51,057 bases of DNA. Source: Ruminococcus sp. GTDB taxonomy: Bacteria > Bacillota > Clostridia > Oscillospirales > Ruminococcaceae. This document shows, one piece after another, positions 1-51,057 of the stretch. Positions within the stretch are counted from its first letter, which is position 1. Every line of letters starts with the position of its first letter. The notes beneath the pieces were generated by a model, which worked only from the letters and a program-made list of their open reading frames with translations, had not been told where the DNA came from and searched no databases. The stretch spans positions 1 through 51,057 of the forward strand of contig JAFXEJ010000120.1 in NCBI GenBank assembly GCA_017513795.1, in the 5' to 3' direction. The position numbers were made by a program, and so were the translations under genes.

Positions 1-16
1 TATTCCTCCATGGCAT
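1..16 (-). CDS. 5' end of a leftward gene, truncated by the window edge
   Basis: Only the first five codons are visible (M-P-W-R-N). The start is supported by a strong ribosome binding site, AAGGAGG on the minus strand at 25-31, eight bases before the ATG at 16-14, and by a promoter further upstream (55-84). A second ATG at 11-9 has no such site. Nothing can be said about the product. Confidence 0.55.
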
Positions 17-54
17 ATTTAAAACCTCCTTTTGAAGTTTTCCCTATGCCTTTT

Positions 55-103
55 ATTTTACCATAAAACTGTATACTATGTCATTGCACTTTCTGTATAC
101 TAT
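55..103 (-). promoter_or_regulatory. Promoter with a tandem operator-like repeat for the gene leaving the window
   Basis: On the minus strand a -35 ATGACA (84-79) and a -10 TAAAAT (60-55) are separated by 18 bases. The 11-base repeat CTGTATACTAT (plus strand) occurs at 69-79 and 93-103, exactly 24 bases apart, each with the palindrome GTATAC at its core. One copy overlaps the spacer and -35, the other lies just upstream. This is the arrangement expected of a dimeric repressor or activator; the regulator is not identifiable from the sequence. Confidence 0.45.
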
Positions 104-175
104 CTTACTACATTATACAAGCCTACATCCGCCTCAGATTGTCGAAAAACTATATAAACAAATAATATTGGGATT

Positions 176-339
176 CCAAAGGGTTTATAACCCTTTGGCG
201 GAGTCCAGAGACAGAGCCTCTGGTGGGGGCGGGGCGAAGCCCTGCTTTTGCCTTAGAAGCGCTCCGCAAGAGGTGAATTCCAAAACAGTCCAGTGGACTG
301 TTTTGGAAGAGGAGACGCCCTGTAAGAGAGGGCGTCTCC
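176..339. repeat. Array of perfect palindromes (hairpin cluster) in a gene-free stretch
   Basis: The 554-base stretch 17-570 has no credible gene. Inside it several inverted repeats follow each other: 176-198 (10-bp stem, loop TAT), 205-223 (6 bp), 232-242 (GGGC-GAA-GCCC), 280-306 (a 27-base palindrome, 13 bp on each side of a central G) and 311-339 (11-bp stem, 7-base loop). The open frame across it at 78-503 has no ribosome binding site and reads through every hairpin, so it is not called. It looks like a mosaic intergenic repeat element; similar hairpin clusters are, from memory, common in gut Firmicutes, but no search was possible. Confidence 0.7.
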
Positions 340-376
340 TTAAAAAACACCTTGCTTGTAACTTTTTCTACACGCT

Positions 377-444
377 GGGGCGGAAGCCTACATCCGCCCG
401 TTATGAATGTAATATGTTTACGGTGCGATGTGGGCATCGCATCC
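377..444. repeat. Intergenic palindromic element, GGGCG family plus a second hairpin
   Basis: Two hairpins. The first, 377-399, is GGGGCGGAAG-CCTA-CATCCGCCC, with one A-A mismatch compared with copies elsewhere (for example 11164-11185). The second, 422-443, pairs TGCGATG with CATCGCA around TGGG and extends by a wobble and a G-C pair. Both lie upstream of the promoter at 490-518. Confidence 0.55.
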
Positions 445-489
445 TACAATATCCATATTTATTTTACACATACCATCAAATTGAGAATA

Positions 490-518
490 TTGACAAACTA
501 TGAATAATACGATATAAT
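490..518 (+). promoter_or_regulatory. Consensus sigma-A promoter of the phosphodiesterase gene
   Basis: TTGACA at 490-495 and TATAAT at 513-518 are separated by 17 bases, a perfect match to the housekeeping consensus. Transcription would begin near 525, giving a leader of about 45 bases before the ATG at 571. Confidence 0.8.
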
Positions 519-570
519 ATTTACTGAAAAAAAGCCGTATTACAGAAAGCGGCAGACCCGGAGCAATACT

Positions 571-2379
571 ATGAAAAACTTCTTTAAATCCATGAAAACC
601 TTTGTCAGAGCAATGCCGCATTTTCTGCTGTTCGAATTCCTCTATAAAATCATGCTCATCGCTCTGGGATGCCCCCTGCTTGCGCTTGCGTTAAAGCTTA
701 CAATGGCGGCGTCCGGAATAACATACCTTTCAGATGAAAGTCTGCTTATCTACTTGAAAAATCCCCTGACGCTGCTGTTCCTTCTGCTTATCCTCTTTGC
801 AGTCGGATTCTTTGCGTTTGTCGAACTTTCGGCGCTTGCAACGTGTTTTTCATGTGCCTCAAAAAAAGAACCTGTCTCCGTCGGAGGAATGCTGAAAACA
901 GGTCTTAAAAGCTTTGCAAAGGCGTTCAGAGGTCTTGGAATCCTGAGATTCATGAGATTCCTTCTCTTTATGCCGTTTGCGGAATTCACGCTGTCATCTG
1001 GTACTTTTATAGGCCCGATAATGCCGGTTCTGCGCCGCATTTTTCAGAATTTCGATAACCGCATCGCTGTTATCGTGTATCTTGCAATACAGAGTGTTGT
1101 GATTCTGCTTATCGTCGGACGAAGCTATTGTCTGCATTATCTTGTGCTGACGGATAAGAGTTTCGGAGATTGCAGCAGAAAAAGTCTTGAAAAAATAAAT
1201 AATAAAAGATTCCGTATGGGACTTCAGTTCCTGTTGTGGACGCTCGTTATACTTGGAATTACAGCCGCCGCAACTTTCGGAATCAGCTTTATAATCGTAT
1301 ATATAATCAAGGGATTTTCGCTGCCCGGAAAGGCGTTCAGAAGCGCACTTCATGTGCTTGTCTATGCGGTCAAAGTGTTCGCAGCGATTTCTACATTTTT
1401 CTCTGCACCGGCAATAATGTGCTGGCTTACAGGAAAATTTATGGCTGATTTAAGCGAAGATGAGGAGATTACTCTCCCCGACTGCGGTAAACTTATAAAA
1501 GAAAAAAAGAAAAATGCCGCATTAATTGCAGTTATCACAGCTGTCGGAATCGGACTTAATATATCATACTTTGTCGGAGTTTACAGAGGAAATATCAGAG
1601 TAAATGCCAGAATTTCCGGAACTCAAGTCACAGCGCACAGAGGTTTTTCCCGTACAGCACCGGAAAATACAAAATATGCCTTTGAAGCCGCAATAGACTG
1701 CAAAGCTGATTACATCGAGCTTGACGTTCAGCTTACAAAGGATGAACAGGTCGTTGTCATACATGATGATACACTCGGCAGAACGACTAACGGCAGCGGA
1801 CGTGTAGACCGTTATACTTACGAAGAATTGTCTGAGCTTTCAGCCGGCGGATGGTTTGCCGCAGAATATGCTGATGCTAAGATCATGCTTCTGTCCGAAG
1901 TGCTTGAACTCGTTGACAAGGACTGCATGCTCAATATCGAAATAAAAGATATCGGAAATGTTGATCTGACGGTTGACAAGACCGTTGAACTCGTGAAGGA
2001 GTATGGAATCACGAAATCATGCTATATTACATCGTTTTCGTATAAAGCTCTGCAAAGGGTAAAGGCGATTGAACCTAAAATCAAGACGGGACTTATAGCG
2101 AATCTTGCGGCATCGGTAAGATATTCAGACCTGACGGATATCGACGCTGTGAGCCTGAATCATATTTTCGTAAATAAAAGCGTTGTCGAAACGGCGCATC
2201 AGAACGGAAAGCTTGTCTTTGTGTGGACGGTCAACCGGAAAACTGATATAAAGCATATGCTGACGCTTGGTGTAGATAATATAATTACAGACCGCCCTGA
2301 TCTTGCACTGGAAATAATCAATTCCAAAAAGGTCGGCGATACGGCGCTCATTATCCTTGAAAAAATATTCGCAAGTTAA
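571..2379 (+). CDS. Membrane-anchored glycerophosphodiester phosphodiesterase
   Basis: 602 residues. The first ~340 form a polytopic membrane domain (about seven hydrophobic segments) of the type fused to GDPD enzymes in Firmicutes. Residues ~350-590 are the catalytic GDPD domain: HRGFSRTAPENT with the His-Arg pair and Glu, then the metal-binding ELD, then a later His in the IHDDTLGRTTNG motif. The family hydrolyses glycerophosphodiesters to sn-glycerol 3-phosphate and an alcohol; with this membrane domain it probably acts at the membrane on lipid or teichoic-acid-derived diesters. The start has GGAG seven bases upstream and lies just after a consensus promoter. It is monocistronic, with a hairpin terminator downstream and yfhO convergent. 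Substrate is not predictable. Confidence 0.9.
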   Translation: MKNFFKSMKTFVRAMPHFLLFEFLYKIMLIALGCPLLALALKLTMAASGITYLSDESLLIYLKNPLTLLFLLLILFAVGFFAFVELSALATCFSCASKKEPVSVGGMLKTGLKSFAKAFRGLGILRFMRFLLFMPFAEFTLSSGTFIGPIMPVLRRIFQNFDNRIAVIVYLAIQSVVILLIVGRSYCLHYLVLTDKSFGDCSRKSLEKINNKRFRMGLQFLLWTLVILGITAAATFGISFIIVYIIKGFSLPGKAFRSALHVLVYAVKVFAAISTFFSAPAIMCWLTGKFMADLSEDEEITLPDCGKLIKEKKKNAALIAVITAVGIGLNISYFVGVYRGNIRVNARISGTQVTAHRGFSRTAPENTKYAFEAAIDCKADYIELDVQLTKDEQVVVIHDDTLGRTTNGSGRVDRYTYEELSELSAGGWFAAEYADAKIMLLSEVLELVDKDCMLNIEIKDIGNVDLTVDKTVELVKEYGITKSCYITSFSYKALQRVKAIEPKIKTGLIANLAASVRYSDLTDIDAVSLNHIFVNKSVVETAHQNGKLVFVWTVNRKTDIKHMLTLGVDNIITDRPDLALEIINSKKVGDTALIILEKIFAS

Positions 2380-2457
2380 GGCGAACCTTTTTACGCATAA
2401 TGCGCACGGCATTTTCGACGGATTGAAATGATATACCGGATATAAAAATGACTGATT

Positions 2458-2500
2458 GCAGGGACAGATGTGGATATCTGCCCCTGCATTTTATCTTTAT
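2458..2500 (+). terminator. Terminator of the phosphodiesterase gene
   Basis: GCAGGGACAGAT (2458-2469) pairs with ATCTGCCCCTGC (2476-2487) with one mismatch, followed by ATTTTATCTTTAT. It lies about 80 bases after the stop codon. Confidence 0.6.
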
Positions 2501-2507
2501 ATACAAC

Positions 2508-2536
2508 AAAAATCCCCTCTGTACAATACAGAGGGG
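2508..2536 (-). terminator. Intrinsic terminator of the YfhO gene
   Basis: On the minus strand the stem CCCCTCTGTA/TACAGAGGGG (2536-2527 and 2523-2514, loop of three) is followed by ATTTTTGTTG. It lies 15 bases after the yfhO stop codon. Confidence 0.85.
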
Positions 2537-2550
2537 ACTCGTTTCAGAAA

Positions 2551-5500
2551 TTACTTCTTCTTTTTCTTAGACTTGGAATTATTCTGATTTCCGGACTTCT
2601 TTTCAGTTTCCGGCTTTGCAGATTCTTCCTTTTCAGGCTCCGCCTTCTCGTCGCCGGCATCCTCGGATTTCTCCTCAGCTTCTGCCAGCTCCTTTTCGGC
2701 ATTTTCAGCGTAGGCTCTGCCCTTTTCGATAAGTTCGTCGTTCTTTTTACGAATCTTTTCTTCTTCCTCAGCAGCCTTTTCAGCCTTTTTCTTTACGGCT
2801 TCGGAAATCACCGGCTCAACTGCGCCCTTTGACTTGATTATCTGCACTTTTTTCTTTTCAGTGCCAGCCACAGTCTCAGCAGCAGCTGCCTCCTCAGCAG
2901 AGAGTCCGAGCTTCTTCATTTCCTTATTCTTTGCTTTAAGCTCACGCTTTGCAACAAGAATCGGGTTGTTCTTTCTGTCGTAGATATAGAACACCACGAG
3001 AGCTGCAAGTCCGAGAACAAATGTCACAACACCAATATTGAATCCGGGCGGTGTATACTTCATTGATACTGTGTGTTCACCAGCCGGAAGCTTGATTCCG
3101 ATGAGAGCGTCAAGTACGATTACCTGTCCTTCTGAGCCCTTTTCGTTGTAAAGCTCAACGATTCCCTCAGCGTTTTCCTTTTCTTTAACAAGACTGTCGA
3201 TCTTCTTGCCGTCAACCTTGATAGTCCAGCCCGGCTCGTAGGGAATGGATGTCATAAGAATCTGTCCCTCTTTTGCAGTAACCTTACCTTCGAGGTAGCG
3301 GTCATTGGACTTGTCCATATCAATTACCCACGGATTTTCCTGGAGAGCAACGATATCGTTCTGGAACTTTGCGCTGTTGAAGGTGTAGAGCGTAAATCCG
3401 CCGTCAACCTTGAACATAACGTATTCGTTCTGTCCTGTGAATGAAGTCATTCCATCCTGCTCAAGGATACGAAGTCTTACTTCTACCTTTTCGCCCTTCT
3501 TGAACGGGCCTATACGCACGAGAGGAGTTCCGTTATCAGCAAAATACTGACCGTATTCCTTGTGGTTGGAGAAGTTTCCGTTTTCGTCAGCTGTATTTGA
3601 GATCCACAGATTGCACTTTCTTCTGAATACGGAATCCATACGCATATAAACATCGCCGTCTGTCTGTGCTGTGAAGTGGATATTTACAACAGGATCAACT
3701 GCGCCCGGCTCAGCATCGAAGCAGTAGTGAGGTACTGAATTTCCGTTTTCATCTGTGTGGTTGTAGATCTTTGCACGGATCTGACCGTTGCTTACTTCGC
3801 CTGCAAACGGATCAACACCAAGCTCAAAGTTGTTTGTGAGATCAACCTTCTCATAGTATTCTTCCGGCGCAAGACCTATGCTTCCGTCAGGATTCTGAAT
3901 GAACTGTGTCTTTCCGAGAAGTGCACTGAGGAAGTTATTAAGGCTGTTGAATGTATTGTCGTTGCCGAGATGTCCGAGTCTGAGAATATCATCATCAGCC
4001 ATGAAGCCGATTGAAAGCGCATAGGGATTCTCGTAAACGTCAACAGTATATTCCTCGTTGTCGTTCTTCATGGATGTAGTTGAGTAACGCTTGATGTATT
4101 CAGCGTTTACATTATCGCTGTCGTTGGGATTGTCAAGAACATACTTGATACCGAGCAGTGAGTCTGCAAGAGTACTGTTGCCCTCATACTTGGACTCGAA
4201 GCTCTGTGTAACGTAACCCATAGCCTCGATAAGCTTGATAGCTCTTGTATTCATTACAGAGCTTGAATGTGTGATTCCCTTGAGTCCGTATGCGAGGTTA
4301 TCGTTTACCATACGATCATAGGTCTTTTCAGCACGGTAGAAGCTTCCGTCGTATTCTTCAAGCTGGTCTACAAGCTTAGGTGCTTCAAGAATTTCAGTAT
4401 ATGTGCTCTTGTCAGAGTTTCCTACTTCAAGGAAAATCTTTCTGAATGAGTCATAGCAGTTATAGCCTGTCTCAAAGAGAACTACAGCAGCTACAGCGAG
4501 AGTAAGAACATTCTTGCTCTTTCTTGACTTCAGGCGGCTGTATCCATGAACAAATGCAACGTAAACTACCACGAGGATAAGTCCGAAAAGGATAGTTCCG
4601 AGGAAAAGCTCCTCCCATGTTCCGTGCGGATCATGCTTCATGGTGTATTTGCCGGGCATTTCCTGAATATAGTCGTAACCACGGTATTTCTCGTTACGGA
4701 TTTCTTGTCCGGTTACGGGATCGGTGATAAACTCCTTGGCATATTTGATATTGTCTCTGATAGCTTCAAAGAGAAGTACAAGGACAGTTATTATGCCGAA
4801 TGTCGCTCCTGTTTCCACCAGTGACAGCTTGTAGCCGTCAAGGTTTGCGAATACCTCCGCAGCCATTGCCACAAGAAGGAATGATACGAGGAATGAATAT
4901 CTGTAGGGCAGCCAGTTAGGATCCTGTCCGCCGTGCCACATCATATTGAGGGGCTTGATATACATACACAGGAACATGATGATAAGGAAGAGTCCGCTTC
5001 CTATCTTCTTGTTAGTCTTTATCTTCTTGTTCATGAAGTAGAGCGGCATAAGTACAAATGTGAGAACGCCGCAGTATATCTCAGGACGTCCATAATAGAG
5101 AGTTCCCTCGTCTACGTTTACGGAGTAGTACTGGTTGGGAAGCAGACACGGTACAAGCTCCAGCGGCTTGAACATTGTCTTGAAGCTGTAGTCAGGCTCG
5201 GAGAAGTCGAACTTACCGAGTGCAAGCGCATTATAAACAGGAAGTATCATGAACGCACTCAGCATAAGCACCACAAGCGTTGCAAGTGCCATTACGCCGA
5301 ATGTACGGACATATTCTGTGACATTTTTGAACTTTCTGTCTGTTCCGAAGAACATATAATATCCGAAATACAGGGCAACAAAGATAGCTACCATGAATCC
5401 GATATAGAAGTTTGCCACAAACATTATGGCAAGGGGAATTATATAGTTGAGCTTTCTGCCGTCATCAACGAGATACTCCACACCGAGAATTATCAGCGGC

Positions 5501-6138
5501 AGGAAGATAGGTCCGTCGATCCACATGGGGTCGATAAGCTGAATGACAACGTAGCTCATCATTGCATACATAGTGGAGAATACCACCGACTGGAGCGGTG
5601 CAAGCTTCTTGGAGCGCTGTGCATATACACAGAATGCAGCTCCGGCTGCACCCACCTTGCACATCTGCATTATCATTACGCTCTCGATTATCATGCTTCT
5701 TGGAAGCAGCATGACTATCAGCGTGAACGGACTCGCAAGGTAGTATCCGATAACACCCATAAATCCGCCGGAGAGGTTTCTGCTCCAGCTGTAGAACGCA
5801 CTGCCGTCTCCCCAGAATGAATCACGGAGCGACTCAAAGTAGTAGATATACTGACCGTTGAGGTCGAGAGTCAGGACGGAGCGTTCACCAAACGGGTAAA
5901 CGTCAAAGAATATATATGATATCAGTGTCAGCAAAAACGGAATGATGAACGCCGGTATGCAGAACCAGAGATTCGACTTCTGCCCTCTCGCTTCGGCTAT
6001 TACATCAGCTGCCGTGCGGGCTGGCTTTTTACCGTAGGACACTTGTCTGCGTGCAATTGCTTTTACACCGGCAGACGACCTGGATTTTGCTCCCGTACTG
6101 TTCGTGTTTGCTTTACGGGAGGCTTTTGAATTAGCCAT
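2551..6138 (-). CDS. Giant YfhO-family membrane protein with charged tails
   Basis: 1195 residues. A basic N-terminal tail (1-~55, rich in Lys, Arg, Ser) precedes the first membrane segment. A YfhO-type core follows: 12-13 membrane helices, a large extracellular domain (~580-950) and a last helix near 1040. YfhO proteins are glycosyltransferase-C-fold proteins; in Bacillus subtilis YfhO is required for glycosylation of lipoteichoic acid, and a lipid-linked sugar donor is presumed. The last ~135 residues are almost entirely Lys/Glu/Ala, ending in five Lys, and are probably a cytoplasmic coiled coil or disordered tail. The start has AAGGAGG six bases upstream. It has its own promoter (6202-6230) and terminator. 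The tails are unusual for the family, as far as I know; the exact substrate is unknown. Confidence 0.85.
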   Translation of the reverse strand: MANSKASRKANTNSTGAKSRSSAGVKAIARRQVSYGKKPARTAADVIAEARGQKSNLWFCIPAFIIPFLLTLISYIFFDVYPFGERSVLTLDLNGQYIYYFESLRDSFWGDGSAFYSWSRNLSGGFMGVIGYYLASPFTLIVMLLPRSMIIESVMIMQMCKVGAAGAAFCVYAQRSKKLAPLQSVVFSTMYAMMSYVVIQLIDPMWIDGPIFLPLIILGVEYLVDDGRKLNYIIPLAIMFVANFYIGFMVAIFVALYFGYYMFFGTDRKFKNVTEYVRTFGVMALATLVVLMLSAFMILPVYNALALGKFDFSEPDYSFKTMFKPLELVPCLLPNQYYSVNVDEGTLYYGRPEIYCGVLTFVLMPLYFMNKKIKTNKKIGSGLFLIIMFLCMYIKPLNMMWHGGQDPNWLPYRYSFLVSFLLVAMAAEVFANLDGYKLSLVETGATFGIITVLVLLFEAIRDNIKYAKEFITDPVTGQEIRNEKYRGYDYIQEMPGKYTMKHDPHGTWEELFLGTILFGLILVVVYVAFVHGYSRLKSRKSKNVLTLAVAAVVLFETGYNCYDSFRKIFLEVGNSDKSTYTEILEAPKLVDQLEEYDGSFYRAEKTYDRMVNDNLAYGLKGITHSSSVMNTRAIKLIEAMGYVTQSFESKYEGNSTLADSLLGIKYVLDNPNDSDNVNAEYIKRYSTTSMKNDNEEYTVDVYENPYALSIGFMADDDILRLGHLGNDNTFNSLNNFLSALLGKTQFIQNPDGSIGLAPEEYYEKVDLTNNFELGVDPFAGEVSNGQIRAKIYNHTDENGNSVPHYCFDAEPGAVDPVVNIHFTAQTDGDVYMRMDSVFRRKCNLWISNTADENGNFSNHKEYGQYFADNGTPLVRIGPFKKGEKVEVRLRILEQDGMTSFTGQNEYVMFKVDGGFTLYTFNSAKFQNDIVALQENPWVIDMDKSNDRYLEGKVTAKEGQILMTSIPYEPGWTIKVDGKKIDSLVKEKENAEGIVELYNEKGSEGQVIVLDALIGIKLPAGEHTVSMKYTPPGFNIGVVTFVLGLAALVVFYIYDRKNNPILVAKRELKAKNKEMKKLGLSAEEAAAAETVAGTEKKKVQIIKSKGAVEPVISEAVKKKAEKAAEEEEKIRKKNDELIEKGRAYAENAEKELAEAEEKSEDAGDEKAEPEKEESAKPETEKKSGNQNNSKSKKKKK

Positions 6139-6201
6139 TTTGTTCCTCCTTTTTATTCCGGAGAGTGACAGAAGCCATACTCCCCGATTTTATTCCATTA
6201 T

Positions 6202-6230
6202 ATTATACTATACTTTTACATCTTTTGCAA
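6202..6230 (-). promoter_or_regulatory. Promoter of the YfhO gene
   Basis: On the minus strand -35 TTGCAA (6230-6225) and -10 TATAAT (6207-6202) are separated by 17 bases. The start codon is at 6138, so the leader is about 55-60 bases. Confidence 0.7.
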
Positions 6231-6332
6231 GGGGTATTGTGAATTTTCTCGCCTTCTGTGCGCCGTTATTATATACAATTTAATAGTATATATTTTGTAA
6301 CATTCTCCAAACCTCAGAAAATCATCGTCTTT

Positions 6333-6363
6333 TTGACGCTCAGAAATCACTTATTTATATAAT
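6333..6363 (+). promoter_or_regulatory. Possible promoter of the first lipoprotein gene
   Basis: TTGACG (6333-6338) and TATAAT (6358-6363) are separated by 19 bases, longer than ideal. The transcript would run through the repeat element at 6384-6490 into the start at 6505. The 366-base stretch 6139-6504 holds only the two divergent promoters and this repeat. Confidence 0.4.
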
Positions 6364-6383
6364 CAACAGGGGAGTTTTATGGG

Positions 6384-6490
6384 ATACCGTCCCCTACAAT
6401 CGGTCATTTTCATCCGATACATCATTTTCAATTCGTCGGCGAATGCCGACACATCAATTACGCATTACGCATTACGAATTACGAATTATA
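6384..6490. repeat. Intergenic palindromic element upstream of lipoprotein 1
   Basis: It contains a decayed GGGA...GTCCC hairpin (6380s), the hairpin GTCGGC-GAAT-GCCGAC (6435-6450) and a tail of ATTACGC/ATTACGA heptamers running up to the ribosome binding site. The same order recurs at 8800-8896 upstream of the paralogue, with a 21-base indel between them. Confidence 0.8.
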
Positions 6491-6504
6491 AAAGGAGAAT
6501 CATT

Positions 6505-8730
6505 ATGAAAAAATTAATCGCTCTTACAACTGCTCTTGCTCTCTGCTTGGGAGCGGCTTCCTGTGGGAAGAAATCCGGCGGCAAAAAAGAAATTCCTGCC
6601 GCAGTTTCGCCCGTTTTCAGCTATAATCCGGCATACATAGAAATGACTGACAACTTTTCACGCATACTTTCGCTTGATATCAGTCAAAAATCCGGACAGA
6701 TTCTTATTTTCGGACAGCTTACCTCCGGCACATGGGGAGGCTTCATCACGGATGCTGACTTCTCCGACCACGAACAATTCAGCTTCACTCCAGCAGAAAA
6801 CGAAATGATTCTCGGAGCGGCTTCAATGGGCTTCGGAAAAACTGCTCTCCTCACAAGTCTGAACAATTCCGCCGCCATTCACGTTATCGGTGCTGACGGT
6901 ACAGAAGAAAAATCTATTCAGACGGATATTCCCCTTGATATCGGGGATTCCGTCAATTATTCGGGGAATATCTCCCCCTGTACTGACGGATTCGTTATCC
7001 GGTACGGCAGTGACCCGGCATACCTCATCAGCGAAAATGGAATTTCTGAGGAAATCACCACTGACGGCGCAGATATCTTCGCTGTCTCGGCTGACGGCGA
7101 GGGCAATACAGTGATGCTTCTCCGTGATTCTAACGGCGAGGGCAGAATTTCCTCCGTGAACGACGGCAGTACCACTGACTGCGGAAAGCTCAGCTCATCT
7201 GCTCTTGCAATGTGCCGTGGAATGGGCAAATACTCCTATATAGCAGTATTTACAAACGGTCTGTATGGTCTTGAGGGCAGTGAATGGGTAATGCTCTCGG
7301 ATTTCTCTGATACCCCATTTGACGCCTTGAATATTCTCGATATCGTAATGACAGCAGAAAATGAATTTGCTGTGCTTATCTGGACGGACAGCGGAACAGA
7401 GCTTTATCTGCTCTCGGAGCGTGATATTTCTGCCCTTAAATCGAAAAAAGTCATAAAGATAGCGGCAATCCCCAACAGCGGAAATGTTCCGGATATGGTT
7501 TTTGAGTACAACGAAACTCACAAGGACGGCGATTACCGCATGGAGCTTGTTACCTACGACTATCAGCCGGAAACAGGAAAAAATGCCGCAGAATTGCTGA
7601 AATCCGACATTATAAGCGGCAATGCTCCCGATGTTATAACTTATCCCATTGACGGTATCGACTTCAACGGCTATTACATGAATCTCTTTGACTTCATGGA
7701 AAATGACCCCGACATCTCTCAGGAGGATTTCATCCCCAACATCCTTGACTCTATGTCAGTGGACGGAAAACTGCCGTATATCGTGCCGCATCTTGAAATC
7801 CGCACCATGATGGCGAAATCAAAATTCCCGTTTGTGAAGGAAAACTGGAGCTATGATGAATTCATTGCCGCTTACGAAGCTATGCCGGACGGAATGAGCA
7901 TTATCGGAAATCCTGAAGCCAGAAGCATGGAGGAAAATTTCCTCAGTTTTGTGAATATCTACGACTTCATCGACTACGAAAAGGCGGAATGCAACTTTGA
8001 TTCGCCGCAGTTCGCCGCCATGCTTGACTTCGTCCGTGACAATAAGCTCGGCATGACATACGACGAGCTTGTCAACTACGATCCCAGTCTCAATGCAATG
8101 AATAATTACGATCCTATGGCTCTTGCGGAGAACAAAAAGCTTATCGCCGGAACAAATATCACCTATTTTCAGGATATCTGGGTGCAGTCAAGCTACTTCT
8201 GCGACGATGTAACCTTTACCGGCAGACCTTCTCTCAGCGGAAACGGTACATTTACAATTCCGAGTAATTACAGTACAAGCCTTTCAATTCCGAAAAATGC
8301 TGAAAATCCCGACGGTGCATGGGATTTCATAAAATTCTACTTCTCAGAAACAGGATATCAGAAGCACAGGCTGTCTTTTCCGATTTATCAGGAGCACTTC
8401 GACAAAACTGCCGATCACTGTCTCGAAAATAAGGCTGGAAATGAAAATCTCGCAAAGCTTCCCGATGACGGCTGGGTAACGGCTGTACGCTATACCAATG
8501 CTGAATTAACGGAATACGAAATCCTTGAACCTCTCACGGAGGAGGAGCTTCAGCAGTACAAGGAATTTGTTTACACTGCCGCCGGAAATTTTGTCCGCAC
8601 GGATGAAATGACAGAATACATTATATATGATGAAATCACAGAATTCTTTAACAGCAGCAAATCTGCCGAAGATACGGCGGCAATGATTCAGAACCGTATT
8701 TCGATTTATCTCAGTGAGACGTATGGTTGA
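6505..8730 (+). CDS. Lipoprotein 1: sensor-like N-terminal half plus family 1 solute-binding half
   Basis: 741 residues from the ATG at 6505, chosen because AAAGGAG lies just upstream and a lipoprotein signal follows (lipobox AAS-C20). An in-frame ATG at 6379 lies inside the repeat element and is rejected. Residues ~30-320 are strand-rich with repeated 'FG/FT.GLY' type motifs, reminiscent of a beta-propeller; this is inference. Residues ~325-741 resemble extracellular family 1 solute-binding proteins, with the typical ending SAEDTAAMIQNR. Such proteins deliver sugars to ABC importers, but no permease or ATPase gene lies nearby. It is a tandem paralogue of the next gene. It may be an orphan binding protein or a surface sensor. 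Confidence 0.8.
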   Translation: MKKLIALTTALALCLGAASCGKKSGGKKEIPAAVSPVFSYNPAYIEMTDNFSRILSLDISQKSGQILIFGQLTSGTWGGFITDADFSDHEQFSFTPAENEMILGAASMGFGKTALLTSLNNSAAIHVIGADGTEEKSIQTDIPLDIGDSVNYSGNISPCTDGFVIRYGSDPAYLISENGISEEITTDGADIFAVSADGEGNTVMLLRDSNGEGRISSVNDGSTTDCGKLSSSALAMCRGMGKYSYIAVFTNGLYGLEGSEWVMLSDFSDTPFDALNILDIVMTAENEFAVLIWTDSGTELYLLSERDISALKSKKVIKIAAIPNSGNVPDMVFEYNETHKDGDYRMELVTYDYQPETGKNAAELLKSDIISGNAPDVITYPIDGIDFNGYYMNLFDFMENDPDISQEDFIPNILDSMSVDGKLPYIVPHLEIRTMMAKSKFPFVKENWSYDEFIAAYEAMPDGMSIIGNPEARSMEENFLSFVNIYDFIDYEKAECNFDSPQFAAMLDFVRDNKLGMTYDELVNYDPSLNAMNNYDPMALAENKKLIAGTNITYFQDIWVQSSYFCDDVTFTGRPSLSGNGTFTIPSNYSTSLSIPKNAENPDGAWDFIKFYFSETGYQKHRLSFPIYQEHFDKTADHCLENKAGNENLAKLPDDGWVTAVRYTNAELTEYEILEPLTEEELQQYKEFVYTAAGNFVRTDEMTEYIIYDEITEFFNSSKSAEDTAAMIQNRISIYLSETYG

Positions 8731-8750
8731 TTGAATCCGATGATATATAT

Positions 8751-8896
8751 GTAGGAGCGGATGCCTACATCCGCCCGTGTGTTTCATTGATTTTGCGGGA
8801 CGTCGAGACGCCGTCCCATACAATCGGTCATTTTCAATTCGTCGGCGAATGCCGACACATCAATTACGCATTACGCATTACAAATTACGAATTATA
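8751..8896. repeat. Intergenic palindromic element between the two lipoprotein genes
   Basis: Three hairpins plus a tail fill the 180-base gap: GCGGATG-CCTA-CATCCGC near 8757-8774, GGGACG...CGTCCC near 8799-8818, and GTCGGC-GAAT-GCCGAC at 8841-8856, then ATTACGC/ATTACGA repeats up to the ribosome binding site at about 8897. No promoter was recognised, so the second gene may be co-transcribed with the first. Confidence 0.8.
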
Positions 8897-8910
8897 AAAG
8901 GAGAATCATT

Positions 8911-11139
8911 ATGAAAAAAATAATCGCTCTTACAACTGCTCTTGCTCTCTGCTTGGGAGCGGCTTCATGTGGGAAGAAAAAATCCTCCTCCGATACGGAA
9001 GAAGCAAAAAACAATTCCGTTTCCTATATGTCATACAATGCGGCTGATATCGAAATGGGAAAGGATTTCTCAAATATCTGCGCCCTCACAAGCGACCCGA
9101 AATCGGGCGATATCCTTATTTTCGGGCAAACTGATAACAACAGCTGGCATGGCTACACCACAACAGGAGAATTCTCTGACCGCACTGATTTCAAGTTCAA
9201 TCCGGCGGAAAACGAAACTGTCGTTCATGCCGCATGGCTTGGATTCGGCAAAAAAGGTATCCTCACCTATATGGACGGAAAGACTTTCATTCACGTTATC
9301 GGCGCTGACGGTACAGAAGAAAAGCTCCTTGACTGCGGCGAAATTCTTACCCCATTCGAGGACGGTTTCGTGTACGGAAGGCTCTACAGAAACGGTGACG
9401 GCTTTGCGGTGAGCGATTCCGGAAACGCACTTCACTTTATCGCCGGTGACGGAAGTTATCTCGGCGAGCCTGACCTCAAAGGGATGTCTGTTATGGGAGT
9501 TTCCGGAAATTCCGACGGCGGCGTGACGGTTATTTTCCTTAAAGCCGATAATTCCCTGTGTATGGCAGATTCTGACGGCAAAGAGCTTATAAATCAGCGT
9601 GACTGCACCGGTCCGGCTTCTTCGGCAATGACGATCTGCACAGGCTTCGGCGACTGCGAATTTGCTGGCATATTCATGGACGGGCTTTACGTTTTCCGTG
9701 AGGGAGGCTGGACTAAGCTTTCCGATCTTGCCGCATTTGATTTCCACCCGATCGAGATTTCCGGACTTGTCATGACCGGCGACAACAAATTTGCGACAGT
9801 TACCAAAGGTTCTGCGCTTTATCTGCTGACAGAGGAGGATATCTCCAACCTGAAATCGAAAAAAATCGTATCTCTTGCCGTTTATTCGGGCAGAGCCGAT
9901 CAGTACGTCAAGCTTGCGAACGATTACAACAAGGCACACCCCGACAGCGACTACAGAATCGAGGTTCAGCAGTATATCGCTGATGAAAATACTTCCTACG
10001 ACCAGATGATGTCCAACATGAAAATGGATATCATCACCGGAGATGCGCCGGATATCATCGTTGACCCCGTCGAGGGACTTGATCCGGCTGTTTACTATGT
10101 CGATCTCATGGAGTATCTCAAAGACGATCCCGACCTCAACGCTGATGATTTCATTCCCGGCTACCTTGACGCTATGACCGTTGACGGAACTGTTCCGATG
10201 ATTTTCCCGACTTTCTGGGCAAATACGCTTATCGGTAAAACTCGTTTTGTAGGCGAAAAGGAAAACTGGAATTATGACGAGTTCATTGCCGCCTACGAAG
10301 CTATGCCGGAGGGTATGGAGCTGAAAAATAATCTCGACGGAACTATGACGGATTCGCTTTTCTTCCTCATAAATATTCAGGAATTTGTGGACTACAACGA
10401 CGGTACCTGTGACTTTGAATCGCCGGAATTCACCAAAATGATGCGGTTTATCAAGGATAATCACATCGGTCTGACTCAACAGGAATGGGATGATCTATTC
10501 AGCGGTCAGTCAATGATTTTCTGGGAAACCAACACTCTTTGCTACCGTAAGAACAAAACACTTCTCGGCGAGGGATTCATGCATCCTGTCGATATTGTCG
10601 AAAAGCTTCATGCACGTTTTGATGAGGAAGTCACGTTTGTGGGATATCCCACTCTTGACGGAAGCGGCGGATATATCAACGATCCGGATATGCGCTTTTC
10701 CATCATGAAAACATCAGAATATCCCGATATTGCGTGGGATTTCATCAAATCGGCATTTGCTGACGAGCTGTATGATTCATATCAGCATCAGGGATTCCCC
10801 ACACTGGAGGATAAATTTGTTGAAAGATTCGACGAGTGCATGAACGTTTATCACTACGAAGGCGACGACTATGAAACCAAAATTCCGCAGGGAAAATGGT
10901 ATTACGATGCCGAAAACGGCAAGTCTATTCTGTACAACGCCTTCACGGAGAAGGAGCGTGACAGGGCAATGGAGTATATCCGCAGCTGTGTGAAGAATTT
11001 CAGGCGGTATGATCAGGAGCTTGAAAAAATCGTCCGTGAGGAGCTTAATGAGTATTTCAACAGCGATAAATCTGCCGAAGATACAGCGGCAATGATTCAG
11101 AATCGTGCTTCGATTTATCTCAGTGAAACGTATGGTTGA
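8911..11139 (+). CDS. Lipoprotein 2: paralogue with solute-binding C-terminal half
   Basis: 742 residues with the same architecture as lipoprotein 1: signal peptide with lipobox AAS-C, a strand-rich N-terminal half (~35-320) and a solute-binding half (~325-742) that again ends in SAEDTAAMIQNR..SIYLSETYG. The first ~20 codons and the upstream ~90 bases are nearly identical at the DNA level to lipoprotein 1, and so are the last ~25 codons and the bases after the stop, while the body has diverged strongly. The start is fixed by AAAGGAG and the matching signal peptide. The ligand is unknown. A long open frame on the opposite strand (9070-10479) is a codon-usage shadow. Confidence 0.8.
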   Translation: MKKIIALTTALALCLGAASCGKKKSSSDTEEAKNNSVSYMSYNAADIEMGKDFSNICALTSDPKSGDILIFGQTDNNSWHGYTTTGEFSDRTDFKFNPAENETVVHAAWLGFGKKGILTYMDGKTFIHVIGADGTEEKLLDCGEILTPFEDGFVYGRLYRNGDGFAVSDSGNALHFIAGDGSYLGEPDLKGMSVMGVSGNSDGGVTVIFLKADNSLCMADSDGKELINQRDCTGPASSAMTICTGFGDCEFAGIFMDGLYVFREGGWTKLSDLAAFDFHPIEISGLVMTGDNKFATVTKGSALYLLTEEDISNLKSKKIVSLAVYSGRADQYVKLANDYNKAHPDSDYRIEVQQYIADENTSYDQMMSNMKMDIITGDAPDIIVDPVEGLDPAVYYVDLMEYLKDDPDLNADDFIPGYLDAMTVDGTVPMIFPTFWANTLIGKTRFVGEKENWNYDEFIAAYEAMPEGMELKNNLDGTMTDSLFFLINIQEFVDYNDGTCDFESPEFTKMMRFIKDNHIGLTQQEWDDLFSGQSMIFWETNTLCYRKNKTLLGEGFMHPVDIVEKLHARFDEEVTFVGYPTLDGSGGYINDPDMRFSIMKTSEYPDIAWDFIKSAFADELYDSYQHQGFPTLEDKFVERFDECMNVYHYEGDDYETKIPQGKWYYDAENGKSILYNAFTEKERDRAMEYIRSCVKNFRRYDQELEKIVREELNEYFNSDKSAEDTAAMIQNRASIYLSETYG

Positions 11140-11160
11140 TTGAATCAGATGATATATATG

Positions 11161-11241
11161 TAGGGGCGGATGCCTGCATCCGCCCGTGTATTTCATTGAT
11201 TTTGCGGGACGTCGAGACGCCGTCCCCTACAATCGGTCATT
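11161..11241. repeat. Intergenic palindromic element after lipoprotein 2
   Basis: Contains GGGCGGATG-CCTG-CATCCGCCC (11164-11185) and GGGACG...CGTCCC (11206-11226), followed by the conserved CTACAATCGGTCATTT. It is nearly identical to the element after lipoprotein 1 but lacks the GTCGGC hairpin and the ATTACG tail. Confidence 0.8.
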
Positions 11242-11260
11242 TGAAATGTTCGGTACAGGC

Positions 11261-11292
11261 AACACAAAAGGCAGCCATTTACGGCTGCCTTT
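11261..11292 (-). terminator. Terminator of the aspartate kinase gene
   Basis: On the minus strand AAAGGCAGCC and GGCTGCCTTT pair around a six-base loop and are followed by TGTGTT. It lies four bases after the lysC stop codon. It may also stop transcription arriving from the lipoprotein genes, although the T-run on that strand is weak. Confidence 0.7.
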
Positions 11293-11295
11293 CTC

Positions 11296-12630
11296 TTACT
11301 GTTCTGATTTAATAAACATATCGTATATTTTTCTGATAGCTTCCGGAAGCTCATGCTCATTTACGCCAACAATAACATTCAGCTCGCTTGAACCCTGATC
11401 TATCAGCTTTACATTGATTCTTGCATGTGCAAGAGCTGCGAAAATTCGGGCAACTGTGCCTCTTGTGTTCTTCATTCTTCTGCCTACAACAGCAAGAATT
11501 GAAATTCCGTCCTCAATTTCGATATGGTCGGGATTTACAGCCTTGCGGATATCTGCAATAACCTTGTCACGAACAGGCGCAAGTGCTTCTGTACTAAGAG
11601 TAATACTCATTGTATCAATACCGGAAGGCATGTGCTCAAATGAAAGTCCGTTATCATAGAGCGCCTTGAGAATCTTCATTCCGAAGCCTGTCTCGTTGTT
11701 CATCATTGCCTTTTCGATGTTGATTGTGCTGAAGCCCTTTTTGCCGGCAATTCCGGTGATAGTATATCTGAGACTTTCGCCGCTGAAGTCATAATCGTCA
11801 GAAACGATCATCGTTCCGGGATCCTCAGGACGGTTTGTATTTCTGATATTGATCGGGATTCCAGCCGATCTTACGGGGAAAATTGCATCCTCGTGAAGAA
11901 CGGAAGCCCCCATATATGCAAGCTCACGAAGCTCTCTGTATGTGATTACCTCGATAACATCAGGATTTTCAACGATTCTCGGATCAGCGATAAGGAATCC
12001 GGAAACGTCAGTCCAGTTCTCGTAGATATCAGCCTTTACAGCATTTGCGATGATTGAACCTGTAACGTCAGAGCCGCCTCTTGAAAATGTCTTTATCACG
12101 CCCTCTGTAGTTCTGCCGTAGAATCCGGGAATTACAGCGTTGTCAAGGCCGTTGAGCTTTTCACGGACTGCCTTTACAGTCTCGTCGAGGAGAAGAACTC
12201 CCTTTGTATCGAAAATGATAACATCAGCAGCGTCAACGAAATTGAAGCCGAGGAAGTTTGCAAGAACCTTACCGTTGAGGTATTCACCACGGCTTGCAGC
12301 GAAATCTCTTGCCGGACGATTTTTCAGCTCCTGAGCAATAAGGTCGAAGTCCTCGTCAAGTGACATATCAATTCCAAGTTCGGAAATAATTCCTTTATAG
12401 CGTTCTTTTATAGTCTCAAACGGCTCGGAGAAGTCAATTCCGCTGCCGGCAAGCTCACAGCATTTATAGAGCATATCGGTAATTTTTATATCATCGGAAA
12501 ATCTTTTTCCCGGTGCAGAGGGAACTACATACTTTCTCTTATCGTCGCTCTTGATGATTGCAGCGACCTTTCTGAACTGATTTGCATCGGCAAGACTGCT
12601 TCCGCCGAACTTTACAACCTTATTAGCCAT
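11296..12630 (-). CDS. lysC: Aspartate kinase
   Basis: 444 residues from the second ATG (12630), nine bases after AAAGGA; an ATG three codons upstream directly abuts that site and is less likely. The N-terminal VKFGGSS motif and the kinase domain (~1-290) are followed by two ACT-type regulatory domains (~300-444), with GRRMKNTRGTVARIF and IDQGSSELN at the end. It phosphorylates L-aspartate, the first step towards lysine, threonine, methionine and diaminopimelate; the ACT domains suggest feedback inhibition by an end product. It is a single-gene unit with its own promoter. The leader is too short for a lysine riboswitch. Confidence 0.93.
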   Translation of the reverse strand: MANKVVKFGGSSLADANQFRKVAAIIKSDDKRKYVVPSAPGKRFSDDIKITDMLYKCCELAGSGIDFSEPFETIKERYKGIISELGIDMSLDEDFDLIAQELKNRPARDFAASRGEYLNGKVLANFLGFNFVDAADVIIFDTKGVLLLDETVKAVREKLNGLDNAVIPGFYGRTTEGVIKTFSRGGSDVTGSIIANAVKADIYENWTDVSGFLIADPRIVENPDVIEVITYRELRELAYMGASVLHEDAIFPVRSAGIPINIRNTNRPEDPGTMIVSDDYDFSGESLRYTITGIAGKKGFSTINIEKAMMNNETGFGMKILKALYDNGLSFEHMPSGIDTMSITLSTEALAPVRDKVIADIRKAVNPDHIEIEDGISILAVVGRRMKNTRGTVARIFAALAHARINVKLIDQGSSELNVIVGVNEHELPEAIRKIYDMFIKSEQ

Positions 12631-12681
12631 TATACTCATTCCTTTTATATCAGATTTATTGACAAAAATATCACAACATTA

Positions 12682-12710
12682 ATTATATTCGATTTTTCCC
12701 CGAAAATCAA
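12682..12710 (-). promoter_or_regulatory. Promoter of the aspartate kinase gene
   Basis: On the minus strand -35 TTGATT (12710-12705) and -10 TATAAT (12687-12682) are separated by 17 bases, with the start codon at 12630. The leader is about 45 bases and no riboswitch fits in it. Confidence 0.65.
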
Positions 12711-12793
12711 TTGATAGAAAGTAGAAAATAGAGTATTTATTCTGTGTATTTTTGGTGAATACGCTTGTACACCGGTGGTGGACACTTCTGTAC

Positions 12794-12822
12794 AAAAAAA
12801 CGGCAGACCTTTCAGTCTGCCG
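12794..12822 (-). terminator. Terminator of the GH5 gene
   Basis: On the minus strand CGGCAGAC and GTCTGCCG pair around TGAAAG (12822-12801) and are followed by seven T. It lies 15 bases after the stop codon and is a strong intrinsic terminator. Confidence 0.9.
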
Positions 12823-12837
12823 CTGTATTATGTCTGA

Positions 12838-15000
12838 TTATTCAGATACTGTAGGAAGTGCAGCTACAAGCTTGAGGAGATAGCTCTGAATTGCAAGAGC
12901 ATCCTTGTTTGTAACGCCGTCGCCATTGTCACAGCAATCGCTGTTTGCTTCGCCCTGTGCTGTCATTGCGTTTGCGTCTGTACCGCCAACGCCGTAAGCG
13001 TCAGGATTTCCGAGATACTGCATGATAAGTACAGCGTCTGCGAGTGTAACATTTCCGTCACAGTTAGCGTCACCATAGTTTACCTCAGGTGCAGGACCAG
13101 GAGTTGCAACAACATCAACGATCTCATAGCTTGTCATTTCGCCGTTTTCGTCGTCGCACCACCAGATCTGTGCCTGTGCAGATGCAACGTTGGGAAGTTT
13201 ATTCATAGGAACTTCAACGATGAATGTACCGTCTTCACCGATAACGCCTTCGTATTCAATATTTGTCCATTCTGCGCCCATGTAGCCTATACAGCCATTG
13301 ATAACTGAACCAGCCTTACCTTCGAACTTAACAACGAGTTTCTGCTCGATATCGTCTGCTCTGTTAGAAAGGTCAAGATTATACTTCTTTGTGTTGTCAA
13401 CAGGCGGCTCGTCAACCTCAGCACCGCCGATGATAGCCATAGCGCCGATTGTTGTCACGCCGTTTGTTCTTGCAAAGAGGTGAGCGATCTCAGAGGGCTC
13501 GCCAGACCATGCAGCTGCAATGTGCTCTGCTGAGTAGTAAGCGATTCCGTCCTTATCGTCATAAGGCTTGATTTCTGTCCAGTTATTCCATGAATCATCA
13601 ACTACAGCGATAACGGGCTGATCGCCTGTGTACTTGATAGCAACGTCGCCGCCTTCAAGCATTGCCCATGTAGCGTTGAGACCAGGTGTGCAGTTTCCGT
13701 CGGGAGAAAGAGCTGCGTCGATAGTGAGTTCCTTTTCGATGAGCTGAACACCAGTTGAGATGTCTTCATGCTCGATAACGGGAGACTTTCTCTCTGAACC
13801 CCACTTGATAGAATCGTCAGCAAGAACCTTGAGCATTGTGTCAACAACGTCTACTGAACCTTCGTTCCATGTGAGTGAGCTTCTGTTGAGGTATCCGTGA
13901 GACTCGCCGCCGTTGTTTGAAGCAACGTTGTTGTCCCAGAGAACACAGGGGATACCATATGCCTTTGTAACTTCAAGGTATGTTGTAGCCCAGTTGCATC
14001 TTGCCTCAGTGTTGTCGTAGTTTGAAGCACTGAATTCGCCGATAACAACAGGGATATCCTTGTCAAGGAATGTCTTTCTTACGCCGTCGAGAATAGTTCT
14101 GAGCTCGTTCTCGTAGCCGGAAGTAAATGTGCTGTGATCCTTAACTGAGGGATCCATTGTGAATGCATAGGGTGAATATGCGTGAACTGATGCTGCAAGG
14201 TAGTCATCGCCCTCAGGGATAACGTTCTTGGACATCATAGTTGTATCGCTTGATGCGCAGTAGCTGGGGAGCATGATAAGACGTGTCTCAGCGTAGGGTG
14301 AGTCACTGTTTCTGATGATATCAACAACGTCAGCGTTGAGCTTGTTGATAGTATCACACTCAGCCTGAGTAGGTCCCCACCATTCGTGGCTTGTTCCTGT
14401 AGCTCTGGGCTCGTTCATGGACTCGAAAATAAGACGCTGGTCGTAGTCTGCGAAAGTCTCAGCAAGCTGAGTCCATACGCCGCCAACGAAAGGCTTGAGT
14501 CTGTCATAATCCTCACCGAGAGTAGGGCTGTTCTGCCAGCCTTCTTCGTGGTGCATGTTAAGGATAACGTAAAGACCGCTGTTGTAGCACATGTCAACTA
14601 CTTCCTTAACACGAGCAAGCCATTCTTCGTCGATCTTGAAGCCGTTTTCCTTATCAACGTGCTGGAACCAGGTTACAGGTACACGGATTGTGTTGAAGCC
14701 CTTAGCCTTTACAGCGTCGATGAGTTCCTGAGTAGTCTTAGGGTTACCCCAGCAAGTCTCTGCCTCAAGACCGCTGTGATCGAGAACGCCGTCTGCCTTT
14801 GTGGAAACGTAAGCGTCGAAGCTGTTACCGAGGTTCCAGCCGAGCTGCATGTTCTCAGTGATTTCCCATGCTGTCATGATATCGTCAGCAGCGTCTGCCT
14901 CCGGAGCAGTCATGGGAGCAATTCTGATTGATGTGAGCATACAGAGTGCAGCAGCAGAAATGCTGACAATGCGCTTGAAGCCCTTAGATGTGTCAAACAT
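12838..15000 (-). CDS. Cellulosomal GH5 endoglucanase with two accessory modules and a C-terminal dockerin
   Basis: 720 residues from the ATG at 15000, nine bases after GGAGG; the upstream ATG at 15030 lacks a site. A signal peptide (1-~37) is followed by a GH5 catalytic domain (~40-395): LGWNLGNSFDA near the start, NEP with the acid/base Glu at ~197, and VIGEFSASN with the nucleophile Glu at ~322. GH5 enzymes of this type cleave beta-1,4-glucan, though mannan or xylan cannot be excluded. Two further domains, ~415-525 and ~537-640, look like carbohydrate-binding or spacer modules of unknown family. Residues ~642-715 form a type I-like dockerin with two calcium loops (GDANCDGNVTLADAV and a second, Cys-containing, irregular loop). 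It would be secreted and docked on a scaffoldin cohesin. It has its own promoter and terminator. Confidence 0.92.
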   Translation of the reverse strand: MFDTSKGFKRIVSISAAALCMLTSIRIAPMTAPEADAADDIMTAWEITENMQLGWNLGNSFDAYVSTKADGVLDHSGLEAETCWGNPKTTQELIDAVKAKGFNTIRVPVTWFQHVDKENGFKIDEEWLARVKEVVDMCYNSGLYVILNMHHEEGWQNSPTLGEDYDRLKPFVGGVWTQLAETFADYDQRLIFESMNEPRATGTSHEWWGPTQAECDTINKLNADVVDIIRNSDSPYAETRLIMLPSYCASSDTTMMSKNVIPEGDDYLAASVHAYSPYAFTMDPSVKDHSTFTSGYENELRTILDGVRKTFLDKDIPVVIGEFSASNYDNTEARCNWATTYLEVTKAYGIPCVLWDNNVASNNGGESHGYLNRSSLTWNEGSVDVVDTMLKVLADDSIKWGSERKSPVIEHEDISTGVQLIEKELTIDAALSPDGNCTPGLNATWAMLEGGDVAIKYTGDQPVIAVVDDSWNNWTEIKPYDDKDGIAYYSAEHIAAAWSGEPSEIAHLFARTNGVTTIGAMAIIGGAEVDEPPVDNTKKYNLDLSNRADDIEQKLVVKFEGKAGSVINGCIGYMGAEWTNIEYEGVIGEDGTFIVEVPMNKLPNVASAQAQIWWCDDENGEMTSYEIVDVVATPGPAPEVNYGDANCDGNVTLADAVLIMQYLGNPDAYGVGGTDANAMTAQGEANSDCCDNGDGVTNKDALAIQSYLLKLVAALPTVSE

Positions 15001-15106
15001 TGTTTTTCCCTCCATTTTTGTAGTTAGCATATTTTGTTTTGTAATTTTTCACATTTTCTCAGTCCGTGATCCAGTGCAGGAGATCCGTGACTAATCTCAT
15101 GCTTTA

Positions 15107-15135
15107 ATTTTAGCAGAACCTACAAATTTTGTCAA
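15107..15135 (-). promoter_or_regulatory. Promoter of the GH5 gene
   Basis: On the minus strand -35 TTGACA (15135-15130) and -10 TAAAAT (15112-15107) are separated by 17 bases. The leader to 15000 is about 100 bases and contains the direct repeat TCACGGA twice (near 15085 and 15063). The AT-rich stretch 15136-15257 shows nothing else that can be named. Confidence 0.75.
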
Positions 15136-15257
15136 TAGATTCTGTCTAATATTACCGATTTTGAACGTACAATTTTTATCGCAATTTTTGGTTATTTTGC
15201 GCAATAATTGAACAGTCGAATTTTTACATAATGAATTTATGATGAATAAATAAAATA

Positions 15258-15746
15258 TTATAACCTTTTAAACTCATGCCATACATCAATCTCGTCACGC
15301 TCAGGGTCCTCAAACCGGTCAAGAAGCTTCTGCATAAGACCGTCATCTACATAGAAATCCGTTGTTTCTCCGGCAAGAACCGAGGCATTCCGGAGTTCGA
15401 TATTTCTCTGCCACTCGTCAGCCGGTATGCTTATATAGTGCCATTCAAAGGAAATTCCAAGACCGGCGTAATACTCCGAGACCTCACGGCGCTCACTTTT
15501 TGTCCAGAATCCCCAGTCAAGGACAACTTTTCCTCCGGCTTTCACGATTCTTGCGGCTATTTTATGGAGATACCTCTTGATATCGGCGGCTATCGTGTCG
15601 AAATTCTCGCCCTCGCTGTGGTGGAAGATATCGGCGGAAACTTCATCGCATGAGAGCGTTACTGCGCTCATTTTCTCCGCAAGATTTTTCGCATAGAACG
15701 ATTTTCCGCTGCATATTCTGCCGCAGATAAGTACAACATCAGCCAT
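15258..15746 (-). CDS. Small P-loop kinase-like ATPase (AAA_33 type)
   Basis: 162 residues from the ATG at 15746, seven bases after GGAGG; a longer frame to 15860 runs through a hairpin repeat and is rejected. A Walker A motif GRICSGKS is at ~9-16 and the VVLDWGFWTKSERRE motif, typical of small AAA_33 nucleotide-dependent phosphotransferases, is at ~75-90. Related proteins phosphorylate small molecules or antibiotics; the substrate here is unknown. It lies between two dockerin enzymes and reads the same way, but repeats separate it from the CE2 gene and there is no sign that it takes part in polysaccharide breakdown. Confidence 0.75.
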   Translation of the reverse strand: MADVVLICGRICSGKSFYAKNLAEKMSAVTLSCDEVSADIFHHSEGENFDTIAADIKRYLHKIAARIVKAGGKVVLDWGFWTKSERREVSEYYAGLGISFEWHYISIPADEWQRNIELRNASVLAGETTDFYVDDGLMQKLLDRFEDPERDEIDVWHEFKRL

Positions 15747-15768
15747 AATTTTTCCTCCATAAACATAC

Positions 15769-15890
15769 GGACGCCCAATGGGCGTCCCCAGACTTTCCAA
15801 AAACCTCTGTTTTGTGGGACGTCGAAGACGCCGTCCCCTACAGATGGCTATTTTACGCATTATAAATGTAGGGGCGAACTATGTTCGCCC
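15769..15890. repeat. Intergenic palindromic element between the kinase and CE2 genes
   Basis: Three hairpins: GGACGCCC-AAT-GGGCGTCC (15769-15787), GGGACG...CGTCCC (15816-15837) and GGGCGAAC-TAT-GTTCGCCC (15872-15890). The last has the same outer stem as the copy at 11164 but AAC/GTT in place of GAT/ATC, changed on both arms. Confidence 0.8.
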
Positions 15891-15949
15891 GCAAAAAATC
15901 ATGTTTACCGACACGCTGCGGATGCCCATTTGTCCGCATTAAGCAGCGC

Positions 15950-17650
15950 TCATTTTGTCTTGACAAGCTTGAAGTTCTGTATTGTGAATCTTCCGCTGTC
16001 ATAGCCGCCTATCTGGAATACGACCTCAGCATCACAAGCCTCGGGACAGGTAAATTCCTTCTCATAGTGGATAGTCTCTGCGCCGCAGCTTATTGTATCT
16101 TCATAGATAACCTTTCCGCCGCTTCTCACAATAAGAGGAACTTCGGATTCCGCACCGGCTGTCCAGTCGAATTTAAGCTGATATACGCCGTCTTTTTTGA
16201 GTCCGACAGGAGCAATAACAGCTTCAAGAGCCTCCGGAGCACTTCCACCTGCGTAATTTGTCAGCCAGAACGATTTATCGTAATCGTTGAGGTATGCATA
16301 GCAGTTTCCGCCGAGATCAGGATCAGTAACAAGCTTGTACTCAGAATCAACGGCAACGTCAAGACCTATCTGCGAGGACTCGATTCCGAGAGCCTGACAT
16401 ATCTTGTCTGCAAGCACATACGCACTGTTCTGCTGAGTTACAGCTGACGGGTGCCAGTCAGAGCCTACGCCGTCCATCTGGATATTCTGCGTAACTGACT
16501 CATAGCAAGTCACCTTTTTATCGCCGAACTGCTTCACAGCTTCCTCGATAAGAGGGTAAACAACGTCATTTCCGCCCATAGTTCCCATTGTACAGATGAT
16601 ATGAGCATCGGGGTTGCACTTGCGCACCATGCCGAGAAAATCAACATATCCGGCGATAAATTCAGCATCGCCGCCCTCCGGCTTGTTCTGGAGGTAGCTG
16701 TTATCGTTTGTGCCGAGATTAATCACAACAACGTCGTTTTCAACAGAGGCGAAATCCCACGGCTTTGCATACTGCCACTTTCCGACGTTCTCATAGAAGT
16801 CAGGAACAAGCTGGTCAGTATTCTTTTCGCCCGATGTATAGCCGGAAATTATTCCGTGACCGCTGTACGAAACAGCACTGTAATCCGCATCAAGAAGCTC
16901 TGCGGTAAGGTATGCATATGATTTCATGAAGTTCTCAGTCGTTGTCTTGAAGGATTCTCCCGAGGAAAGTCCCTCAACGCCGTATGCACAGGTGATAGAG
17001 TCGCCTATAAACTCTATTTTTATTTCCTTTTCCGGAACAGGCACAACAGGCTTTGCCGCTGAGGATTTCACATTGATATTCTTTACGCCGATTGCGCCAT
17101 TATTTGCCTCTGAAAGGTGGATAACAGTGATTTCAGCTGTTTTCATCGTATTTCCGCTGAAAATGGTAATATCCTTTGTTTCCTCGCTCATAACGTCGTC
17201 CTCGATAACTTCGCCGTCAACGAGAATCGCATAGCGTGAACGGTGGTCTGCACCGTTGCTTATGGAGTTGTCTCCGGCAAGAGTAACTGTCGCTTCGCTT
17301 GCCGAAACAGTGAATTTCACTGCCGAGCCGCTCTGTACGAGCCATGTGATATCGCCGTCTCTGAGGGTACGTCCCACAAGCTTGACATTCTTTGCAACCG
17401 CCGCAAAATCGCCTAAATTCTGCTCGCCGGTCTGCGCAAGCTGCTGTCGGAGCTGTACCATGTCGAAGACATCAACCACGCCGTCGCCGTCGATATCGTC
17501 ATCCTTTGTCATTTCGCCCTCACGGAGCAGAGCATTTCTGAGATGAACAAGGTCATCTGTAGTTCTCTGCGCAGAGGAAACGCTGCCTACAGTCAGTGCT
17601 GTACAGGCAAGAATACATCCAGCCGAAGCAGCAATTTTTTTGTTTTTCAT
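15950..17650 (-). CDS. Secreted CE2-type acetyl esterase with an N-terminal dockerin-like module
   Basis: 566 residues. A signal peptide (1-~27, cleavage after VSSA) is followed by one good dockerin calcium loop (DDIDGDGVVDVFDMVQLRQQL, ~51-71) preceded by a degenerate half without a loop. Residues ~85-195 form the N-terminal jelly roll of CE2 esterases. Residues ~208-422 are the SGNH hydrolase domain with GDSIT (Ser218), GTNDNS and DWHPS (Asp398, His400). CE2 enzymes remove acetyl groups from plant polysaccharides, often at O-6. A C-terminal beta-rich domain (~428-566) is probably a carbohydrate-binding module. GGGAG lies eight bases before the start. It would work with the neighbouring GH5 on acetylated cell-wall polymers. 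Confidence 0.88.
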   Translation of the reverse strand: MKNKKIAASAGCILACTALTVGSVSSAQRTTDDLVHLRNALLREGEMTKDDDIDGDGVVDVFDMVQLRQQLAQTGEQNLGDFAAVAKNVKLVGRTLRDGDITWLVQSGSAVKFTVSASEATVTLAGDNSISNGADHRSRYAILVDGEVIEDDVMSEETKDITIFSGNTMKTAEITVIHLSEANNGAIGVKNINVKSSAAKPVVPVPEKEIKIEFIGDSITCAYGVEGLSSGESFKTTTENFMKSYAYLTAELLDADYSAVSYSGHGIISGYTSGEKNTDQLVPDFYENVGKWQYAKPWDFASVENDVVVINLGTNDNSYLQNKPEGGDAEFIAGYVDFLGMVRKCNPDAHIICTMGTMGGNDVVYPLIEEAVKQFGDKKVTCYESVTQNIQMDGVGSDWHPSAVTQQNSAYVLADKICQALGIESSQIGLDVAVDSEYKLVTDPDLGGNCYAYLNDYDKSFWLTNYAGGSAPEALEAVIAPVGLKKDGVYQLKFDWTAGAESEVPLIVRSGGKVIYEDTISCGAETIHYEKEFTCPEACDAEVVFQIGGYDSGRFTIQNFKLVKTK

Positions 17651-17751
17651 ATTTTCATCTCCCGAACAAAATATATACTTCTATTATACATTATAATAGC
17701 ATTTTTTTCAAGTATTACAGGCAAAATTTCATTTTTTATTTACAATCAGCA

Positions 17752-17905
17752 GGGGCGCACACATGGGTGCGCCCGTGTAAATTTCATGAATTGTTTTCTC
17801 TGCGGACACCCAATGGACGTCCATACAATTGTTTCCGGAATTTTTTCAATCCGTCGGCGAATGCCGACACCATAATTACGAATTACGCATTCAGAATTCC
17901 GAATT
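17752..17905. repeat. Intergenic palindromic element between the CE2 gene and cysE
   Basis: Fills most of the 375-base gap 17651-18025. It has GGGCGCAC-ACATGG-GTGCGCCC (17753-17774), a partly decayed GGAC...GTCC hairpin (17804-17822), GTCGGC-GAAT-GCCGAC (17853-17868) and a decaying ATTACG tail (to ~17905). The order of modules matches the copies at 8751 and 50832. Confidence 0.8.
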
Positions 17906-17942
17906 AAAAATCATTGCGGGAAGTCGGAGCTTTTTATTTTTC

Positions 17943-17971
17943 TTGACATAATTCATTAAATTGTATATAAT
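17943..17971 (+). promoter_or_regulatory. Consensus sigma-A promoter of the cysE-cysS operon
   Basis: TTGACA (17943-17948) and TATAAT (17966-17971) are separated by exactly 17 bases. The leader to 18026 is about 50 bases, too short for a T-box, although the operon holds cysteine genes where T-boxes are often found. Confidence 0.85.
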
Positions 17972-18025
17972 ATAAGTGACGCATTATGTGCGTTTTATTC
18001 TGATATGAGGAGTATTATTCAATAT

Positions 18026-18682
18026 ATGCTTTTTAAAAATATACGCCGTGATATCCGGCTCATAAAAGAAAGAGATCCGGCGGCAAGAAATGCTTTCGAA
18101 ATCCTTATGACTTATCCAAGCCTTGTCGCTATCAGAAGCTACCGCATTGCTCACTGGTTCTACAAGCACGGAATGTTCACCACAGCTCGCATAATTTCAC
18201 AAAATGCCCGCAGACGTACCGGCATTGAAATTCATCCCGGCGCTCAGATAGGCAAGGGACTTTTCATAGATCACGGAATGGGCGTGGTTATCGGTGAAAC
18301 TACCATTATCGGCGACAACTGTCTCATCTATCAGGGAGCAACTCTCGGCGGTACCGGTAAGGATAAGGGCAAGCGTCACCCTACTCTCGGCAATAACGTT
18401 CTTGTCGGCGCCGGAGCTAAGGTTCTCGGCCCGTTCAAGGTCGGAAACAACGTTAAAATCGCCGCAAATGCCGTTGTTCTCAATGAGATTCCCGATAACT
18501 GTACTGCTGTCGGAGTTCCGGCAAGAGTAGTAAAGAAAAACGGCGCAAGAATCAAGGGGCATACCGTTACTCAGGATATCGACCAGATCCACATTCCCGA
18601 TCCCGTTTCACAGGAACTCTGCCGCATGCGTGCAGAGCTTGACCGCATGAAAAAACGAATTGATGATATAGACAAAAACTGA
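18026..18682 (+). CDS. cysE: Serine O-acetyltransferase
   Basis: 218 residues from the ATG at 18026, which has GAGGAG (18007-18012) 13 bases upstream; an in-frame ATG at 18005 overlaps that same site and is less likely. The protein has the hexapeptide-repeat acyltransferase fold: HPGAQIGKGLFIDHGMGVVIGETTIIGDN, with the active-site His residues, then GGTGKDKGKRHP and NVLVGAGAKVLG. It acetylates L-serine with acetyl-CoA, the committed step to cysteine. It is the first gene of a seven-gene rightward run and is followed 23 bases later by cysS, a common pairing of cysteine synthesis and charging in Firmicutes. Confidence 0.93.
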   Translation: MLFKNIRRDIRLIKERDPAARNAFEILMTYPSLVAIRSYRIAHWFYKHGMFTTARIISQNARRRTGIEIHPGAQIGKGLFIDHGMGVVIGETTIIGDNCLIYQGATLGGTGKDKGKRHPTLGNNVLVGAGAKVLGPFKVGNNVKIAANAVVLNEIPDNCTAVGVPARVVKKNGARIKGHTVTQDIDQIHIPDPVSQELCRMRAELDRMKKRIDDIDKN

Positions 18683-18705
18683 CACTCCAGAAAGGACAGA
18701 TAAAT

Positions 18706-20127
18706 ATGCAGCTTTATAATTCACTTTCACATAAAAAGGAAGATTTCATCCCACGCTTTGAGGGCAAGGTGAGTATGTACACCTGCGGCCCTACAGTTTA
18801 CCACTTCGCTCACATCGGAAACCTCAGAAGCTATATCATGGAGGATATCCTCGAAAAATATCTCCGCTTCACAGGTCTTGACGTAAAGCGTGTAATGAAT
18901 ATCACCGATGTCGGACATCTTACCTCCGACGGCGATACCGGCGACGACAAAATGCTCAAGGGCGCAAAGCGTGAGCACAAAACTGTCATGGAAATCGCTG
19001 AGTTCTACACAAATGCTTTCTTCGCTGACTGCAAAAAGCTTAACATAAAAACTCCGGATGTTGTTGTTCCGGCTACAAGCTATATCGACGAATTTATCAA
19101 GGTGATTTCCTCCCTCCTCGAAAAAGGCTACGCTTATCAGGCTGGCGGAAATATCTACTTCGATACTTCCAAGCTCGAAAAATACTACGTTTTCAATGAC
19201 TTCAAAGAGGAAGATCTCGCAGTAGGCGTCCGTGAAGGCGTTGAAAACGACGAATACAAGCGCAATAAGGCTGACTTCGTTCTCTGGTTCACACGCTCCA
19301 AGTTCGACGATCAGGAACTTAAATGGGATTCTCCGTGGGGCGTCGGATATCCCGGCTGGCACATTGAGTGCTCCTGCATAAGCATGAAGAATCTCGGCGA
19401 ATATCTCGATCTTCACTGCGGCGGAATCGACAACGCTTTCCCGCATCACACAAACGAAATCGCACAGAGCGAGGCTTATCTCGGCCATGAATGGTGCAAT
19501 TACTGGTTCCACGTTCATCACCTCAATACAAACAGCGGCAAGATGAGTAAGTCAAGCGGAGAGTTCCTGACAGTTTCGCTCCTCGAAGAAAAGGGCTATC
19601 TGCCGGTAGTTTACCGTTTCTTCTGTCTGCTTTCTCACTACAGAAAGTCACTCGTTTTCTCATGGGAAAACCTCGACAATGCCGTTGTTTCATACAACAA
19701 GCTCATCGCAAAGATAGCTCCGCTTACAAAGGAACAGGGCGGTGATATCGACAAGGCTGAATACGACCGCCTGATGAAGCTTTTCACTGACGCTCTTGAC
19801 AACGATCTCAATACATCACTTGCGATTACCGCTCTTTATGACGTCCTCAAATCCGGCGCAAATGCCGCTGTAAAGCTTGCGCTTATAAAGGAATTCGACA
19901 AGGTTCTCGGTCTTGACCTTATCGAAAATGCCGCAAAGGCAGCAGAATCTGAGGACAACACAGACGATATCCCCGAAGAAATCATGGCTCTTGTTGAAGA
20001 AAGAAAGGCTGCCTGCAAGGAAAAGAATTTCGCTCTTGCAGACGAGATCCGTGGAAAAATCGAGGCTCTCGGCTACGAGGTCAAGGAAACACGTCAGGGC
20101 ACAGTTCTGACAAAAAAGGGTAATTAA
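18706..20127 (+). CDS. cysS: Cysteinyl-tRNA synthetase
   Basis: 473 residues, normal length. Class I signature in the form GPTVYHFAHIGNLR near the N-terminus, zinc-site Cys/His residues (TCGPTVY, later ECSC and HHTNE), and KMSKSSGEF near residue 285. It charges tRNA-Cys. AAGGACAG lies seven to eight bases before the start. Confidence 0.96.
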   Translation: MQLYNSLSHKKEDFIPRFEGKVSMYTCGPTVYHFAHIGNLRSYIMEDILEKYLRFTGLDVKRVMNITDVGHLTSDGDTGDDKMLKGAKREHKTVMEIAEFYTNAFFADCKKLNIKTPDVVVPATSYIDEFIKVISSLLEKGYAYQAGGNIYFDTSKLEKYYVFNDFKEEDLAVGVREGVENDEYKRNKADFVLWFTRSKFDDQELKWDSPWGVGYPGWHIECSCISMKNLGEYLDLHCGGIDNAFPHHTNEIAQSEAYLGHEWCNYWFHVHHLNTNSGKMSKSSGEFLTVSLLEEKGYLPVVYRFFCLLSHYRKSLVFSWENLDNAVVSYNKLIAKIAPLTKEQGGDIDKAEYDRLMKLFTDALDNDLNTSLAITALYDVLKSGANAAVKLALIKEFDKVLGLDLIENAAKAAESEDNTDDIPEEIMALVEERKAACKEKNFALADEIRGKIEALGYEVKETRQGTVLTKKGN

Positions 20128-20189
20128 ATTAGAAATTGCAGACTTCTGATATATCATAGTCATTTAACGAAAGAGAGATTTTTAACAGC

Positions 20190-20975
20190 ATGGCACGAAT
20201 TTATCCCCTGTTCAGCTCCAGCAAAGGAAATTCTACGTTCATCGGAACAGAAAAAGAAGGCGTTCTCATTGACTGCGGCGTGAGCTTCCGGCAGCTTTCA
20301 GAGGTTCTCGCACTCAATAATATTCCGCTTTCTGCGATTCGTGCCGTATTCATCACCCACGAACACAGCGATCATACAGCCGGTCTTGCTATGCTGACCA
20401 AAAAGACGGGAATGCCTGTATACGGTCAGAAACGCACTCTCCAGAGACTGTACGAAGCCGGAAAGATCGCTCCCGCTTCCAATATCATCGACATGAACGG
20501 CATCACTATCGCCTGCGGAGGCTCGGAACTTTCCTGCTTCAATACGCCGCATGATACAATTCAGAGCTGCGGCTACAGGATACATACCTCAGACGACAAA
20601 TACTGCGCTGTATGTACAGATCTCGGTCACGTTACTCCGGAGGTCGATCAGGCACTTACCGGCTGCCGTCTTGTCCTCATAGAAGCAAATTACGACGAAA
20701 ATATGCTCCGTACCGGACCTTATCCGCTCTATCTCAAGGAACGCATACTCTCGCAGAACGGTCATCTTTCCAACAACGACTGCGCCGTTCAGGTAGGAAG
20801 GCTTATCGAAAGAGGTACCACACATTTTATCCTCGGACATCTCAGTCAGGACAATAATCGTCCCGATATAGCCGAAAATACAGTGAAAAACAGCCTGTCC
20901 CAGTATAAATTCTTCAAGGATTATCTGCTGGGTGTGGCTCCCGTAAAAAGCAGCGGAGGAACGGTGATTTTCTGA
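20190..20975 (+). CDS. YycJ/WalJ-type metallo-beta-lactamase-fold hydrolase
   Basis: 261 residues. The metal site THEHSDHTAG (~52-61) and later conserved His and Asp residues (LGHVTPE, LGHLSQDNN) mark the metallo-beta-lactamase fold. The N-terminus MARIYPLFSSSKGNSTFI matches the YycJ/WalJ subgroup, whose members are linked to nuclease activity and to coordinating cell division with replication in some Firmicutes. The stop codon overlaps the rlmH start by one base, a very common YycJ-RlmH arrangement. The start has GAGAGAT upstream. Confidence 0.85.
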   Translation: MARIYPLFSSSKGNSTFIGTEKEGVLIDCGVSFRQLSEVLALNNIPLSAIRAVFITHEHSDHTAGLAMLTKKTGMPVYGQKRTLQRLYEAGKIAPASNIIDMNGITIACGGSELSCFNTPHDTIQSCGYRIHTSDDKYCAVCTDLGHVTPEVDQALTGCRLVLIEANYDENMLRTGPYPLYLKERILSQNGHLSNNDCAVQVGRLIERGTTHFILGHLSQDNNRPDIAENTVKNSLSQYKFFKDYLLGVAPVKSSGGTVIF

Positions 20976-21448
20976 TGACAATAAATCTTATCGTAATAGG
21001 CAAACTGAAAGAGGATTATCTCAGAAATGCCTGTGCAGAATATATAAAACGGCTCTCACGCTACTGCACTTTTGAGCTTCATGAGCTTGATGAGTGCCGT
21101 CTTGGTGATTCGCCGTCTGAAAAGGAAATTCTTTCCGCCCTTAAAAAAGAGGGCGAACAGATAAAACGGTTCGCAAAGGGCTTCATTATCCCTATGTGCA
21201 TCGAGGGAAAAATGCTTTCCAGTCCGCAGCTTTCGGCAAAAATGTCCGAAGCGGCCGTAAGCGGACACAGTACAATTACGTTTATCATTGGCAGTTCCTT
21301 CGGTCTCGACAGCGAGATTAAACAGATGGGCAGTCTGCGCCTTTCCATGTCGCCTATGACCTTTCCGCATCAGCTGGCAAGAGTTATGCTTCTGGAACAG
21401 ATATACCGCTCATTCCAGATTGCCGAAGGAGGTAAATATCATAAATAA
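20975..21448 (+). CDS. rlmH: 23S rRNA pseudouridine-1915 N3-methyltransferase
   Basis: 157 residues, the usual length for the family. The SPOUT-fold signatures FIIGSSFGLD and LSMSPMTFPHQLARVMLLEQ, and the C-terminal GGKYHK, are clear. It methylates pseudouridine 1915 in helix 69 of 23S rRNA using S-adenosylmethionine. Its start overlaps the upstream stop (TGATG), so translation is probably coupled. Confidence 0.93.
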   Translation: MTINLIVIGKLKEDYLRNACAEYIKRLSRYCTFELHELDECRLGDSPSEKEILSALKKEGEQIKRFAKGFIIPMCIEGKMLSSPQLSAKMSEAAVSGHSTITFIIGSSFGLDSEIKQMGSLRLSMSPMTFPHQLARVMLLEQIYRSFQIAEGGKYHK

Positions 21449-21462
21449 CAGGAGGTGTTACA

Positions 21463-22305
21463 ATGAGTCTTAATGATGAAAATTCAGAAAAAATGTCAGC
21501 AGCAGCTACAGAAATTGCCGCTCTTTCGGCAGAAGCTATCCTCTCCGGACTTTCCGCAGATAATCAGGACAGAAAAATTATCGTCCTTGACGAAACTGAT
21601 TCCACAAACAATGAAGCTAAAAAACTCGCCGCTGAGGGTGCTCCTCACGGAACCGTAGTAATTGCAGATTCACAGACATCCGGCAAGGGCAGACTTGACC
21701 GCAGATTTGTTTCTCCGGCTGGAAAAGGTCTTTACATGAGCGTTATCATCCGTCCGGAATTTGATATAAAATTTGCACCGATGATTACCTCTGCCGCCGC
21801 AGTTGCAGCTTCTATCGCTGTTGAAGAACTTTGCGGCTGCGAAGTACAGATAAAATGGGTGAACGACCTCTATATCAACGGAAAGAAAATCAGTGGAATC
21901 CTTACTGAATCTGCTGTTAATTCCGGCGGAAAATCCCTTGAATACGCCGTTATCGGCATTGGTATCAACATCTGCTCTATTACTGAGCATCTCGATGAGG
22001 AGCTTAAACTCCGTGCGTCATCAATCGAGGATGAAACAGGAAATATCCCCGACAGAAACGCTCTCTGCGCCGCCGTTCTGAACGAACTTGATACATGGCT
22101 CGGAAAAATCGAGGACCGCAGCTATATCACTGAATATCGTCAGCGTGAATTCCTTACCGGCAAGCGCATTACCGCTGAATCCGGCGGAAAAATCATCAGC
22201 GGTACGGCAGTTGGTATCGACAGAAATGCAAATCTCATGGTTGAGCTTTCAAACGGCGAGATAATCAATCTCAATTCCGGCGAAGCTAATCTGCTCAAAA
22301 AATAA
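21463..22305 (+). CDS. birA: Biotin-protein ligase, without the DNA-binding domain
   Basis: 280 residues. The catalytic domain shows LDETDSTNNEAK, the biotinyl-AMP loop GKGRLDRRFVSPAGKGLYMS, KWVNDLYINGKKISGIL and a C-terminal SH3-like domain. The N-terminal ~45 residues lack a recognisable winged helix, so it probably biotinylates carboxylase carrier proteins without acting as a repressor. AGGAGGTG precedes the start. Confidence 0.92.
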   Translation: MSLNDENSEKMSAAATEIAALSAEAILSGLSADNQDRKIIVLDETDSTNNEAKKLAAEGAPHGTVVIADSQTSGKGRLDRRFVSPAGKGLYMSVIIRPEFDIKFAPMITSAAAVAASIAVEELCGCEVQIKWVNDLYINGKKISGILTESAVNSGGKSLEYAVIGIGINICSITEHLDEELKLRASSIEDETGNIPDRNALCAAVLNELDTWLGKIEDRSYITEYRQREFLTGKRITAESGGKIISGTAVGIDRNANLMVELSNGEIINLNSGEANLLKK

Positions 22306-22339
22306 ACTGAAAATATCTGAAATATAAGGAGGTCATATT

Positions 22340-23047
22340 ATGCCGACAGCACACAACAGCGCAAAAATGGGCGATATCGCCAAAACAGTCCTCATGCCGG
22401 GAGATCCGCTGAGAGCTAAGTTCATTGCCGAAAATTATCTCGAAAATCCCGTCTGCTACAACGAAGTCAGGGGAATGCTCGGTTACACAGGTACCTACAA
22501 GGGCGTTCCTGTTTCCGTTCAGGGCAGCGGCATGGGTATGCCCTCTATCGGCATCTACTCGTGGGAGCTTTTCAACGAGTATGGCGTCGAAAATATCATC
22601 CGTGTCGGAACAGCCGGCGCTATAGCTGATAATATTGAGCTCCGTGATGTTATCATCGGCGTAAGCGCAAGCACAAACTCAAACTATGCGGCTCAGTACC
22701 GTCTGCCGGGAACTTATGCTCCTACTGCGTCATGGAAGCTTATTTCCGCCGCAGTAAGCGCCGCCGAAGAAAAGGGATGTACCTTCCATGCCGGAAATAT
22801 CCTCAGCAGCGATACTTTCTACGACGACAGCAGCAGTCTTGCCCAGTGGCAGAAAATGGGCGTTCTCGGCATCGAAATGGAAGCCGCTGCGCTCTACATG
22901 AACGCCGCAAGAGCCGGAAAAAATGCTCTGTGCATCCTTACTGTTTCGGATTGCCCTCTCAGAGGTCTTGCGACTACCGCTGAGGAACGTCAGACGACTT
23001 TCAGAGATATGATGGAAATCGCTCTGGAGGCGGCTATAAAAATATAA
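22340..23047 (+). CDS. deoD: Purine-nucleoside phosphorylase (DeoD type)
   Basis: 235 residues, the normal length for the hexameric DeoD family. Motifs: MPGDPLRAKFIAEN for phosphate binding, RVGTAGAI, GIEMEAAALY for ribose binding, and TVSDCPLRG with the catalytic Asp. It cleaves purine (deoxy)ribonucleosides with phosphate. AGGAGGTC lies seven bases upstream. Confidence 0.95.
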   Translation: MPTAHNSAKMGDIAKTVLMPGDPLRAKFIAENYLENPVCYNEVRGMLGYTGTYKGVPVSVQGSGMGMPSIGIYSWELFNEYGVENIIRVGTAGAIADNIELRDVIIGVSASTNSNYAAQYRLPGTYAPTASWKLISAAVSAAEEKGCTFHAGNILSSDTFYDDSSSLAQWQKMGVLGIEMEAAALYMNAARAGKNALCILTVSDCPLRGLATTAEERQTTFRDMMEIALEAAIKI

Positions 23048-23075
23048 GTATAATCCTATACAAAAGGTATAAGCT

Positions 23076-23708
23076 ATGAGTAAGCATATCAGACGTGCAC
23101 TCCGGACAATTCCGGCGCTTCAGCTTATTTCAGCCGCTGTTCTGCTGATAGTTTCGTTCTTTATCAGAGATATTCCGGTGAAGATTTCGCATTTCTACAA
23201 AAACGGCAGAATTGTCACGGATTCGTGGCATGAAACTTTCAGTACCATTGTCGCCGCATTGATGTTTATAATTACCGCCATGACTGTAGTTTATATTTTC
23301 ATCTGCATTGCCGCAAAAGTAAAGCACAAGGAAGATATCAGCGGAAAAATTCCGCTTGCAGTACTGATTGCCGCTGTCTGCGCTGTAATGCTGTTTTTCA
23401 GCGATATTATGGTATGCGGACTATGGTCGGATGATAACTATGAGCCGGAATGCTATAAATTTTCTGACGGTCAGCATACTATCGTCATTGAGGAGAAGTC
23501 TTTTCTGCTTCACGGCGGAGGAACGGTCTATCAGATAATGGATAACGACAAAGCTGTTGCAATTCATCAGTTCACTACCGACGACGGCGGCAGAAACAAA
23601 GGAAATTACACCATAAAATGGTACGGCGATCACGCTGAAATGACATACAATACATTCAGCTCCGGTGACAACAGGCGCACGGATAAAATCCGGTTCGCCG
23701 CCGAATAG
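23076..23708 (+). CDS. Small membrane protein of unknown function
   Basis: 210 residues with three predicted membrane helices (~13-31, ~52-75, ~92-113) and a C-terminal, probably extracellular, domain of ~95 residues rich in charged residues and Gly. I do not recognise a family. It has AAAAGG eight bases before the ATG and follows deoD by 28 bases, so it is probably the last gene of the cysE operon. Its stop lies only three bases from the feoB stop on the other strand and no terminator is visible between them. Confidence 0.6.
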   Translation: MSKHIRRALRTIPALQLISAAVLLIVSFFIRDIPVKISHFYKNGRIVTDSWHETFSTIVAALMFIITAMTVVYIFICIAAKVKHKEDISGKIPLAVLIAAVCAVMLFFSDIMVCGLWSDDNYEPECYKFSDGQHTIVIEEKSFLLHGGGTVYQIMDNDKAVAIHQFTTDDGGRNKGNYTIKWYGDHAEMTYNTFSSGDNRRTDKIRFAAE

Positions 23709-23711
23709 CAA

Positions 23712-25757
23712 TTATACCGGAAGTATATTTACGACAGCACACAGAATTACTCCCAAAGCAAAAGGAACAATGATACTCACGGCAGTCCATTTAAGGCTGC
23801 CGGTTTCTTTTTTTATCGTCATGCACGTCGTGGCGCACGGAAAATGAAACAGCGTGAAAATCACCATGCAAACTGCCGTTTTTATGTCCCAGCCGTTTGA
23901 CGTGAGTATTCGGTGAAGCTCCGCTGTGTCCGATATTTCGGTAAGGCTTCCCTGTGCAAGATACGTCATCAGAATTATCGGCACGACTATCTCATTCGCT
24001 GGAAATCCCAGTATAAAGCCGAGAAGTATTACTCCGTCCAGTCCGATAAATCTTCCGAATGGTTCGAGGAATTCCGAAGCATGGGCAAGCAGAGAGCTGT
24101 CGCCGGCTTCAACGTTGGCAAGAATCCAGATTATCAGTCCGCACGGAGCCGCCGCTGTACACGCCCTCGCAAGCACGAAAAGCGTTCTGTCGAAAACCGA
24201 GCGGATGAGAACTTTTCCTATCTGCGGACGGCGATACGGCGGAAGCTCCAGTGTGAACGAGGAGGGGATTCCACGCAGAATGGTCGCTGACATTATCTTT
24301 GATACGAAAAAGGTCATCATAACGCCGAGAAGTATCACTGCAAGAAGCATCAGCGCCGACAAAACAGACGAGACTGCACCTGAAGCTGTCACGAAAAACA
24401 TCGTGATAATAGCTATAATCGTGGGAAAGCGTCCGTTGCAAGGCACAAGGCTGTTCGTAATTATGGCTATGAGCCGTTCACGTTTTGAGTCGATTATCCG
24501 GCACCCTGTAACTCCGCAGGCATTGCAGCCGAAGCCCATTGCCATGGTTACAGCCTGTTTTCCGCACGCTCCTGAGCACCGGAAACACCGGTCAAGATTG
24601 AACGCAACCCTCGGTAAATAGCCGGAATCCTCCAGAAGCGTGAACATCGGGAAAAATATCGCCATTGGCGGAAGCATTACCGACACAACCCACGCAAGAA
24701 CCTTATATATACCCTGAATCAGCGCCCCCTCCAGCCACGAGGGCGCTCCGGCGGAAATCATCCCCTCGGACATCCTGTCTCCGAGCGCAAAAAGAGCGTC
24801 ACCAAGAAGCGCCGACGGATAATTTGCTCCGGCAACCGTTATCCACATCACAAGCGCAAGCAGAAAAAGCATCACGGGAATTCCAAAGCGGCGGCTGAGA
24901 AATATCCTGTCAAGCCGCCTGTCACGTCTGTACGGCGATCCTTTTGTGTTCACCGAAACACGTCGGGAAATCTCACGGCTTCGCTCTACATCGGCGGTGA
25001 TTATGCAGTCAGAGATTCTGTCACTTGTCCAGCCTTTCTGAGAGAGTTCCTCAATTATCTGCGATATTTCGCTGTCTGCGGTAATTTCTGCACCTTCATA
25101 TTCTGCCGCTTTCCGGAGATAATCCTCATCACCGGAAAGAATCCTAAGCGCAACGGCTCTTTTTGAAAGCTTCCGGATATTATCAAGCTTTTCTGCGATA
25201 ATTCCGGCGGCTTTTTCTATTTCGTCCGGAAGCGGCGTATGTACGGCAGAATTTTCCGGCGATCCGCTTACAAGAGCACACAGACGGCTGCACATCTCTG
25301 CGATTCCTTTTCCGCTTCGTGCTGTAACTCCGGCGACAGGCACACCCAGTAGCTCCTCCAGAAGTCCGATATCAAGCCGGATTCCCTTCTTTTTCGCTTC
25401 GTCAAGAAGATTCACGCAGACAAGCGTTTTCGGTGCGGCTTCGATTATCTGAAGCACAAGGTTGAGATTTCGTTCAAGACAGGTAGCGTCACACACAACA
25501 ACGACAGCCTCTGCACCGCCGAAGCATATAAAATCCCTTGCGGCAGCTTCTTCCGCTGAATTCGCACGGAGAGAATATGCGCCGGGAATATCCGCAAGAA
25601 TGAAGCTCATTCCGTCGTGCTCAAAGCGTCCCTCCGCCGTTGAAACTGTCTTTCCAGCCCAGTTTCCTGTATGCTGCTTCATTCCTGTAAGTTCATTGAA
25701 AACCGTTGATTTGCCCACATTCGGGTTTCCAGCCAAAGCCACAAGATGCTCCACCAT
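23712..25757 (-). CDS. feoB: Ferrous iron transporter FeoB
   Basis: 681 residues. The N-terminal GTPase domain has G1 GNPNVGKST (~10-18), G3 DIPGAY and the NLLDEAKKKG region (~117). A helical guanine-dissociation-inhibitor-like linker follows, then the membrane domain with two gate motifs, including MGFGCNACGVTGCRII, rich in Cys. It imports Fe(II). GGAGG lies five bases before the start. No feoA or feoC lies next to it. The promoter region carries an inverted repeat that could be an operator. Confidence 0.94.
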   Translation of the reverse strand: MVEHLVALAGNPNVGKSTVFNELTGMKQHTGNWAGKTVSTAEGRFEHDGMSFILADIPGAYSLRANSAEEAAARDFICFGGAEAVVVVCDATCLERNLNLVLQIIEAAPKTLVCVNLLDEAKKKGIRLDIGLLEELLGVPVAGVTARSGKGIAEMCSRLCALVSGSPENSAVHTPLPDEIEKAAGIIAEKLDNIRKLSKRAVALRILSGDEDYLRKAAEYEGAEITADSEISQIIEELSQKGWTSDRISDCIITADVERSREISRRVSVNTKGSPYRRDRRLDRIFLSRRFGIPVMLFLLALVMWITVAGANYPSALLGDALFALGDRMSEGMISAGAPSWLEGALIQGIYKVLAWVVSVMLPPMAIFFPMFTLLEDSGYLPRVAFNLDRCFRCSGACGKQAVTMAMGFGCNACGVTGCRIIDSKRERLIAIITNSLVPCNGRFPTIIAIITMFFVTASGAVSSVLSALMLLAVILLGVMMTFFVSKIMSATILRGIPSSFTLELPPYRRPQIGKVLIRSVFDRTLFVLARACTAAAPCGLIIWILANVEAGDSSLLAHASEFLEPFGRFIGLDGVILLGFILGFPANEIVVPIILMTYLAQGSLTEISDTAELHRILTSNGWDIKTAVCMVIFTLFHFPCATTCMTIKKETGSLKWTAVSIIVPFALGVILCAVVNILPV

Positions 25758-25766
25758 GACTACCTC

Positions 25767-25801
25767 CAGAATCGTTTATGCATTATTATATGCCGATTCT
25801 G
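25767..25801 (-). promoter_or_regulatory. feoB promoter inside an 8-bp inverted repeat
   Basis: CAGAATCG (25767-25774) and CGATTCTG (25794-25801) form an inverted repeat with 19 bases between, and the -10 TATAAT on the minus strand (25790-25785) sits between the arms. The -35 is poor. The arms would flank the melted region, as in a repressor operator. It does not resemble the Fur consensus. Confidence 0.4.
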
Positions 25802-25851
25802 CAAAATTGTGAGAAGGATTAAGGACGCCCGCCGGACGTCCTATAGAAACA

Positions 25852-25881
25852 AAAACAGGGGCGAACCCATGAGTTCGCCCC
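25852..25881 (-). terminator. secDF terminator formed by a member of the GGGCG hairpin family
   Basis: On the minus strand GGGGCGAAC-TCATGG-GTTCGCCCC (25881-25858) is followed by TGTTTTTGTTT. It lies 15 bases after the secF stop. It has the same outer stem as other intergenic palindromes in this window, so a repeat copy seems to serve as terminator. A second short hairpin, GGACG...CGTCC, lies at 25823-25841. Confidence 0.75.
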
Positions 25882-25896
25882 TTAATGTATTCGTGA

Positions 25897-27126
25897 TTAT
25901 TTTTCCTTTGCAGCAGCTTTCTTTGCCTTTGCTCTGTTCTTCATCCATGACCATGTTACAGGTGCAACGAAGAGTGAGGAATATGTACCGGAGATAAGAC
26001 CGAACATAAGCGGAACAGAGAAGCTGAGGAGTGAATGATATCCTGTTACGAATACTACAACTGAGATAATCAGCATTGTGCTGATAGTTGTAATCGAAGT
26101 TCTGATAGAACGTGTCAGTGACTGTGTACAGCTGATGTTGATTCTCTCGCTGAGTGTAGCCTTCGGGAAAAGTGAACGGTTTTCTCTGATTCTGTCGTAG
26201 ATAACGATAGTATTGTTGATAGAGTAACCAAGAATTGTAAGAAGTACAGCAACTGTATTCTTATCGAACTCAAATCCGAAAAGGATAGAAACAGCAATTG
26301 CTACAACGAGGTCGTGGCAAAGTGCAAAAATTGAACATAAACCAGCTGACCAACCGCCGATCTTTCTGAATCTGATAGCGATGTAGATAATGATAACGAT
26401 AGCTGCGAAAATAACGGCAACGAGACACTTGATAAGAGCCTCACGAGCTGTTGATGAGCTTACGTTATTTACGTTAGGACTGTCGATATTATTTTCAGGG
26501 AACTTTTCCATAAGACGCTCTGTAAGTGCATTGGGATGAACCTTGTTTACAGAGTCAACGAAAGTGATTTCCTTACCAGTGAATTTCTCTGTAAGTGTTG
26601 CTGTAAGAGTTTCAAGCTCAGTGTCGGAGAAATTTTCCTTTGTGAAGTTAACTGTAAGGATATTTGTACCTTCAGCGGGCTCAGAGAGCTCGATATTTGC
26701 ATCAACTCCCTTGATAATTTCGCCTGCCTTGCTGATGTCGTCAGCAGTAATTTCGCCTGTGTAGCTGAAATTATAGCTGTAATCTGTAGAAACATCGAAA
26801 GTTTCTGAGGATGTATAAGCAATGATAATCTGGCTCTTGTCGTCGTCACCGATTGCCTTACCAAGCTTAACATTTACGTTTGATTCAATAAGATCATCTA
26901 CAGCGTCCTTGACATCGTTAGCTTCGATATCGCCTGTATAGCTGTAGGAAATTTCAGATCCGCCCTTGAAATCAATTGAAAGATTTACGCCTCTTACGAT
27001 AAGTCCGACGATAAATGCGACGATAACTGCAATAGCGATACCGAGAATCATTTTCTTCTTTCCGCAGAAATTATAAACCTTTGCCGGCATAATAGCTGCG
27101 ACTTCTTTTTTAGTTTTCTTCGTCAT
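25897..27126 (-). CDS. secF: Protein translocase subunit SecF
   Basis: 409 residues, about 100 longer than usual. Membrane helix 1 (~26-46) is followed by the conserved SIDFKGGSEI motif and a long extracellular region (~60-225) that seems to hold two related subdomains (~60-107 and ~119-163), then helices 2-6 (~232-390) with the RIRENR loop. With SecD it uses the proton gradient to help complete protein export. Its ATG overlaps the secD stop (ATGA), so translation is coupled. Confidence 0.93.
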   Translation of the reverse strand: MTKKTKKEVAAIMPAKVYNFCGKKKMILGIAIAVIVAFIVGLIVRGVNLSIDFKGGSEISYSYTGDIEANDVKDAVDDLIESNVNVKLGKAIGDDDKSQIIIAYTSSETFDVSTDYSYNFSYTGEITADDISKAGEIIKGVDANIELSEPAEGTNILTVNFTKENFSDTELETLTATLTEKFTGKEITFVDSVNKVHPNALTERLMEKFPENNIDSPNVNNVSSSTAREALIKCLVAVIFAAIVIIIYIAIRFRKIGGWSAGLCSIFALCHDLVVAIAVSILFGFEFDKNTVAVLLTILGYSINNTIVIYDRIRENRSLFPKATLSERINISCTQSLTRSIRTSITTISTMLIISVVVFVTGYHSLLSFSVPLMFGLISGTYSSLFVAPVTWSWMKNRAKAKKAAAKEK

Positions 27127-28538
27127 TTCTCGTCACCTCCGTAAAGCTTTCTGTTTTTGAAGCAGTTGAACTTTGAAAGTGATGTCACCATAAGTCTTGC
27201 TGCGAAAACTCCCATTACGAAGTTGAGGATAACACCGGCAAGGAGAGTAAATCCGAAGGAGTATACAAAGCCTTCAGCAGTTGCGCCGAATGCAGCGAAT
27301 ATCGTCTTGTTGAGGATCTTTGAGAAGAAGCTTGACGGAACACCGAATGCACCCATAAGGATGATAGCGATAAGAACGTTAGTTACGTTACCGTCAAGGA
27401 TAGCGGAGAATGCCTTTTTGTAAGCAATTTTGATAGAAGCGTCAAGAGACTTTCCTGTTCTGATTTCTTCCTTGATACGCTCGCTGGTGATGATGTTAGC
27501 GTCAACGCCCATGCCGACAGCGAGGATGATACCAGCGATACCGGGGATTGTGAGAGTTGAGCCGGACATGAATCCGAACCAGCCTGTTACGAATGCGATA
27601 CTTCCTGTGATCTGACCGATGAGGGCGATAACTGCCACGCAGCCGGGGAGTCTGTAGAGGAAGATCATATAAACTGCAATGAATGCAAATGAGATAGCTG
27701 CAGCAAGAAGGATAGCTTCAAGTGAGCCTGAACCCATTGTAGGAGTAATAGTTCTCTTGTTTGTGATTTCCATTTTGAAGGGGAGAGCACCGCCGTTGAT
27801 CTTATCAGCAAGGCTCTTAGCTTCTTCGTATGTAAAGTCGCCTGTAATCATAGCGCTTCCGTCTGTGATTACTTCGTTTACCATAGGAGCGGAGATCTGT
27901 GTATCATCCATCCAGATAGCGATCGGAACACCAGTACTCATAGCGTTCTGTGTAGCTGTTCTGAACTTTTCCTTACCGGACTCCTTGAGATCAAGAGAAA
28001 CAACGATCTGCTGACCTGTAGCAGTTTCGTTGGACTGAATTGTTCTCGGAGCTGCTGATTCTACATCAGAACCAGTAAGAACAACTTCGCCGGTGTAAGC
28101 AGCGTTTCCATTTTCATCTGTAGTCTGCTCTGAACCCATACGGAAGGAGAGTTCAGCCATAGTGCCAAGTTCCTGAACTGCCTTGTCGGGGTCGAAGTCA
28201 GTTGTTCCGGCTTCCCAAGGGAAACGGACAATAATTCTGTCGCTTTTTGTGTCGCTGTAAACTTCGCTGTCGGTGATACCGAGAGTTGAAAGTCTTGTTT
28301 TGATAACAACTGTAGCAGCCTCAAGCTCATTTTTGCTTGCGTCGAAACCGTCAGACGGCTCAAAGGTAGCGTCAACGCCGCCCTGAATGTCTATACCGAG
28401 ACGGACATCGTCAACGCCCTTGATAAGGGGCTTGGTATTGTCGCCGAATCTGTAATCAAGACCGAATACAGCGGAGACGGAGAACAGTGCGATCAAAGCA
28501 ACGACAATGAAGAAAGTAGGTTTTCCAATCCTTTTCAC
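27123..28538 (-). CDS. secD: Protein translocase subunit SecD
   Basis: 471 residues from a GTG at 28538. AGGAGG ends two bases before the ATG at 28544, leaving only one base of spacing, while the GTG two codons later has seven, so GTG is preferred. Membrane helix 1, the LGIDIQGGVDATF motif, a large extracellular P1 region (~60-265) and five C-terminal helices (~270-450) are as in the family. It forms the SecDF complex with the next gene. It has a consensus-like promoter and a structured leader. Confidence 0.94.
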   Translation of the reverse strand: MKRIGKPTFFIVVALIALFSVSAVFGLDYRFGDNTKPLIKGVDDVRLGIDIQGGVDATFEPSDGFDASKNELEAATVVIKTRLSTLGITDSEVYSDTKSDRIIVRFPWEAGTTDFDPDKAVQELGTMAELSFRMGSEQTTDENGNAAYTGEVVLTGSDVESAAPRTIQSNETATGQQIVVSLDLKESGKEKFRTATQNAMSTGVPIAIWMDDTQISAPMVNEVITDGSAMITGDFTYEEAKSLADKINGGALPFKMEITNKRTITPTMGSGSLEAILLAAAISFAFIAVYMIFLYRLPGCVAVIALIGQITGSIAFVTGWFGFMSGSTLTIPGIAGIILAVGMGVDANIITSERIKEEIRTGKSLDASIKIAYKKAFSAILDGNVTNVLIAIILMGAFGVPSSFFSKILNKTIFAAFGATAEGFVYSFGFTLLAGVILNFVMGVFAARLMVTSLSKFNCFKNRKLYGGDEK

Positions 28539-28560
28539 GGTCATGCCTCCTAAAAATTCC

Positions 28561-28606
28561 GGATCTTTTCATCCCGTGCCCGACGTTCAGGCGGTGGGAG
28601 AGATCC
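28561..28606 (-). promoter_or_regulatory. Structured 5' leader of secDF
   Basis: On the minus strand three nested helices can be drawn: P1 GGATCT/AGATCC (28606-28601 with 28566-28561), P2 TCCC/GGGA (28599-28596 with 28575-28572) and P3 GCCTG/CGGGC closing the loop AACGT (28592-28578). AAAAA before P1 could also pair with TTTTT after it. The unpaired bases ACC, AC and TGAAAA lie in internal loops. It sits between the promoter and the ribosome binding site. It is not a riboswitch class I recognise. Confidence 0.4.
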
Positions 28607-28637
28607 TTTTTAATCTGTCACTTTGACAATTGTTAAT

Positions 28638-28666
28638 ATTGTACTATATTTTTATAAAAAAGTCAA
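28638..28666 (-). promoter_or_regulatory. Promoter of secDF
   Basis: On the minus strand -35 TTGACT (28666-28661) and -10 TACAAT (28643-28638) are separated by 17 bases. The leader to the GTG start is about 90 bases. Confidence 0.75.
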
Positions 28667-28753
28667 GCCTGTAGCCATTAAATGCAAATATTTCAAGAAT
28701 TTGCACAATTACGCATTGTAATTTTTGCCATTATTCACATATTTACAATGTGG

Positions 28754-29164
28754 TCATTTAAAGTGCTTCTGGGATATTTTCAGCCTGTTCATAGCACGGT
28801 TCAGCGCCGCCTGAGTCTGATAATATTCCTGAATGCTCTGCTTCTGCCGCAGCTTTTCCTGTGCTCTCTGACGGTCTTCCTCGGCACGTTTTATGTCGAT
28901 TTCCTCCGGAAGCTCGCAGGTATCAGCAAGAATAACCGAGTTATCCGGCATAACCTGTATGAATCCCTCTGAAATGGCGGCATAGTGCCATTTCCCGTCA
29001 ACCATGTATTTCAGTTCGCCGTCAGGAAGCGCCGTTACAAGCGGTTCATGACCAGCCATGATTCCGAGAAGTCCGTCGATAGCGGTGATAACGAGATGTT
29101 CGCATTCTCCCTGATAGAAAACACGGTCTGTGGCGATAATTTCAAGATGAAACGTCTTAGCCAT
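28754..29164 (-). CDS. atpC: ATP synthase F1 epsilon subunit
   Basis: 136 residues: N-terminal beta-sandwich (~1-85, with FHLEIIATDRVFYQGE and AIDGLLGIMAGHEPLVTAL) and a C-terminal helical hairpin (~88-136, DIKRAEEDRQRAQEKLRQK). It links the rotor to the catalytic head and may inhibit ATP hydrolysis. It starts two bases after the atpD stop and is the last gene of the operon. An AT-rich stretch follows it; a weak hairpin TGCAAAT/ATTTGCA (28681-28703) could be the terminator. Confidence 0.94.
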   Translation of the reverse strand: MAKTFHLEIIATDRVFYQGECEHLVITAIDGLLGIMAGHEPLVTALPDGELKYMVDGKWHYAAISEGFIQVMPDNSVILADTCELPEEIDIKRAEEDRQRAQEKLRQKQSIQEYYQTQAALNRAMNRLKISQKHFK

Positions 29165-29166
29165 GA

Positions 29167-30564
<1,398 letters not shown>

Positions 30565-30601
30565 TTAGTTTCAACTCCTTCATTGGAGGATTATTGCGGT
30601 A

Positions 30602-31507
30602 CTATTCCAGACTTGATGCGCCGCTGACAACTTCGGTGATTTCCTGAGTGATAGCGCTCTGTCGTGCCCTGTTGTAGAGCAGTGACAGCTGTTTTATCAT
30701 GTCCTTTGCGCTTGTGGTAGCCGAATCCATAGCCGTCATTCTCGACTGCTGCTCACAGCAGAACGCCTCTACCATTGCGCCGTAAATGATTCCCTTTGCG
30801 TAATCCGGGATAAGATGCGCCATAACTTCTTCCGGCGACGGCAGAAATGATGCCTTCGGGAGCTTCTTCATTGTGCCGTCCGGAGCTTTTCCGAAATGTC
30901 TGCGGCTGAACGGCAGAAGCTGTATCATTCTTTCTTCCTGTACGTTGGAAGTCACCATGTCGGTGTAGATAACATACACCTCGTCAAGCTCACGATTCTC
31001 GAATTTATCGAGCACCAGCTTTGCTATTTCCATTGCCCTGTAGAGCGTGGGATTCTGCGTAGTATAGAGGAATTCTCCGTCAACGAAGGGCTTGCTGCTG
31101 TTTTTAAGACGGCTTGTGAAATACATTCTGCCGACGTGTCCCAGCACGAAAAGATAGCAATTGCTGATATCGGGAGATTTTGCAAGCTCGTTTTCGGTGA
31201 ATTTAAGTATGTTGTGGTTATAGCTTCCGCACAGTCCCTTGTCGGCTGTAATGACGATATATCCCTTTTTACGTTTCTCCGGAGGAATATCCAGACGGCG
31301 GTCGAAATACATCTGTCTCATGTGCGGAGTATGCTCCATAACGCTTTCGATAGTCTCCTGAAGCTTGTAGAAGTACGGCTCTGTTGCATCAAGTGCCTTT
31401 CGTGCCTTTTTAAGCTTCGACGAGGATATAAGATACATAGCGTTGGTGATTTTCAGTATCTGCTTTATGCTGTCGATACGTTCCCGTATCTCTCTCATAT
31501 TAGCCAT
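30602..31507 (-). CDS. atpG: ATP synthase F1 gamma subunit
   Basis: 301 residues. The N-terminal coiled-coil helix (REIRERIDSIKQILKITNAMYLISSSKLKKA) and the C-terminal helix (AMDSATTSAKDMIKQLSLLYNRARQSAITQEI) are the family signatures of the central rotor shaft. It lies 13 bases after the fused delta-alpha gene. Confidence 0.96.
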   Translation of the reverse strand: MANMREIRERIDSIKQILKITNAMYLISSSKLKKARKALDATEPYFYKLQETIESVMEHTPHMRQMYFDRRLDIPPEKRKKGYIVITADKGLCGSYNHNILKFTENELAKSPDISNCYLFVLGHVGRMYFTSRLKNSSKPFVDGEFLYTTQNPTLYRAMEIAKLVLDKFENRELDEVYVIYTDMVTSNVQEERMIQLLPFSRRHFGKAPDGTMKKLPKASFLPSPEEVMAHLIPDYAKGIIYGAMVEAFCCEQQSRMTAMDSATTSAKDMIKQLSLLYNRARQSAITQEITEVVSGASSLE

Positions 31508-31520
31508 ATCCGCTCACCTC

Positions 31521-33554
31521 TTATTCCTCGAATGCAGTGACAATGCGCTCTATTCTTTCCGCAAGGTCGTCGGTGAGGACTTTATTCTGTTCAAGTTCTG
31601 CAATTATATCCTGACCGTATGTGCCGATGTAGCTCATAAGCTCGGAGCAGTATTCTTTAAGCTCCTTTGCCGGAATATCCTTGAAGAATCCGTTCTGTGC
31701 CGCATAGAGCAGAATTACCTGTTCATACTGCGGAAGCGGATTGTAAAGCGGCTGTTTAAGCAGTTCCGTGAGCATTCTTCCGTGATTGAGAAGCTCTGTG
31801 GTGGACTGGTCGAGTTCCGACGAGAACTGCGTGAAAATTTCCATTTCCTTGAACTGCGCAAGGTCGATTCGGAGATTTCCGGCGGCTTTTTTCATTGCCT
31901 TTGTCTGTGCGGCTCCGCCTACACGGGATACGGAAAGACCGTAGTTCACCGCCGGACGCTGACCGGCATTGAAAAGCTCGCTTTCAAGGAAAATCTGTCC
32001 GTCCGTAATAGAAATGACATTCGTGGGAATGTATGCCGAAATATCGCCGGCAAGAGTCTCGATGACAGGCAGGGCAGTCAGAGAACCTCCGCCGTGTTCG
32101 TCGTCAAGACGACTTGAACGCTCAAGAAGCCTTGAATGCAGATAGAAAACATCACCCGGATAAGCCTCACGGCCCGGAGGTCTGTGGAGAAGCAGCGACA
32201 TTGCACGATATGCAACGGCATGCTTTGAAAGATCATCATATACAATGAGGACATCGTGTCCCTTTGACATGAAATATTCAGCTATCGCAGTTCCCGAATA
32301 TGGGGCGATATACTGGAAAGGTGCCGGATCACTCGCAGATGCGCACACAACGACTGTGTGATCCATAGCGCCGAATTTTCTGAGAGTGCCCACAACCTGT
32401 GCAACAGTCGAGGATTTCTGACCGATAGCCACATAAACGCAGATAACGTTCTTGTCCTTCTGATTTATAATGGTATCAAGAGCAATAGAGGTCTTTCCTG
32501 TCTGTCTGTCGCCGATGATAAGCTCACGCTGACCACGTCCGATAGGGAACATCGAGTCAATGGCAAGAATTCCCGTCTGAAGCGGTACATTTACCGGCTT
32601 TCTCTCGATAACTCCGGGAGCCTCACGCTCGATAGGGAAGTAATCCTCAGCGATTATCGCACCGCCGCCGTCAATAGGCGAACCGAGAGCGTCAACAACA
32701 CGTCCTAAAAGCTCGCCGCTTACGCCGATTCCGGCACGCTTTCCCGTTCTGATAACGGAGGAGCCTTCTGTAAGTCCGTGGTCGTCGCCGAGAAGCACCA
32801 CGCCCGTAGTTTTTTCTTCGAGGTTCTGAACGATTCCTCTGATTCCCGTCTCAAACTCAACAAGTTCGCCGTACATAGCGGAGTTCATGCCTCTCACCTG
32901 TGCGATTCCGTCGCCGAGACGTGTAATAAAGCCTGTTTCGGTTGCTCCGGATTTCACATCGAAGTCCTGAATTTCCGTTTTAAGCATGGAAATTATATCG
33001 CTCATGGAGCTTAATACAGGCTTATTTTCATTACTCTCCGTATATTCTGCCGCTTTGCTGCGAAGGCTTTCCTTCATGCGGTTCAGGGAAGAGCGATAGC
33101 TCTTATCGTACTTGATATCGCCGGCATTGAGGATGAATCCGCCGATGATATCGGGGTCATGTCTGTACTCTATGGCAACATCTTCCTTGATGAAGCGTTC
33201 CATGATGTACTTGCGCAGATCAGCCTGCTGAGCCTCAGTAAGCGGCGTAACATAGCGGACTACTGCCTTTATACATCCCTGTTTTTCGAGGAGTGCGTCA
33301 TGGTAGCCTTCAAGGGCGGCGGGTATATTTTCAACGCTTTTCGTCTTTATGGCGCTGAGGATGAATTTCTGCATGCTCTCAGGGAAAAGACGTGCAACAA
33401 CAGCACGTTTTTCGTCCGAGGTAACAAGCGGATTTGCAAGTGTATCGGAAACATCTTTACAATCTGTAAAGATATGCTTTGCGGCTTCGGCATCCTCCTG
33501 AGGAACGTCAAGACGGAGAAGCTCTTTCAGAAGCTCTTTATCGGTATTTGCCAT
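31521..33554 (-). CDS. ATP synthase delta-alpha fusion protein
   Basis: 677 residues. Residues 1-~178 are a full-length delta subunit (OSCP; helical N-terminal domain, then the C-terminal segment [24 protein letters not shown]). After a short linker ([11 protein letters not shown]) residues ~184-677 are a complete alpha subunit starting at MSDIISMLK and carrying the P-loop [21 protein letters not shown] and the [11 protein letters not shown]...[12 protein letters not shown] segment. Frame and stop are continuous, so this is a fusion and not two genes. In other bacteria atpH and atpA are separate, with one delta per three alpha. The gene start overlaps the atpF stop by one base. A possible internal start for alpha alone is at 33005. 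Gene symbols elsewhere would be atpH and atpA. Confidence 0.95.
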
Positions 33555-34042
33555 CAGCTTTCAACCTCCTCATCGGATAAGAATTTATCCACAAGGCGGC
33601 GATTCTTCTCGTCATCAAGATTTTCACCGATAATTTTCGAAGCTGCTTCGATAGCAAGGTCAGCAATCTGTGTCTGCGCCTGTGCAAGAACTCTTTTGCG
33701 CTCGTTTTCGATTGTTTTGTTTGCGTCAGAAATAAGCTGATCGGCTTCCTCCTGAGATTTTTTCAGAATAGCAGATTTCTCTGATTCTGCGTCCTCGTGA
33801 GCCTTCATAATGATTTCCTGAGCCTTCTGCTTAGCGTCGCTGATGTTGTCCTCGTACTCTTTTTTCAGAGCCTCAGCTTCTTCCTTTGACTTCTTTGCCG
33901 CATCAAGATCATCCTGAATAGTACGGGTACGCTCATCCATGATCTTGTTTACCGGCTTGAAAAGGAAGATTTTAAGCAGTATGAACAGCAGTATGAAATT
34001 CACTGCTGCCCATATGAAATTCCAGTGGTCTATATCCAGCAT
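33554..34042 (-). CDS. atpF: ATP synthase Fo b subunit
   Basis: 162 residues: one N-terminal membrane helix (~8-27, [21 protein letters not shown]) followed by a long Ala/Glu/Lys-rich helix that forms the peripheral stalk and normally binds delta at its C-terminus. Here delta is part of the next gene product, with which it overlaps by one base (TGATG). Confidence 0.95.
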
Positions 34043-34062
34043 AAAATTGCTTCCTCCCGATA

Positions 34063-34284
34063 TTATTTAAGGAAAAAGATGATAAGAATTGCTATTACGA
34101 AGCCGTAAATAGCTGTTGCTTCGGCAAGAGCGCATCCTAAAAGAAGTGCCTTGTTGATGTCGCCCTTTGCTTCGGGCTGACGTGCGATAGCCTCAGCAGC
34201 CTTTGAAGTTGCAAGACCGATTCCGATTCCGGCGCCGGCACCTGTAAGTACGGCGATAGCTGCGCCAAGTGCGATTGATCCCAT
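34063..34284 (-). CDS. atpE: ATP synthase Fo c subunit, second tandem copy
   Basis: 73 residues, two membrane helices joined by the ARQPEAKGD polar loop. The ion-binding Glu is in LAEATAIYG of helix 2. The Gln in helix 1 and the Ser after the Glu that mark sodium-type rings are replaced by Ile and Ala, so protons are the likely ion. The protein is identical to that of the upstream copy (34300-34521); the two genes differ by six silent substitutions. GGAGG precedes the start. Confidence 0.93.
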   Translation of the reverse strand: MGSIALGAAIAVLTGAGAGIGIGLATSKAAEAIARQPEAKGDINKALLLGCALAEATAIYGFVIAILIIFFLK

Positions 34285-34299
34285 AGTAAATACCTCCGC

Positions 34300-34521
34300 T
34301 TATTTAAGGAAAAAGATGATAAGAATTGCAATTACGAAGCCGTAGATAGCTGTTGCTTCGGCAAGAGCACATCCTAAAAGAAGTGCCTTGTTGATGTCAC
34401 CCTTTGCCTCGGGCTGACGTGCGATAGCCTCAGCAGCCTTTGAGGTTGCAAGACCGATTCCGATTCCGGCGCCGGCACCTGTAAGTACGGCGATAGCTGC
34501 GCCAAGTGCGATTGATCCCAT
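34300..34521 (-). CDS. atpE: ATP synthase Fo c subunit, first tandem copy
   Basis: 73 residues, identical in sequence to the product of the next gene. It lies 18 bases after atpB and 15 bases before the second copy, each copy with its own GGAGG. Two copies raise c-subunit supply for a ring that needs many copies per complex; this is inference. Confidence 0.93.
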   Translation of the reverse strand: MGSIALGAAIAVLTGAGAGIGIGLATSKAAEAIARQPEAKGDINKALLLGCALAEATAIYGFVIAILIIFFLK

Positions 34522-34539
34522 AAAAAATCCTCCAAAAAA

Positions 34540-35229
34540 TTATTCTTCTTCCTCCATTGCCTCAGCCATGAACAGCGAGGTGAGGAAAACAAATACATAA
34601 GCCTGAATACATCCGTCGAAGATATCAAAATACAAGCCGAGAACCAGCGGGATTCCCACCGGAACAACAAGCCTTACAAGCTCCATTACAACGAATGCGC
34701 CGAGAATGTTTCCGAAAAGACGCATACAGAGCGAGAGCGGCTTGATGAAAAGCTCCAGTATCTTGATTGGCAGAAGCAGCGGCATAGGCTCGATAAAGCT
34801 GTGAAGCCAGCCTTTTCCGCCTCGTTCCTTTATACCGCAGAACTGTATCAGCAGTATTGCGATAATTGCCATCGTTGCGGTAACTCCGAGATCCTTTGTC
34901 GGCGGACGCAGTCCCACGATTCCGACGATATTCGAGATACCGATATAAATCAGCATCGTTTCAAGTATCGGCAGATATTTCTTTCCCTTAGGTCCGAGAA
35001 TGTCAAGAAAAAATTTGTTCATCCAGTTTATTCCCGATTCGATGAGACTCTGCGCTCCCGTGGGAACAGTTTTAAGCTTACGGACGAACAATATGCAGAA
35101 AAGTACGAGAACTGCCATAATTCCCCACGTCATAACGCACGACTCAGGGACGGGGATTCCCCCGAAAATAGGTATGGTAAAGGCTACACGGCATTCAAGC
35201 TCCTCAAGAAGCTTTTCAGCAATATCCAT
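34540..35229 (-). CDS. atpB: ATP synthase Fo a subunit
   Basis: 229 residues from the ATG at 35229, eight bases after AAGGTG; a longer frame to 35295 runs through the leader terminator and is rejected. Several membrane helices, the essential Arg in KPLSLCMRLFGNILG, and a late FDGCIQAYVFVFLTSLF helix identify the proton-channel subunit. It is the first gene of the atp operon; no atpI precedes it. Confidence 0.95.
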   Translation of the reverse strand: MDIAEKLLEELECRVAFTIPIFGGIPVPESCVMTWGIMAVLVLFCILFVRKLKTVPTGAQSLIESGINWMNKFFLDILGPKGKKYLPILETMLIYIGISNIVGIVGLRPPTKDLGVTATMAIIAILLIQFCGIKERGGKGWLHSFIEPMPLLLPIKILELFIKPLSLCMRLFGNILGAFVVMELVRLVVPVGIPLVLGLYFDIFDGCIQAYVFVFLTSLFMAEAMEEEE

Positions 35230-35257
35230 AAATGCAGCACCTTCCTTCTTATTATAA

Positions 35258-35289
35258 TATAAAAACGGAGAGCCCGAAACTCTCCGTTT
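35258..35289 (-). terminator. Intrinsic-terminator-like hairpin in the atp leader
   Basis: On the minus strand AAACGGAGAG (35289-35280) and CTCTCCGTTT (35272-35263) form a 10-bp stem with loop TTTCGGG, followed by TTATATTAT so that five T in a row leave the stem. It lies after the atp promoter (35348-35376) and about 30 bases before the atpB start. It could be an attenuator, or the terminator of upstream genes with partial readthrough. Confidence 0.6.
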
Positions 35290-35306
35290 ATTCATGCAGA
35301 ATCAGC

Positions 35307-35340
35307 GGAAGCTCTGCTTCTTAATTGCAGAGCAGTTTCC
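35307..35340 (-). promoter_or_regulatory. Upstream hairpin in the atp operon leader
   Basis: On the minus strand GCTCTGC and GCAGAGC pair around AATTAAGAA and are extended by GGAA/TTCC after a 3-base bulge. It would be the first structure in the transcript from the promoter at 35348-35376, just upstream of the terminator-like hairpin. Confidence 0.5.
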
Positions 35341-35347
35341 ATTATTT

Positions 35348-35376
35348 ATAATATAACAAAACCTATGAATTGTCAA
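35348..35376 (-). promoter_or_regulatory. Promoter of the atp operon
   Basis: On the minus strand -35 TTGACA (35376-35371) and -10 TATTAT (35353-35348) are separated by 17 bases. The leader to atpB at 35229 is about 110 bases and holds two hairpins. Confidence 0.75.
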
Positions 35377-35397
35377 TAGATTACAGTGAATTTTTAA

Positions 35398-35760
35398 TCA
35401 TTCCTCACCGTTTTCGCCGGAGCTTTCCTCAGCCGGAGCAGCTGCAAGAGACATAGCATTCGAAAGTCTTTCAATCGCACCGGAATTCAGCTTTTCCGTA
35501 AGTCTTACCCTGTCCAGCTCACGCTTGAAAGCGGCAAGCTCAGTAGCGATTTTCTTCATGATTTCGGTATTTTTCTCCTGTTTGTCCTCAAGAGCGCATA
35601 CACGCTTTATAAGACTGTTGATATTTCCGGCAAGAGCCTCATTGACATCATTCTGCTTTTCACCGAATTCCGTCAGCTTTTCTGCCGCCTTTGTCATTTT
35701 GATCTTCTCGTGACCGTCAAAAGCACGGACAAATTCATTGGTAAGCTTAGTTTCTGCCAT
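35398..35760 (-). CDS. Small cytoplasmic coiled-coil protein of unknown function
   Basis: 120 residues from the ATG at 35760, six bases after GAGGTG; an earlier ATG at 35796 lacks a site. The sequence is mostly helical and charged, with a heptad-like stretch at ~45-95 and an acidic, Glu-rich C-terminus. No family is recognised. It follows a lipoprotein gene by ten bases at the end of the polysaccharide operon, and no terminator separates it from the atp promoter. Confidence 0.65.
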   Translation of the reverse strand: MAETKLTNEFVRAFDGHEKIKMTKAAEKLTEFGEKQNDVNEALAGNINSLIKRVCALEDKQEKNTEIMKKIATELAAFKRELDRVRLTEKLNSGAIERLSNAMSLAAAPAEESSGENGEE

Positions 35761-35770
35761 TTCTGTCACC

Positions 35771-36472
35771 TCACTCAGCTTCTGTAATTCTTTCAAGCTC
35801 TACTTCTTCACCCTTAGCATTTATAATAATCATTTTATCGCCGTCAACGGAATATTCAGCGTCCCTGAGTTCGTCATCTCCGAAAATTGATCCGCTGATA
35901 GTAATTTTTTTATCTGAAAGCTTAAAGTCGTCAATAGTCATTCTTGCTTCAAGAATAGTGGAATCCTCAGTGAAGTTCACATAAATTTTCATGTTTTCTT
36001 CGTCAAAGGTCTCATCGTCGTTATTTTCAGCAGCTTCATTGTTGAATCCCGTTGCTATGGCATCGTATGCGTCGCCGCTTATCCACTGATATTCGCCGTA
36101 AAGTTCCTCACTGCCGTCAGTTTTTTTCATGGTAAGGTCATTATCGTTGAAAGCATGAAGCACAAATGTTTCACCGTCAAAATCGTAGTCTTTGTCGGCA
36201 AATTCCTCTCCGCTGAACATGAAATTATCATCTTCAAAGTAAAGGGCGTCGGAAAGATCCTGTACAACGCAGATATAAGCCTCATTTTCGCTGCGTATAT
36301 CAAAGATCATGTCCTCTGTATCAACTGGCTCCCATCTGCCGACTGCGGGAAGAACCTCCTCCTCAGCAACAGAGCTTTTCTTATCTTCCTTATCACTGTC
36401 TTTTTTTCCGCATGAAGCAAATGTACACGACATCATTGACATTGCAAGCAGAATTGTCAGAAATTTCTTCAT
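35771..36472 (-). CDS. Lipoprotein of unknown function
   Basis: 233 residues with a lipoprotein signal (positive start, hydrophobic stretch, FAS-C21) and then a Lys/Asp/Glu-rich linker. The rest is a strand-rich acidic domain with two similar halves ending in IIINAKGEEVELERI. I recognise no family. Its ATG overlaps the stop of the upstream reductase gene (ATGA) and GGAGG lies eight bases before it, so it is co-transcribed and probably co-translated with polysaccharide genes. Confidence 0.75.
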   Translation of the reverse strand: MKKFLTILLAMSMMSCTFASCGKKDSDKEDKKSSVAEEEVLPAVGRWEPVDTEDMIFDIRSENEAYICVVQDLSDALYFEDDNFMFSGEEFADKDYDFDGETFVLHAFNDNDLTMKKTDGSEELYGEYQWISGDAYDAIATGFNNEAAENNDDETFDEENMKIYVNFTEDSTILEARMTIDDFKLSDKKITISGSIFGDDELRDAEYSVDGDKMIIINAKGEEVELERITEAE

Positions 36473-37404
36473 AGTGTATTCCTCCAGTAGTTTAATGTAT
36501 CTTCAATTGTCTTTTCCATGGATATCTCAACTTTCCAGCCTGTATCGCCGTAAATCCGTGAAACATCCGGCTCAATAACGGGAATGTCTGAAGCTCTCAT
36601 TCTTGCCGGATCCTGTTTTACTTCAATTTCCTTCTGCGAAAAGCTCAGTGCCGTATCGAGAATATACTGAATTTCAACGGCTTTTCCTCTGCCGACATTG
36701 TATGTGCGTCCGCTGACGCCCTTTTCACCGAGAAGTCTGTATGCTCTTACAACGTCACGGACATCGGTGAAATCACGCTTTGCGGCAAGATTTCCGACGC
36801 TCATAACAGCCGGAGAATCGCCCTTTTCGATAAGTGCTATCTGACGGCAGAAATCGGAAATAACAAACATCGGAAGCTGCTGCGGTCCGGAGTGATTGAA
36901 CGCTCTCACCATGATGATATCCATTTTGTAGGCACGGGCGTAAATTTCGCCGAGCATTCCCTGACAAGCCTTTGTTGCAGCGTAGATATTTCCGGGATTG
37001 AGCGGCTCCTCCTCAGTAAGCGGACAGGCGTCCTTCCGGATGAAGCCGTATTCCTCGCCGGAGCCTATAAGAATCAGTCGGATATCCTTTTTTTCGCAGT
37101 TTTTCACGGCTTCAAGAACGTTTATCGTTCCGATAACGTTGATATCCGCTGTAAGCTGAGGTTTTTTCCACGACAGGGAAACAGAGCTCTGCGCCGCAAG
37201 ATGATATATCACATCCGGCTTTATCTCGCCGATAACTTCACTTACAGCGTCCGCATCGAGGATATTCAGCGTGCGGACGGAGCAGTTTCCGCTTATATTT
37301 TCGTTTTCCAGACAGGTCGCAAAGACCTCCTGTCCGGCGCTGTCAAGCTCACAGATGAGATATCCTCCCACGAAGCCGGCACCGCCTATAATAAGAGCTT
37401 TCAT
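36469..37404 (-). CDS. rmd: GDP-4-dehydro-6-deoxy-D-mannose reductase (GDP-D-rhamnose synthesis)
   Basis: 311 residues, a short-chain dehydrogenase of the NAD-sugar epimerase type. GGAGFVGGYL at the N-terminus binds the cofactor and YAATK (Tyr and Lys) is the active site. The sequence fits Rmd, which reduces the Gmd product to GDP-D-rhamnose; a GDP-6-deoxy-D-talose synthetase is the alternative. The start overlaps the previous stop (TGATG), with AAAGGAG upstream. Confidence 0.8.
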   Translation of the reverse strand: MKALIIGGAGFVGGYLICELDSAGQEVFATCLENENISGNCSVRTLNILDADAVSEVIGEIKPDVIYHLAAQSSVSLSWKKPQLTADINVIGTINVLEAVKNCEKKDIRLILIGSGEEYGFIRKDACPLTEEEPLNPGNIYAATKACQGMLGEIYARAYKMDIIMVRAFNHSGPQQLPMFVISDFCRQIALIEKGDSPAVMSVGNLAAKRDFTDVRDVVRAYRLLGEKGVSGRTYNVGRGKAVEIQYILDTALSFSQKEIEVKQDPARMRASDIPVIEPDVSRIYGDTGWKVEISMEKTIEDTLNYWRNTL

Positions 37405-38540
37405 CAGCCGTTCTCCTTTCCGGACAGAACACGATAAAGGCTGTCCAGAGCGATTTTTTCATTAAACTGCGAGCAGACTCTTTCTGCCGCCGCTTTTCCG
37501 AGGATTTCACGCAGTTCCTTGTTTGCCGCAAGGGTATTTATAGCGTCTGCAAGCTCAGCCGGATCAGATTTTTTCACGGTAAGACCGGTAACTCCGGCGA
37601 GGCTTACATGAGGAACTCCCGACGGCAGAAGCGTATTTATAACAGGCTTGCCGTAAATCATGGCTTCAAGCTGAACTATGCCGAATGCCTCGCTTTTTTC
37701 CACCGAGGGAAGCACAAAGATATCGCAGTCAGCATAAGCCTGTTTAAGCTCATGGTCGGAGAGAAATCCAAGAAAATGCACTTTATTTTCAAGCCCTTTT
37801 TTGCGGGCATATTCTTTGAGTGTAGGTTCAAGATCGCCTGTTCCGGCGATAAAAAGCTCGCACCCCTTTACTCTGCGGAACGCTTTCAGAAGCACATCCA
37901 CGCCCTTGTAGTAGACAAGACGTCCGGTGAAGAATACCTTCACGCTTCGTTTATCACTGCATTTTTCGGTAAGAACCGGCTTTCTTTCGATGCAGAGATA
38001 CTTCTCCGGAGCGATTCCGTAGGGGACTATATGACATTTTCCGCCGTAGTCTGTGAGATGGTCGGAACCCGAATAATGTCCGGGGGTTGCAATTGCAATT
38101 GCGTCTGCACGGTTGAGAAGCCACTTCATGAACGGCTTATAGACGAGCATGAGTTTCTTCTGCTTTACAATGTCAGCATGCCACGAAAGTACTATTCTAC
38201 CCTTGAATCCGGACAGAAGCGCAGCAGCATCCGCAAGCGGAAACGGCATATGGATGTGGATAATATCCGCATTTTTCGCCATTTTTCTGAAAAGTCTTAT
38301 AAAAGTAAAGGAAATCGGGCACTTGAAATAAGTTCCGAGACTTGCGGCACGAGTAACCTCCACGCCGTTTATGCGCTGTCTCACGGTTTTTCCACGATTA
38401 TCACGGCACACCAGAACTTTCACGTCAGCGTCATAGCTTCTGCCAAGCTCCTCGGAGTACAGTCTCACAAGCGTTTCAATTCCGCCGACATGAGGATAAT
38501 AAGCCTTGTTTACCTCTAAAATCCGCAGTTTTTTCGTCAT
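37404..38540 (-). CDS. Glycosyltransferase family 4, probable mannosyl- or rhamnosyltransferase
   Basis: 378 residues from the ATG at 38540, eight bases after AAGGAG; the 17-codon extension to 38591 lies inside the previous gene. The GT-B fold shows YPHVGGIETLV near the N-terminus and the donor-site segment EKSEAFGIVQLEAMIYGKPVI, with the two Glu of the EX7E motif. Donor and acceptor cannot be read off, but the operon suggests GDP-D-rhamnose or GDP-mannose. Confidence 0.85.
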   Translation of the reverse strand: MTKKLRILEVNKAYYPHVGGIETLVRLYSEELGRSYDADVKVLVCRDNRGKTVRQRINGVEVTRAASLGTYFKCPISFTFIRLFRKMAKNADIIHIHMPFPLADAAALLSGFKGRIVLSWHADIVKQKKLMLVYKPFMKWLLNRADAIAIATPGHYSGSDHLTDYGGKCHIVPYGIAPEKYLCIERKPVLTEKCSDKRSVKVFFTGRLVYYKGVDVLLKAFRRVKGCELFIAGTGDLEPTLKEYARKKGLENKVHFLGFLSDHELKQAYADCDIFVLPSVEKSEAFGIVQLEAMIYGKPVINTLLPSGVPHVSLAGVTGLTVKKSDPAELADAINTLAANKELREILGKAAAERVCSQFNEKIALDSLYRVLSGKENG

Positions 38541-39682
38541 TATACCAACTCCTTGTAGATGTCGTGAAGCATCTGTGCAGATCTGTCCCATGTAAATCCC
38601 TTTGCACGTTCAATTCCACGTCTGCTGAGATCACGTCGGAGAGCTTCATCTGTATACAATCTGTATAATCCTCTTGCAATGCTTTTCACATCGTAAGGAT
38701 CAACGATAACAGCGCAGTCGCCTGTTACCTCCGGAAGCGAAGCCGCACCCGATACAAGAACAGGAACTCCGCAAGCCATAGCCTCAAGCGGCGGCATACC
38801 AAAGCCCTCGTAGAGCGACGGAAATACAAATGCCAGCGAACCGCACATGAGAGCGTTCATGTCCTCGGAAGGGACGTATTTCGTGAAAATAACCTTATCC
38901 TCCAGTCCGAGAGACTTTACACGGCTGAAAATCCCGTCATACAGCCAGCCCTTTCCGCCGGCAAGCACAAGCTTCGGCGAATTGCCTACCTTCTTTGAAA
39001 AGGCATTGTAGGCTGAAATAAGACGCTCCAGATTTTTTCTCGGCTCGATTGTTCCGAGGTAGAGGAAATAGTCTCCCTCAATGCCGAGAGAAGCCTTTAC
39101 ATCGGCGATTTTCTGCGAATCTCCGCACGGATGGAATCTCTCCGTATCAACGCCGCACGGCACAACTCTGAGCTTATCTTCACACCACGAGAAATATTTC
39201 ACTATCTCAGTGCGTGAAAATTCCGAGTCGGTAACAACGATATCTGCACGTTTCAGAGACTTTTTCAGTCCGGCGTCGAGCATGAAGCGTGTACGTCCCC
39301 TGACAGTCTCCGGAAATGCCTTATAGACCATATCATGAACGGTAACTACAGTTTTACCCTTGACTCCGGGCGGAATGATATAGTTGAAAAAGTGCGTGAT
39401 ATCGGACTTTTTCCCAAAGAATGCAGAGTATGGCACCGGAAGAAGCACTGACAGCAGTCTGTACAGCTTTTTCGGAAAGCGTGACGTGTTCAGCTTGATA
39501 TTTTTGCCGGAAAACTGCTTTATCTGCCGTACAGCATTTCCCTTGCGGTCGGCGAAAAAGCTGTATTCACAGCGGTTTTCGGGATAAAGCTCTGCAAGCT
39601 TCATGGTCTGACCGGCTTCGCACCAGCCGATTCCTGTTATCTTGTCGGCGATAAGCGGAACAGCGTCAAAAGTAATTTTCAT
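38540..39682 (-). CDS. Glycosyltransferase family 4 (WbaZ-like)
   Basis: 380 residues. GT-B fold with VHDMVYKAFPE in the N-terminal domain, LYLGTIEPRKNLERLI, and the donor-binding PSLYEGFGMPPLEAMACGVPVL segment with the EX7E Glu pair. It resembles GDP-mannose-dependent mannosyltransferases. AAAGGAG lies seven bases before the start. Its stop overlaps the next start by one base (TAATG). Confidence 0.85.
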   Translation of the reverse strand: MKITFDAVPLIADKITGIGWCEAGQTMKLAELYPENRCEYSFFADRKGNAVRQIKQFSGKNIKLNTSRFPKKLYRLLSVLLPVPYSAFFGKKSDITHFFNYIIPPGVKGKTVVTVHDMVYKAFPETVRGRTRFMLDAGLKKSLKRADIVVTDSEFSRTEIVKYFSWCEDKLRVVPCGVDTERFHPCGDSQKIADVKASLGIEGDYFLYLGTIEPRKNLERLISAYNAFSKKVGNSPKLVLAGGKGWLYDGIFSRVKSLGLEDKVIFTKYVPSEDMNALMCGSLAFVFPSLYEGFGMPPLEAMACGVPVLVSGAASLPEVTGDCAVIVDPYDVKSIARGLYRLYTDEALRRDLSRRGIERAKGFTWDRSAQMLHDIYKELV

Positions 39683-39716
39683 TCCGGCACTCCTTTACTA
39701 TTAGTATATTGCAAAT

Positions 39717-39735
39717 GGGCGGTCATTGACCGCCC
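39717..39735. repeat. Hairpin of the GGGCG family inside the polysaccharide operon
   Basis: GGGCGGTC-ATT-GACCGCCC, an 8-bp perfect stem with the variable bases GTC/GAC. It sits in the 61-base gap between gmd and the following glycosyltransferase gene and may affect readthrough or mRNA stability. No T-run follows. Confidence 0.65.
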
Positions 39736-39743
39736 TGTAAAAA

Positions 39744-40841
<1,098 letters not shown>

Positions 40842-40880
40842 TTAATAATTTATATTATTTGACGATTCGTGCACCGCTGA

Positions 40881-41945
40881 TTATACAAGCTCTGTTCTGC
40901 CTGTATCTTTAAGCTGTGCGATGACCTTCTTGACATCCTGAGTATTATTCTTGGAGCATACAAGAAGTACATCGTCAGTATCAACTATAATGAGATCCTC
41001 AGTACCGATAGCTGCAATAAGACGTTTTCCGCCGCATATCGTAGTTCTTTCGGAATCAACAGCGATAACGTCGCCGCTGATGAAGTTCTTGTTTTCGTCA
41101 GTCTCGTTGATGCGTTCAACAGCAAGCCAGCTTCCGACGTCGTCCCAGCCGAAGCTTCCGGGGAGAGTGTAGATATCGTGAGCCTTTTCCATAATGCCGA
41201 AATCCACTGATTCACTGGGGAATGCAGTAAATTCCTTCACAAGAGTTTCTTCATAAGCCGGAGTTCCGAAGCTTTCGCCTATCTTGACAGCGCCCTCGTA
41301 AACTGTCGGCATGAATTCCTTGATATTCGCCATGATAGAGGAAATCTTCCACACGAACATACCGCTGTTCCAGAGATATTTTCCGGAAGCAAGATACTTT
41401 TTCGCTGTAGCGAGGTCAGGCTTTTCAACGAAGCGCTCAACATTGTAAGCCGCACCGTTTTCAGCACCGAAATTAATGTATCCGTAGCCTGTTTCGGGGT
41501 ATGTGGGAGTGATTCCTATAGTAACAAGATTCTTATCCTGTTCAGCGACAGAAACAGCCTTTTTCAGCGTATTGATGTAGATATCCTCATAACCGATAAG
41601 GTGATCTGAGGGAAGTACCATCATAACAGCGTCATCGTATTTTCTGCCGATAACAGCCGCCGCAAATGCGATACATGGAGCTGTATTTCTTGCGCATGGC
41701 TCTGCAAGAATGTTTTCAGCCGGAATATCCGGAAGCTGATCCTTTACAAGCTCAGTGTAAGCGGCATTTGTTACAACAAATACATCCTCTGCTGCAACAA
41801 GCGGACTAAGACGCTTGACTGTTTTCTGAATCATTGTCTCGCCGTCAGATGTAAGCGAGAGAAACTGCTTAGGACAGGTATTTCTGCTTTTCGGCCAGAA
41901 GCGTTCTCCTCTGCCGCCTGCCATTATAACTGCTGTGATTTTCAT
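40881..41945 (-). CDS. manC: Mannose-1-phosphate guanylyltransferase
   Basis: 354 residues, the short form without the fused isomerase domain. MAGGRGERFWPKSR with the pyrophosphorylase signature, then VLPSDHLI and FVEKPD, are all present. It makes GDP-mannose from GTP and mannose 1-phosphate. Its ATG overlaps the upstream stop by four bases (ATGA). Phosphomannose isomerase and phosphomannomutase must be encoded elsewhere. Confidence 0.94.
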   Translation of the reverse strand: MKITAVIMAGGRGERFWPKSRNTCPKQFLSLTSDGETMIQKTVKRLSPLVAAEDVFVVTNAAYTELVKDQLPDIPAENILAEPCARNTAPCIAFAAAVIGRKYDDAVMMVLPSDHLIGYEDIYINTLKKAVSVAEQDKNLVTIGITPTYPETGYGYINFGAENGAAYNVERFVEKPDLATAKKYLASGKYLWNSGMFVWKISSIMANIKEFMPTVYEGAVKIGESFGTPAYEETLVKEFTAFPSESVDFGIMEKAHDIYTLPGSFGWDDVGSWLAVERINETDENKNFISGDVIAVDSERTTICGGKRLIAAIGTEDLIIVDTDDVLLVCSKNNTQDVKKVIAQLKDTGRTELV

Positions 41946-43318
41946 TTATCCTTATCCTCTTTTCTTGTGTTCAGTATGCCTTCCTCTGTTTCAGCATTTG
42001 TCTTGCCGGGGAAAAGCATAGTTTTTATTGTCATTAATATTATCTGAAGATCGAGCCGTATTGAGTAATTCTCAATATACATCAGATCCATTTTCAGCTT
42101 GTCATACGGAGTTGTATCATACACTCCTGTTACCTGTGCATAGCCTGTAAGTCCGGCTTTTACTTTAAGGCGGAATTCAAACTCCGGCATCTGCTTCTTG
42201 TATTCCTCGGTAAGCTCCGGACGTTCCGGACGAGGGCCTACAACGGACATATCTCCCTTCAGGATGTTCAGAAGCTGCGGAAACTCGTCGATACGGAATT
42301 TTCTGAGTATTTTTCCCACCGGAGTAATACGGTCATCCTCCTCAGAAGCAAGCTGAGGTCTGCCGTCTTTTTCAGCGTCAACTATCATGCTCCGGAATTT
42401 GTACACATAAAATTCCTTTCCGTCTATGGTAAGGCGCTTCTGCTTGTAGAAAACAGGGCCGCCGTCATAGAGCTTCACAGCAATCGCTGAAATCACCATG
42501 AATGGAAGTGCCGGAATCATCGCAATAAGGGAAAATACGATATCGAAGATTCTCTTGACGAAACGCTGTTCGAAATCAAGGCCGTAGTTGCGGCACAGGA
42601 GCAGCGGCGTATCAAAGAGCCTGATATCATCGGCTCCTCTTATGATAATATCGGAAATTTTAGGAGCAATATACGCTCTGAGAGAGTTGTCAAAGCAGAA
42701 TTTGATGTAGTCGTTTCTCTGTTCGGCTGGAATATCGCAGATAATAACGCCTTCATATTTCAGAAGAAGCTCTCTTATCCTGTCAGATTCCTCGTCTGCG
42801 CTTACCGACTCGCATATCATATACTTGTCCACACGCTGGCTCATTTTCATAACGAGCGAAGCCGCCTGACTGCTTCCGTAGAGGATTATCAGCCGCCGTG
42901 GGGGATACATGAGGAAATAAAGCTTTCCCGTAAAGACCGTCCACAGCGATATCACGCCGAAATCCGTAAACGTCATGAGAACTACCGGAACTCCGTCCAT
43001 AAAATGGCGTCCGATAAGGCTTATGAGGAAGTACGTCACGGTATTGACGCACGCCATCGAAATAAGCTGAGAAAAAAGCATATCCGTTTTTTTGAGATAT
43101 CCCAGCTTGAAGCCGCCGTAAGCCTTGAAGAACAGGACGGTCAGCAGACCATAGATACCGATAAGCACCCAGTTTCCACGCCGGTAGTAGGGCAGAACTA
43201 TCGCTTCGCTGTAGTATCTGTACCATGTATAGGCGAAAATTCCCGTAAGAATGCCAAGAAGTACGATTGCAGCGCCGAAAGAGATAAATCTTTTATATCT
43301 GTCTCTTTTACTGTTCAT
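41942..43318 (-). CDS. Undecaprenyl-phosphate sugar phosphotransferase (WbaP-like)
   Basis: 458 residues. Five N-terminal membrane helices (~12-120), a soluble Rossmann-like region, then the C-terminal bacterial sugar transferase domain (~265-458) with a membrane helix, KFRSM, LRKFRIDEFPQLLNILKGDMSVVGPRPE and AGLTGYAQVTG. It transfers a sugar 1-phosphate to undecaprenyl phosphate to start a polysaccharide repeat; which sugar is unknown. The ATG has no close ribosome binding site; AAGGAG lies 32 bases upstream with a hairpin between. It is the first gene of the operon. Confidence 0.92.
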   Translation of the reverse strand: MNSKRDRYKRFISFGAAIVLLGILTGIFAYTWYRYYSEAIVLPYYRRGNWVLIGIYGLLTVLFFKAYGGFKLGYLKKTDMLFSQLISMACVNTVTYFLISLIGRHFMDGVPVVLMTFTDFGVISLWTVFTGKLYFLMYPPRRLIILYGSSQAASLVMKMSQRVDKYMICESVSADEESDRIRELLLKYEGVIICDIPAEQRNDYIKFCFDNSLRAYIAPKISDIIIRGADDIRLFDTPLLLCRNYGLDFEQRFVKRIFDIVFSLIAMIPALPFMVISAIAVKLYDGGPVFYKQKRLTIDGKEFYVYKFRSMIVDAEKDGRPQLASEEDDRITPVGKILRKFRIDEFPQLLNILKGDMSVVGPRPERPELTEEYKKQMPEFEFRLKVKAGLTGYAQVTGVYDTTPYDKLKMDLMYIENYSIRLDLQIILMTIKTMLFPGKTNAETEEGILNTRKEDKDK

Positions 43319-43328
43319 AATTATTCAC

Positions 43329-43391
43329 GATAACACGTTCAGGATGTTATCTCCTTTTTTATTTATATATTCAGCTTACACTCCTGTAAGC
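43329..43391 (-). promoter_or_regulatory. Leader hairpins and displaced ribosome binding site of the polysaccharide operon
   Basis: On the minus strand GCTTACA-GGAG-TGTAAGC (43391-43374) forms a first hairpin. AAGGAG lies at 43356-43351, and GATAACA (43351-43345) pairs with TGTTATC (43335-43329). Without the second hairpin the spacing to the ATG is 32 bases; with it folded the ribosome binding site is about ten bases from the start. In the reading frame a TGA three codons upstream of the ATG excludes a longer protein. Confidence 0.45.
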
Positions 43392-43401
43392 ATACAACAT
43401 A

Positions 43402-43430
43402 ATTATAACAAACAGCCGATATTATGTCAA
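43402..43430 (-). promoter_or_regulatory. Consensus promoter of the polysaccharide operon
   Basis: On the minus strand -35 TTGACA (43430-43425) and -10 TATAAT (43407-43402) are separated by 17 bases, a perfect consensus. The leader is about 80 bases. Confidence 0.85.
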
Positions 43431-43509
43431 TAGATTCGGGTGGAATTTACAAGTTTTTTTGGATTTTTCCGGCAATGTGCACAAAATTATTTTTTCCGGA
43501 ACGACGACA

Positions 43510-43544
43510 AAGCCTGCCGGCATATCTTCTATGCCGACAGGCTT
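43510..43544 (-). terminator. Probable terminator of the flavin reductase gene
   Basis: A 15-bp stem with one mismatch, AAGCCTGCCGGCATA against TATGCCGACAGGCTT, loop of five, six bases beyond the stop codon. The T-run after it is short (TTT), so termination may be partial. Confidence 0.6.
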
Positions 43545-43549
43545 GTGTA

Positions 43550-44056
43550 TTATTTACAGTATGCGGCAGTAATCTCACAGATATATGCTCTGTGGTATGG
43601 ATCTTTTCCGAAGAACTGCGCCGGAATCCCGTCGTCTGTGAGGAAGCCGGATTCTTCCATGTCATAGCTGTATAGCTTGCGGCAGACGAGTACGAGATCA
43701 GCCTCATCGAAAGCTACACAGCCGTCAGCTTCAACGGGAGTAAGACCGGTTTCCTTTACCTTGTCGCAGTCTCTGCCGGAATGTGAGCCGCAGAATGAAA
43801 GCGCACTGCGGTATTCCTCGCCGAAGAAGGAAACAGCAAAGCTGTCGCCCTTTTCAACAAATTCGTATGTGTAGCGGTTCGGGCGGATGTAGCAAGTGAG
43901 AACGTTTTTGTTCCAGAGTACGCCGAGCTGTCCCCATGAAGCTGTCATTGTATTGAAGCTGTCCATGTTTCCGCCTGTAATGAGCATCCATTCCTTGCCA
44001 ATTTTGGTAAACGGATTGAACTGTAATTCGCTGATGTTAATTTTTCTGAATGACAT
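43550..44056 (-). CDS. Flavin reductase-like FMN-binding protein
   Basis: 168 residues. The NPFTKIGKEWMLITGG start, NTMTASWGQLGVLWNKNVLTCYIRPNRYTYEF and SHSGRDCDKV are typical of the flavoredoxin/flavin reductase family of FMN-binding split barrels. It probably moves electrons or reduces a small flavin; the partner is unknown. AAAAGGAGG lies seven bases before the ATG. It is 43 bases downstream of spo0A, without an obvious terminator between, so the two may be co-transcribed. Confidence 0.8.
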   Translation of the reverse strand: MSFRKINISELQFNPFTKIGKEWMLITGGNMDSFNTMTASWGQLGVLWNKNVLTCYIRPNRYTYEFVEKGDSFAVSFFGEEYRSALSFCGSHSGRDCDKVKETGLTPVEADGCVAFDEADLVLVCRKLYSYDMEESGFLTDDGIPAQFFGKDPYHRAYICEITAAYCK

Positions 44057-44099
44057 AAAATTATCCTCCTTTTATACAGGAGCTTATGTCTCCTGTAAA

Positions 44100-44876
44100 T
44101 TAATTTATCAATTTGAATTCTGAACTCCTTCTCAGTGCCGATTTATAGCGCAGACGCAGTTTATCCGTGATAAGTGCGACAAATTCGGAATTTGTCGGCT
44201 TGCCTTTGCTTGTATCGACAGTATATCCGAAAAAGGAGTTGAGTGTATCTACATTTCCTCTGTCCCATGCTATTTCGATTGCGTGACGGATAGCACGCTC
44301 AACACGAGAGGAAGTAGTTTCGTAAATTCCCGCAACTGTGGGGTAAAGAAGCTTCGTAACGCTGTCAAGAAGCGCCTTGTTTTCAATTGAGTAAAGTATC
44401 GCCGTTCTCAGGTAATGATATCCCTTGATATGCGCCGGAACTCCAAGCTGATGAATGATATCAGTTACAACGATCTCCATATCATCGCTGAGACTGTTAG
44501 CTTTGTCGCCGAGAGCAGAATTTATAGCGGCGCAGAGGTCATCGGCATCGTATGGCTTGAGCAGAAATTTTGAAGCTCCGTTGTCCATGACCTGACGCTC
44601 AATGAATTCGTTGTCATAGGACGAAGTAATGATAAATACAGGGAACTTCACGCCAAGCTCACGCACTCTTTTCATTATAGTCACGACATCGCCGTTCTGT
44701 GCACTTATATCAAGTACGGCTACATCCGGCGTATCCTTTTTAATAGATTCAAGAATTATACCGCAGTCCTTACGTCTTGTATATGCGTACATTCCTCTTT
44801 CACGAAGCTTATTTGCTATGCTTACTCCTGTTTCAGCGGAATCATCACCGATAAGTACTTTTACTTTACCATTCAT
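44100..44876 (-). CDS. spo0A: Stage 0 sporulation protein A (response regulator)
   Basis: 258 residues from the ATG at 44876, nine bases after GGAGG. Receiver domain ~1-125: acidic pair Asp11/Asp12, phosphoacceptor Asp56 in VAVLDIS and the Lys in LLKPYD. The usual MPxxDG after the phosphoacceptor is replaced by SAQNGD. The C-terminal Spo0A domain (~150-258) is highly conserved: [15 protein letters not shown], the recognition helix [16 protein letters not shown], and [21 protein letters not shown]. It is the master regulator of entry into sporulation or stationary phase. A Spo0A-box-like site lies upstream. It is not next to spoIVB in this window; the next gene upstream is the HAD-like gene. 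Confidence 0.95.
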
Positions 44877-44926
44877 TGTTTTAGACCTCCATGTTATAAA
44901 AAATTGCATTTTTCTGTGGTGATATT

Positions 44927-44956
44927 ATCATATCACATACAGTATCGGAGGTGCAA
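44927..44956 (-). promoter_or_regulatory. Promoter of spo0A
   Basis: On the minus strand -35 TTGCAC (44956-44951) and extended -10 TATGAT (44932-44927) are separated by 18 bases. GTGATAT and ATATCAC form a short inverted repeat overlapping the -10. Transcription would begin about 45 bases before the start codon. Confidence 0.55.
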
Positions 44957-45006
44957 CGTTTTTTTTAATCGTACTTTCTTGCTTTTGAGAGTATATTGAT
45001 GAAAAA

Positions 45007-45014
45007 TTGTCGAT
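45007..45014 (+). promoter_or_regulatory. Spo0A-box-like site upstream of spo0A
   Basis: TTGTCGAT matches the Spo0A box TTGTCGAA at seven of eight bases. It lies about 50 bases upstream of the spo0A -35. This would allow autoregulation, as known for Bacillus spo0A, but a single short match can be chance. Confidence 0.3.
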
Positions 45015-45059
45015 AATTCTTAGAAAGCAGATTGCCGTATAATTACACTTTTTCTGCGG

Positions 45060-46373
45060 CTATTTTTTCTTTTTATGTCCTTTTGCAAGGATTCCGTCTG
45101 CTATATTGCGGACTTTTGTTCCGGGAGGAAACATTTTGTCAGCAAGACGGTTAAGTGCATTTTCCTTGTATTTTTTGCCGGAAAATGGAACAATTTCCGG
45201 TTCTTTTACGGAAGAAGCCCATTTTTTCATGGAAGTTGATGAGATATACGGCACGAAAAGTTCTCTGTCGGCAGAAGCACAGCATTCTTCAAGGAAATCG
45301 AGAAATTCGCCGCAGCCCTCGCCGCCGTATTTTTCAAGATTACTGCCGAAATGATCGCCGAGCATTTTATTGAAATCGTCAAGTCCGTCAAGGAATTTTT
45401 CGTCACGTCTGAGAGCATCAGCAACAAGCGGACGCATTTTGCCGCTTTTTGCCGGAATATCGCCGCAAAGCGATGCCGCACCTGCTCCGAGGAAGCCTAT
45501 CAGACGACCATCGCCGCAGAAATCGCTGAGAGCCATCTTATTCTGCGGAAAATCAAATCCGTATGCCGCATAAAGTCCGAGAACACAATGAAGCGTCAGA
45601 TATTTCGCCGTATCGTATTCATAGAGGTGTTTTTTGCGGATATATCCAAGAACTCTGCCGGATTTTTCCATAAGCTGCATTGCCGGCGCAACAAGCAGAG
45701 CCTTCGAGCCTTTTACAATGGGAAGTTCGATATCAAAAGCGACATTGCTTCCGATGTGAAGAAGCTTGTCAGCCGATACTCCCGCCTTTGAAAGAACAGC
45801 TTCATACCAGCTTTCGGCGGTACATTTCTTTATCTCGGAAATAATCACCAGACCGTCATATGAGCCATAGCCGCATTTTTCGAGGATATTTCGCACAACA
45901 TCTGCCGGATATACCGATTCAGAGAAAATAATTGTGCGTTTTTTGTTCGATTTTGCTTCACGGAAAAGAGTTTTTCCGCACTCTCTCGGGAACGAAAAAT
46001 ACTCAATAAGTTCGCATTCACGGCGCATAAGCTGTTCCTTGCCGGCAGGACTTATACCGCTCAGCTTTGCGAAGATATCATAGATAAGTTCAAGCGTCAC
46101 ACGGGAATATACCTCGCATTTTTTGAGTGCCGCCTCATATGCCGCAAGACGAAGCTCAGTGAATGATTTCTTTCCCGTTTTAAAGGGAGCATATTCATCC
46201 TCCATAAAGAGGAAAAGATCGCATTCCTCGGAAAATGGCGTCATAACAAGAACATCCTGCATTCTGAAGCTTACCGCTTTACTGCGCTGACTGCGTATCT
46301 CAACGAGCATTTTGTCAAGTATAGCCGTCTGTTCCTCGGATATCTGCCGCCTGAAGCCGTTATTGCTGTACAT
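45060..46373 (-). CDS. Degenerate HAD-superfamily protein in a glycoside hydrolase operon
   Basis: 437 residues, no signal peptide, hence cytoplasmic. Residues ~148-245 resemble HAD proteins found in polysaccharide clusters: RTIIFSESVYPADVVRNIL, ILEKCGYGSYDGL and LLHIGSNVAFDIELP. The family has SDMY and HIGDN at these places; here the nucleophile Asp is replaced (FSES) and GDN is GSN, although a later Asp remains. Hydrolase activity is therefore doubtful. The flanking helical regions (1-145, 250-437) and the basic KKKK end are not recognised. GGAGGG lies seven bases before the ATG, which is two bases after the GH26 stop, so it is co-translated with that gene. Confidence 0.6.
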   Translation of the reverse strand: MYSNNGFRRQISEEQTAILDKMLVEIRSQRSKAVSFRMQDVLVMTPFSEECDLFLFMEDEYAPFKTGKKSFTELRLAAYEAALKKCEVYSRVTLELIYDIFAKLSGISPAGKEQLMRRECELIEYFSFPRECGKTLFREAKSNKKRTIIFSESVYPADVVRNILEKCGYGSYDGLVIISEIKKCTAESWYEAVLSKAGVSADKLLHIGSNVAFDIELPIVKGSKALLVAPAMQLMEKSGRVLGYIRKKHLYEYDTAKYLTLHCVLGLYAAYGFDFPQNKMALSDFCGDGRLIGFLGAGAASLCGDIPAKSGKMRPLVADALRRDEKFLDGLDDFNKMLGDHFGSNLEKYGGEGCGEFLDFLEECCASADRELFVPYISSTSMKKWASSVKEPEIVPFSGKKYKENALNRLADKMFPPGTKVRNIADGILAKGHKKKK

Positions 46374-46375
46374 AT

Positions 46376-48127
46376 TTATCCCTCCGTTTCCGTCTGTGAG
46401 GTAGTTTCAGCCTGTGAAGCGTTCTCCGCTGATGTTGAAGTTTCCTCCTCAGCAGAAGCCGGCTCCGTTGCTTTTTCCGTCTGCACGGTTATCTCCGGAA
46501 TTTCCTTTTCACCACGAATCGCTGTAAATTCGTCCAGAGTGAGCGCACCCTCGGAGTTGTATGTCTTTATAAGATTTTCACGGCTTGTATATTTCTCCGA
46601 ATATTCGCCGTTTTCGTCCTCGATGTATTCACCGAACCACAGTCCGAAGAACGACCACAGAGCGTTGTCTCTGTAGGAGCTGTCAACGTCGGGAACGCTT
46701 CCGCATTCGCTGAGAGCTATCGGCTTTTTGCTGCCGGCGAATTTCTGAACAGCCGCAAAATTTTCGTAGAAGCTGCTGCCGTAGTCCTTTTCGCCGCTGT
46801 GGTAGATATCAACGGCGGCAATGTCAAATGTGGATTCGTCCACGAGAGTACCCTCGCTCTGACCGTTCCATATCCATATAAGATTATCAAGCTCAAAGTA
46901 GCCGGTAAGTCTTGTGTAAAGGAGATTCCAAAGCCATTTATAGGCGTCTGCACCGGACGCTCCCCACCAGTACCAGTCGCCGCTGCCCTCGGGGAGAGGT
47001 CTCCAGAGCACCGGGATTCCCTTGTTTTTCAGCGATGTAAGCTGTCCCGCCATGCTGTCGATATCGAGGATAAGACTGTAGCATTCTCCGGAAATATTTC
47101 CTTCGCCGTAAAGCCCTCTTATCTCCTCCTGAGTAAGCATTGCGATGTCGATATCAGTCATTGCGTCTGACAGGCTGAAATCAGTCTCCTCCGTCCTGAA
47201 CGAGCTCTTTTCCGCCGGAGCGTTCCAGTACCAGCTTACGCACGGAATTCCGCCGTTTCTGTACCAGTCGGCACACGCTTCTATCTCCTTGTAGCTTTCG
47301 TCATATGAACCCCTTGCAACAGAGAGGTTTGAACAGCGTATTACAGGGTATTTTCCCGTAGTTCTGTAGATGAGGTCAAGCTCTGAGTTGTCGTTATCTG
47401 CGGCATACTGTCCGGTAATGATGTATTTTCCGTAGCAGCCGGAAATAATATCCATAAGCTCCTGTGCGGCTTCTCCGGCGTTTTCGTTGGAAGTTCCGCC
47501 GTCCGCTTCATAGCTTATATCACCGAGAGATGCGCTGTCGGTCAGTTTGAGATAGTCAAGGCAGATATTTCCCTTGACGGGAGCAACAGAAATTTCTGAT
47601 TCGCCCTTTGTAAGAAAAACTCCGTGAACGGTTATCTGATTGAACTTTCCGCCCTTGACAGTTTTAAATGTAGTAAGCTGTTTTCCGTTGAGTGAAATTC
47701 TGCATTCCGTTTCCTTTGCCGACGCTATGTTGAACGAAAGATCATAGTGCTGATTACTCGGAGCATTTACTCTGAATGTGGCAGAAATTCCGCCGCCGGT
47801 GGGAAATCCCGTGAGATAGCCCTCGCCGCTGAAATTATCCTTTTTGCTCTCAACCCTGAGTGCCTTCGGGAAATCGGCATTTTCAGCCTCGTAGAAGTCT
47901 CCTGTATCCTGTTTTTTTATCTCCGGAACAGCAACGGGATAATCCGGAAAAGTCTCTACCTCAGTCGGCGGCTGAGTCGGAGCTTCCGTTGTGGTTTCCA
48001 CCTCCACAACGGACACGGGAGTATCACCGGCAGTACCGGATTCCTTTTTCTTCTTGCTGCATCCGCAGACGGAAACCGCCGCCATGAGCAGTGCCGCCGC
48101 AAATGCCGCATATTTCTTTATATTCAT
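46376..48127 (-). CDS. Lipoprotein CBM35-GH26 beta-mannanase
   Basis: 583 residues. A lipoprotein signal (lipid Cys ~23) and a Thr/Pro/Glu-rich linker (~30-72) are followed by a CBM35-like beta-sandwich (~76-198, starting FYEAENADFP) and a GH26 catalytic domain (~212-540). The acid/base Glu380 is in LWRPLPEGSGDWYWWG and the nucleophile Glu474 in IALSECG; AVDIYH is also present. GH26 usually has His before the acid/base Glu (RPLHE); here it is Pro. The last ~40 residues are Thr/Ser/Glu-rich. It probably cleaves beta-1,4-mannan at the cell surface. AGGAAAA lies upstream, and the gene is ten bases after GH95. Confidence 0.88.
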   Translation of the reverse strand: MNIKKYAAFAAALLMAAVSVCGCSKKKKESGTAGDTPVSVVEVETTTEAPTQPPTEVETFPDYPVAVPEIKKQDTGDFYEAENADFPKALRVESKKDNFSGEGYLTGFPTGGGISATFRVNAPSNQHYDLSFNIASAKETECRISLNGKQLTTFKTVKGGKFNQITVHGVFLTKGESEISVAPVKGNICLDYLKLTDSASLGDISYEADGGTSNENAGEAAQELMDIISGCYGKYIITGQYAADNDNSELDLIYRTTGKYPVIRCSNLSVARGSYDESYKEIEACADWYRNGGIPCVSWYWNAPAEKSSFRTEETDFSLSDAMTDIDIAMLTQEEIRGLYGEGNISGECYSLILDIDSMAGQLTSLKNKGIPVLWRPLPEGSGDWYWWGASGADAYKWLWNLLYTRLTGYFELDNLIWIWNGQSEGTLVDESTFDIAAVDIYHSGEKDYGSSFYENFAAVQKFAGSKKPIALSECGSVPDVDSSYRDNALWSFFGLWFGEYIEDENGEYSEKYTSRENLIKTYNSEGALTLDEFTAIRGEKEIPEITVQTEKATEPASAEEETSTSAENASQAETTSQTETEG

Positions 48128-48137
48128 CTGATTTTCC

Positions 48138-50447
48138 TCAAGTTTTGACAGTGTATGTGCATCCGGCAGCAGTATCGAAAATTACCACGCCGTTTTCTAT
48201 TCTTGAACCAACGCTTTCGCCGTCGCAGAGTATGCTCACGACACAGTTTGCACGAAGACGGCATTCTCCGCCGAGGTCGGATGCTATCTCAGCAGAACTG
48301 AGTTTTCCGTCCTTCCACTCCATTGATACGCTGAAACCGCCCTTTGCACGGAGTCCGCTTACGCTTCCGCTGCTCCACTCGTCGGGAAGCGCCGGAAGAA
48401 GATTTATCTCGCCGCAGCAACTCTGGAGCAGTGCTTCTGTTATTGCCGAAACACCGCCGAAGTTTCCGTCAATCTGGAACGGAGGATGCGTATTCAGCAG
48501 ATTGGGGTTGGTGTAATTTACAAGAAGCTGTTTGATGTTTTCATAGACCATTCTGCCGTCATAGAGCCTTGCCCACATATTTGCTATCCATGCGCAGCTC
48601 CAGCCCATATGACCGCCGCCGTGAATAAGACGTCTTATAAGTGTAGCTCTTGCGGCATCGGCAAGCTTAGGTGTGCTGTGCGGAGTTATCATATCAGCCG
48701 GATGAAGCGCAAAAAGCTGCGAAACGTGTCTGTGTCCCGGCTCTACTTCGTCGTAGTCCTCAGCCCACTCCTGAATCTGACCGTATTTTCCGATTTCCGG
48801 CTGCGGTATCTTCTCCAGCATTTCTTTGAGCTTCTTCACAAAAGTAAAGTCACGTTCAAGAATTCCGGCAGCCTTTATAACGTCATTGAAAAGTACCGTG
48901 ATTATCTGGGAATCCATTGATGGCCCCATACAGAGACTTCCCTTGATTCCCTTGTCTGTGAGGTATGTGTTCTCCGGAGAAACAGACGGACACGTTACAA
49001 GACGTCCCTTGTCGTCCTCCATGAGATATCCCACAAAGAATTCTGCCGCTTCTTTCAGTATATGATACTTTTCTTCAAGGAATTCCCTGTCAAGAGTATA
49101 CTCATAATGCTCGAAAATATGCAGTGCAAGCCATGCTCCGCCCATAGGCCATACCGTAGCCGGCATCCACAGGTCAGCAGGCGCAGAATCTCCCCATATA
49201 TCGGTATTATGGTGGCATACAAAGCCCTTTGATACGCCGTACATCTCCTTAGCGACTGCCTTTCCGTTTTCGCAGACACGCTCGGCAAGGTCGAACAGGG
49301 GAAGATGACATTCCGGCAGATTACAGCTTTCAGCGCACCAGTAATTCATCTGCGTATTGACGTTGACAGTATAGCGGCTTCCCCAGATAGGCTTCATATC
49401 CTCGTTCCAGATACCCTGAAGATTCATCGGCTGAGTTCCGGGACGGCTTGCGGATATCATCAGATATCTGCCGTAGTTGAAATAAAGCTCGATAAGCTTG
49501 TTGTCGTGGATAAGCCGCTGACATTCTCTGCTGTCAAGCTCGTTTCCTTTAAGACGTTCAAGACGCTCTTTTGTAGTCATATCGCCGACAGGAGCGTCAC
49601 TGTTATCGTTGAGTTCAAGGGAAGTACGGTCGAAAAGCTCACGGTAATCACACACATGACGGTAGTAAAGCTCATCCCATTCGCATTGCAGAGCCATTTC
49701 CGCATCGACCTCAGCGGATTCTGTATAATGCTTGCCGTAGAAGCTTGTTCTTACGGAAAGAATCAGCATGACTTCATCGGCATTCTTTACGGAAATTTTT
49801 CCGCCGACTGTTCTGACTGTTCCGCCCGAAGCCTTTGCGCCGAGAACTGCGGCAAACGATACACCGGTATTTCCGCCGGTATAAAGAAGCATATTCTCGC
49901 CGCACGGACGATTATCGTCATAGTTGTCGTCACGTCCCTCTATGGAGCATTCAAGGCTTACTGAAGCCGGAGAATCAGCGGCGATTTTTACAACCATTAC
50001 GTTGTCAGGAGCAGAAACAAATACCGATCTTACAAAGTTCACTCCGTCTGCGCTGAAGCTTACCTCTGCACAGGCACTTTCAAGATCAAGGCTGCGGCGG
50101 TAATCCTTTGGTCTGCCGGAAATTTCCATGTGCAGTCTGAGATCACCAAGAGGCAGATAGCGGCGCATTTCGGGAGTTACGCCCTGCAGCTTCTCAAAGG
50201 AGATTTTTTCGGCTTCGGGAATATTTCCTTCTTTAAGCAGAGAACGGACTTCTTCAAGACCTTCCTGAGAATCAGGATTAATTCTGTGGCGCAGACTTCC
50301 TGACCAGAAGGAGTCCTCGTTAAGACGGATGAGTTCATCAGCAGCACCGCCGAAAATCATACCGCCTATTCTTCCGTTTCCGACAGGAATGGCACTGTTG
50401 AAATCCTCCGCCGGTGAAGTATATCTGAGAACGGTTTCTTTGTTCAT
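48138..50447 (-). CDS. GH95 alpha-L-fucosidase or alpha-L-galactosidase
   Basis: 769 residues without a signal peptide, so intracellular. N-terminal beta-sandwich (~1-260; RYTSPAEDFNSAIPVGNGRIGGMIFGG start), then an (alpha/alpha)6 barrel (~300-690) and a C-terminal beta domain. Conserved positions include Asn362 and Asn364 in TVNVNTQMNYW, Glu in PSVSPEN (~492, probable general acid) and Asp660 in QIDGNFGG. Family members remove alpha-1,2-fucose or alpha-galactose residues. It is the first gene of a three-gene operon with the GH26 mannanase and HAD-like protein. AAGGAG lies seven bases before the ATG, after a good promoter. Confidence 0.92.
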   Translation of the reverse strand: MNKETVLRYTSPAEDFNSAIPVGNGRIGGMIFGGAADELIRLNEDSFWSGSLRHRINPDSQEGLEEVRSLLKEGNIPEAEKISFEKLQGVTPEMRRYLPLGDLRLHMEISGRPKDYRRSLDLESACAEVSFSADGVNFVRSVFVSAPDNVMVVKIAADSPASVSLECSIEGRDDNYDDNRPCGENMLLYTGGNTGVSFAAVLGAKASGGTVRTVGGKISVKNADEVMLILSVRTSFYGKHYTESAEVDAEMALQCEWDELYYRHVCDYRELFDRTSLELNDNSDAPVGDMTTKERLERLKGNELDSRECQRLIHDNKLIELYFNYGRYLMISASRPGTQPMNLQGIWNEDMKPIWGSRYTVNVNTQMNYWCAESCNLPECHLPLFDLAERVCENGKAVAKEMYGVSKGFVCHHNTDIWGDSAPADLWMPATVWPMGGAWLALHIFEHYEYTLDREFLEEKYHILKEAAEFFVGYLMEDDKGRLVTCPSVSPENTYLTDKGIKGSLCMGPSMDSQIITVLFNDVIKAAGILERDFTFVKKLKEMLEKIPQPEIGKYGQIQEWAEDYDEVEPGHRHVSQLFALHPADMITPHSTPKLADAARATLIRRLIHGGGHMGWSCAWIANMWARLYDGRMVYENIKQLLVNYTNPNLLNTHPPFQIDGNFGGVSAITEALLQSCCGEINLLPALPDEWSSGSVSGLRAKGGFSVSMEWKDGKLSSAEIASDLGGECRLRANCVVSILCDGESVGSRIENGVVIFDTAAGCTYTVKT

Positions 50448-50486
50448 ATGTATGCTCCTTTCTTTCCCTTATGGGTAATTATATAC

Positions 50487-50515
50487 ATTATATCACACTT
50501 TTTCAATATATGCAA
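50487..50515 (-). promoter_or_regulatory. Promoter of the GH95 operon
   Basis: On the minus strand -35 TTGCAT (50515-50510) and -10 TATAAT (50492-50487) are separated by 17 bases. The leader to 50447 is about 35 bases. Confidence 0.7.
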
Positions 50516-50517
50516 GG

Positions 50518-50578
50518 GCAGCGTGACGCTGCACCCTGTCCACGTTCCCATGTGCGTTCCGCACATTCCTCTGTACGG
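50518..50578. repeat. Divergent copy of the terminal hairpin repeat
   Basis: Has GCAGCG-TGA-CGCTGC (50518-50532) and ATGTGCG-TTC-CGCACAT (50550-50566), then CTCTGTACGG. It aligns with the second half of the 102-base repeat at 50634-50735, with the stem bases changed on both arms. Confidence 0.7.
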
Positions 50579-50633
50579 TGCTGAACTCGCCATTCGCTCG
50601 TGGGAACAAATTTTATGCCGGACATTTTTAACT

Positions 50634-50735
50634 GCGTGACGCTGCACCGGCACCAGCGGTGCCCCCGTTCCACGTTACAGCGTGACGCTGTACCCTGTTC
50701 ACGTTTCCGTGCTTCGCACTCACTCTGTACGGACA
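50634..50735. repeat. 102-base direct repeat, copy 1
   Basis: Identical to 50956-51057 except for one base near the start (GCGTG versus GCATG). Internal hairpins: GGCACC-AGC-GGTGCC (50649-50663), TACAGCG-TGA-CGCTGTA (50676-50692) and GTGC-TTC-GCAC (50709-50719). The whole stretch 50516-51057 holds no gene. Confidence 0.9.
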
Positions 50736-50831
50736 GGCAGTCTGCTATCGCATACGAAAGAAATCAAAAGCGTAATTTATATACAAAGCTGTGTTCGCCC
50801 GCATAACGTGAAACATCTGATAAAACATAAC

Positions 50832-50949
50832 GGGCGCACACATGGGTGCGCCACTACAATTGGTCATTTTTTATATTCGGTACATTATTTCAATCCGTCG
50901 GCGAATGCCGACACCACAATTACGCATTACGAATTATGCATTACGCATT
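50832..50949. repeat. Intergenic palindromic element near the right edge
   Basis: GGGCGCAC...GTGCGCC (50832-50852), CTACAATTGGTCATTTT, GTCGGC-GAAT-GCCGAC (50897-50912) and an ATTACG-type tail (to ~50949). It has the same order of modules as the copies at 8751 and 17752 and lies between the two 102-base repeats. Confidence 0.8.
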
Positions 50950-50955
50950 AAAAAA

Positions 50956-51057
50956 GCATGACGCTGCACCGGCACCAGCGGTGCCCCCGTTCCACGTTAC
51001 AGCGTGACGCTGTACCCTGTTCACGTTTCCGTGCTTCGCACTCACTCTGTACGGACA
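50956..51057. repeat. 102-base direct repeat, copy 2, reaching the window edge
   Basis: A near-identical copy of 50634-50735 (one difference). It continues to the last base of the window, so the true end of the repeat is not visible. Confidence 0.9.

Follow-up and report, generated by a model that had tools for sequence, protein, structure and literature searches.

A fusion of the delta and alpha subunits of ATP synthase is nearly universal in Ruminococcus and may place three delta domains on each F1

The window analysed here, a stretch of 51,057 nucleotides from Ruminococcus sp. (contig JAFXEJ010000120.1 of assembly GCA_017513795.1), carries on its minus strand an ATP synthase operon in the order a-c-c-b-[delta-alpha]-gamma-beta-epsilon, which is the full order of an F-type operon. 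Delta and alpha are encoded together by a single ORF that starts with ATG, contains no internal stop and specifies 677 amino acids. A sequence-only reading of this DNA had described delta and alpha in one uninterrupted frame at 31521..33554; its coordinates were right, the strand is minus, and the Pfam and NCBIfam domains are complete. The genes and features are listed below.

34540..35295, minus strand: subunit a (251 aa; ORF, Pfam, NCBIfam)
34300..34521, minus strand: subunit c, first copy, its protein identical to that of the second copy (ORF)
34063..34284, minus strand: subunit c, second copy (73 aa; ORF, Pfam)
33554..34042, minus strand: subunit b (162 aa; ORF, Pfam); its stop codon shares one base with the fusion start codon
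31521..33554, minus strand: delta-alpha fusion gene (677 aa plus stop; ORF, Pfam, NCBIfam; conserved in 91 of 95 alpha-bearing genomes of the genus)
33279..33554, minus strand: delta N-terminal domain, residues 1-92; six predicted helices, helix 1 atypical, no Arg at 73 (AlphaFold2, Foldseek, signature columns)
33039..33275, minus strand: delta C-terminal domain, residues 94-172; b-binding by homology, with GG138/139, D150 and S152 kept (Pfam, signature columns)
33000..33038, minus strand: hydrophilic linker, about residues 173-185; its length and sequence differ from species to species, pLDDT <50
31524..32999, minus strand: complete alpha subunit, residues 186-677, N-terminal helix included (Pfam, NCBIfam, alignment)
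30602..31507, minus strand: subunit gamma (301 aa; ORF, Pfam, NCBIfam)
29167..30561, minus strand: subunit beta (464 aa; ORF, Pfam)
28754..29164, minus strand: subunit epsilon (136 aa; ORF, Pfam)

Within the fusion protein, Pfam places OSCP at residues 15-164 (92 bits against a cut-off of 22.3), ATP-synt_ab_N at 207-271, ATP-synt_ab at 328-543 and ATP-synt_ab_C at 550-675, and the NCBIfam equivalog for atpA, TIGR00962, covers residues 184-676 with 747.6 bits (cut-off 484.45). Pfam gave no ATP-synt_B match in this protein; b is a gene of its own. The N-ATPases, an alternate form of F1Fo that lacks delta, also have an unusual F-type stator, but the window alpha scores 611.6 bits against their alpha family TIGR03324, below the cut-off of 750.5.

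The window's genome is a metagenome-type assembly of 2.56 Mb in 163 contigs, 96% complete, in which a profile search found one OSCP match, namely the fusion. Its four alpha-like matches are the fusion gene, the operon's own beta gene and two frames on contig C50 (29-32% identical), which, going by frame size, are probably V/A-type subunits. The fusion chain is the sole F-type alpha and the sole delta found in this genome. Rnf, a usual low-energy ion pump in such anaerobes, is represented by Rnf-type proteins encoded in the same genome, and their presence fits a low-energy coupling membrane. The c subunit of fusion-type operons has no polar residue at the Na+-ligand position and looks H+-type; the c subunit of the conventional operon in locus L158 appears to differ at this position. 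Among 72 operons of the genus whose locus includes a, c and b, 42 have two c genes and 30 have one.

We surveyed 100 genomes of the genus, the window's own among them, and found an alpha gene in 95. The fusion is present in 91 of these 95, with interruption by contig ends or incomplete frames in three (G032, G035 and G060), and a conventional operon alone is present in four. In 83 of the 91, the window's genome included, the fusion is the only alpha found, whereas in eight it stands beside a second, conventional operon; the separate delta that the sequence-only reading thought might be encoded elsewhere therefore exists in those eight genomes, and not in the window's, with its one OSCP match. 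Named records with the fusion are mostly Ruminococcus. The junction lies in a single frame in 74 script-read loci out of 80 named, and the 74 include 12 Ruminococcus flavefaciens strains without a MAG label (FD-1, ATCC 19208, 007c, YAD2003, Y1, MA2007, YL228, ND2009, SAb67, MC2020, YRD2003 and XPD3002). Since the fusion occurs in 91 of 95 genus genomes and in 12 named strains, assembly error is excluded and the frame is genuine rather than a product of chance. Two records deserve separate mention: the R. flavefaciens FD-1 assembly (G044) holds two copies of the fusion operon with equal alpha scores (L209 and L210), which may reflect duplication or assembly redundancy, and a record labelled Alistipes senegalensis carries a Ruminococcus fusion operon (L230) and is probably mislabelled or a mixed MAG.

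The delta part is near full length with an atypical first helix, as the OSCP match begins at profile position 19. An AlphaFold2 model of the first 210 residues (mean pLDDT 64.8) contains six helices at residues 3-91, with pLDDT of about 75-88 over residues 11-90; confidence drops in the C-terminal domain and is below 50 in the linker, such that the model supports the N-terminal domain only and not its docking. The model of the full 677-aa protein has a mean pLDDT of 54 and is poor outside the N-terminal domain. The top Foldseek ranks for the delta part are delta/OSCP chains of Bacillus PS3, chloroplasts and mitochondria.

Helices 1 and 5 of delta form the groove that receives the N-terminal helix of alpha. 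We compared signature columns, one row per genome, between 81 genus fusions and 47 unfused deltas; the other 10 of the 91 fusion rows, in which the delta part from the first Met was shorter than 150 residues, were left out. In the C-terminal domain G138, G139, D150 and S152 are kept in all 81 fusions. In the N-terminal domain, Arg73 is R in 41 of the 47 unfused deltas and in none of the 81 fusions, and the helix-1 residues common in unfused deltas are likewise rare or absent in the fusions (Y8 in 8/81, A11 in 0/81, F13 in 0/81, window numbering), such that the genus fusions lack the canonical helix-1/helix-5 signature. Four independent or more distant full-length fusions from outside the genus also lack Arg73 (A, H, S or K instead), with Y8 kept in three of the four, A11 in two and F13 in three. 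We had expected the N-terminal domain to decay after fusion and dropped this idea: at alpha identities of 85-90%, N-terminal domain identity is 0.53 among fusions against 0.38 among unfused operons, and that of the C-terminal domain is 0.80 against 0.45, although the pairs behind these values are not independent. Because its identity is higher in the fusions while its signature residues have been replaced, the N-terminal domain thus appears to have been remodelled rather than to be decaying.

The sequence-only reading had proposed a search for fusions across Oscillospiraceae. Beyond the genus, our surveys yielded full-length, C-terminal-domain and triple fusions in the family and the order. 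In the family survey, 99 of 148 genomes had an OSCP match and three outside the genus carried full-length fusions (G152, G208 and G240). In the order survey, 89 other genomes had an alpha match, 27 of them with an alpha frame of at least 579 aa; 25 of these 27 long frames had an OSCP match, two of the 25 being accompanied by a conventional alpha as well. The two long frames lacking an OSCP match (G384 and G284) were not counted as fusions, the OSCP match in a 758-aa frame at G065:C19 was a chance match in an unrelated ORF, and a match in a 280-aa frame at G160:C1 was set aside as its locus, L094, shows no fusion.

Domain typing of the fetched loci with profiles built in this analysis distinguished three forms. 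Full-length delta-alpha fusions occur in relatives at L099, L100, L101 and L254. Fusions of the delta C-terminal domain to alpha (deltaCTD-alpha, type II) occur at 25 loci of other genera and encode 570-675 aa; the delta N-terminal domain is absent and the linkers are shorter, the delta C-terminal helix running almost into the alpha N-terminal helix. Triple b-deltaCTD-alpha fusions (type III) of 736-755 aa occur at nine loci in nine genomes of the family and order (L088, L246-L252 and L278, the last truncated where its contig ends). Upstream of each lies a separate, short b gene of 138-141 aa, and the fused b has a membrane helix. Pfam confirmed the OSCP C-terminal part and the alpha domains in all five triple fusions submitted to it; ATP-synt_B was above cut-off in L246, L247 and L248, just below it in L250 (26.2 against 28) and absent in L088, where b was seen by our own profile alone. 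Furthermore, five loci in otherwise ordinary operons encode unfused, C-terminal-only deltas of 72-74 aa (L262, L263, L264, L265 and L268; the G299 match, L268, includes a TAG in its survey row). Because five lineages have such a delta, the N-terminal domain can evidently be lost without fusion, which weakens the idea, considered earlier, that fusion makes this domain dispensable.

The history of the fusion was followed in a maximum-likelihood alpha tree of 62 rows, in which canonical and Ruminococcus rows were thinned (about one in eight of L166-L245 was used) and which leaves out L263 and L281, wrong rows on very long branches, L157, which a contig end cuts and which had been mistyped as II, and duplicates and close relatives (L102, L158-L162, L260, L269, L271, L272 and L285). 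Four changes between the fused and unfused states are needed, all forced by well-supported branches, and bootstrap trees need four to five. They fall at the triple-fusion clade; at L257/L270 within the clade of unfused mini-deltas; at L099/L100 within an unfused clade; and at the group of Ruminococcus, L101, L087 and a large clade of C-terminal fusions, in which the full-length L254 branches first. Each change may be a gain or a loss, although unfused is the usual state. Within the Ruminococcus/L101/L087/L254 group the C-terminal form arises at least twice beside full-length forms, which suggests that in this group the full fusion came first and the N-terminal domain was lost later.

The sequence-only reading knew of no description of a delta-alpha fusion, but one has been built. 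According to Ueno et al., 2025 (PMC12229609), fusion of delta residues 105-178 to alpha in Bacillus PS3 gave an enzyme, solved by the same authors, with two stalks and a subunits on average and up to three, an H+/ATP ratio of 5.8 against 3.0 and ATP synthesis at half the proton-motive force, and they concluded that the delta N-terminal domain restricts the stalks to one. They also mention natural fusions without the delta N-terminal domain in Acidaminococcus fermentans and two UniProt entries, and the available portion of the paper's main text contains no mention of a full-length delta-alpha fusion. We found no description of a full-length delta-alpha or b-delta-alpha fusion in the open-access papers searched, preprints and supplements being outside the scope of the search. 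Of the 17 PDB sequences listed (E up to 1e-170), the only chain spanning both parts is 9jc1_I, named delta plus alpha, a 580-aa chain present in three copies in its entry that aligns to window residues 93-671. This engineered deltaDeltaN-alpha enzyme of PS3 resembles the Ruminococcus protein in that the delta C-terminal domain lies in frame at the alpha N-terminus, but both it and the A. fermentans fusion lack the N-terminal domain, whose six helices are all retained in Ruminococcus, though altered. The engineered design is matched by the 25 type II loci, and the nine triple fusions go further. New here are the fusion of a full-length delta, its presence in nearly all genomes of a genus that can be cultured, the repeated origin of the fusion, and the triple fusions; the kind itself had already been engineered and briefly noted in nature.

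Other stators offer partial parallels. In the available part of an earlier operon survey the only fusion reported is that of b with delta, and the N-ATPase gene order given there is without delta (PMC5709465). The b-delta fusion of mycobacteria and Gordonia (PMC5709465; PDB 7jg5 and 9vkp) likewise joins a peripheral-stalk subunit to delta, but its partner is b and not alpha, and it raises no stoichiometric conflict because it is present in one copy per enzyme; the type III fusion combines this idea with that of delta-alpha. V/A-type ATPases have two or three peripheral stalks, each near the N-terminus of a non-catalytic subunit, but unlike in Ruminococcus these are E-G heterodimers on a collar and there is no delta (PMC6131620). 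In the Chloroflexus aurantiacus ATP synthase (PDB 9itj-9itu), six entries contain 12 delta and 18 alpha chains, that is two delta per enzyme. This enzyme too has more than one delta per F1, but the number is two, and delta and alpha are separate chains. In the alignment its delta, too, is without an Arg where Arg73 would stand, a single case and only a hint. For these entries our search of the open-access literature returned no accompanying paper.

In the usual F1, three alpha subunits are served by one delta. The best explanation of our observations as a whole, which we hold at about an even chance, is a delta-alpha polypeptide that brings three delta domains to each F1, more than one stalk and a higher H+/ATP. 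The gene would yield one delta-alpha chain, the cell's only F-type alpha and delta, and three such chains per alpha3beta3 head would set three delta C-terminal domains round the top, each on a flexible linker to its own alpha and each able to bind a b2 dimer. The retained N-terminal domain, its helix-1 and helix-5 residues replaced, would no longer sit one-per-enzyme on the central axis. More than one peripheral stalk could then form, each bringing an a subunit of its own, as happens in the deltaCTD-alpha enzyme that Ueno et al. engineered, and the higher H+/ATP would allow a fermenting anaerobe to make ATP at low proton-motive force or to run a strong proton pump in reverse.

The steps of this proposal differ in strength. 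The fusion chain probably stays intact in the cell, although flexible linkers may invite proteolysis. An intact chain would by stoichiometry mean three delta domains per F1, the consequence that the sequence-only reading had drawn under the usual rule. Given an intact chain, we lean towards recruitment of b2 and a by more than one delta domain, because the b-binding domain is strongly kept and the engineered enzyme does so; the bioenergetic effect would follow in turn. A wider proposal we put forward more tentatively, at somewhat under an even chance: natural multi-stalk F-type synthases may be common in the order and have evolved repeatedly by tying the stator to alpha, with a remodelled N-terminal domain in Ruminococcus, contrary to the rule that this domain permits one stalk only, and a triple fusion in a sister lineage. 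If this is true, an enzyme built from triple fusions would necessarily have three stalk chains anchored in the membrane, since a membrane-anchored b, the delta C-terminal domain and alpha are in one chain.

Alternatively, the chain may stay intact in an enzyme with one stalk: one delta would dock centrally and bind b2, the other two would be displaced or idle, and the fusion would be a tolerated accident that secures attachment. The retained N-terminal domain counts for this and against multiple stalks, as its higher identity in the fusions (0.53 against 0.38 at the same alpha distance) implies some role and as this is the domain said by Ueno et al. (PMC12229609) to limit stalks to one; the window operon, furthermore, has a single a gene and a single b gene. 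However, the N-terminal signature residues are replaced in the 81 genus rows examined, the fusion persists genus-wide with at least four fused/unfused changes in the order, and in the triple fusions every alpha would be anchored to the membrane. We consider a single stalk unlikely, though it deserves serious weight.

Cutting of the chain in the linker after synthesis would produce separate delta and alpha chains in a 3:3 ratio, with a single delta retained, or would leave one third of the chains intact. A hydrophilic linker that varies (the spacing is 25-40 residues across 98 rows) and is predicted to be disordered would suit such cutting, but we saw no conserved cleavage motif in it, and the short type II linkers, in which the delta and alpha helices nearly meet, argue against it as well. 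We regard processing of this kind as improbable.

The sequence-only reading had also suggested that alpha might be made alone. Initiation at an internal start would give two alpha and one delta-alpha per F1 and restore the normal stoichiometry, an idea that first came from the ATG at codons 184 and 190 of the window's fusion gene, neither of which has a good ribosome site, and to which the genus comparison gives no support. At one locus per genome we scored every start codon lying no more than 30 codons from the junction by its best contiguous match to a ribosome-site consensus. A match of at least 5 was reached by some start codon in 15 of 91 genomes and by an ATG in only two, at non-homologous places, against 87 of 90 for the fusion's own start and 21 of 361 background windows inside alpha; at a match of at least 4 the figures were 36/91, 17/91, 90/90 and 114/361. 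Any ATG between -12 and +6 codons of the junction occurs in only 6/91. The excess over background is mostly due to a GTG 14 codons into alpha, found in 10 of the 15 genomes. The Val codon at +14 is GTG in 17/91 genomes (17 of the 75 Val codons there) against 12% of Val codons elsewhere in alpha, but initiation there would yield an alpha without its N-terminal helix. Under the same scoring a gamma-beta frame in two close relatives, at L260 and L273, serves as a positive control of the method, with a common GTG preceded by AAAGGA before beta. Type II loci had an internal start with a match of at least 5 in 5/25, one of them an ATG, a weaker test as their true starts scored in only 16/25; the eight type III loci tested (L278 left out) had no start common to all, although L250 and L252 have a common internal start inside the delta domain. 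A separate alpha start is thus not conserved in the genus, though weak initiation may occur in some species, and as 83 of the 91 genomes carry no further alpha gene we hold separate production of alpha to be very improbable. It follows that each F1 should have three delta domains as long as the chain is not cut. Finally, an assembly or sequencing artefact, conceivable for a window from a metagenome-type assembly of 163 contigs, is refuted because this frame recurs across 91 genomes of the genus and in the twelve named strains, and has virtually no probability left.

How many protons are spent per ATP depends on how many peripheral stalks and a subunits the enzyme has. The laboratory deltaCTD-alpha construct doubled H+/ATP, and its authors could only guess at a natural equivalent (PMC12229609). 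Ruminococcus, found in gut and rumen, can be cultured, nearly all of its genomes carry the fusion, and the supposedly limiting N-terminal domain is still there. Its relatives offer a graded series that runs from an unfused delta, whole or reduced to its C-terminal domain, through full and C-terminal fusions to the triple fusion. The existence of a natural multi-stalk F1Fo and the limits on stalk number thereby become testable on native enzymes, for example that of R. flavefaciens FD-1.

Several loci show further rearrangements. At L260 and L273, gamma and beta share one 786-aa frame downstream of a deltaCTD-alpha fusion; the GTG and ribosome site before beta suggest two products. L253 (G339:C17) has two successive matches to the delta C-terminal domain in one 681-codon alpha frame, L104 has, after a complete delta gene, another that encodes the C-terminal domain only, and the open frame of the 251-aa delta at L267 also contains a second C-terminal match. 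At L097 (G145:C133) the a and c genes adjoin two frames that may be long forms of b and delta: one of 276 aa has a b-like match, and in the other, of 293 aa, the C-terminal half matches delta.
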